Source: Maylandia zebra | Lineage: Eukaryota; Chordata; Actinopteri; Cichliformes; Cichlidae | NCBI RefSeq assembly: GCF_041146795.1 | Contig: NC_135177.1 | Coordinates: 26,764,060-26,828,059, forward strand | Reading direction: 5' to 3' | Length of the DNA: 64,000 nt | In this document: piece by piece, positions 1 to 64,000 of the stretch | How positions within the stretch are numbered: the stretch's first letter is position 1 | Layout of the letters: each line of letters begins with the position of its first letter | Position numbers and translations under genes: made by a program | Notes under the pieces: model-generated | Databases searched by the model: none | The model's input: the letters and a program-made list of their open reading frames with translations, nothing else | What the model was told of the DNA's origin: nothing

Positions 1-1188
1 ATGAAAAGACTTCACTGTAAGCATATGGGACTCTGCTTTTTTTTCTCCACTGAAGCAAGAAGTCAGGACATGAAAGTCTATGGCTCAAAGTGATTGAACG
101 CATTAATGAATATAAACCTGCCCACTGACTGGGGCACACTCTGTATAGACTTGATTAAGATTCTGATAGCTTTTAAAATGAAAGGTTTCGCAGAGACAGG
201 CGTTTTTGAGAATAAAAGTGCGTTCTCTGAATGATCCGAAGTTGATTTCCCTGTCCAGGTTGCCAGTAAGTGGTTTCTGCTCCTTTTTAAACACTTAACA
301 TTGCTCTATTGATTTCACCCTCCATTAAGAAGCTGTTTTGAGTGAAAATCCAGACACCAGTGGATAAAGACAGAAATAAATCTCAGATAGCTTCTTGTGC
401 ATGGAGAAAACTGTGAGACTGGGAAAAAAATATGTAATTTTATTGTGGATTTGCCAATGTTGTACCATCTGTTAATCAAGGTCCAATCAGACACTGAAGA
501 TTTAATCATGTACTCCAATTATTAACATTCAAATGAGAGGAATTCTACAAATTATATCCATGTGCCAACCGAAACAACCCAAATGTGCCAGTATTAGTAG
601 TCTACACTGTAAAACAGGATTTACTGCAAGTGTTGATGCTAACAATTGAAGTGCAATCTTCACGCTGCCAGAAAAAAAATTATTAAAAAACAAACCAAAA
701 AAAAAAAAAAAAGATTAAAAAACAAACAAACAAACAAACAAACAAACAAACAAACAGAAAACAGTTTACAGCCCTCTTAAATAAAGTTGATTTATTATAT
801 CACACAGATTCAATCAGACCATTAAAATGTGTTCACTACAGTTCTGATCGTGTTGCGAAAAGGCTGGCTCAAACCATTCTTTCTCCCATGACCACATTAC
901 TTAAAGTACTATACAGCTGACCTATTTCTGTATAAATGATAGTTTAAAGCTTAAACTCCCAAATAATGTAATGACAGAAACATATACAAAATATGCTAAT
1001 CTAAGACATAAGGAAAGATACCCAAGACTTTGAAGCTGCCACTGGAACAAAATCGTCCATCAGCAGTTTCAGTCCTCCTGAGATACAGTCTTCCCCGGCA
1101 AAGGCTGATTCATGGATTCATCTTCTCCCAAGTAGCCCCGGGTCAGAGCTGGTTGTGCGTGATTTTTGGAGTGTGGAGAGTTCAAAGG
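1..1188. other. No gene recognised; likely 3' flank and 3' UTR of yrdc
   Basis: I see no exon supported by splice sites or recognisable protein similarity here. The part next to yrdc is probably its 3' UTR on the minus strand. A TTTATT (AATAAA on the minus strand) at about 789-795 is a plausible poly(A) signal. A simple repeat lies at about 720-757. The short ORFs here have no recognisable similarity. Confidence 0.4.
720..757. repeat. (AAAC)n microsatellite
   Basis: About nine tandem copies of the tetranucleotide AAAC, directly after an A-rich run at about 697-712. It lies outside any coding exon. Confidence 0.9.
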
Positions 1189-4100
1189 TCATTCTTCCCC
1201 AGAGAGCTCTGACAGTCCATATTTGCGCTCGAGCACATCAACCGTAGAAGAAAGGGCACTGAAATCAAAATTAAAGTCATTTCTTGTTTAATGTACCAAG
1301 TCTACTTCAGAGGAAACATGGGTGGTTTGGGGGCAGAGGGGGTGTAAGGGTCAGAGTGAGAAAGAAGAGTGTTAACACGATGCGACAGACTGACTCCAAA
1401 TATGGTTTTTTAATGAAACTAAGACTTGTTCTTGCAAAATGCCTCCTTATTTTTTGTGGTGGGTATTTCAATATTTAAGTTTTGTTTTAGGAGATTCATA
1501 CTATAGCTGGTGCTGTAACACTGGGAGAGGCTGGAAACACCTGGGTATTTCAAAGCAACAGTGAGTCAGTGCGGATGCATTCCCCTTCTTCAAGTCATGG
1601 AATAAACTGGTGCTATATGAATAACTTCCAGTTCTAATTCAGGTGACTTGAGCAACGTATGACTGCTTACTTTGGATATTTTAATACATCAGACTCAGTC
1701 AGTTTACTTTTGCTCAGTTCTGGTTTGAAAATGTTTTTTTTCCAGTCAATTTTTTTGTCAGTTGTAAAATGTGCCTGAAGTTCTCTGAAGGAGTTTAAAT
1801 GATATGCTTAAACATTCAGTTACATCAGATAGTTTTATCTCACTTGGAGAGAAACTATTGGAAAAAGCGTCTGGATGAACTTACCACCCTGGTCTGATGA
1901 TGCTGTATTTGCCGAGTACTGACAGGTCGACTACTGTTGATCCGAGGCGGCTCTGGTCTCCTATCGGTCCACCATCAACAACCACAGCTAGTTTGGGCCA
2001 GAGCTCCTGGAACTCCTTAAGAGGATAAACCCAGCAATATTCAGAGCTACATACACTCACTGACCGCTATGTTAAGTGCGCCTGTTCAACTGCTCAAAAA
2101 TACAAATAATTAATCAGCCAATCACATGGCACCAAGTCAATGATTTACACATGTAAAGACAACCTGCTGAAGTTCAAACAGAGTATCATAATGGGGAAGA
2201 AAGATGAATGAAGTGAAGTGATTTTTTCATCACAGTGAATTCACTTCACTCAAATGGAGCCCACAGTTACCAGATTTCAATGCAATAGAGCACCTTAATA
2301 ATGTGGTGGAAAAAGAGATTGGGATCGTGGATGTGCAGGTGGCAAATCTGGGGCAACTGTGTCTGTCTGGTAGGTGTACTTGAAATTTAACCTCCTAGGA
2401 CCTGGCGTCCACATACGCTGACATCACATTTAAGAAATATGTAAAATACAAAATTTTGCTCTACAAGGGCCTGATATCCACTTACGAGGACATTATACTG
2501 CCACTGCTCTATCGAAATTTAAAGCGAATGTCCTCATATGTGGATCTCATTTTTCTCAGAAACAAAAACAAACAAAAACAAAACATAATTCTTTGTTTTT
2601 ACACTCATCAGATCCTAATCAGTTCAAATAGCAAAGAGACATTAAAAATGCATGCCATGAAAGAGTTCGGGTCTTAGGAGGTTAACGTACTTGAAACTGA
2701 AAGAAACAAAAACATCATTTACTTTAGTACTTACATGTACTTCCACTGTGCTGGTATGTGAGCTGATGTTGGCACTTGTGAGTGCCAGTGGTTCCCCACA
2801 CATCTGACAAAGTTGCCTCATAAAGGGATGATCTGGGATACGTACACCTACAAGCTGAGGAAGACATGGATGTGTAAACAACAATTCACACTTATGATCA
2901 AACAATTTATTGTCAGCACTATTCAATGAAAAAGAAGCAAACTCACTGAGGTAAAGGGGTTCAGGTCTGTGTTCAGTTCTTCAGACCTTTCAAACACCAG
3001 GGTGACAGGACCAGGGAGCAGGTCACCTAACAGCTCTTTTTTCACCTTCACCTTGCAGTACCTGCACATGACATCACATTACCATACTTGTGTGTAATCT
3101 AGCTCCCAAAACTATAAGGAAAACAACATAAATGACCATTAATGACTGCATCACTGCAAAAAAAAGCAGCTGTGTTTTATTTGATTCTCTGCTCTGATCC
3201 TGTTTTGTCTTTTGCAATGAAGTTTTGAACTCATGATGTCACGACACCAATTTGCATTGTGGAAAAATTGCTTTGGGCCATTTCATCATGTTCTGAATTT
3301 TAATGAAGCAAATGACTGATAGCCAAAATAACTATCTGATAATAAAATAATTGTTTTTCAGGCCAGAATAGTTTTTGGGAATATCCACTATTCTCTGATT
3401 TAATTTGTTTCACTTTAAATCCCACAAAGCTTTAACAAATCTCAAAGAAATGCGACATGCCTGCACAGCGATAGAAAATACAGTCACAGAATAAAGTTGC
3501 GAATAATAATTACCGAGGTGTCCTTTGACAGCAGGTGTGCCTGTCACTCAAAATGTAAAATGTGTTATTTGAGTGGAGATGGTATCTGTGCCTCATGCAT
3601 GTGTGACTCTTCAGGAAATGAGTAATATGTTTGTGCAAAATAGATGGCTTAGAGGAGGACTGCACTTAGAATGAAGCAATTACACAACATGTGCCCTGAT
3701 CAAAGTGAAATAAAAGCACACTTACTTATAGATATCCTGAATTTCCCCTACACAGATGGCCAGCGGCTTCTGTCCGTTTCGTCCTTTAGTGTCATACGTT
3801 TTTCTGACGGCGTCTGAGTTTTGGGCCAGACATGCCAGGCCGTAGATGGTATCTGTGGGCACCGCAACAATGTGACCCTCTTTCAGGGCCTTTACTGTGC
3901 AACTCAGGATTTCAGCACCATCTGCAGTTCAAAAACAAGGGGTGTTAATGAGACGTCATCCACAGAAGGACAACAGTATGAATGGATGGTATGAGGAGGT
4001 TAGGGCATCTAAATTAAATGTTTACTCTAAACATGTTCCCCCAGCTTTATTACTTTCATTTTCCTTTATGTATAAGGTACAAATTTAGGCTCATCAGCTA

Positions 4101-6093
4101 TCGTGAATGCAATGTAAATACATTAGGGGGAGCGATAAAACAGGAAGAAATATGTATAGTGTAATATGTTTGTTGACTACCAAAAAAGTACACGCCTGAA
4201 GTAGCTAAAAAAAAAACCCAAAACCAAAAGTACACAACTGAAGTGTGAATAGATAAGCAACCTAATGAAATCCTACTCACACAATTGAACAGGTGATGTA
4301 ACACCTTTCCAGATGCAATCTCACCTTCTAATCACATATATACTATAATGCTAAAATATTTGTTGCTTGCCTTCACACACACATCCCATTCTCAGTCCAG
4401 AGGATTTAATATGTCAGCCCAGCCTTTGCAGCCATAGAAGCCTCAGCTCAGCTGGGAATTGTGTTTATGGGAATTTTAACCATCCAGAAGTGCATGCATG
4501 AGGTCAAACACTGATGTTGGACTCACAGTCTCTGCTCTAATTCAACCCAAAGGTGTCTGTCGGGTTGATGTCAGGACTCTGTGCAGGCCAGTCAAGTTCT
4601 TGCACACCAAACTCGCTCATCCATGTCTTTATGGACCTTGCTTTGTGCACTGGTGTGCAGTCCTGTTGGAACAGTAAGGGGCCATCCCCAAACTATTCCC
4701 ACAAAGGCAGGAGCATGAAATTGTCCAAATTGTTTTGGTGTGCTGAAGCATTAGGAGTTCCAACCAGACGTCATAATTCCCCTCTTCATCAAACGCTACA
4801 CTTGGCACATTGCACACAAGTTCTGTTCTCCTGGCAACTGATTGCCAGATGTAGAAATGTGATTCATTACTCCCGAGAACACGTCTCCACTGCTCTAGGG
4901 TCAAGTAGCAGCGTGCTTTACACCAGTGTATTGCTTTGCATTGCACTTGGTGATGTAAGCCACTCAGCCATGGAAACCTATTCCATGAAGCTCTCTATGA
5001 ACTGCTTTTGAGCTAATCTGAATGCCATGTGAAGTTTTGGAGGTGCATAGAAACTGACTCTGCAGAAAGTTGGCAAGCTCGGCACACTATACATCTCAGC
5101 ATCCGCCGAGTCTGCACTGTGATCACACTTCATCAGCCATGAAGTGATAAAATCACACTTCATGGCTGAGTGGGTATAATACCACTCACAGCTGACTGTG
5201 GAATATTTAGTAGCAAGGTAATGTGACAACTTGTCTTATTGCACAGGTGGCTTCCTACTCACTCACTGAGCTGCTCAGAGACCCATGCTTTCTCAAATTT
5301 TTGTAGAAGCAGTTTCAAAACATTAAGAACACCTGTCAGCATACTCATCGTCTTAGTACATTTCATTCTACACCTGTTTAAATGTTAAACTTGTTAAAGC
5401 AGTGATTGTCAAAAGGATCTGCTTAAGTTCAACCCAAGTATCCGAAGAGGCAAAATACGTAATTTAACTCCATTTGGATAGGGCCAGATGAGGACCTGAG
5501 GTTTTCACACAGTACAAAGGCATGAACGTTATGGTAGTTTGGGGCTTTTAATAATTTCTTTAACTTTTGTTTTCCTTTTTCTACAGTGGAATACAGCATA
5601 CATAATGACTACAACAACAAGAATTAGGTGTACAACTTTGAATTTCTGCTACTAATTTCTAGTTTGGGCAAACAGCTACAAAGTAAGCAGTTCATCCTAA
5701 CTGGCAGTGCTCACTCTACTGTGACTTAACTGGAGCTTAGTTTTGGATGTTAGAATCACATCGGGTTAGCTGTGAGTCACACATAACAGGAAAACCAAGA
5801 ATCTGATGCAACATGGTGCAGTGTTTACGTTGCTTAGCGCCAATCAGAGCCGGTTGTTTACAAACACACTCTGCTTCACTAAGCGAGACCTACGTCCACT
5901 TTGAATGTTAGACACATGTACCTGTCTCGTCCCGATGGACCGTCGGTCCGTTGGAGGTCGGCGGTAACAGACGCAACACTTTTGTCTTGAGCTCTTTAAA
6001 CATCTCTGCACTGATCCGACGAGCTGCGACTGAACCGTGAACTCCTTTAGATGTATTTACTAATACAGCAGCAATACTACATACCAGCTTCAT
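1189..6093 (-). CDS. yrdc: YrdC domain-containing threonylcarbamoyl-AMP synthase
   Basis: Makes threonylcarbamoyl-AMP from threonine, bicarbonate and ATP, the first step of the t6A37 modification of ANN-decoding tRNAs (known for the Sua5/YrdC family). Six coding exons: 6093-5922, 3921-3726, 3061-2947, 2854-2735, 2015-1885 and 1258-1189, with continuous phases, giving 267 aa, close to the mammalian protein (about 280). Family motifs are visible: the [14 protein letters not shown] segment with its K..R..KP residues, [28 protein letters not shown] and [19 protein letters not shown]. The first ~40 residues are basic and hydroxylated without acidic clusters, consistent with a mitochondrial presequence (inference). 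Intron 1 holds a Tc1-like remnant and intron 4 holds two more repeats. The gene is head to head with the C1orf122-like gene, about 750 bp between start codons. Confidence 0.95.
2053..2385 (+). mobile_element. Tc1/mariner-like remnant, family A copy 1
   Basis: Begins with a terminal repeat resembling ACACTCACTGRCCRCT and continues with the 5' leader of a common teleost Tc1-like element (segments such as ATCAGCCAATCACATGGC and TGGGGAAGAAAG). It then jumps to the 3' part of the transposase (ACAGTYACCAGATYTCAATS...ATAGAGCACCTT), so most of the transposase is deleted. Two more copies of the family lie at about 25867-26428 and 60325-60707. It sits in yrdc intron 4. Family assignment is by recognition, not by a search. 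Confidence 0.75.
2386..2686. repeat. MITE-like element with short inverted termini
   Basis: A ~300-bp segment opening with TTTAACCTCCTAGGACC and closing with GGTCTTAGGAGGTTAAC, so the ends are inverted repeats of about 14 bp with one mismatch. The same 10-mer GTACTTGAAA flanks both sides (2376-2385 and 2687-2696) and looks like a target-site duplication. No coding capacity is evident. It inserted at the end of the Tc1-like remnant just upstream. The superfamily is not determined; a 9-10 bp duplication would be unusual for Tc1 or hAT. Confidence 0.65.
4385..5340 (-). mobile_element. Degenerate Tc1/mariner transposon, family B, in yrdc intron 1
   Basis: On the minus strand this resembles the transposase of an abundant teleost Tc1-like element. 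The fragment at 4629-4946 keeps transposase-like stretches such as [19 protein letters not shown] and the block ending near HQCTKQGP, and the upstream part (4980-5230) keeps the helix-turn-helix region out of frame. Frameshifts and stops interrupt it and the termini are eroded. It belongs to a different Tc1 family from the copies at 2053, 25867 and 60325. The plus-strand ORF at 4553-5011 is its shadow. Confidence 0.75.
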
Positions 6094-6846
6094 AAAATCA
6101 AGCGTTCATCCGGAGGACTACCCTGTCTCACACGAGCAACGTGTTGTGGTGGGACCAGATGATAGAATTTTTCCGGGTTACGCCCCCAATCTATGACGAC
6201 AACAATTAAAGAGCCAGCGGCACGGAAAAATGCAGACTAATACCAATGACCGCCATAAAAACGAGTATAATTTCACACTTGACATATACTTATAGCATTT
6301 CTAAAGAGATATCTCTCTCTCTATCTTTCTAAACCGAATGCCAACTGCATTCTTTAGCTCATTTTTTTTTACCTTTTGCAAATAAATAAAAATTATGAGC
6401 CTGGTTATATCAAAAATAAAAATTTAAAATAAAATGCATCACGTTTACGGAAAAAGAGGAAAAACAGCAGTGAATAAAAATGTTTTAATACGAGACACTT
6501 TCATTGGGAAAAAACAAACCTGTCTTTTTTTTTTTGCTATTTATAGGGGAAAAAAAACAACAAAAACCCCAAACAGATTATTAACTTCAAGTGAATTTCT
6601 CAGAACTTTGAGTAGTTAAGTCAAAAATGGGAAACTATACCCCGAAATATACCCTTTCACTTATTGGTGCCTTTTTTGTCCTCCCCCAGTGGTAGAAACA
6701 TATGTCCAGAGTGGCCTGGGCAGTTCTTTCCCTCGTCATTCACTAATTAGTAAAATATAAATCACCTGAGCACACCTGCTTAAAAACACCGAATGCCCTT
6801 CCTCTATGAAACACGCTGAGCTTGCAAGACAAATGTGTATTTGATC
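6094..6846. promoter_or_regulatory. Shared bidirectional promoter interval, yrdc / C1orf122-like
   Basis: The 753 bp between the yrdc start codon (6093, minus) and the C1orf122-like start codon (6847, plus) must contain both promoters. The part next to yrdc is less AT-rich than its surroundings. No TATA box stands out. A short CT-rich run lies near 6310-6330. The ORF at 6434-6619 is lysine-rich low complexity and not believable as a gene. Confidence 0.5.
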
Positions 6847-7299
6847 ATGGCCTCGGAAACTGGTAAGGTCGCCTGCTGCCCTCCAGCTTTCATGTTATCA
6901 GCGGGTTTGTCCAGGTATGTTTTGAACACTTGCAGGTTGCGCAGAGGATTTGCCGTCTGGGCGCGTTGATGAGGCAGGCTCCGAGACTAGACAGGTGAGT
7001 CACAGCATGACATTTTAGCCTGATTGTGCTAGGCATTTTAACCAACACGTCCTCCGCAGGCTCTACAGGACATCGAGGACAGACTGTTGGACCTGTCTGA
7101 AAAAATAGCCCTGTGCAAAAAGATCGAGAATGACTTGAAGGACTTGCGTCATGCCCTAGAAGTGAGTTTTCTTCTGGTCTCTGAATTCTACTACAAATGG
7201 TTTTTTGTTTTTTTTTTTGTTTTTTTTTTTTTAAATGATACTGGTTAAATGTTACAGAGGAAATCCCCCCAGGATGTGTCCGCACCACTCCAGAAATGA
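6847..7299 (+). CDS. Small coiled-coil protein, C1orf122-like
   Basis: Four short exons with good splice sites: 6847-6862, 6936-6994, 7060-7161 and 7258-7299, giving 72 aa. The N-terminal third is acidic and Ser/Gly-rich. Exon 3 encodes the helical segment ALQDIEDRLLDLSEKIALCK and onward, a leucine-heptad coiled coil of about 34 residues; the tail is short and basic. The function is unknown. I assign it to the C1orf122 family because human C1orf122 lies between YRDC and MTF1 and has a similar central helix with an L-L-D...I..C pattern. The name is therefore inference from synteny plus weak similarity. It is convergent with mtf1, and the two 3' ends lie within about 100 bp. Confidence 0.75.
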
Positions 7300-7399
7300 A
7301 GAGAAGAGGAAGACCCCTCCCACCTGCTGATTGCTATCTAACTAAATGAATGAATTCTATTAAAGTAACACAAAATGCTTCACCAAGCAAACATTTCAG

Positions 7400-10348
7400 T
7401 GACAAGGATAAGGTTTTATTAGTATTATATTGCTCTCAATTCAGAAAGTTACTCATATTTATATGAAACGCATAAGCAAACAGTTTCACATTATACATTC
7501 TTTAAAAAATACAAATTCTTAACATTTCCTCACTCTTTGGGTGTCAAGACATTCCTTTGGAAGCATGTCGTTTTCCTCTTTCTCCCTGCCCCAGCTCTTC
7601 CTGGAAAATATAGCCGGCAGAAATTCCAAAGAATCTACACTTGTGAACAATCTGCTTCCAAACAAATGTCGCCACAATTGATTTGCTGACACTACAGACT
7701 GATGTAAATATTAGCCACGTGAACTTGGCCGACAAAGGCAAAATTTCTCTGTTTAATGAAAGAAACCAATAATTCACATGTTAAACTGAAGCGTGCGAAA
7801 TGATGAAACTGGATGGAATTCTAAACATATTTAAGCTTAAAATGGAAAATATCTGATTAAAATAACAAAACTGCCAAATACTTAAACATGCAAATCCAGC
7901 TGATATTAAACCAATTACAGAGGCCATAGGGTGGCTGTGAAACAGTACTTCATGGATTCACTACAGTCCAGATTCACACCATTCAATGCAAAATATACAG
8001 GAGCACTGTAGCTCAAAGCTATATTGCAGCAAATATTACTTAATGGGAGGCATAAGTAACCATTTAATCTTTGAGTCGGTAACTGAACTTGTAAATACCA
8101 CACTTAAAATTGCATAGTTGGGTTCACCAATGATCTGTATGAAAATGTATAATGGTGAATAGGTACGACTCCCGGTGGTATTTTTTTTTTTTTCTTTGTG
8201 GGAATTATTTTAATATCCACTGGAGTCAATGTCAGATTTGGATGCTCCAGACATCTAATTAATATTGTATTATGGGAGGAAATTTGCCTTGTGGCTCCTA
8301 TAAATTTCCTAAATCACACCAGAGGAGCCAGATTAAAACTTTACTTTTTTTTTTATTTTTATTTTTTTAAAGATTGATTCTGCAAATTGGAAATTAAAAG
8401 CAGAATCATAATGTCTGCATCTGTTATATAGCTGAGTTTAATTTCTTTTTTTAAGTCAATGCTGAAATATTATAGTATTATATTGGTAAAGCCCATTCGA
8501 CTTTCCCAATATCACAACTGGAAAATCTCCATGCTTTTGCCTTGGTGTGATCTGCTGCTGGAATGGCTGCCTGAGAGTCAGTGAATGTGAAAACAGAGTG
8601 TCAACAAGCCGATTACTAAAGCAGAGGCTATCAAGGCAAGGAGGCTTACAGAACAATTAATGTTGTAAGGCCAAGAAGCTCTACTGTCATTTACAGGGCA
8701 TAATGCCTTTACTCTATCATCATTGCATTGTGTCCCATGCGAAACAATACTGTTAAATTATACTCTGAGCCAGAGGCTATGCATTACATATATTTTCTTA
8801 CAATGTGGACTATACAGAAACCCAGCGGCTTGTATAACTATTCAACTAAAACACAGCAAAAACATCTTCTGCATAAACGTGACGGGGAGAAGAATGAACA
8901 GAGTATACATTAGGTTCAAACTCAGAGTTAGCAATTCAAAAGTCTATACAAAAATACAAATTCTAGAATAATCTACAAGTTTTTCAAAGATGTTTACACT
9001 AAAATGTACCATATTTACATTGTCACCAGGACACCATCTTTTAAATGCTACTTTACAGCAGGTTTATACAAAAACTCTGTAGTGGTGCCGCAAATCAGCC
9101 TAACCGATATGCAGAACCAACTTTACAAGTTAGTGTGCAATAAACAGGGAAGAGTGCAGCAAAAACGTAGGGCTACTGCGAGTGTGGGCCGTCCGGCAAG
9201 GAAAATGCATGTCTGAGAAAATTGTGGGAACCAGGAACAGTTATGACTTGATGCATCCCTGAGAGGGTCACAACCCTAAAGAAGATGGGATGTTGACAGT
9301 AGTTCCTTATAGTTTAGTTGTGGGCAAGTTTTTGCAAACAAGCAGATCCTAGAGGATATTTTGCTTGACTGTGCAGTCTACTACACGTGCCTCGTTTTTA
9401 CAATACTTACGTTCTTATGAAGGTAAAACAATTCAGTAACAAAAAAGCAGCTCAACTTAAAAAAAACATGTGATTCGAATAAATTAATAGATTATTTCTG
9501 CTATCTCAAAGATGATAGTATCATTATATTGAAAGAATCAGGCATTTAAATAAATTAACATATACAATTTTAAGTTAGTTTAAGTTATAGGCAACTTATT
9601 GACGTTATGTCGCTTAAAGAGACAGGCAGATCTGATCACAGGTTCTCAAAAAAAGTAAAAAAGAATCATCACATTATCTGGACCGCACTAGTCTTCATAG
9701 AAAACAAACAAAATACTGAGGAAATCACTTCATATTACAAGACAGCCACGTGGGAAGCTGTGTGACCAAGCTCTTTAAATTTTTGCTGGGAGCAATGCTT
9801 GATTAAAATTGTAGCAAAATCCTCTCATATACAGTGCATTATGGTTATTTGCATACCAGCCTAAAGAATTTGTTAGGACCTGTAGTACAGTACGAGGATA
9901 CAGTACAAGGACAGATGAGTTTTGTTTTCCTGCTAAGGTGTGTGACCTTCAAGCCAGGACAATGAAACTCTAAATTATCAGTGCTTGGACAACACTTGGT
10001 CATTTCAATCAATTCAGAGTGAGGATTATTATAAAGAGTTTATCTTTTCAACAAAGGATCTACTGCCTTTTCCCTGCATTAATTAGCGTTTAAGTTGCTA
10101 AAACTCAACTACTGCAATGAGACTCAACAGAAAAGTTACACATACTTTGTATATATACCATACCTGTCCCAGTGCCATACAAAGCAGAATGCACTGCAGG
10201 TACTGGGGGGTTTCAATGCACACGCTATATAGGGTGAAAGAAGAGGCATAACTTCGGAGAGTGACTCGAGGTGTGGGTGGAATCGACGCTTGTGGGCGAG
10301 TGGGTGCAACAGACAAACATGTGGTGCCAGACTCCAAAGGCAGCTCTT
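7400..10348 (-). other. mtf1: Probable mtf1 3' UTR
   Basis: About 2.9 kb of AT-rich, gene-free sequence lies between the mtf1 stop codon (10349-10351) and the C1orf122-like 3' end. A minus-strand AATAAAAC near 7413-7420 is a good candidate poly(A) signal. All ORFs here are under 85 codons and I see no repeats. The exact 3' end is not determined. Confidence 0.5.
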
Positions 10349-20642
<10,294 letters not shown>

Positions 20643-20705
20643 GGTCTCTGATGCCTCTCCTTCCTTGGCAAGAAGGACTGCACTCTCACACGTTAATGTT
20701 TCACC
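20643..20705 (-). other. mtf1: mtf1 5' UTR part of the first coding exon
   Basis: The acceptor (polypyrimidine tract followed by CAG at 20708-20706) defines the exon start at 20705. The 63 bases before the ATG at 20642 are untranslated. The upstream partner is the exon ending at 21925. Confidence 0.7.
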
Positions 20706-21924
20706 CTGAAAAAGAAAGAAGCTACTTCACTTACGCTCTTAGGTTGTATAGCTCAGCTGAATTATTACAAATTGTAATTGGAAAAAAGCAAACACTGTTG
20801 AGCAGAAACTCATAGTTTCTCATAGCTGAGCCCAATATAAAGACTGAATATATTTATCAGCGTTTAGTGATTCAGCAGCAGATCTGACTAGGGCTGCCCA
20901 GTTAAACTATATCAGCTGTCACTATGTAGCCCCACGCTGACAGACAGGAACATTTGGCAACAAATAACTAGACAGAGCCACAGCTATGTGTGCTTTTGGC
21001 AGAATAAGGTTTTTTTTGACTACATTAAATGCCCGTTTTAAACATGTTCACCCCCTAATGTAGCGGACCTGCGGGTGTCAGTCAAAAGCAGCGAATTTTT
21101 TTCTTCAACACGTCAGACTGAAATCACCGCAAGTAGTTACTTAGTAAGAGACATAAACACTGTTCACAGAAACTAAAGCTACACATCGCGATCTGGAACT
21201 TTCTTACTCCAGTGACAGATGTCATGAGATAGCTGGTGCTTAGCCCTAGCTACTCGGTGACTTCTAATCAATCAAAATTCATCAGGTTACCTCTAAAGGA
21301 AAACGTTAAATGCTGCGTATGAAAGCTGTCACTTCAAACCGACGGTGACAGTTAACTTTTACATGGCTGCGCACACAATGCCGCGCAGTTTCCAAACATA
21401 AGCGTGACCTTATAGGCACTCAGTGGCTGCAAGGTTAACCTTTAGCTGACTGAACAATATCGTTCTCACAACTTAATGTCACAGTACTGAGGTTGTTAGC
21501 TTTACGATGCTAGCATTCTGGTGGATATCTGATCTCATATCATGATTACATCGTCTCCAGCCTGATACGTCGCTGGTTAGCTGCTGTAAATTAATCTTAG
21601 GCTGCTTATTTTGCATCTGCCGTTACATATCTTTAGAGTGTTTTTCTCTTCAGCTCGTAAGCCACAGAAAGCTAAATGGGAACTAGTTAGCCAGAGGCTA
21701 GGCTAGGTAAGTCAGCTGCCACTTATTTCTCTACACATTCATAGCTTCGCTGGATAGCAACACTTTAGCTCATCGCTAAGCTAAGGGGCTAACGATAAAC
21801 GTTTATTGTGGAGATTACTTATCGTTCCTGCAAAGATGGTCAGTTTCATTTTACCCGGTGATAAAGTGGCAAACTGAGGTTTAAGTGGATCGACTAGAAG
21901 GAAATGACATTAAAATAAATTTAC

Positions 21925-21990
21925 CTCTGAATTTTAATCCTTATTCCGATGCTTTGGATGTTGACCACTTTCTTCCTATCCCCTCCCTAG
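21925..21990 (-). promoter_or_regulatory. mtf1: mtf1 non-coding exon 1 and promoter
   Basis: A consensus donor (CAGAG followed by GTAAAT, junction at 21925/21924) faces the acceptor at 20706, so a non-coding first exon ends here. Its 5' edge is a guess. Just upstream, TACGTCA at 21998-22004 is a CRE-like site in a short GC-richer patch. Confidence 0.45.
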
Positions 21991-22506
21991 AAAGCCATAC
22001 GTCACAGGCTCGCAGCCATTCGTGATGAATTATGGGAAATAATGTATAACTAACGCTAAATAACAATGTTAAAAAATTCCATAAGATGATTGTAGGGAAG
22101 GGGTTTCGCTTTTATATTTAGAGTTGATTTATTTTAGCAAATAATACAATTTTCATTAGAAAAAAATTACTACCAACACACAACGTGTTTGCAGACATTT
22201 TATATATAAAAACAATACACTTTTTAGATCAGAGACATGAAAATACAAATTGTTCTTTTTAAATAAAATATACATACATTAAAATTTGTTAGGCTTCTAC
22301 ATATGCTCAATGATATACAATAAATTCTGCATCAACTGATCACAAACTTGGTTTTGAAATAAAGTGATTAGAAATAAGAAACATCACTGACAGTAATAAC
22401 TCTACATAGTTATACAAAGAGGATATCAAATCATTACAGTTATTTCAAATACTGGACGTTTACAGTTTTTAGTGTTCAGCTTCAGCAAGGGGGACAAGCC
22501 CTCCAT

Positions 22507-25500
22507 CTAGGAGGAGCTTTGGGTCAGGAAGTGCTGAAAGAACTCCTGAGTCTTCCTCTTCTCAGCAAGATCCTGCTTTGCAGGTGACTTCAGAAGCAAG
22601 GAGGCAAAAATGGTGGCTACACATAAAGAAAATATATTGTTCATATTACACAGTATAGAGAAATCATTCATAAAAACATAGTGTCTGTAATAATTTTGAC
22701 ATTTCAAGGAATGTAACACAGAAAATGACACAAAATGTTTTAAATAGATACATTTCTTTTAACTGAAGTTCATTTTCCTGCTATACTTTAGTTCACAATC
22801 AACCTTTATTTGGTGGAACAGATTAGCACAAAGGACATCTTTACACAAGTCCCCAGCTTTAAACTGAGCAATAAAAAAGTCACAAAGTAAAATGTTGCCT
22901 AAAGCACAAAGTAGTAATAACACATTTATAAATCAAAGGAACTGCTTGCTTCATGTTCTTACCCAGGATGCTGACATCTAATCGATTGATAGCTGAATTC
23001 TTCAAAAGCTCACGGAGAAAGGCAGCTAAATAGTTGAACACGTTTTTATGGCACTGAGGTAGCATGGAAATAACCTAGACAAAAAATACAATACTTTTAA
23101 CTTTTACAATTTAATGTAGGATTAGTAGAAATGGGTGACTAACTCTGTTCTTTTTTTTTTTTCCTTACTTGCTCACACTGGCTGGCACTGGTGCAGCATT
23201 CAAGGCAGCGTTGGTAAAATGAGTAGGGAACCACAGGCTCTGGGAGGGCATCTAGGAACAGAAGCAAGGCCTCTGCTACTGAGTGATTACTACCCGCTGC
23301 AGGTCAAGAGTAGCAGGGTCAAGGTAGCAAATTTTAAGAAAAAAAAAATTACATATCACATAAAAGTACAACATAAATTATACTTAACCCCCCCCTCCCA
23401 AAACAAACAGTATTACATTCTAAGCAACATTCAAAACAACACGTTTGCAATTACATGGATTAAACAGCAATACAGAGTATTCGAAAAATCAAGCTTATTA
23501 CTTTCTGTAATTAGCTATGGTCATCTAAGGTCCCAACTTTCAGAGCCAATTTATTTGCATTTAAATCCTGAATGTTGATTATTACAGGGCTGCTAAAACC
23601 CATCCAATATAGATTTAATGCTCTGAAGATAAAATAAAACATATGTACTGACTGTGCCCTGTGACTTCTTCAAATATTCTACAAGGACAAACAATATTTT
23701 TCTGCTAATTTTATTATAGTTTTGAAAGGATACGGAGGGACTCTGGCATCCCCGTGTCAAGGCAATCCCTTATTTCAGCAAATTCAATCCGGAGTCCAGG
23801 TTGCTGAAATATGTCTTCCTGCAAATAGAGGACAATACATTCAGACTCGTTCTCTCATTATACACCACAGATTCCCTTCAGCTAAAGAAATTATTTGAAG
23901 CGCAGTGGCTAATGCAGCAGAATAAATTCATTGCAAGGATCTTCATTCAGTCTATTTATCCTTAATCACAAAAAGCTGGCAGGAAGCCAAGTGTAGTGCA
24001 ATTCACATGAAGTGGACACTATAAAACAAAGTAGGAGCATAGTATTGTTTGATTTTATTACAACACTGTTACATCACCATCAATTTTCTGACCTGTTTGA
24101 CTGCATTGCGGAATAAGTGATCCACCATCATCCAAAGTTCTTTAGGAATGTCAAGAGGCTTTTCAGTGTTTGCTGCGTTCTCCTTTATAGGCAACTCTGC
24201 CTGATATTGGGAAGGAAAAAACAGAATGAAAGGCAGTTTAGTTACAGCTTAATTAGTCTCCAATCCTCAAAACTACTATAATGAAGCCCCTGAGGCAACA
24301 ATGAATACAATAGAGGTATTTCAAGTGAGCACTAACCAGTTGAAGGAGGGTCTCTTGTGGAATGTCTTGAATGGGCTCCCTCAGCTGACATAGTGCATGG
24401 ATAGAAGTGCCATAACAGCTTGGCAGGTAGTTTCCTGTCACAGAGATAAAATAGTCCTTGCCCCGCTCTAGATGGAGCACCAGGATGTCTTCAATCTCCT
24501 GCTTGCCAGAGTTAAGCTCAGGTGCTGTTGTGCGATTTACGAAAACCTCAAGGTCAATATCCACAGAACCACCTAGATATTTAGAGAGAAGCGCAAATTA
24601 AAGAGAAGGCTGCTCCAGTCAGTTGTTATGTTATACTGTGGTCATAACAAGCAATTATGACGTAGTACTCTTTGAGGATTTCAAAGACACTATAATAAGC
24701 ATAATCTGTCAGTTCAAAGGAGTCTGCCACTTAAATCCAAGTCAGTCTCTTTCTATATGACCAGGCTAATGGATTAATGTTTTATTAAAATTAAATTTGT
24801 TGGTTTTTACACAACGATGACGTGTTACTCACCCTGAGCAATAAAGCCTTTGGGGGGGTTGGCTGTGAGCCAGGGCTTGCTGTATGTGAACTCATTCGGC
24901 TTTGGAATAAACTCAAACTGACATGGGACCTGCCCGTCATTCAAGAGGCTCAACGTCTCTGCCTGGTGCTGCATGAACTTCACGTCCTTGAAGTGGAACT
25001 GAGAAAAAAAAACAGAAAAAAAGGGGGGGGGGGGGAAAGCAGATTTATGAGCAAAGATTAAAAAAAAAAAAAGTTTTTTCCTTCAGATCATGTGAAGCTA
25101 TTGTATCCTTTGAATGTCTGCATAATGCACTCTTTCATTATTTTTTTATTATTATGTATTTTAATTTAATGCCAGGGAGAATCGTAAGGTGAAGCTTTAC
25201 CTCTCGCTTGGACAAGGTTACAGATGGAATGCATTCATTCTCCATTTTGTCAATATCGCGAACAATTTCTTCAAAGGTCTTCTTATAATCCTCACTATTT
25301 ATCCTCTTGATCTGCAGGATGAAGAAAAACAGGATTAAGTAAAAGCAAAGAAATAATGTGTACTTAAAAAAAGCCACAGAATAAATAAATAAATAAAAAA
25401 AAGCTCTTCAGCTAAATCATTTACCTCAATGATGAGCAGGGAGCTGACAGGTTTGTGGTCACTGGTCTTCAGAGTCATGTGACTCTGGTAATGCTGTTGC

Positions 25501-28500
25501 TTTATGTTCTTTCCTTTCCACAGGATACGATCGCACCACGCAGGGACACGACATTTTTCACTAAGTTCAAAATAAATGGCAAACATTAGTTCCCAAGTGT
25601 CTATTTTATTACAAAGCAATAAAACAATGAAGGCAGGAATTATCTCTGACTCCATTTATCCATTATCAAAATTAATGACACAATCCCTGCAGGGAGATTC
25701 TCTTGTGAGGTGTTGCAAGAGTACTGAATATTACACAACAAAGCTCACAGTTCAGGGCCACATCGGATGGCTAAACCAATTTATAAAGGACACTGATGCA
25801 AATGAGATGTAGTTTTTTTCCTTACATTGCTCAAGTCAATTCTTAGGCAATGTAGCTCTTGTACACACACTCGCTGGCCACTTTATTAGGTATACATATT
25901 CAACTGCTTGTTAATGAAAATATCCATTCAGCCAATTATGTGACAGCAGCTCAATACATTTAGGCATTTACAAGCTTATAACAAGCATCAGAGTATGGGA
26001 GAAAAAAGGTCAGAACAGCATGGTCACTGGTGCCAGAAGGTTTATTTGGAATATTCCAGAATTGGGAGCATAGTTTAAACCTCACAACCTACCTGAGTAT
26101 AATTACTAACACTGTCCATCCCTTTATGACCACAGTCTACCTATCCTCCTATGGCTGCTTCCAGCAGAATAGTGTGTGTAACAAGGAATAACAGCATGTC
26201 ACTGCATTCAAATGGCCTCTACAGTCACCAGATCTCAATCCAATAAAGCACCCTTGCGATGTGGTGGAACTAATTTGCATCACTGATTTGCAGCCTACAA
26301 ATCTGCAGCAGTTATGTGAAGCTATCATGTCAATGCATAAAAATCTGTGAGGAATTTTTCCATCACCTTGTTGAAACAATTAATGGATGACACTACTAAT
26401 GTGTACCTAATAAAGTAGCTGTGAGTGTATTCAACAAACATTTGATCAAAAAACAAAATGGAAAAAAACTTTAAACACAGCAGAGCTTTCTAAACAGTCT
26501 TAACGGTCAAAAAAAATCACTCTGCATTGTCTTTGCAATGCTGCAGTCATCAACCTCAAGCCTGACATTTCTATTATAATGCTACTATGGTATTCTCTTG
26601 AGGCTATCCTTCAGTAAATACTATAGACAAAAACCAGAGTTAAGCAGCTCTGAATAGAGGGATAATTGTTTGCAGAGCAGGAAGCTCCAACCATTTAACA
26701 ATTGATGAGACAGAAATGTCTCAACAGAGAAGGAAAAGAAATGTGGGCTGATCTGAATCACTGGTGTGTCACAAAAAATGTGATGATAACACAAGCAGCT
26801 ATAGTGTTCGAACTACAATGATAGTATGTCTGCTACTTCTTTCTGTTATCAGTTTACCTTTTGCTACGAACACTGACATGGAATGACTTACAATGCCTCC
26901 ATGTGAGAAGATTACCTTGTATCCCAACTGTCAGAGCCAGTGTCATATTTGTAGGTGGGCTGGAAATCAATCTCCCCCTCCTCAAATCCCACAAACACAG
27001 CCTCCTCGTCGATCTGCCTCTTGAGCTGATGACCACACGCAATAGGTAAATATCACTGCTCACAAACACGTTTGAATACAAAACACATCAGGAAACCATA
27101 ATTAATATTACCTGATCGAAACTGTGCAGAGTTTCAAAGTCCTTCTTGCTGATGAGACCCTTCACGTTGTCAACGTCAAGCTCACTAATTCTGTAGTTGA
27201 GGTCCCCGATCCATAAAATAACACTAATTCAGAAACAGAACACAAATTCTAATGAAATAGTCATAAATATGAGAAACTTGTATTTATTTATTTCATTCAC
27301 AATGTAAATTTTAAAATGACAGCTACTTACTCGTGCTTCATGATAGTGAGTGGCGCCTGGGTGAGGTCAGGTTGGCGAAACTGAAGACGACTGCAAATAT
27401 CCTTATAGTCCTGATTACGTCTCTCATATTCCTCAACATGAGCAGCAAGGTGGGAATTGACCACGCAGATATCAGAGTTGTGGAAGCGAAAACGGATTGC
27501 CACAGCTCCCTTGTTTCCCTGTGAATCAGTAATTGATTAGAATGGACAGAAAACACTGAAACGCCTCCGCAAACACTAAAATAAAATAACTAAATGTTTT
27601 TATTTACTATGATTTTACTCATCTGCTAAACAATAAGTCAATATTATGCAAACAATTTCATGCTTGGCATGTTTTGGATATTTCTTGCTGCAATTCATAA
27701 ACTAGTGTCCCATTACTGCAGGAAAGGATGGAGTGACCTTACATAGCTCTACCCCCCTCCCACTGGTCCCTAGCCAGCCATCTGCTCTACTCTGCAGGGA
27801 CTGCTAAGTAAGCACGGTCGCATGAGTTAAGAATAACCTTTCCTGCACCAGTGTATGAGAAATAAAGTTGAAGCTACTGTAGGAAGAGCTTCATGGATGA
27901 ATAAGCACTGAAGTGAATAGTTCACAGGAAGTAGAGATGCCTTTTCATCATCACAGGAGATTGTTTGTGCTTAAAAACTGCCTCATGCATTGCCATCTTG
28001 GTAAATGGCAATACATGAGGCAGTTATAAAAAAATAAAAATAAAAATTGTATGGCAGTTGACAGACATCATAGCATAAGCCCAATTTTTGTTTTCTTTCA
28101 TCCTTTCAATTTTCATGTAAATGCTAATACTCAACACTTCCTGTTTATATGTATATGAGGAAAATCATTTCAATGTGAAACTAAAACAATGCTATTGACA
28201 TAATCTAAAACAGAAAGGCAGAATGTGTACAAGGACCCACACCCAAGCACTGCAGAATATTTGCCAATTTATGCAGTAAAACCAGCCTGTACTAGTTCCT
28301 ACATCATTTCTAGCTGAATATAAATGCTAATATAATTGTGGAATATGTCAACTGATCTGTGTGGGGGAAATCCCTCAATAATATTAGGGTAAAATTAATT
28401 TTTCCTGCTGCTTGCATACCTTGGCTGATAAGCCTACATGGTCACCTGACAGTAAGCTCAACCCAACAAAATATAGGATTTTTTGGGATCCTTAAAGAAT

Positions 28501-31500
28501 GTTTTCCCTGTGCCAGGTCCTTAGCCCACAAAATGTTGAGAACCCCTGACCTAAAGCTCCTGACTCTGTATGGTTTATTTCTAAAAAATTATTTCCAATT
28601 CCATCCAATCATTTCTCAGATTCAGGGTCATGGTGGGGCTGGAGCCTATTACTGCTACCATGAGGTAAGAGGTGGGGTACACCCTGGACAGGTCCATTAT
28701 AAACAGGGGTGCACATAAGTGGTCAGTGGCCAGATAATAAGTTGCAACTTGCGTTTGCGTACATAAGATTTTCTGGAGGAGGACATTTGTTTAGAACTCT
28801 TAAAGATGTCGAAGAAGCAAGCTCCTTTCAGCAATTACTTTGGTGTTCCTCCACCTCCAAAGAAATGTCAGAAGGAGTCCGAACCTCAAAAGAATCGCGT
28901 ATTCTCGGAAAAGTGGTTGCAGGAGGTGAGCTGGCTTCAAACAAATGATGAACACACAGAGATGTGGTGCAGAATATGCCCTGAAAATGCCACTCTAGCG
29001 GACAAAAACAGTGCCTTTTATATGTACGCAAACGCGCGTTGCAACTTCTTATCTGGTGTGCGTCTTTTATTTTGACAGCGAATGCGCACCTACGGACCAC
29101 TTATGTGCACCCCTGATTATAAACCCATAGGCAATATGGAATCATCAATTAACCTAACCCTGACTAAATGCATTGCTTTTGACTGTGTGAGTACCCTGGA
29201 GAGAACCCACACATGCATGGGGAGCACATGCATACACCACACAGAAAGGTCTTGGCCAGATGCTGGATTTGAACAAAGCAACTTCTTACTCTGAGGCAAC
29301 AGTGTTAACCGTCACGCAACCAAATCCCGTGGTCAGACACCACAGACATCAACTTAATGACTTTGCACAATACCAGAAACCTATATGATGACTTGTGCAC
29401 AAAGAGAGTTTGAAATACTGTCCTTACCATCCTCCCCATGATGCCAGTGCCTACAGTCTCAGCCTCCACGTCTGAGATGAATTCTGCATGCTCCTTCTTC
29501 ACAAAGAAGATCAACATAATGCCCACCAGGCGCGCCAACTTCACCTGCAGAAACAGACCAACAGTATACAAATGATTTCTTGCGGTTAAATGAAAACATT
29601 TTTGATGTTGCACTGGAACTCAAGAGATTGTGTAGCCACAAGACATGATCAGAGATGCTTTAGTGCAGTTTCTGTTGCTTATATCAGCACTTTGTCAGCG
29701 TCAACTACTAGGAACAGTAAAACGGAAGCGGAGAATCACATCTCAGAATAAGACACAGTTGTGTATGAGGAGCGCTAAGTACTTCATAATAGCTTTAACT
29801 TATGTAAGAGTTAAAGTGTCAGAAACAGAGCAGCCAAGTGTGCTTTAGTCAGAGAACTCGCAGTGGATGCAGAAAAAAAAAATCCAACAAACTGACAGGA
29901 TGGTGACCTGGCATATATCATGTGGCGTTTAAGGCGATTTGAATAAAAAAAACAAAAAAACAACAACCAGAGCTATAAAAAGAGGAAGCTAATGTGCTGG
30001 TCGGTACTCTAAGAATGAGGAAGAACACAAAAGTGAAGACAAAAGACAAGAAAAAGAGGCAGATCAAAAAAGTAACCTAACTGACTAAGCTTATGAAAGC
30101 AACAGGGATATAATAACTCCTATTAGAAATAAACTGAGTAATAATCGATGTAATAAGATTGTATGATAATTATTATTACCACAGAAAGGTGGTGCTAGAA
30201 GTTCTTGAAACTGTAACGCATGCATTGTATCAGTTTCAGGAAACTATTTTAAAGTGTGACTGTTGCCCATGTAGAAGAAAACCAAACATGCCCTCTAAAA
30301 TGAAGATCAGTGGTGTGAATCGTGACATTCGCAAGTCTTCTCAAATATCAACTAATAGCAATGAACTGCAAGATGTGAGGGAGAAAAAAAAATCCTTACT
30401 AAGGCATACTTGGCATCTGGATGCAATGCCTCAGACACAGCTTTTGTCCACTCCTGTTCCTTGGGGGTGTCATTGAAGAAGAAAGCCTCTTTACTGAGGT
30501 CAAGCTCCTGAAAACTGCAAAAAAAGGGCAAATGGTGAAACTTTAAGGGTTTGATTTCCACTTCATCCACAAGTGCTATGGTACTGACTAAACTTTTTGG
30601 CTCCTTAACACCAAAGCGGTAAACTGAAACAGGCCGGATTAGTGGATACACAGTGCAAAAATCAGTGGGCAGGCGTCTTCAGCACTTAAAACTGGCTCAA
30701 CGGCTGCATGCATCTGTCAGAGGTTTGAGGAGTAAATGTCTGTCTTTGTAATAGGATTAAGCGGAGCAGTGCACAGCTATTGTTCAGCAGGAGAATATGA
30801 CTTACCCCACGCAGTACATGTCAGGGGGCTCGGGAGTGCAACTCAGCCAAGGACGGAGGCTTTCCTTTGGTGTCTGTCCGTTCACATTGTATGTGCCAAG
30901 AAAAAAGCTGAAACAAAAGAATGATGAAAAGTGAGCACAAAACAAAGGAATAAAATTATAGCTTTGACGGGCTCCTCCTTTGCCCCTCCCCCCCTCAGTG
31001 GTTAAATGGTGAAACAATAATGTCAGTCTATATCAAGCTTATGCCCTGCTGCTTTATTGTAGCAGTGACTCATTTCTAGATATTTTAATTCTTTTTTTTG
31101 TATGTTTAAGAGCACAACTGCACTTTTGCAGAAGTAACATTTATTAAAATGAATAGGAGAAAAAAAACCTGAAACGAAAGCAATTGCTTTCAAAGGTAAA
31201 CCAACAAATACTGGAAGAGTCCTACATGTAATCCTCCACCAATCCTCAACCTTTTTGTCACTGATCAGGATTTCTCTCAAACTCCTTTGTCAAGTTTTCT
31301 AGGTTGCTTTTGACTTCTTTAGTTTCTGTCTGGACACACAGTATCCTGGGTGGGCAGGTGTCATGAGCTTGGATAACCAATGGTCAGCAACTTTCTGAAT
31401 GACGGCAAACAGGCAGAAAGTAGTGTCAAGTTTCTACTTGTATCAGACATTAGAGGTTGTGAAATAATCAACACTGTTAAAATAGTGTGTTACAACAATT

Positions 31501-34500
31501 TGTAACACAACATATACAGATGACTAGTGGGTGCAGCTGTGGAGCTGCGATGCCATATTAGCCAGTTAACTAGATAAGTGCGGCTAAATAATAGTATGTT
31601 TCTGTTTGACCGCATCATTGATGCAAGAAGACTGCAATCATGTGGACAAAGAAATTGTCAAAAAAAACAAAAAAACAACAACAACAACAACAAACAACTT
31701 TCTTTGTTTGTTTTCATCACAACATGTACAGATATCTCCAATTAAGCTCCTTTTCCATTAGGACCTACTCGGCGCAACTTGCCAAGACTAGACTCGAATC
31801 AACTGGTTTTCCATTACAATGGAGTCCAACCTAATGTGCTCGGCTGTTGTTACAACAACGCGTCCGAGCGTCCCTTGATGTAATTGGTATGTGACACAAA
31901 CGGCAAGAATATACCTGCTGCTCAGTCTGTGGCTTTTCCTCAGACTCGGGAACCAACGTGTTGTTTTTGTAGCAATTTCTTTCTTTTTCTTCTTCTTTAA
32001 ATGGCGGTTTGAATGTTTGTGAACGAGATGCTCTCATAACTCATCAAATGATGACACTGATCAGCTAATCAGTGGCAAGCAGTCTGACGAAGTCCCATTT
32101 TAGTACCTGCTCGGATTGCTTGGAGCCCTGGCCGAGCAGGTCCCATTTTAGTACTTGGTACTATGACCTAATGGAAAACCCTGAAAAACGTCGCGAGTCA
32201 ATCAGAGTAAGTACTAATGTAGTCATGGAAAAGGGGACTTAGTGTCATGGTTTTGCTTTATTTTATAGCTACAGGCTGGTAACTGCAGATTTATCAGTCG
32301 GTCTTCATCAAAGGTGTTAGCAGATAGTAACACCATCTTAAAAAAAGAACACAAACTAATCAATGACCTAGTTTTTAATCTTAAAAAAACAACTGTAAAT
32401 ACTTTATAAAGAATATGCACATAAACAAAACCATTAACATAAATAGAGCTGCACCACTTTCTGACTCTTGGCCATCACTTGCTAAGCTATCAGCCAATGT
32501 GGAGGGCAGAGCTGTAGGGAAAAACGAAATTGAAAACAAAGAAAATGTACTGAAATCAAAACAGTGTTGAAACAGAAAGAATAAAAAAAAAAATGCAAAA
32601 GAGAAATCCTCATTTCCTGTATTTAAATAATCAATATTATTGCATAAAATGTACAAAGACAAACACATAAATGTCTTGTGATCACTGAGCAGCCTCACTG
32701 CAATTTAAACGGAATACTGAAGGCAACATGCCGTGAGAAATCGTGAGAGGGTCGAGCCCTTGCCATTTACATCCCCACTGAGGTTTATTCTACAGGTCCA
32801 GCTCAAAAAAAGGCAACTTCCTTCCATTCAATGTGCCGCGTCTCTGACCTTCAGGCGGCTGCTGTTTTCCAAATGCTCTTTCACAGGAGCAGCATGGGGC
32901 TTTTTATTTTGTGCTGACTGCCACTGAACCTTAAAACACTTTCTGCTTTCACAGCCCGAGCCTCAGCTAACCAGAGAAAAGCTGAAACTATATTTACACA
33001 AAGGGAGCTTGGGACTGCTGCTTTTCTAAAGCTTTTATTCATAATATTCATATCAGCATGGATTTTTCCCCCCAGCGTGTCCCAACTATACAGTATAAAA
33101 CGAGACAAAAGCAGACAAATGCATGTGTGCAAGCACGATACTAAATGTCGGCCGTTTTTGACTAAAGGCACAACACTAGCTTACTTCTTGTTAATCATAT
33201 ACGGCTTTTTAAATATGTCCAACATTACATATTTAGCATACCCTTTTACATGTATGTATGGGAAACAAATATTTCCCTTTTGGATCTAACTCACTCATGT
33301 TTATCATATTCAAGATTCCTTCCATTATGGTTACAGCTATTTTCAGAGTGTTCAGAACGTCTGAGACAGTGCGGCTTAATTTAGCACGCAGCAAGACAAA
33401 CCCACAGATGTTGACTCATGCTTTTTACATAACACTTCTATCATCCAAACTGTGTTAACAGTTACACTGCGGGCACAGAGTCTTCATGCATAAACCATCT
33501 TTTCCACAGATTTTACAACCTGTTTTCCCCCAACTTTTAAAGCTTACAGTGTAGATCTTAAAAACAAATTACTATAATGTACACGTTGTCCGGCTTAAAG
33601 TGACTTTTTTTTTACTGTTTTAGACCAAGAAGAACAAACAGGAAAAGATCACATCACTTCTCTTTAGATTAGACTTCCCCACCCAGAATACCAAGGCCTT
33701 ACCATCATCATCAAGGAAGCATTTTTTGCTACCTTTTTTTTTTTTTTAAATATTGATGATGCTTATGCAATATTCAGGAGTTTTAAGATCACCAACATCT
33801 ATGTGCCTCTATCAATGAGCCAAACACACTTTTAATCAGGGCCACACTGGCACAAAAAACAATAAACAGCAACATACCTGTGATTTTCCAAGAAAGTGTA
33901 CAGTTCCTCTTTTTTCATCAGCTCACACTTGATAAGGTTGTCGCGCAGGCCAAACTGCGGCATGGCTAGTATGTGAGCTTTGTTTGATGGGGTGTGGCTG
34001 GAGGATCGCACCAGGTCATCCCGGTCCTCTCGAGTGGAGATGCCCAGGCTGCACACCAGAGAAGAAATAACGTGCGTGATTTGAGATGGAAAAACTGAGT
34101 CACAGAGGGTTGTTTTCTTTCTTTCTTTTTTTTTTTTTTTTTTGCGGTGGAGGGTGGTGGTGGGGGGGAATGTTTTAACAATTAGGGAGATGCTAGAAAT
34201 GCTCATCTCCAGCTGTGTATTAACAGTCAGCATAGTCTTTAGCCTAAATGCATTAAGCCATACTTACTGGAGAGCTACAGTCTTAATGTACAGCAGTTCA
34301 ACACAACAAAGACAACAATCTCTATTTCCAGGTGGTCAATATGGGATGAGCTAAGTTGAGAGGAGAAAATGTAATATGCCCATATCATACAGTCTTCCAG
34401 GAACATCCTGAAACTTAACTCCAGCACAGGGAATAGACATTAACTCAAAGCAAAGCAGGACCGAAAACAGACACCGTCTTTGTCTTTGTATTAAAATATA

Positions 34501-37500
34501 ACTGTATTAGTGTGGGTATAATGCAAGACTTCCCCACCCTTGAAAAATTATGAAAAGATTCTCAAGGCCTCCTCACCTATCTTGGTTGGCAGACGCTCTG
34601 GACTTCTGTGTGCCACCGTTGGAACCTTTCTCTTTTTCTGAAGTTACTTTTTTGTCTGATGATTTCTCTGTTTAGGAAAAGATAAAACAGAATGGTTAAT
34701 TACATGATTGCAGGACAGCTATGCAATCATAACTGCCTGCACAGTGAACCACAAACAAAGTACTATTTTCATTTAGCCGGTTAAGATATTTTATTAATAT
34801 ATTAATAAACTCATATTTCAGCCTTTAAACAACCAAAATGTAAGAATAAAATTAAGCTAAATGTGAATAAATATAAGTCATAAAAATGCCAAGTCAGAGC
34901 TTAGTTGTTGGGGGCAATCGACTGAGGCCTCCTCCTGCAGATGGATACGGTTTCTGCATTCCAAGTAGCTGGATTTAATGGCTGAGTGCGAAGTATTAGA
35001 CAGCATGCCCCTGTCTCCTGAAGCTTGGCAGGCAAGACAGCTGGCTCCAGTGAAAGGGAAAGCCAGGTTCTCTGAGCAGGAAATTAAATTCTACAAAGTT
35101 ATAATAAGCTACATTAGACAGTACAAAGCAATGACCCAAAAGAGTAGATACAATCTACATTAAAAAAAACAACACAACAGTGAATTTCTTTTCTCAAAAT
35201 TTGTTTTAAAATGACAAACTTAAAACCAACTGGTCTCTTACTGTTTTTACAATATGTGTGTAACTCTTTTCTATGTGCAGCATTTGAGACATGAAAAAAA
35301 AGAAAAAGGAAATCATATTTATGTAAAACACAAGGTTAAAGAAGTAAGACAACAAAGCAGACAAGGCATAAACCAGTGAAACACAAACAATAATAAGATA
35401 GTAATTTTAATAAAGTAAAGCAAAAACACGTGCTAATAAAACTGGTTTTATAGATTATTTTCTTTTTTATTAGACATGTCTTTTGGCAGAACAGCTGCAG
35501 CATCAAAGTCTGCTGTTACTTTCACCTCAGCAGGCAGTTGATGTCACTTTTTCTGCATCGTTGTTTTAGGAAATGTCACTCTAATTACCAATAAGACAGG
35601 TTGTGACATGTGCACCAAACCCCAAGAAAAGGTCAACATAAAAAAAAGGTGCTAAGAGTTCAAGCCATTTTAAGCCCTATTTAAAAATCCTGACACTAAC
35701 ACTCTGACATTTTAATTAAAAAACAGCAACTCTGTTGTTTCAGTCAACAAGAAAATCCCTTTATTTGACTGACAGAACTTCCAGCAAACTGTGAAATTGC
35801 TCTTGAAAACACTACAAAAGATGCTCTTATTGCACACACAACCCACACGCAGCTGTCAAACAGCACTTACCCAGTGTCACACAAAATGCATCAATAAATA
35901 AAAGTCAGTGGATGTGTATGTCCATTCTACTTCACTTTTGAATACCTGCTGCCGTGCAGACAACTTTTGAAACAAATCTCGTGGCATTAAATGCACACAT
36001 GCTACTGACTGGAGATCTTATCATATTTCTGCATTCTCAAATCAGCAAGGAAATGACTGCAAAACCTTGTGGTGTTATACTGTTGCATGCACGTTATTAA
36101 AGACATACAAGTTTTTCTCTCTCTCGCTTAAAGTACAGCTGCTTATCTGTTAGATGAAAAAAAAAAAAAACAATTTACAGTTAAAAACAGTACAACCAGT
36201 ATGAGGCTATGCGTTTAAAACATTATATGGTACATCCTGCACAGGCTTTAGTATCTTTATCCATACAGCGGAAATCCAGCTGTATGACCTCTTGCTCACT
36301 CCATTTGTCACAGGATGCCTCTATAAGTGTGCAGCTACACGTAGCATAAGTGGCAAACTCTTCTATGAGGGCTCTCTTCCGTATTAACGCAGGAATATCT
36401 CTACAAAATACAACCGGCCAAAGTTCATCATTACACTGCTTCACAAGCAGAAACACGTCAGATTGCTCATATGAATTATTTTTTTCTTTTAATACTTAAC
36501 TGTAAATTTACATCTGCTTAATAAACGGTTGGAGCGTCATATATTTTAATTGGATGACATGCAGACTTTTCTTTTTGAAGGCGAAGCAGACAGTAAACGG
36601 AGACCTATAATAACAGAGAGAGCCGGTGGGAACAAAGTTTACAGGCAACTGATTGAAGCTAACAAGCTAAATCGGCTAAGAGGATAAGTCGGGAGTGAAT
36701 GGGTGAACGTGGAAATACCCTGACAACAAGTGCAAATGGCTCAAAATTCAAGACAAAAAAAAAAAAGAGCCTCTCGGTGAACGACACAACAATGTGTCAC
36801 TAAAACGTGTTGTTGCAACATTTTTCCTAACAGGTGTTCCACTTCTTTTAAAACCACACAATGACGATGATATCGCGGTGCTGAAGTCTGTGCTAGTGCT
36901 AGCTGCTGTTCTCTTTAACCGAGCGCCTATGATTCTATGATTCGCGGCGAAAAAACAATGTATCGAACACATTGCTACATGGATGTGAAATTACCCAGTT
37001 TCATCGATAAGCACTTAAGCTAATGAGGCTAAAGTTAGCATTTCTTGACAGAAGAACTAGAACTGCACGCTAGCATTAACTAGGAAGCAAGCTTATCCCG
37101 GCCGGATGGCAGGGACCCCAGCGTTTCTTTCACCTCCTCAAAATCAACAAATTAAACCAGGAATAGTTTTTTTTTTCCATACCAAAGTCTCTCATCTCCA
37201 TAGACATCTCCATTTATTGCTCCCACGCATTCTGTGCAGAAGACCAATGTCCACTCAGTCTCAAGCCAAACGCTATAGTAGTGGGAGGAGTTTACACTCC
37301 CACCGCTGCAGAGATAAGACACCGAAACAAACCTAATCGACTATGCAGATTGAAATCGGAAGACTCAACAACATTGCATCAGATTAGGAAAATTAAACAT
37401 ATAACGAGAGATACATATTTAAAAATGATTTTTGTTTATTTGTTATGGAGGTAAGTGTGTTTGTGTGGCACTTGACTGACAAAAGATGTTGCACGCAGAG

Positions 37501-40500
37501 TTTTACACGGTATCACATGCTGTGTGATTTGTATAAGGTCATTCCATGTTTTGCATACTTGTCAGCAGTAGCATGCCAGTAAAACAGAATGCACAAGCAT
37601 AATGATTGATTAAAATCTGCTTAAAATCACACAGCATGAGGAACGTACACAAGTTGGGAAGCTTTTCTGTTTAAAAGCAATGCACAAAAACACTCAGATA
37701 TCTCACATGGCTTCTCAATTTGTTATGTTTTTTCTTTCATTGTTAATAGCAGTTAACAATAACTGCACTACATTTTCTGTTAGGCCTGTTGGCCCTGTGA
37801 GCTCTCGCTCTCTAGTTTACTGTGGTGCATTGAATGAAAAAAGGACAAATTAAAAATACAGGTTATTCCTGTGGTTTTCATGCTTTGTCACGTCAAGATG
37901 TCCTTTCGACTCCTTTCAACTCACGTTCAGATGGAGTCAGTTGAATTCAGAGGAAGTGGCATTTGCAAAATTGGATGTAATTTATGGTGCAATACTGACA
38001 CGCAAAAACTGCACACACGAAGAGACAAAATGGAGAACACGTCCCAACATCCACTGCACAGATGCTGGTGGACCAATTCTAGTGCAGTTCATTTTATTGC
38101 ATAGGGAGACGTTGGCAGACGGCACATACAAATTAAAATAAGGTGAAAAACCTGTTTTTCCATGCTGGTTGAGTTTAGTGAGAGTTGTGCCAATGGGTGC
38201 GAGGGCTTGTTTGACAACTTCCTGTCCTCTAGTGTCTTTTTGGTACTTGGTAATCCAGTCAAACTTGGGTATCTGTGTGGGAGTCCTGCAAACATCTGTG
38301 AAAAAAAGCAGGGAGGAAAAGAATGATAAAAGAACTGTAAACGATTCTTGCCTTAATGAGAAATTCGACAAGAGCCTGGTGTGCACTTTAAGGCAACACG
38401 AAAAGTGTTAAGAATGAGAAAAGTTGCATTTTGCAACTTCATTTTAAAGCTACCACCTAAAATTCCTTGTCTTGTTTTCAAAGTAAATTACCCTGTAAGT
38501 CAACCTCCATGGTTAAATTCACCTCTATGGGCTCACCGTGAGAATTTTTCTTTTTAACAACAGCCGGCATGCCATTTGTTCTTACCATCACTGGTGTCCC
38601 ACAGCAAATTAAAAGCCTTTGGGGCTCTACTGGGAATACCGCAAAAAACACACATCAGTCTTTGCTTGTGTTCATTTGGGACTTCCACCATGAAAATGGC
38701 GAACTGGTGGGAAAAGCGGCACATCCATAACAAAGCACACCATCTTTGACCTTTAACGGCCTGATACTTTCAGATGAACAGAAAGCAGGCTGTAAAATTG
38801 TGGTGCAAATTAACTAATAAAAAGGAAGTAACTTATCCTGTTAACTGTTGTCATGTCTAATTTTCATGTCCCATTGCTAAAAGCTATGTGCACAAAGATT
38901 AAGTAAGAACAGCGTATACTGTCCTAACTCCACCCTTCCCTCTCTGCCTGCTAGCAATTCTCGCACAGGGAAGTGTCACCACCAAAACAGCAATAACCAG
39001 GAGTCTTTTTCCAAATAGATATATTATGTGGTTTTCCAGAATAATATAACCTCTAGGTTATTAACTCAATATGTATTGTTTCACATAGGTTACTACAGCA
39101 AAATATTTGTGCTTTTTCACACTCTTCTTCACTTAAGATTCAAATGACCTGTCTTAAACAAATAAGATGCTGGTGCTACTGCGAATTAATACTTGATTCC
39201 AGTGAACCGACAGCTTTCAAAGGTTATTCTTGTTTCTTGCTGGATGTCATGTAAACACATCATATAGGGGCTAACCTACCACTCCACGCCTTGTTGACTT
39301 CGCTGAGGAAGAGACGCGAGTTGGAGCCAAAAGGAAGTTTGAGGTCTAATTCTTCATCTTTGTAGCTTATTCTAACTCTGGTATCAGCGCCTAAAATCAG
39401 AAGAAGAATGCAGGGGGCGAAAACAAGATGTTCATTATCGTGTGGTGCACCAGTTATGCAGCTTATTTCTAATTGGGCTGTAATGGAAACTAGCACACTC
39501 ACCCACAACCACAAGTTCCTCTGGTGAGGAAACTAAAAAGATTGTAGTATGAGAAATATGTTTCAGAGAAATTACCGTCACATTATTTTTGATTAGGTAC
39601 ACTGTTGAAATAGCATAAGGGAATATTTATTTGAGATGAGCTAAAAAATATTTAAACACTATTCACCTGTGACAACTGCAAAGTCGACAGAGATGGGTAT
39701 TATGGCCTCCAGCAATACATCGTCAGCAGTAATTGCCATTCTTCGATGGGTATAAATGAAGATTCTGTAAAAACATTACATTGTAATTTTAAGATTTGTT
39801 TAATGAAGTCTGTATTTCAGTTAGTTCTCTGCCTAACTAGAGCTAACACATGCACACTAAAAAATATCCCATGACTGTGGTACCTTTGTCAGGCAGGTTA
39901 GTGTAACTCTGTAGTGTACAGTGTTAAGCAGTGGGTGGTACTGCTGCCACCCACTTTTCTTAGAAAACACTTTTTAGACTGAATTCAAACAAACTGCAAA
40001 GAACTCATGTCAGAGATATTTTTTCCCCACCAAGCCACTAAAACTTACGCATGCTCGTTTGCAGACTCCACGAGCCCCAGCAGTCTGCTCTCTGTAGTGT
40101 CATCAAAGAGGACATCACATTGGACAGCATGATTACGTTTTAGTTAAGGAGAAAGATGTTGTTTACACTTGATGTTTAATATCATATTTATCTGCCAGAA
40201 AAAAAAAATACCTTTCAGCAAAGTCTACTACAGTGGGAACGTGAAACTGGATTTCTATTCCTTACAAGTAACTATTGCACTTTTTACAGTATTTCTTAAT
40301 TTCACAGAGTAATATCAAAAGTATAAACCAGTACATCTATATGTCAGCATATAAATAAGGCTAATAAACATATTTATAGATCAAATTTCCTCTCCCCGTT
40401 TACATGCAACAATTCACGTTCTTCTCCTCCTCCTTCTCCTTTAGGGGTTGCCACAGCAGATCATCTGCCTCCATATCATCTTATTCCTAGCATCCTGTTT

Positions 40501-41909
40501 TGTCACACCAACCCTCTGCATGTCCTCCTTCACAACATCCATGAATCTTGTGGTCTTCACCTGGAGGGAGCCTCGCAGCGCCATCTTCAAGACCCTTTCC
40601 CCTTTTGCTCCAAACCAGTCAAACTGAGCTGTGCCTCTGATATACTCATTTCTAATCCTGTCCTGGTCGTTCGCAACAAAAATCTTTCCAGCTCTCAGCT
40701 CTGTCTCCTGACTTTTTTTTTTAAATTTTTTTATCAGTGCCACTGTCTCAAAACCATATGTCACTTTGGATGGTTTATCCTATGTATTTAAACTACCTCA
40801 CTCCCTCACACCTTGCATCTTAGACCTGGCCCTCTCTCATTCTCACAAATGTATTTGGTCTCACTTCTACTAACTTTTATTCCTCTTTTCCCAAAAGCAT
40901 ACCTCCACCTGCTCCTTACTCTTACTGCAGATCACAACGTCTGCAGTAACTGTTAACTTGTCTATTTCCACTGCAAACAAGAAGGGGCTGAGAGCCGATC
41001 CATGATGCAATCTTACCCCCGCTTTGAACCCATCTGTTACTCCTACCGCACACCTCACCTCTGTCTTGCTGTCCTCATACATGTCCTGTATCACCCTCAC
41101 ATACTTCTCTGCCACTTCTGACTTCCTCATACAGCACCAAAGTTTCTCTCTTAGTACCGTATCATATGATTTTTCTAGACCCACAAAGACTCAGCACAAC
41201 TCCTCCTGATTGTCTCTGTACTTCTCTATCAGCACTCTTAAAGCAAAAATCGTGTCTGCAGGGCACTTCCTTGGCATGAAGCCATACTGCTGCTAGCTCA
41301 AATCCTCTTCTTAACTTGGCTTCAGTATCTCTACCCAAACTCCTTATGGTATTATGCAACACTTCATGTTATTACCATATTATTAAAAGAGGAATGACAG
41401 TAACAGTAACTACTCTCTGCACCTTGTTTTGAAAACATATTTTTATGCACATCTTACTTTAAGACAATGACAGTGAAGTTATAGGATCACCAGCACTGAC
41501 AACAAAGACAAAGCACACAGCTGCCACCTTGTGGACAACGTGTCTCACTACAGTATTGAGTACATGTTACCTATTTGAAGGAACTGCTGACTAGACTAGT
41601 TTTTAATCTAAAAACAAAAGCACCAATAAACTCCATGTGCACTCAACTGCAATGCCCGGATAGAAGCCTAAGTAAAGCTACTCTTTAGTCAGAAAGATGA
41701 CAGCCAAGTGGCACAACCCAACAGGCCCCATTTCGAGCTCAGCAGACAGAAAAGCTGTTGCGCCAGTCAAACGCGGTTTTTTGGAAGCATGTAATCTATA
41801 GTCTGATTCGCTGGTCAACCAAGAACCAATGCGTGTGAGTCGGGAAGGATACCATGATGCAGTTTTCTTCCCTTTCTAAAGTTTCTTGAATTGCGACGGA
41901 CTGATCCAT
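22507..41909 (-). CDS. inpp5b: Type II inositol polyphosphate 5-phosphatase INPP5B
   Basis: Removes the 5-phosphate from PtdIns(4,5)P2 and PtdIns(3,4,5)P3 on endosomal, Golgi and ciliary membranes (known family role). I place 22 coding exons with continuous phases, 893 aa: 41909-41853, 40128-40049, 39764-39667, 39390-39276, 38285-38152, 34667-34577, 34048-33878, 30907-30806, 30514-30400, 29544-29428, 27518-27331, 27223-27112, 27025-26916, 25560-25425, 25311-25201, 24998-24833, 24572-24337, 24200-24093, 23818-23734, 23296-23169, 23074-22963 and 22616-22507. Domains in order: N-terminal PH (from [24 protein letters not shown]), linker, 5-phosphatase ([41 protein letters not shown]), ASH domain, and a RhoGAP-like domain. 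The protein ends HFLTQSSS, without the CaaX box of mammalian INPP5B. Introns 1 and 19 look U12-type. Confidence 0.96.
23297..23733 (-). other. inpp5b: U12-type intron in the inpp5b RhoGAP region
   Basis: The donor on the minus strand reads GTATCCTTTC (23733-23724), an exact match to the U12 5' splice consensus. The acceptor is CTGCAG (23302-23297). Two branch-like motifs lie upstream: ACCTTGAC (A about 22 nt from the acceptor) and TCTTGAC (about 8 nt). The junction is phase 1 and joins GMPESL to [10 protein letters not shown], which matches the family. Confidence 0.75.
25867..26428 (+). mobile_element. Tc1/mariner-like remnant, family A copy 2, with both ends
   Basis: Starts ACACTCGCTGGCCACTTTAT and ends with the near-complement TAATAAAGTAGCTGTGAGTGT, so both terminal inverted repeats survive. 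The interior keeps the leader (CCAATTATGTGACAGCAGC) and then scattered 3' transposase segments (CCTCACAACCTACCTGAGTA, CTTTATGACCACAGT, CACCAGATCTCAATCCAATA). The middle of the transposase is deleted, so the copy is non-autonomous. It lies in an inpp5b intron between 25560 and 26916. Confidence 0.85.
27976..28025. repeat. 50-nt hairpin with a 21-bp arm
   Basis: AACTGCCTCATGCATTGCCA(T) at 27976-27996 pairs with 28005-28025 with one mismatch in 21 positions, leaving an 8-base loop. It lies in an inpp5b intron. It could be a miniature palindromic repeat or a small structured RNA; nothing in the sequence decides between these. Confidence 0.8.
28596..28703. repeat. Old interspersed repeat, left part (interrupted)
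   Basis: The segment with TTCAGGGTCATGGTGGGGCT and CACCCTGGACAGGTCCATTA is the first part of a repeat that resumes at 29116 after an inserted hAT element. A related downstream segment also occurs at about 63655-63830. The class is not certain. Confidence 0.6.
28704..29115 (+). mobile_element. Non-autonomous hAT element with a zinc-finger-encoding transposase remnant
   Basis: Both ends carry a perfect 21-bp terminal inverted repeat beginning CAGGGGTGCACATAAGTGG. The element is flanked by identical 8-bp duplications, ATTATAAA at 28696-28703 and 29116-29123, the hAT hallmark. The 412-bp interior has an ORF from 28806 ([23 protein letters not shown] and onward) whose middle contains [20 protein letters not shown], resembling the N-terminal BED/TTF-type zinc finger of hAT transposases. 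The catalytic part is absent, so it is an internally deleted derivative that needs a transposase in trans. It lies in an inpp5b intron and is nested in an older repeat. Confidence 0.93.
29116..29305. repeat. Old interspersed repeat, right part (interrupted)
   Basis: Continues the repeat broken at 28703, with ATAAACCCATAGGCAATATG, CATCAATTAACCTAACC, GAGAGAACCCACACATGCAT and GGGGAGCACATGCATACACC. The same blocks (CACCAATTAA, ACATGCATGTCTTTGGACTG, CCCACACAGGTATGGGG) occur at 63655-63830. This is a very common motif order in teleost genomes. Confidence 0.65.
31671..31697. repeat. (AAC)n microsatellite
   Basis: A short run of about seven to nine AAC/CAA units after an A-rich stretch, in an inpp5b intron. 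Confidence 0.8.
31744..32241. mobile_element. MITE-like element, possibly PIF/Harbinger
   Basis: The left end (AAGCTCCTTTTCCATTAGG) and right end (CATGGAAAAGGGGACTT) are imperfect inverted repeats sharing CCTTTTCCAT. A segment reading GTCCCATTTTAGTACYTG is repeated inside. The interior is non-coding. The superfamily is a guess from similar teleost elements, and the edges are uncertain by several bases. Confidence 0.5.
34668..38151. other. Large inpp5b intron, possible internal promoter region near 36.5-37.3 kb
   Basis: This 3.5-kb intron has no recognised transposon. A patch at about 36580-37330 is richer in CG dinucleotides than the rest of the intron (for example ATTCGCGGCG and CCCGGCCGG) and might be an alternative promoter, but I see no start-exon with clear coding similarity. 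The rest is AT-rich with nothing recognised. Confidence 0.3.
40129..41852 (-). other. inpp5b: inpp5b intron 1, U12-type with an apparently non-AG acceptor
   Basis: The donor after the ATG codon of NCIM is GTATCCTTCC (from 41852), an exact U12 donor. On the minus strand just upstream of exon 2, TTTCTCCTTAACTA contains the exact U12 branch motif TCCTTAAC. Alignment to the family (NCIM-A-VQ against CVI-A-VQ in mammals) and phase place the acceptor before GCT at 40128. The last two intron bases are then AT, not AG or AC, with 15 nt between branch A and exon. No AG occurs between the branch and the conserved VQCDVLF codons. Confidence 0.6.
40440..41345 (-). mobile_element. LINE fragment, reverse transcriptase and 3' end, RTE-like
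   Basis: On the minus strand, 41184-40870 encodes a reverse-transcriptase segment ([46 protein letters not shown]-like block and [18 protein letters not shown]). After a gap, 40764-40441 encodes the C-terminal region ([28 protein letters not shown]). The catalytic FADD box region is missing, so it is dead. The RTE-type assignment comes from recognised motifs and was not searched. It lies in inpp5b intron 1, in the gene's own orientation. Confidence 0.75.
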
Positions 41910-42310
41910 AGTGTTGACATTCAAGCTTGCTGGGCGACAACTTTGGCACCACGCACTCCAAACGAAAACCCACTCCGTGGAAACTCGAGCAGCTCAGTTA
42001 TTTCTCTCTGAAGTGGAAGCGCAGCGCAATGAAAGGGAGCGCAGAAGCTCCGCGGAATCCCACATCATTCCTTTTCGACCCAGAAGTTTTCTTCTTTTTC
42101 CACCTTCCTTCGCTGCTGGCCCAGCCCGACCCAGTCTGCCACGCACTGATTCAGGATCGCGTTGTACACCCAGTGTGACGTCACTCTGTTTGGTTTGCAA
42201 AGGCCCGAAGCCGCCAGCTCAAGGACGGTTATGTCTTGCAACACCTCGCACTCCTCAGAAGTTGCATCAAAGCTTTTTGAGGAAGTGTTGATGACACCCC
42301 GGTCAATCAA
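41910..42310 (-). promoter_or_regulatory. inpp5b: inpp5b 5' region and promoter
   Basis: A GC-richer patch directly upstream of the inpp5b start codon. It holds a perfect palindromic CRE, TGACGTCA, at 42176-42183, about 270 bp before the ATG. ORFs on both strands here look like by-products of the base composition and lack recognisable similarity. Confidence 0.45.
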
Positions 42311-42749
42311 GCGGAAGTGGTCGATTGCGTATTTTTTTTCTTCAAAAAATATTGTATTGCATTTACATCTTACGTTGTCAAAATGGACTACTGTATTACT
42401 GTCATTAATATTATTTGATTTCTATTGATCTTGGAGAGTTAAAATTGAAAAACTGTTCAGGATGTGTGTAACGCTGATTTTTTAAAATTATTTTTTTAAA
42501 AGCTGCTATCACAATACATGATAATATACTGTGATAACTGTACTGTATGTGCTTTTGCACAGTTGGCACAGGACATACACCTTTGTGCAAAGTACAGTGC
42601 TCTGTGTGCAAAATACATAGAGCGCATAATGTGTAATCACCTCTCATTTATGTATACTTTGCTAGGACAAAGGGAAAAGGGTTCAGTGATTTCTTGAATC
42701 ATCATACTGTACTGCAAATAAAGCAAAAACTCAGAGTTTGTACAGTTCT

Positions 42750-43310
42750 AATGGGCTCTAAAGTCATTAATTGGTATTACTACCTTTATTCTTCAACACA
42801 GCCTGAACTCTCTTGTGCAGGTTTTCTTGTTATTTCTTTAAGCAGTCTTCAGGAATAGTTCCCAGGCTCATTGAAGGACATTCAAAGCTCTTCTTTGGAT
42901 GTTGGCTTCATTTTGTTCTGTTCTCTCTCAATATGATCCCACACTGCTTCAGTAATCTAGAGGATGTAAATCCATGACTGATAGTGTTCCATTGTGTGTG
43001 TTTTTATCCCTGTTTTTAATGCACTGGCATTGTGATATTGACAAATGAAGCTGTTGCCAATGAGGCAGTTTCCAGATATTGCTGCATGCATGTTAAATCA
43101 CCATGCACCTACTGAAGCTTCAGTGAACAGTAGATGGATCAAGTCAAGGTCCAGATGTCTTTGGTCCTGTGCCAGGTCTTTGCTGGATTTTCCCTTCTTT
43201 TTCAAGGAAACCATTTTCAGATACTGTTCATCTGTGGCAGACAGTTGTTGTTTATAGGCCTGCCACTTCTGCTTTTATCCTCTGCTCTTCCAGTTTCCTG
43301 ATTTATTTAT
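42750..43310. repeat. Diverged interspersed repeat, class uncertain
   Basis: The text has the look of an old DNA-transposon-derived sequence (for example CACAGCCTGAACTCTCTTGT, ATGATCCCACACTGCTTCAG, CCTGTGCCAGGTCTTTGCTG), but I cannot place a family or ends. No intact coding frame. Confidence 0.35.
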
Positions 43311-43906
43311 TTTTAGTACAGAGTGTACATTAAGAGATATAGAAAGTTTTAGCTAACAGTCCATTGGGAAATGTAAAAGTTTTTTTTTAAGAAGATAACT
43401 TTTCTTGACAGGCTGCTGCAGACACAATACTGGTTCATCCATTGCTTTTGTTGACTTTTTTAAAATTCTTGAATGATTCATATGTCACAGTTAAGTGGCT
43501 TAACAAACAAACAAACCAACAAACCAAAACATTCCTCTGAAAGCAGGTATAAATACTGGACTGAAAATGAGGGAAATAGCAGCTAATGTCCAAACAAAAT
43601 CCCCAGAACACCTCCCAAAAGACCTTCAGAAACCCTGGACAACTGTTGCTCAAGACCAGATTGTATTTACAATAAAACATAGAAAACATATCAACAGTTT
43701 GACCTGATAAAAATGTGTAATTTTAAGGGAAACATAAGGTCATTTTGAATTTTATGGTAACAACACATCTAATTGCAGTGTGCAGTTTAGTATAGTCTTG
43801 TTGAAATATAAAAGAACAAGAACTTGCCTGAAGAGGTCATCTGGATAGGAGGATATGTTTCTCTTAGACCTGTATATACCTATAAGACCAATCCAACTGT
43901 CAGAAT

Positions 43907-44080
43907 CAGGGGCGGAGCATGGGAGTGGCTTACTGGGCTTAAGCCCGGGTTGTTTTGTCAGAAGCCCGGGGTCTTTTGGAGTGTAATTTTTTCATAGCTA
44001 GATGCCTGGCTGACAACTGTATAAAACAAAAAGTACACACAATATTCGAAGCACATAGTGCACACTGTGGGAATTTACGA
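43907..44080. mobile_element. Possible hAT end fragment
   Basis: Begins CAGGGGCGGAGCATGGGAG, typical of an hAT terminal sequence, followed by the palindromic GGGCTTAAGCCC. No matching right end is visible, so it is either truncated or a chance match. Confidence 0.3.
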
Positions 44081-44089
44081 CTGTGCGTG

Positions 44090-44830
44090 AATCCCCCCTG
44101 ATATTGGTATGATCCGAGAATTGCGGGTTTTTAAACTCACTGCTGATCACAAACACAGTGGTCTCTGTGCTCTTTAGGCTGGATCATCTTACACGTTTTC
44201 CAAAAAGAATTTCAAAATTCATCTGAACACAGAACAATTTTCTGCTTTTCCTCAGTCAATGAGCTTCTGTCCAAAGGTGATGCCCGCATTTCTGGATCAT
44301 GTTCACATATGGCTTCTTTTTTGCATGATAGAGCTTTAACCTGTATTTGTGTACGATATGGTGAAATATGTTCACAAACAATGTTTTCTAGAAGTCTTCT
44401 TTAACCTGTGCAAAACAGCCATTGAATAGTGATCTTCAGCCTTGGGCTTCACGCACAGTAAGTTCTTTGAATTCTTAGGATTTTTTGATGACATTATGTA
44501 CTGTAGATAATGAGATGTTGAAATTTTAAGTAGAGAAACATTCAATTGTGAAATTATTCCACAATTTGTAGACAGTTTTTTGCAGTTTAGTGGAACTCTT
44601 CTTGTCTTTACTTCTGGAAAGCTCTGCCTCTCAAAGAGGCTCTTTTTATACCCAGGCATCTTACTGACCTGTTGCAGTTAGCTGTAAAAGGTTCCTCAAG
44701 CTGCTTCTTTTTAGGACCACTTACCTTTTCAGCCTTTTGTTGCCTCTGTCCCAAATGTTTTGGGACGTGTTGCTGCCATAAAATTCAAATTACTAATTCA
44801 CTGAACAGCTTATAACTTAGACATGTGAAA
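44090..44830. repeat. Diverged DNA-transposon-like repeat
   Basis: Contains a motif order I associate with a widespread teleost repeat: CTCTGCCTCTCAAAGAGGCT, TTTTTATACCCAGGCATCTT, ACTGACCTGTTGCAGTTAGC, GTTCCTCAAGCTGCTTCTTT, TGTCCCAAATGTTTTGGGAC. No intact ORF; class uncertain. Confidence 0.45.
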
Positions 44831-45818
44831 CATGGCTTCCCATCTAGCAACAGTCAGTATTTTTTGCAATGTAAAGCTTATTTTAAAAAGTAACAGGTAC
44901 TGTAACTGGAGCTATGGATAAAAAAAACACAAAACAAGGGAATTTATGTGATTACTTTATGAACTTAGGTTGAGGGAATGTAGACTTTGCTAAACCGCGA
45001 TCCACTAAGTACACTCCGAAAGCTGTAGCTGGGGAAAAACTTATCAGACATATTACATAAGATTTATTTTATTTTATTTTAAAGCATTTTTGATAGTGTA
45101 CAGTGCACAAAACTAGAATTCACATATTCTAATTTCATTTAGCATTGATGCAACATGAATGTACCACAAAATATACTTTGTAAATCCTATAGTAAATACC
45201 TCAAAATCACAAAATGTAGCTAAGTGCACTGACTTGCATGTGTCATTAATGTTACATCTACAGGAATTATTCAACAAACCTTCAAAAGACAACTCCCTGT
45301 TACAGCACAACATTTGTGTTTTATAAAGTGCATGTAGTTGTATCTGCATTACTACAACAAAAGCTTGAAGAAGAGATTTAATCTTATATCAATAATGGCA
45401 ATAGATAAGGACATTTCCGAACGTACAACAAGGTACTTAGCGGTTTAAAATAACTTAAAAGTTTATTTTACTTTATCAATCTGTTGCTTATAAAGATCAC
45501 TTGTATGATCAACTGATATGTTGCTTCTGGCTTGTTTTTCTGGATTCCTGAAAATAGTATTTCATAGAGAAATACTGTTCAAAGCCATTTCAGTGGTCTG
45601 GAACCAGACATAAACGGGACTGGAAAGTTTAAACAAGAAGCACAATCAACATTGCAATTAATGTTTTCCATATTTCCATACCTATACAATTACATATGAA
45701 TATAAAAATATTCATATTAATATCTTTTCTACATTTTCTTTGTAACTTTGGAGAAACTAGGAGTTACACAAAGCGCTACTTACCCAATAACGCACACAGC
45801 AATTGAGCAAGCATGTTC

Positions 45819-48800
45819 TCAAAGCAGAAAAGCGATAGCAACAATACAAAGTAAGGAAGCTATCAGTTCTGTGTGAAGATATGGACCTCTTGTGGCAAAA
45901 GAGGGAACATTTAGTGTGCCATTCAACCATAGGCAAGAGGTCATTGTGGCATTGCAGCACTCCAGATTACATGGAGGTTTGGTTGAAGCCTTGCAAGCAG
46001 TGTAGCCAGTGCAGTTGGTGCAACCCGCTGTCCATTTTGTGGCAGTATCTGTAGACTCATTTTTCAGCTGCAAAGACAATGAGTGAGAAAGATCGGTGTA
46101 GGGCCTATGAATGGTAAAAACTGTAAATATGAGGCTAATGAAGTTTGTTTATTTATGCTCATAAAATGTATCGTAGAGGTACTTCTTATGTTTGTTTTTC
46201 AGATTCTTTTGTATAAATAATTTATTCCTTAACCGATTCAAATAAAAAGCTATTTTGAGTTCATATTGGTACATTTTATGCCCCCTGGTTCCTTTTTCTT
46301 GTATATTCTCCAAATTTTGATAAATTCAGAAAGTAAATTCATAGATTTATAACAAAGTTTGTGCTGAAGCAAGGATAGCATGAAGACGGTGTCAGCTTTA
46401 AAAGCACTAAACAAACAGAAATACGAGTGTGTAGAAGCTCAGAAAAAACAACTGCAATGAGGCTGGAAAAATTAATGAATGTTATATTTATGCTATTGAA
46501 TGTTCTTACCTGACAATGTGGTTCTGAGGAGGAACACATTTGTAGCATGGTGAAACTTGTATAGCAGTTTGCGCTGGTGCATGTACCAGCACGGCACTTT
46601 TTTCCCTGACAAAAACAACAGCGCAAGAAACATAAAACTTATTTCAAACCAAGTCTCATTTACACTGCTGGACAAAGTGGTTTTTCAGTCCACACTCCAT
46701 TAACTTGTTAAATTGTTGACAGGCAGTTTATTAACCAGTCAAAGATAATCATTATTAGAAAAAAAGGTAATACTTTTGTTAAACATAGTGATTCTGTTGG
46801 AAGCAAGGAACAGAGGAAGTTTGTAGCTGACATTTAAGAAAAGGGGACTGTGGTGTTAAAGGCCAAATTAGTTTTGTTTAGTGATACACAGCCTTCTTCC
46901 CGCATGCACATTTGCTTGCCAAAAGATTCATTCATGCAGCCAGCAGTTCTTACATTGTTTGCTGTTGTTTGACTGGTAGTAGTTGTAGTAGGGGCCTGCG
47001 TGGTTGTTGGTTTTGTGGTTTGAGTTCCTAAAAGTAGATAAAGGAGAAGAACAAAACAATATACAGTGATGTTTTTTTTTAAGATTTAAAAATTGATCAT
47101 TTGCAAAGACAACAGGAGCATGGTAATTCAAGGAGTTTGGAGAGAAAAGCATCTGGACTTCTTTAAGTTGCTTGAAGACTTGCTAGCGTCACCCTTGGCC
47201 AGCCTTGGTCCACTTTAAGAAACGTCTTAAAGCAACTTAAAGAAGTCCAGATGCTTTTCTCTCCAAGCTCCTTTGACTACGATGACCTGGATGACTGAGA
47301 ACCTTCACAGACATATGAGCATGGTAAAACATAAAATATTTATGAGTGCTCAAATGAAGTGATTTAAAAGAAAGGTGTAGTTACCATTGGTTGTTATGCT
47401 CATCATGGATGCAAAAGTGTAATTGAGACAGCCAGTGAAATTACAGCAGTTCACAGCACAGTTGGTCTGGGAGGCATTCTTGCAGCTGTCAGCACAAGAG
47501 TTGCTGCAGCTGGCAGTATACCACATGTCTGTTTGCCTTAACAACTGAGATATAACAGAAAGATTAGAGAGACGCATCTAATTTCTTTAATTTCTATACT
47601 ATGTTAATTTATTTAGAAAAAATAAATGTATTTTCCCTTTAATAGTCAGTTATAGATACCATGCAATCTTTTGACTGCTCAATTCCTTAAAAAGAGGGAT
47701 TTGTAATTGCTATGGCTCAAATAGTTTCTTAGTTTTTAGTGCCATTAGCTGACTGCCCTACCTGACAACAATTATCGACAGCACACGGAGTGGTGTTCTG
47801 ACTGATGTACATTGAATAGCAGTCAGAGTAGTTACAGTTGAATGAGGGGCAGTATATCTGTATTTGAGAGAATTAAGAGGCATGTGATGAAGAGGCTTGA
47901 AGGAATGAAAAACACTCATAGATAAGTGAACAGAAGAAGGAGAATATTTGACTTGCCTTAGTGGTTCCATTCTCAGTCATGTCACCTGTGATAGAGAGAC
48001 AGATGTCATGACTGGAGTTTTTTAAAGCAACACAACATTGATTGTAAAAGATCTATTTAATTTTGATGCAAGAACAAATTAAAATGTGAATGAATGAAAA
48101 AAAGAAAAAATGAATGAATAAAAAATACCCCTCCCCAAACAAACAAAGAAACAAACAAAGAAACAAAGAAACAAACAAAGAAACAAACAAAGAAACAAAG
48201 AAACAAACAAACAAACAAACAAACAGCAAAACACACACATACTAAATGAATGAATGAATGAACAAATAAGTAAGGAAATAAATACATAAAAAACTGACTG
48301 GTGTTCATCTTTGTGGTTAAAGAACTGGAAGATGAAGTGGTAGTTGGCGTGGTGGGTTTGGTCGTGGTCGTAGAATCAACTGGAGACAAGGAATTGATTG
48401 ATTGGTTGATTATTAATTTATTTTGATCATGTAAACAATATACAAGTACATTTAGCAAAGACTTGAAGAGACAAAATGTTATACAAAACAAAGCTAATAC
48501 ATTTCAATATTGCTTCAACTTTACTGATTCAGTTTGTTAAGTTTGTTGTTGAATTAGTAGAATTGGCTGAATTAAAAGAGTGGATAGAAGTTAAAGATAC
48601 AGCATTGCCAAAGGCTTTTGTATTGGTACCAGTGCTTGGTGACCCTCCTGAGTTGGGAGGATTGAGTAGTGATAGATACTGAGTTTCCAGAGATGTGTAT
48701 ATTTGTCAGGGATTGCGTGTCAGTAAATGCTATACCTGTGTAAGTGGGTAAGGTTGTGTGGAATTGCATTGTGGTGGGTAAATCAACTATAGAAGCAGGT

Positions 48801-51800
48801 GTAGTTGTGGGGGACTGGCTGGTGGTCAATGCTGTGCCTGTGCCTGTGGATGTGGGGGACTCACTGGTGGTTGATGCTGTGCCTGTGGATGTAGATGTGG
48901 GGGACTCACTGGTGGTTGATGCTGTGCCTGTTAATGCGGATGTGGGGGACTCACTGGTGGTTGATACTGTACCTGTGGATGTAGATGTGGGGGACTCACT
49001 GGTGGTTGATGCTGTGCCTGTGGATGTAGATGTGGGGGACTCACTGGTGGTTGATGCTGTGCCTGTTAATGCGGATGTGGGGGACTCACTGGTGGTTGAT
49101 GCTGTACCTGTGGATGTAGATGTGGGGGACTCACTGGTGGTTGATGCTGTACCTGTGGATGTAGATGTGGGGGACTCACTGGTGGTTGATGCTGTGCCTG
49201 TGGATGTAGATGTGGGGGACTCACTGGCTGTTGATGCTGTGGCTGTGGATGTGGGGGACTGGCTGGTGGCCAAATCTATTCCTGTTAGTGTGGATGCAGG
49301 GGACTCACTGGCGGTTGATGCTGTGCCTGTTAATGTGGATGTGGGGGACTCACTGGTGGTTAATGCTGTGCCTGTGGATGTAGGGGAATGGCTGGTGGTT
49401 GATGCTGTGCCTGTGGATGTGGGGGACTCACTGGTGGTTGATGCTGTGCCTGTGGACGTGGGGGACTCACTGGTGGTTGATGCTGTGCCTGTGGACGTGG
49501 GGGACTCACTGGTGGTTGATGCTGTGCCTGTGGACATGGGGGACTCACTGGTGGTTGATGCTGTGCCTGTGGATGTGGATGTGGGGGACTCACTGGTGGT
49601 TGATGCTGTGCCTGTGGATGTGGATGTGGGGGACTCACTGGTGGTTGATGCTGTGCCTGTGGATGTAGGGGACTGGCTGGTGGTTGATGCTGTGCCTGTG
49701 GATGTGGGGGACTCACTGGTGGTTGATGCTGTGCCTGTTAATGCGGATGTGGGGGACTCACTGGTGGTTGATGCTGTGCCTGTGGATGTAGATGTGGGGG
49801 ACTCGCTGGCTGTTGATGCTGTGGCTGTGGATGTGGGGGACTCGCTGGTGGTTGATGCTATGCCTGTGGATGTAGGGGACTCGCTGGTGGTTGATGCTGT
49901 GCCTGTGGATGTGGGGGACTCACCGGTGGTTGATGTTGTGCCTGCCGATGTGGACTGGCTAGTGGCTGAGGAAGAATGGGTAGTGAGCACTGTAATACCT
50001 TCATTGGTGGTAGAAGAGGGCTGGCTGGTACTGGGTGCTGTTGAGCTTTGTGGGGTGGTAGTGGCTGCTCCTGATACTCCTGATACTAACATGGATAGCA
50101 GAAATAGTCCTAAAGGGAGGACTCGCAGAATACCTGTAAAGTTGGGCATTTTGGAGGAAACATAATAAGACAGGATTGGGTGGATTTTTTTTTAACAACA
50201 TTGCATAATGTGCATGGACTGCATTTTCTGGGAAACTTTTTATAAAATTCTCTAATATTATGGTGATCAGAGAATAAATCATAATGAGTGATGATATTTA
50301 TCAAGGATTTCATGCAATATCTTAGCTTCTATTTGAAAGACTGGCACAAACACCAGGTAACTGGTTCTGAATATGCCTTACCCTTTTTTTATCCAGGTGC
50401 AAATCAACATAAAAACCATATATTACAGATTCACAATATGAGCAAACTATTTTGTTTTTTACTTATGCTGATAAAACTATAAATCTGTTAAAAAATACCG
50501 GGCCTAAGATGTTTATATATCTATATAGTGCCCTCGGGTTTGGCACCAATGCTATTGAAGCTTACCTTGGAACATGAGCAAAAGATATATAACTGGCTCA
50601 GACGTCGCCTGAAAAGTTCCCCATCAGGTGTTGACAAACCAGGACATACTGAACATGGACATACATGCACAAGAACTGGCATATGGAATTTATGAAATGC
50701 TACTACGCCTGCTGATCCAATGACAAAAGTCGCAGAGCATGTTTGAAGTTTGATTGAGTAGAAAGCACCTGGCAGATCAGTGCAATAACCTCAAATGAAG
50801 ACAGACAGACTGGTGAAGTCATATACTCCACTGGTTCTGAATGAAAAAGAGTCACAACAAGATGTCCATAACTGAGGCTCTAGAAAGTGCCAAACAAAGG
50901 CTCACCGCCCTGGCCACTAGGCTGAAGAGATACACCACAGAAGGAGAGCTGAAGAGAATAAATGATCTGTTATAATAACTTTGTCAGTGTATTGATCCCT
51001 GGCTTCTCCAGTTTACATGTGAATCCTTGGGCAAGATACTGAACCCAGAGTTTCCCCAGTGCTCCCATGAATGCATCTTGTGAATATAAAAATTTTGATA
51101 AAAGTGCTGTATGAATGTGCATGAAATTGGGTAAATGAGAAAACTGTTTTCAGTGCTCAGATTGAGTGGAAAGTATATAAGTGCCAATCTATTTACACTC
51201 ACGCCCCATTATAATAAACAGATACTTAACACTGTCCTTAACATCAGCTGTTAGGACTGTCATTCTTAATATTTAGCATAATGCATGATTGTACCTGAAT
51301 TTTGCATTACAGAGATTATTTTATGATATCATTATGATGATCGGACAGCTGGACCATTTAACCAACAGCCCTATGAAGCAAAATTTAGTACAATGATGCA
51401 TTATGCTCAATATTCAGAAAGATAATCCTAGTGGCTCCACAGTGTATTGATTTTCACATGTGCCTAACAAGCAAAGGTTTCCTTTGTTCAATCTTAGAAC
51501 GAAGCACAAAACCTTTTCAGGTTTTGTCAGGAAGGGCGTCTCGTATAAAAAGTATGTCAAATTAAATGTGGGTTACCTACTAAGACAACCCCCTTTAAAT
51601 AAAGGAGCAGTCAAAAGTAGTTTTCACTGGTAATAACATTTCTTACAAGCTGAGACACATAAACATGTGTCTCTAGCAACCACAGACTGACTGTAATCAT
51701 GGAAGCTTGTATTTATCTGCAGAAAGGCATGCCACTCTGGTGCACAGGTACCATGCCAACATGCGTGTGTCATCTTTTTATTCATGAGAGAGCAGTATGA

Positions 51801-53748
51801 CATCTTTGCTTTTGGGACATTAGCACTGGGTTCCCATAGTTTCAGTGGTTAGATGTGCATTTGTTTCTTCAAAAACATGCAAGACCTGAGCCCTAATGGA
51901 TGCAAGTTCCTTCGTGAGACATGCATATTGCCTATTAAACCAGCCAAATCCCAGTAATTTTATCTGATTTTCTCTATTCTGAACATACAACAAATACTCC
52001 ATGTCTTCTTTTTCCATTCCTTAGTTTTATTCCTTTCCTAACTTCAAGTCTAAGGTGCTGCAGAGGGCGCAATATGCTTGAAACATTAAAGTTGTGCAAG
52101 TTTTTTCTTAAATGATAGGCAGGATGGGTGGAAAATAAACAATCCTAAAACATATTGATTGAGTCTCCATTTCACCTGTGTAACAGAATATATATGTCAC
52201 CGAGAACAGTGCTTTTAAATAGAGAATAAAATACAAACTCATACCTGTGTCTTTTATAAAAGTAGTGGAGGTCATTATGCCACTGCCTGAAAGGGAGGGA
52301 GCTCTTCGTCCAGCCTGTAATTATATAATACCCATCAAATTCCCAGTAAACTCATTATCAGCATGAAAGAACATCTTGCATTGTCCTTCCTTTTTTTAAT
52401 ATCCACTGAGTTGTACTCAAAATTGAAGATTAATCTCACCAAGATAAATAAACTAAACAATAACTGCATTTCTGTATTGACAAGGTCTGTATCGGTGGGC
52501 ACAGTTCACACTGTTTACCCACGGTAATAGGTCTCTGAATTACAGCCATGCTCATTCATTGTAACACACCTGGGCACTTTGTTTGATCTGTGACAGCGTC
52601 GATGGTCATCAATGGTCTTCTCTTTTCACAAATCTCCAATTGTTCTGGTGAAACTGATCTCATAATTGTTTGGTTGAGTTACAATATAAGAAATTCAAAA
52701 GTAATGTGATATGTGACATTTAAACCTGTTGTGCTTTTTTTTTTTGCACAGTTTCTCAAGGAATTAGTTTCAGCATTTTCTGGTACTTTTTTTTTTAAAA
52801 CCAGCACTGCATGGTAATCCCCCCTATGAGGTAAAGTTTAGTTTTGTGTAGTGACACATAATTGTTTTTTAAGTGTCTTGCAGTGCAGTGAACACAATTA
52901 AAATGTGTTTGTTCCATGCTCAGTGCCCCTGGGAGAGCCACTAAGCAGCATGGCTTGTTTTTTCCTCTTCTTCCTTGGATCCCAGGGTGGCCTCCTGTGG
53001 GCTCTCCACCCTGGAAACTGACCGACAACAGTGGCCATTTTAACTTCCATGTCAAAATGCAGTTTAATTAGGAAAACTGGCAGGAATTTCTTGGTTTGGT
53101 GCAAGCTGTTTACTCTTAATGATGCCAATATACCTATTGTAGTGTCCTCCTTACACAAACTTCCTGTTTACATCATCTTATTGGTAAACTGCTGCTGCAA
53201 GACTCAGTCGATGTACTAGTTAGTGTTTGGCAAAAGCAGTCATGAATGATGTAATGTTTTGGGAATATTAGGAGGTTTCAGGGAAGGAATTAGTTGTATT
53301 AGCAACTGCCTATTCTATAAAGAGCAATGGAGAATAGGCAACACATGCTACAAACAGAACACCTGAGTATAAATTTTTAAATGATTTTGTAATCAAAATC
53401 CTCAAAGTGGTTCATTTTATAGACATCATAACACTAAATGTTTTTGAGACTGAAACTGAATATTACATTTTAAATATTAAGGGATATAAAACCTTTATTC
53501 AAATATTAGAAAAAACATTAGAAAAACATATTCACCATATTTGCACATGTAATATGTGAAATAATATTTTGTAACTGAAAAACGTACAATAGAAAACGAA
53601 GAAAACATCAGCCTGTTGTATAATTATCCAGCTTCAATGGAGCCGCCTGCTTGCTATGCGTAAATATAGCTTAAGGAATTTAAGTAAAACTAACAAAGTC
53701 CATCATTCAAAATCGGTAAAATCCACTCACCTGTGGTGCACTGGGCAT
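45819..53748 (-). CDS. Unnamed GPI-anchored mucin with a duplicated cysteine-rich module
   Basis: Not recognised as a named gene. Ten exons fit with continuous phases (756 aa): 53748-53731, 52314-52245, 50133-48736, 48379-48299, 47985-47957, 47857-47762, 47544-47385, 47027-46954, 46605-46510 and 46067-45819. Exon 2 contains a second in-frame ATG (52275); from there exons 2-3 give a good signal peptide (MTSTTFIKDTGILRVLPLGL, then FLLSMLVSGVSG). Exon 3 is a Ser/Thr/Pro repeat. Exons 4, 5 and 8 are Thr/Ser-rich linkers. Exon pairs 6+7 and 9+10 are two related cysteine modules: C-x4-C-x4-C in the first exon of each, C-x3-CC in the second. The protein ends in a hydrophobic tail (LIASLLCIVAIAFLL), fitting a GPI signal. 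Several N-glycosylation sequons are present. A secreted or surface mucin role is inference. Ly6/uPAR kinship is possible, but 12-13 cysteines per module is more than that fold has. Confidence 0.8.
47130..47273. repeat. 44-bp inverted repeat (intronic hairpin)
   Basis: 47130-47173 and 47230-47273 are reverse complements with a single mismatch over 44 bp (core GAGAGAAAAGCATCTGGACT), with a 56-base loop. It lies in the intron between exons 7 and 8 of the mucin-like gene. The arm and the following TTTGACTACGATGACCTGGA resemble a frequent teleost repeat family, so a transposon origin is likely. Confidence 0.9.
48136..48223. repeat. (AAACAAAG)n / (AAAC)n low-complexity tract
   Basis: An array of AAAC and AAAG tetranucleotides in the intron between exons 4 and 5 of the mucin-like gene. 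The minus-strand ORFs over it (FVCLFVCFFVSLF-like) are artefacts of the repeat. Confidence 0.9.
48780..49975 (-). repeat. Coding minisatellite, 39- and 45-bp units
   Basis: About 27 tandem units encode the Ser/Thr/Pro repeat of the mucin exon. The short unit reads ASTTSESPTSTGT (13 residues) and the long unit ASTTSESPTSTSTGT (15 residues). Variants include SQSP, SHSP, SALTGT and SASESP. Because all units are multiples of three, the array is open on both strands: the opposite strand reads VVDAVPVDVGDSL over and over. Confidence 0.95.
50790..50975 (+). mobile_element. Short retroelement ORF fragment
   Basis: The plus strand near 50860-50973 reads MSITEALESAKQRLTALATR then LKRYTTEGELKRINDLL, resembling the coiled-coil linker before the reverse transcriptase of teleost non-LTR elements. 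It ends at a stop. The segment before it is frameshifted. Family identification is tentative. Confidence 0.4.
51000..51195 (+). repeat. SINE-like repeat, copy 2 (body only)
   Basis: Has the body shared with the copies at 13990 and 61944: GAATCCTTGGGCAAGATACT, GAACCCAGAGTTTCCCCAGT and a diverged tail (TCAGATTGAGTGGAAAGTAT). The tRNA-like head is not recognisable. Confidence 0.5.
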
Positions 53749-56673
53749 GGTTTGTCTCAGCTGTGGTTGAAGTGAATGAGCTTTCTCCCACTGCAGAGTT
53801 CTCTCTTGCTCTCTGTCACCTCCCCTGTTTGCTTCCTGCTGATAGCACTGCTGATAGCAACGCAATAAGAACAAATTCTCAGCTGGACACTTATTCAAGT
53901 GTGAGAGGAGGAGACTAAAGGCTTGCACTTGCTGGATGCCCCACAATTAATGTTGTAATAAAAGACGATATTACTTTACAGTACTCACACAGTTTTGATT
54001 ACTCTGAGTTCAAATAAAAGTGTACATACCGAAACTTACAATTAACTGAAATAACTGAGTGGATTAAGCCTGTACTTGTCTATGAGAGCACAGGTGAGAT
54101 TTCAGTGTCCTGTGTGTTGATTGTATAGGGGGCCTCTTGGTTTCGGTTCAACACAATGTGAAATTAGACCCCCTTCTCTCTCCCAGCCATACGCCCCCTC
54201 TGCACGCTACAATTCGCTCTTTGTGGCTCAAAGAACATAAAATTCTTGGGCATGACACCAAAGAGTCTTGCACAATTTAGGTGACAGAAGTCCTTCCTTT
54301 TTTCACTGCAGCTCCAATAATAATAACGACATTTTTTCGGCTATGTATGGATAACTGTATGAAAATAACCCTCAAAACGGGAGTTTTCTGGATTTCTAAA
54401 TTAGGTGGAAAATCTGACTCTGAACTTTATTTGTACTTTCATTTAACGTTAGAGATTTCTCATTAGGCAGTGTTTGAGCTATTTTACTGTTAATTATATA
54501 AACATATTTAGAGATAATAGTGATTAAAAGACATAAAATGGTATAGAATATCTTATTTTAAAAACATAACAGAACAAGAGAATGTTTTTTCTTATTACAC
54601 ATCTTTGAAGTAATTTATTGGCCAAACCTATCAGGAATCACTCGCAGCACAACCTAAAGGTTAAAAGTTTGGACAGTGATCTCCTCATCTCCAGCAGAGA
54701 TGTCCCACTGACACCTAAAATACCATTAAATTTAAGATTTAAGTCCTAAAAGCAGGTAATGAGAACTTATTATCATAATTAATTATGCGCCTAATTCATT
54801 AATTGCATTGGGGTGTAAGTGGACACCCTCATTTTGAGTGAGATGATGTGAACTAAAGACATTTATTGGTGCTAAACATTCTGGAAAAGGCTACGAAACC
54901 ATCTTCTTTTGCCCATTTTGAAAATTGTAACCTCAGGTTTTTGGTGGTGTGGGAACAACTCAGTAGACTGATCTTTAAAAAGCTCAGACCAGCCCCATTG
55001 GATGATTAAGAACAATTATTCCACGTTTAAAATCACTTAAATCACCTTTCTTCCTGATTCCGATGATGTTTTAACTTTGGTAGGTCTTCTTTATCATGTC
55101 TGCATGCTGAAATAAATTGAATTAATGCCATATAAGACTATTTTCTAAGAATGAATGTTTAAAGTAGAATAAATAAAATGCGTATTTTGGATGTCAAACT
55201 CCTAAAAAAGTGTTGTGAGGAATCTGTAGCAAGCAGTTAATTATTAATCTGAACAGTTACATTACAGTCATTTCATTTAAATGCTTACATACTTTTTCCC
55301 CACTACAGACATATAGTATAGTATACATATAGTATATATAGACATGTTTTACTTACCCCAATTAAATGAATTATACTTTGTTATTTAATTATTAACTTTA
55401 TCCAGTTTTGGGATTAGTGTGATAATCTCACAATGTTTGAGTGATATTTTAGTTTGAAAAAATTATTTAGGAATTCAAGACTGAGTGTATCTGACTATTA
55501 ACAATCCATGATATAATTTTGCATTTTCCTTGGAAAATAATAAGTGTTTAAGTATCTTACATGTCCAGAAAATACAGGGTTGGTTAAAAATTCCATAAAT
55601 TGGATGCAAAACTATGTAAAGGTATATAATTTACATAATATAATTGATAATAACATCGACTGCAGATGACTGGGACTTTGCAAACACAGTCAAATGAGGA
55701 GCTATGATGGACTTAGATAATTATAATGTCATCGGCACTTTGCAAAACAGGTTATAAACCATTACTTGAGTGTGTTTTTTATTTTGTCCGTGACTATAAG
55801 TGTCTATATGTATGCATAAGAAATAAAACCCAAGATGTGAGATAATTGTTTTACTCTCTGAATTCTGCAGTAAATTGTCACAGCTTGTCATACTAAGTGT
55901 CACGTATCATGCAGCGCTATCATGTGCATGTGTATGTGTTAGTGCTGTGATAAACTGATGACCATGCTGTAAGGTGCTTTTGGGATAGCCTCTGGCACCC
56001 ACCAAAACCATTAACCACATAAATGGTTGCATATAAGCAACATGTGTTTGCCAGTCCTTTCTAATAACTATTTGAATTGGACGGCCACATATTTTGCTAG
56101 TTTTATGCTGCAGCCTTTATTAATTTTTGTGAAAGAAAAAATAATCTGAAGGCTGGTTTGGGTAAAATGGGAAATCCTTTAAGGTTCATACTGTTAATAA
56201 TATGAGCCTAAAATACAATTTACTTTTGTAGTTTCTTGGCCGCATTACTGTGGATTCTGTTCTGTCTTCATAAATTTGCTGAATATTTACCTCTATGTTG
56301 GTATGAACCTACAGATACTTGTAAAGGAACAAAAACCTTGTGCGTCACATAGGATGTATTTTTCAAACATCAGAGCTTATCAAGTCCAAATCTGACACCC
56401 AAAAGATATGAACACAGAATCAATCTTCCCTGGGAATTTTCTCTTTTTTTCTCTACCTCTTGCAAAATGCCGCCTCAAGTTTCAGGGCAAACTAATTAGT
56501 CTGATACACAGCTGGTGAGTCACTGTAGATGTTGCTAGGAGAATAACTAAGCACTTGCGTTGCCACTCCCTAGCAGTTTTCATGTCTCTGTGCACAGTCT
56601 GATCATTTATAATAGATGTGACTAAAAATATTATGTTTTATAGAAACTTTAAAAAAAAAGAAAAGAGGAACAC

Positions 56674-56763
56674 TTTGAAAACACATCAGATCTCCAGCAT
56701 ACCAGAGATCCAGCATATCCAATATGCTGGATCTCTGGTATGGCCTGGGTAATGTGTTTGAAA
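56674..56763. repeat. Long near-perfect hairpin
   Basis: 56698-56718 (CATACCAGAGATCCAGCATA and one more base) is exactly complementary to 56722-56742, with a 3-base loop. The arms extend imperfectly outward by about 20 bases through an ACACAT / ATGTGT block, giving a ~90-nt stem-loop. Intergenic. Confidence 0.85.
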
Positions 56764-56974
56764 TGAAAGAATGACACATTGTTTGATGGAAATTAAATTA
56801 ACAGCCTACAGATGGTTGAATTCAAAGAAACCCCCAAAATATAATAGAAAAAGTAATGTGGCAGGCAAGTCCATTTTGCTGAAATTTGATTACAGCAACT
56901 CAAAATGGTACTCAATAGTTTGTATGGTCCCCACATACTTGTGTGTGTGTTTGCCTGACAACACTGGGGCATGG

Positions 56975-57610
56975 TCCTAACAAGACAACAGATGGTGTCC
57001 TGGGAATGCCCTCCCAGGTCTGGACCAGGACTGCACTGAGCTCCTAAACAATGTGAAGTGCAACCTGGTGGTCGGATAGATGCACCGAACTATAGATGGA
57101 CCTTGCACCAGTGTATGGTCTAACAATAGATCCATTAATATCGTCCCAATACCTAATGTCAGACAGGGCGTTGTTGACCAGCCTGTCTGTGCCTCCCTCC
57201 ATGGATATGCCAGCCCAGAACATTACTGATCCACCAAAAACACATCATGCTGAACCATGTTACAGAAGGTCGGGTGCTCAGGCTACATTCATTAAGTCTG
57301 TTTCTGATTGTTTGGTCAGAGACATTAACAGGAGGTCATTTTGTAGGGCTCTCGTAGTGCTCATCTTGTTCATCCTTGCACCTGATGGGTTAACGTTCTT
57401 CTACAGCCTTGTTTCTCCTAGTTTCTCCTACGTTACTGCCTGTCTCCTGGAATCTCCTGCATGTTCTTGAGACTGTGCTGGGAGACATAGAAAACCTTCT
57501 GGCAATCGCACGTATCGATGTGCCATCCTGGAGCATTTGGACTACCTGTGCCACCTCTGTAGGGTCCAGGTATCACCTCATGCTACCAGCAGTGACACTG
57601 ATCTTGGCCA
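56975..57610 (-). mobile_element. Decayed Tc1-superfamily transposon, family C
   Basis: On the minus strand the sequence starts near 57581 with an ATG-like codon followed by a stop, then the start of a transposase common in teleosts (CTACAGAGGTGGCACAGGTA, ATGGCACATCGATACGTGC). It jumps through segments such as TGGTTCAGCATGATGTG, TATGCCAGCCCAGAACATTA-complement and ATTAGGTATTGGGACGAT. Large internal deletions and stops are present. The plus-strand ORFs at 57096-57470 and 57409-57633 are its shadows. Distinct from families A and B. Confidence 0.75.
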
Positions 57611-58317
57611 AATGCAGAGTGAAAACACAGTAAGAAAGGAGATTTTTGTATCAATATTAAGGATGACCTCTCCAGTTTGACAACAGACAGACTAAACAGA
57701 TGGGTGATGATACTGAATCCTTCTTCCTCCAACAGATGTAACAGTTGCACTAAATGTAGAGGCTTATTCACATTGTTTATCAGACTCAGTAAACCATATG
57801 TAGCAGCTTGGATACAACCAGATAGTGTAACTGCACGACTAAGAAGATTAGACTAGATTTACCTCCCGGGCGGTCGTCAGCAGCGCTCACACAGAGCTGG
57901 CACATAGCAACAGGTCAGTGAGCCCTGTGTGGCACATTAGCCTTCACCATAGACTGGGACAGAGGCCCTTTTAGCAGAGATGGAAGCTACCATTTCCCTA
58001 TGACTTCTAGCCTTCAGTTAAGCTTCTGCAAAAGGTCAGTGTCCTGCTCGAAGTCATAAGCTTTCAACCACATTTTAATTTCAATGTGGTTTTTGAGTGT
58101 GTTTATGTGTTACGAGGGCATAGCCTGGTAGCATTGACCTACAGACGGTACAACCCATTTTTTTCTTAGAAAACCTACAACTAGCCTTGAGTTTTCTGTA
58201 ACCAAATCCACTCTTTTGTAAAGATATAATCTTTCAGCTGTAGTACTTACTGTACTAAAGAAAAACAATTCCTTTGTCTGCTCAGGATGGCACAATGTGA
58301 GAGGACGGTGCTTTAAC

Positions 58318-61066
58318 ATGACAGTCCTATGGGCTGTGTTTACGTGGGCAGTCAAAGGGATACTCTGCACCTGCAGGTTCCTTTGGGTGAGTGTATGCTC
58401 ATTATATTCACATCTGGGTAATCTGCTTACATCACAGTTTAATGAAGGCTCTTGTAAGTGGTGATTATAAAAAATTTAATCAGTGTTGATCTGCATTGCA
58501 GATATGTCCATACAATGCTATCAGATTCTTACCAAGGGAAAACCCCATTACAGAGGGCAAAAGCCATGAGTTGAAACAAGTTGTGGGTAAGAAACTCATA
58601 AAATCAAAGAGTGATCACCAGCACATTTAAAATATCTTAAAAATATTTAGTCAACTGTTAAACACTCAATTTCACAGTTTATTTTCTTAAAGCCTCTCTT
58701 CCTCCTTATGTAATCCTACTTCACATCCCCTTTGCTAATGTGCAGATTTAGATGATTACCTTATTTGATGTTATTTGTCAGGTGCCGAAAATAACAGGAT
58801 TGCCGCCATACCAGGTAGCCCTGACCGTACATTTGCCCTCCAGAAGAGACTGACCAAAACTGAAAAAGAGGTGCTATCACTGAAGACCAGGATTGCTTGT
58901 GAGAGAGCATCATGGGAAAGGAGGTTTACAGAGCTGAAGAGAAAACAGGAAGAGCTGCATAATCAGGTGTGTTTGTGTGTGAAGTTGTGTGTGGGTGGCT
59001 GAGGTTCTGTAATTATACCTTTGCCTCCTTTCCCTCAGCTGGAGTCTGGAGTGTTGGTGAAAGTGGGCAGTTACAGTGACCAGGGAGAGTCAGGAGTGGA
59101 CAATGGAGAAGCATTTGAAGAGTATTCAGGTAAATGGCAGTAACACAATTATGGCAATAACAGAACAAATTTTCATATGCACATCCTTTTGTATTTAGCC
59201 ATGATATCAGCTGCTAATGTCTCACGTGCAGGCGGCCTCCATCAGCGCAGAAGGTCTGACATGTCATCAAGAAGTGATAGTTATGAATGCAGTTTGTCAG
59301 GCAGCCAGTTATCTTCATCCTCAGCACAGAGTTCAAGACCTTCCTCCTCCTCAACTTCAGCCTCGAGGTATTGCTTTCAAAGAAACGGTTTGGCAGAGAG
59401 TTGGATAAAAAAATATTCTTATATCTATGCTCAGAAGTTTAACTGCAAACAGTGGAAACAGCAGGGACCATTTCAGAGTCATGTGAGGTCCTGTGTCCTA
59501 TTGAAAATGTATTATGTAAAAAATCGTTCGGCAACAGTTATAATCTTCCCTCTTTAGAAATGCACAGGGTGTATATTCAAAATATAGTTCCAAAAGCAAA
59601 TTTATTCATTACATGGAATATATTTTAGGATCATAATTCCTGATTTATCGATGTGTGTAATTTTCTTTCACTAAGAGAAGTTTTCTTTCTGCAGTGTGAG
59701 ATCATGGAGGAAATCTCAAGGGCCACATCGAGTTTTTGTTCCTCACTCCCCGATGGACTTACAGCTAGGCCATCGGGTCAGGATCATGCTGCCATCTGGG
59801 AGGATCAGCACAGGAATAGTTCGTTTCCTCGGTCACCTGCAGGGGGAGGTAGATCTCCACCTTGGAGTTGAGCTGCAAACTCCTGATTCAGGGCTATGTG
59901 ATGGGAGCCACCTGGGACACAGCTACTTTGAATGGTAACCAATGTCATTTTCCTACCAGCCGTACTCAAGCAACATGTATATGTTTTTGCTCTAAGGTTG
60001 TGCACCTTGACATTTAGTAATGTACTGCGATTTGGATGTGTGCACTAAGTAATGCTTTTTACAATAATCTCAGTATCTATTTAAATTCAAATGCTTCTAA
60101 ACCTTTACATTTGTTTTGAAGTGTATTTACCTTAAGCACCATTCTTTCACACAATTACATAATGTATTAATACATTAACTTTGATGGATTTGATATTCCA
60201 TAATTCAATATTTCACCATCTCAAGGGTTTACATTAAATGATATGAAAGCAGAAGAAAATCTCTGAATACATAACATGTTGAACCTTGAAGCAACACCAA
60301 GAGACTACATATGCATCTTTCAAGTGCCACAGCTTACCTGAGAAATGTGGCTGACCATGTCACTGACCACGCTGTACCCATCGTCTGATGGTTGCTTCCA
60401 GCTCAGATCATCTCAAACTGGTTTACCGAACCTGAAGATGAGTTCACTATAGTCAAATGTTCTCCACAGTCACCAGATCTCAATCTAATAGACCATGTTT
60501 TGGATGTGGTGAAATGGAAAACTTGCATCATGGATGTGCAGCTGACACATATGCAGCAACTATCTGTGAATATGGACCAAAATGTCTGAAGAATATTTCT
60601 TACAGCTTATTAACTTCATATCATGAAGAAGTAAGGCATTCCCGAAGGCAAAAGAAGGTCCAACATAAAACTGCAAGGTGTGCCTAATGAAGTGGCTGTT
60701 GGGTATTTTTTTAGGACTGTGCTGCACTGTGCTGCACATGCAGCTGTCAGGTCATCTTAGCTGTCTTTAAAGGCATGAGGTGCAACCTTGTAATGTGAAC
60801 TCACTTTCCTACAATGACAAACTTGACTGACTGCATTTGGAAATGTTACTTAAATGTAGTATTTTTTTACGAGACTGCAAAAGAACAAAACAACAATAAC
60901 AAACACACAACCTCCGCGACATCTAAAATATTAAAATTATAAATATAAGTGTGATTTTCTAACGTATAGTCTGTTTGAATAGTAACTTAATCTCCTTTTT
61001 TCCCCCAGCAAACCTGGATACGGGGCTTTTGTACCTTTCCACAAACTACTAATGGCATGGGAGTAA
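58318..61066 (+). CDS. Coiled-coil protein with a divergent CAP-Gly domain
   Basis: Not recognised as a named gene. Seven exons fit with continuous phases (287 aa): 58318-58386, 58502-58586, 58782-58966, 59039-59129, 59232-59367, 59695-59934 and 61009-61066. Order: an N-terminal region with a hydrophobic stretch; a coiled coil at about residues 73-113 (LQKRLTKTEKEVLSLKTRIA, WERRFTELKRKQEELHNQ); a Ser-rich linker; and a C-terminal CAP-Gly domain (about 213-287) with LGHRVRIMLPSGRISTGIVR, FLGHLQGEVDLHLGVEL, SYFEC and KPGYGAFVPF. CAP-Gly domains bind C-terminal EEY/F tails of tubulin and EB proteins. Here the usual W before GVEL is L and the GKNDG motif reads GLCDG, so binding may be altered. 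Exons 3-7 are firm. The start is less so: a short upstream ATG ORF (58286) precedes it and earlier exons are possible. Confidence 0.8.
60325..60707 (+). mobile_element. Tc1/mariner-like remnant, family A copy 3 (3' half)
   Basis: Keeps the 3' part of the transposase (TCTCCACAGTCACCAGATCT, CATGGATGTGCAGCTGACAC, AGGCAAAAGAAGGTCCAAC) and the right terminal repeat (GTGTGCCTAATGAAGTGGCT). The 5' half is absent. It lies in the last intron of the CAP-Gly gene. Confidence 0.75.
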
Positions 61067-61107
61067 CAAAAATACATACATCTTACCAAGCTCGCCATCG
61101 ACTAGAG

Positions 61108-61422
61108 CAGCGGTCCCCAACCCCTGGGCCACGGTCCGTGAGTCGTTTGGTACCGGGCCGCGAGAGTTGAGGCTCGGGTGTGAAATGTATGGTTTTCAGG
61201 GTTTTTATCGATTTTTAGCGTTATTTTGTTATCGTTTTTATCGTTAATTCTGTTTTCCTGGGTCTTTTCATGTGTGTTATGAATAAATCTTCTTTTTTTC
61301 GGTACCGGTACTACGGTAGTTTTATTTTGTTGTATTTATCCGCGACACTTTAAAGGCCGGTCCGTGAAAATATTGTCGGGCATAAACCGGTCCGTGGCGC
61401 AAAAAAAGGCTGGGGACCGTTG
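61108..61422. mobile_element. hAT MITE in the 3' UTR of the CAP-Gly gene
   Basis: A 315-bp non-coding element flanked by identical 8-bp duplications GACTAGAG (61100-61107 and 61423-61430). Terminal inverted repeats CAGCGGTCCCCAACC and CAACGGTCCCCAGCC match at 13 of 15 positions. It starts 42 bp after the stop codon at 61066, so it is probably transcribed in the 3' UTR. It contains an AATAAA at about 61281 that could act as a poly(A) signal. Confidence 0.93.
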
Positions 61423-61943
61423 GACTAGAGGACCAGGTGAATACAGAACAGCATCATCAATCTGACACTGCAGCATAATGGTACATTTACACATGCATCT
61501 TGCTTGTGAATCGATATCAATTTCCTATTCACAATAAAAACATCAGTTCAACAAACAGTGCTGTATGAAGGTTAATGTGTTACCAAGTAACTGATGATTG
61601 TTTGATGAACTAGTTTAAGTCTGCTAAAAAGTACTCGTTTCTCTAATGCTAAGAGAAATGCTGAATATCAAGTGCACGGTCAAGTTTGTCTAAAAGCCTT
61701 CAGGTATGAGATTATTACTTGAAGCATGACAAAGGAAGAGGCCATCATATTACACGCCTGTGAAACACAACCTGTACTCAAGCTTTTATGTTCCTTGTCT
61801 TAACTGACAAAGTGACTCCATGTCGCAGAGAAATTGTCAAAAAAAAAAAAAATCTTGATAAGCGAACAGCTATGTTTAAACAAAGGCTTTGAAGCCCAAG
61901 GTTGTTTGAGTATGCTAACCGAATTCCCTGTTTACACATCATG

Positions 61944-62255
61944 GTAAATGGCCTGTATTTGTATAGCGCTTTACTTAGTCCCTATGGACCCCAAAGCGCT
62001 TTACACTACATTTAGTGATCCATATGTTCACACACTGGTGATGGCAAGCTACATTGTAGTCACAGCTGCCCTGGGGTGCACTGAAAGAGGCGAGGCTGCC
62101 GGACACTGGCACCACCGGGCCCTCTGACCACCACCAGTAGGCAACGGGTGAAGTGTCTTGCCCAAGGACACGGGGACCGAGACTGTCGGAGCCGGGGCTC
62201 GAACCGACAACCTTCCGATTACAAGACTGCCAACTCTTGAGCCTCGAATGCCCCC
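61944..62255 (-). repeat. tRNA-derived SINE, full-length-looking copy
   Basis: Read on the minus strand it starts near 62255, has a tRNA-like head with a good B box GGTTCGAGCCC (62205-62195), then CCTTGGGCAAGACACTTCAC, and ends with AAAGCGCTATACAAATACAG-like sequence and GGCCATTTAC. Identical 8-bp ACATCATG copies flank it (61936-61943 and 62256-62263), consistent with a target-site duplication. Relatives are at 13990 and 51000. Confidence 0.75.
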
Positions 62256-62263
62256 ACATCATG

Positions 62264-63240
62264 TAAAACATGGGACACATGTGTGCGAACATTGCACAAG
62301 TTATAGAAGTAAAGTTATATAAAGTAAATATTTACATTCATTCAACCGTAACACCCCACTCTAGCTGGTAATGGTAACTGTGTTTCTTGATTAAACAAAT
62401 ATTATTGTTGCACCTCCTGGATAGTTGGCATAGTTTAGATTTTTGAATTATCAAAAAAAAGAAAAGAATCAAAAGCCAAGAAACAGAAGTGGTCCATCGA
62501 GTCTCAAAACAACATTAGATAACAAAGAATTGACATGTTGGGTAATATCTGCAACTCTGTGAACTTTAAAAATAACAAGGACATTTCTCAGGGATATAGT
62601 CATAGAGTTAGGGTGTGAGAAAGGTTGGTGTATTTGCACAAAACGGTTACATATGGAGGTTTTGGAAGGCTAGCAGCTCTGTGAGGCTACATGTGAGCTA
62701 CTGACCCTGCACACAATGATTATAATACCAATAACCACAGCGATTAGCATGTTAACAGTTATAATTTTCAATGTGCATTAGCATAATGATGATTCCCTTT
62801 ATTTTAACATAAATCTAGTGTTCATGCTGCTTTAAAACAGCAGCATTTTGTTTAATTAATTAGTTCACAATTACCTTATTAGCATGTAAAACTAGTTAAG
62901 GTGAGCGCTACATTGGAGAAACCAATAAGCTCCATATAGACTTTGAAGTTAAGCTAAACGATCTGTCCCTGCAACCTGGACAATATAGAGACAAATGGAA
63001 AAGTTGACTCTTAATATAAAAACAACTCTCACCTTGTACCACCATCAGTACGGATATGAGGCCTTTTCCCAGTGAGACAAATTACATCTGCAGGGACTGG
63101 TGATGCATGAAGTGCAAGATCTTAGTTATCTACTTTCTTTCCTATTATTATACACAAGTGTGATTGCATTTAACATTTGTTTTTAAATATAAGTTAGTTT
63201 TAAATCATGTCTGCATCGTTCAAGTGGCAAAAAAGGTATT
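62264..63240. other. Intergenic, nothing recognised
   Basis: AT-rich sequence downstream of the SINE with no supported exon, RNA gene or familiar repeat. Confidence 0.5.
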
Positions 63241-63247
63241 TAGCATG

Positions 63248-63248
<1 letters not shown>

Positions 63249-63331
<83 letters not shown>
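63249..63331. repeat. (CT)n(CA)n compound microsatellite
   Basis: About ten CT units followed by about 31 CA units. The plus-strand ORFs rich in THTHTH across it are artefacts. Confidence 0.98.
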
Positions 63332-63334
<3 letters not shown>

Positions 63335-63599
63335 ACCTTTCCCTCAGTCACTGGGGGGAAAAAAAAACAGTTTCTCGTCCAGGCTTGCAACACGAGCTGC
63401 GCTGTTTCTTGTGAAACTGAGTAGGACAGTTTGGCAGCAATTCTATCTGTGAGGCAATCAGGATCACTGTTGTTTGGTCTCTGATTAACATCAGAGGGAT
63501 ATTTACAAGTGAATTAAATAAACCCGAAGAACTAGTTTGGGATTAATCCACTAACCCCATACCAGCTGTTTATTTTCTTTTGCAAATCCATTTCGTGAA

Positions 63600-63850
63600 C
63601 GCCGTTGAGCTGTAGCGTATCCTGTCTTTCATTGGGTGTAAAGTGGTAGCTGTGGACAGCAAAGACAGCCAATCACACTTACATTCACACCAATAGCCAA
63701 TTTAGAATCACCAATTAAACCAACATGCATGTCTTTGGACTGTGGGAGGAAGCCAGAGAGAGCCCACACAGGTATGGGGAAACATGAAACTGGATTTAAA
63801 CCACTGGCTGGCTCTCCACGCAACAGTGCTAATCCCCGTCCATTTGTGTT
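63600..63850. repeat. Old interspersed repeat, second copy
   Basis: Shares the blocks TTTAGAATCACCAATTAAAC, ACATGCATGTCTTTGGACTG, TGGGAGGAAGCCAGAGAGAG and CCACACAGGTATGGGGAAAC with the interrupted repeat at 28596-29305. No coding capacity. Confidence 0.6.
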
Positions 63851-64000
63851 GTAATAGACTTCACACATATTATTATTACAATAGACTTTAATAGGTAGTG
63901 ACAATGCATTTCCTAAATATTCTTACAATGAGTTCTAACACTAAACATTTGAAGTTAATGATCCAATATAAGAATAGAGAATACAAATCATTTATGAGAA

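Follow-up and report, generated by a model that had tools for sequence, protein, structure and literature searches.

A candidate gene for a GPI-anchored, mucin-like surface protein with paired cysteine modules in Maylandia zebra

Between positions 45819 and 53748 of the window (the whole stretch of DNA analysed here, 64 000 nucleotides, C11:26764060-26828059 in a genome of 962 Mb and 63 contigs that was also used for all searches against the own genome), the minus strand raises the question of whether a real protein-coding gene is present and, if so, whether its product is a mucin-like surface protein with cysteine modules that match no described family. The candidate gene is located upstream of an INPP5B PH-domain exon (39263-39532). 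Pfam matches among the ORFs of the window comprised YrdC, C2H2 fingers (which we take to be those of MTF1), a phosphatase domain, the INPP5B PH domain and CAP-Gly, together with a weak reverse-transcriptase fragment. Gene content and order agree with a bony fish. The presence of ordinary vertebrate genes as neighbours was counted in favour of a real gene at 45819-50149. All features of the candidate gene described below are on the minus strand.

Eight exons (E3-E10) join into a single open frame of 2199 nt (732 codons, zero internal stops), which extends from a signal peptide (50149 or 50133) to a stop at 45819 and would encode about 730 residues. E3 (48736..50149), which starts at ATG 50149 or is spliced at 50133, carries the signal peptide core and a Ser/Thr/Pro repeat. 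It is followed by a Thr-rich linker exon, E4 (48299..48379; phase 1 to 1), a short linker exon, E5 (47957..47985; phase 1 to 0, GC donor), and the two halves of a first cysteine module (module A), E6 (47762..47857; 96 nt, phase 0 to 0) and E7 (47385..47544; phase 0 to 1). Another Thr-rich linker exon, E8 (46954..47027; phase 1 to 0), leads to the first half of module B, E9 (46510..46605; 96 nt, phase 0 to 0), and to E10 (45819..46067), which holds the second half of module B, a GPI-type tail and the stop codon. A polyadenylation signal, AATAAA (45462..45467), is found 351 nt past the stop. The seven introns range from 99 to 442 bp, and E5 has the one GC donor. Splice sites, here and below, were scored in bits with splice-site matrices. 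On this scale, when the 639 AGs of the region are ranked, every acceptor of E4-E10 comes within the top 10% and the acceptor at 50133 within the top 4.4%; donor scores reach a maximum of 11.0 bits (E9) and are weak in E3 (4.6 bits) and E4 (3.0 bits).

An earlier note on this DNA had joined ten exons without a frame break. Eight of them, E3-E10, are supported by sequence, but the ten-exon version is one option among four, and its exons 1 and 2 are not secure as coding exons. Exon 1 (53731..53748), a candidate for either coding or 5' UTR sequence, is in frame via the candidate exon 2 (52245..52314; acceptor 6.1 bits, donor 8.0 bits, in frame), and the two would give a protein of 756 aa. The other options start at ATG 52275 (737 aa), at ATG 50575 (730 aa) and at the contiguous ATG 50149 (732 aa). 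For ATG 50575, the candidate first coding exon (50566..50575; MFQ + G) has a donor of 11.2 bits, ends in phase 1 and is in frame with 50133; acceptors upstream of it are weak. The donor at 53731 (12.5 bits) has the top score among the upstream donors listed, and it may close a 5' UTR exon. All four choices splice or read in frame into one common signal core, ILRVLPLGLFLLSMLVSGVSG, so the predicted signal peptide is independent of the choice of 5' end.

Within E3, Tandem Repeats Finder delimited a minisatellite (48806..49954; 27.0 copies, period 45) made of 13- and 15-residue repeats. The long Ser/Thr/Pro repeat claimed earlier holds up: anchored in frame, the array consists of 27 units, of which 11 have 13 codons and 16 have 15 codons (the last unit being the array edge, cut at 15 codons), and its coding frame is free of stops, with 9 and 20 stops in the other minus frames. 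On the plus strand, however, the array likewise has one stop-free frame, so openness on its own is weak proof of coding. Threonine, serine and proline make up 34.2%, 26.9% and 7.5% of the first 480 residues. Variation among repeat units is highest at third codon positions (42/48/106 at positions 1/2/3 for the 11 short units; 228/220/341 for the 16 long units) and the synonymous share of single-base codon differences is 88/164 (54%) and 149/312 (48%), both counts being taken over units that are not independent of one another. When a 151-bp piece of the array was searched against the M. zebra genome, 10 matching places were found, all inside the E3 repeat region. The repeat looks confined to one locus and, by analogy with other minisatellites, the array may vary in length.

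In the predicted protein, the 12 most hydrophobic windows are all at the two termini; the C-terminal hydrophobic stretch adjoins module B and runs directly into the stop. The C-terminus also has an S-F-A site and a hydrophobic run of 15 residues, which agree with the rule for GPI attachment. The signal peptide and GPI-type tail proposed earlier thus stand, as judged by hydropathy and sequence. There are 13 N-glycosylation sequons, 12 of which are outside the signal region. Taken as sequence anatomy, these features support a predicted GPI-anchored, mucin-like protein.

Module A contains an odd number of cysteines, 13, with the spacing C-4-C-4-C-11-C-4-CC-13-C-3-C-3-C-7-C-3-CC-4-C, and module B contains 12 (C-4-C-4-C-9-C-6-C-16-C-2-C-5-C-7-C-3-CC-6-C); they measure 69 and 74 residues, respectively, from first to last cysteine. 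A common spacing and a 0-0 inner phase had been reported for the two, and indeed each module has C-x4-C-x4-C and C-x3-CC exactly, with its inner intron in phase 0. E6 and E9 are of equal length and both terminate in TGTCAG at the phase-0 intron. The 96-nt first exons and the same place and phase of the inner intron are independent support for a duplication. At the residue level, global alignment scores were compared with those of 5000 shuffles, either full or with the cysteines fixed. The A/B score (71) was reached by 4/5000 full and 115/5000 Cys-fixed shuffles, and that of E7/E10 by 18/5000 and 189/5000. The E6/E9 alignment was not significant (528/5000 full and 2059/5000 Cys-fixed shuffles reached its score); the cross pairs gave 2393 and 2382 of 5000 for E6/E10 and 1021 and 1460 for E9/E7. 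Alignment of module A with module B by hhalign yielded a probability of 7.9%. Direct repeats of at least 18 nt in 45819-48000 amount to only two 21-nt pairs (81% and 76%), so the duplication, if real, would be old. Since the phases of E5 (1 to 0), E6 (0 to 0) and E7 (0 to 1) and those of E8 (1 to 0), E9 (0 to 0) and E10 form matching sets, the copied unit was probably the linker exon plus the pair, i.e. three exons with phase 1 on both sides, and not the pair alone. The tandem duplication of an exon pair that had been suggested is therefore supported as a duplication, weakly at the residue level, while the phases favour the three-exon unit.

On the minus strand of 45701-54000, 5 candidate exons qualified as cysteine-rich (5 or more Cys and 14% or more), whereas 100 first-order Markov sequences contained 0.08 such exons on average and never more than 1. 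The 5 are E6, E9, part of E7 and two out-of-frame reads overlapping E10. A looser cut applied to the whole window gave 17 candidates, a CA/TG dinucleotide repeat accounting for 4, so cysteine content by itself is no proof. Structure models were of low confidence (mean pLDDT 38.9 and 45.6).

Searches for relatives were negative within their scope. Pfam returned 0 families for module A, module B and the whole protein at E values up to 10. Among PDB sequences, module A gave 2 rows (best E 0.23, taken as chance) and module B none. E7, E9 and E10, searched individually in the 962-Mb genome, had no significant match except themselves: E9 found 1 place, its own; E7 found 4, the 3 non-self ones at E of at least 0.34 and 2 of these 3 with stops; E10 found 6, the 5 non-self ones at E of at least 0.26 and 4 of the 5 with stops. 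Such short queries would fail to pick up distant paralogues. In viral contigs, 2 stretches fitted a pattern and 0 relatives were found at E 1e-3. No description of such a gene was found in the open PMC literature, which does not amount to its absence from print. The statement that the protein matches no named family is thus upheld for Pfam, PDB sequences and the M. zebra genome.

The modules could nevertheless be strongly diverged Ly6/uPAR (LU) domains, in which case two LU-derived modules would stand behind a mucin extension in a uPAR- or C4.4A-like surface binder. In a published account (PMC6600238), LU domains are defined by 60-90 residues, ten cysteines and an Asn directly past the tenth, and are encoded by a two-exon set that generally has phase-1 flanks and whose inner intron interrupts loop 2 at its tip. 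The lengths of 69 and 74 residues, the two-exon build and the GPI-type tail speak for this reading, as does a CC-x4-C end in module A only. The ten cysteines of LU domains pair as 1-5, 2-3, 4-6, 7-8 and 9-10; the modules have 13 and 12, from which a core of ten is selectable by eye. Asn, however, is absent directly past the last Cys (C-L-N in module A, C-L-W-L-N in module B). The intron falls after the fifth core cysteine and before the sixth, which speaks for LU, but it is in phase 0 and one residue past the fifth, whereas in an LU gene of the same genome (C11:18.06 Mb) it is in phase 1 and about 9 residues past the fifth Cys; the candidate's intron was reckoned about 9 residues earlier. Likewise, the exon pair enters at phase 0, and phase-1 flanks are obtained when the linker exon is counted (phase 1 to 1).

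Profile comparisons pointed the same way. The UPAR_LY6 profile did not match the modules or the whole protein (Pfam, E up to 10). To assemble a comparison set of LU sequences, the M. zebra genome was searched with PF00021, which matched nothing at E 0.001 and 15 loci when E values up to 10 were allowed. All of these but L031 were inspected (14 loci); nine supplied the set, in which 3 LU sequences are full and 4 partial, and L020, L022, L029, L032 and L033 were dropped for stops or because they read as something else. Against this set hhalign gave the modules only 0.1-0.4%, not above shuffles (30 each; up to 5.8% full, 0.7% Cys-fixed) and far from the 98.7% of held-out LU, so that LU membership found no support in the profile comparison. 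The sole Foldseek row for module B was a three-finger protein, which would fit, although E was 8.7, the probability 0.02 and the model poor. We consider an LU origin unlikely. The resemblance of the modules to LU domains is, on the features compared, anatomical only; several defining features fail and the modules are not classed as LU, although they may work like LU domains nonetheless.

Comparison with known systems shows how the parts of the candidate are distributed elsewhere. With multi-domain LU proteins (uPAR, C4.4A/LYPD3; PMC6600238) it shares tandem two-exon cysteine modules of ~70 residues, a signal peptide, a GPI-type tail and CC-x4-C (module A); it differs in having no profile match, an inner phase of 0, no Asn behind the last Cys, 12-13 cysteines instead of 10 and a long N-terminal mucin region. 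In GPIHBP1 and SP-10, the LU domain is accompanied by a disordered N-terminal segment that is encoded by an additional exon (PMC6600238). They and the candidate both have a disordered N-terminal region ahead of a cysteine module, but that of the candidate is a long Ser/Thr repeat whereas the segment of GPIHBP1 is acidic, and the candidate has two modules, not classed as LU. Classical mucins are described, in a mucin inventory (PMC1552070), as combining a PTS domain with VWD or SEA, MUC7 and MUC20 being exceptions; like the candidate, they have a tandem-repeat PTS region within one large exon. The candidate's 27 repeats and its composition (34.2% T, 26.9% S, 7.5% P) are those of a PTS domain, no VWD or SEA domain was found in the whole protein (Pfam, E up to 10), and the GPI-type tail sets it apart. 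The CD164/MGC-24 sialomucins have mucin regions beside a cysteine-rich region, with a transmembrane segment and a cytoplasmic tail. Going by that general description, the candidate likewise combines mucin and cysteine-rich parts, but with a GPI-type tail and no Pfam match.

On balance, we think it probable that the locus is a real protein-coding gene for a GPI-anchored, mucin-like cell-surface glycoprotein with its mucin brush turned outward. The open frame over eight exons, the excess of Cys-rich exons, the third-position variation, the terminal-only hydrophobic windows, the sequons, the A/B likeness and the AATAAA all argue for it. Its weak points are the Cys-fixed shuffles that reach the A/B score (115/5000) and the low hhalign value (7.9%), the non-independent repeat units, the stop-free plus-strand frame and the poor structure models (pLDDT 38.9 and 45.6), in addition to the odd Cys count of module A, the weak E3 and E4 donors and the GC donor of E5. 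The last three, together with the lack of a significant paralogue in the E7, E9 and E10 searches, would also suit a decayed or partly spurious locus, with the repeat and the Cys exons coming from separate genes or a pseudogene; yet the eight exons have no stop or frameshift, their phases agree at every junction, the Cys-rich exons are far above chance and signal and GPI-type ends are both present, which makes decay very improbable. We incline, with some reserve, to the view that this is an ordinary fish gene with known orthologs, to which automatic annotation has already given a generic label such as mucin-5AC-like, cell wall protein DAN4-like or uncharacterized; labels of this sort are borne by other fish mucin-like genes (PMC7720500, PMC11346364). 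That both modules derive by copying from a disulfide domain not described before (linker plus phase-0-split pair), which bears a locus-specific minisatellite mucin on a GPI anchor and so makes a vertebrate mucin type without SEA or VWD, is a tentative proposal that we doubt somewhat more than we trust. The novelty of the candidate is probably modest, that of one more surface protein and not of a new kind of system.

For the GPI-anchored mucin-like glycoprotein that we favour, the signal peptide would direct the chain into the secretory pathway, the repeat region, with its 34% Thr and 27% Ser, would be densely O-glycosylated and stiff, the cysteine modules would fold into compact disulfide-bonded units carrying several N-glycans, and the C-terminal hydrophobic tail would be replaced by a GPI anchor. 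Going outward from the membrane, module B would come first, followed by the Thr linker, module A, the other linkers and the mucin. Because the anchor would be directly behind module B, the modules would sit at the membrane with the mucin brush outward, which makes shielding or anti-adhesion likelier than a stalk raising a binding head. The most likely role would be that of a glycocalyx or mucosal shield, steric and anti-adhesive, and the disulfide base may bind partners close to the membrane; a surface or mucosal role, as first suggested, fits the candidate protein.

If confirmed, the candidate would extend the vertebrate surface repertoire by a mucin-like protein that is GPI-linked and whose disulfide module is assigned to no family. 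It would fall outside the PTS-plus-SEA/VWD rule of the mucin inventory, a rule with known exceptions (PMC1552070). The locus-specific repeat, whose length is possibly variable, could help to study variation of the mucosal barrier among fish.

The intron between E7 and E8 of the mucin gene, E8 being a Thr-rich linker exon, contains a foldback element (window positions 47119-47284) whose two 61-nt arms are 90% complementary and lie 44 nt apart. A 27-mer from the arm was found in 188 exact copies across the genome (90 forward and 98 reverse), the same pattern read backwards giving 0 occurrences. A fragment of reverse transcriptase (RVT_1; 40873-41190, minus strand), which is probably an old LINE, was also detected in the window, as a weak Pfam match below the family cut-off (E = 0.0014).

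Beyond the E8 donor, the frame of this exon stays open until a stop (46837-46953, minus strand), with 3 cysteines and 3 N-sequons ahead of it; the extension may be an alternative end or may be due to chance. A donor-like GTAAGT (45778-45783, minus strand) starts 35 nt past the stop codon of the mucin gene, and an intron in the 3' UTR is possible from this site. On the far side of the gene, Pfam identified an ORF with a CAP-Gly domain on the opposite (plus) strand (59675-59935).

Elsewhere on the same chromosome (C11), exons coding for Ly6/uPAR (LU) domains are clustered at 18.06-18.17 Mb (PF00021 match loci L019-L021, L024-L027 and L030); in the single gene of this cluster that was read closely, the inner intron is in phase 1.
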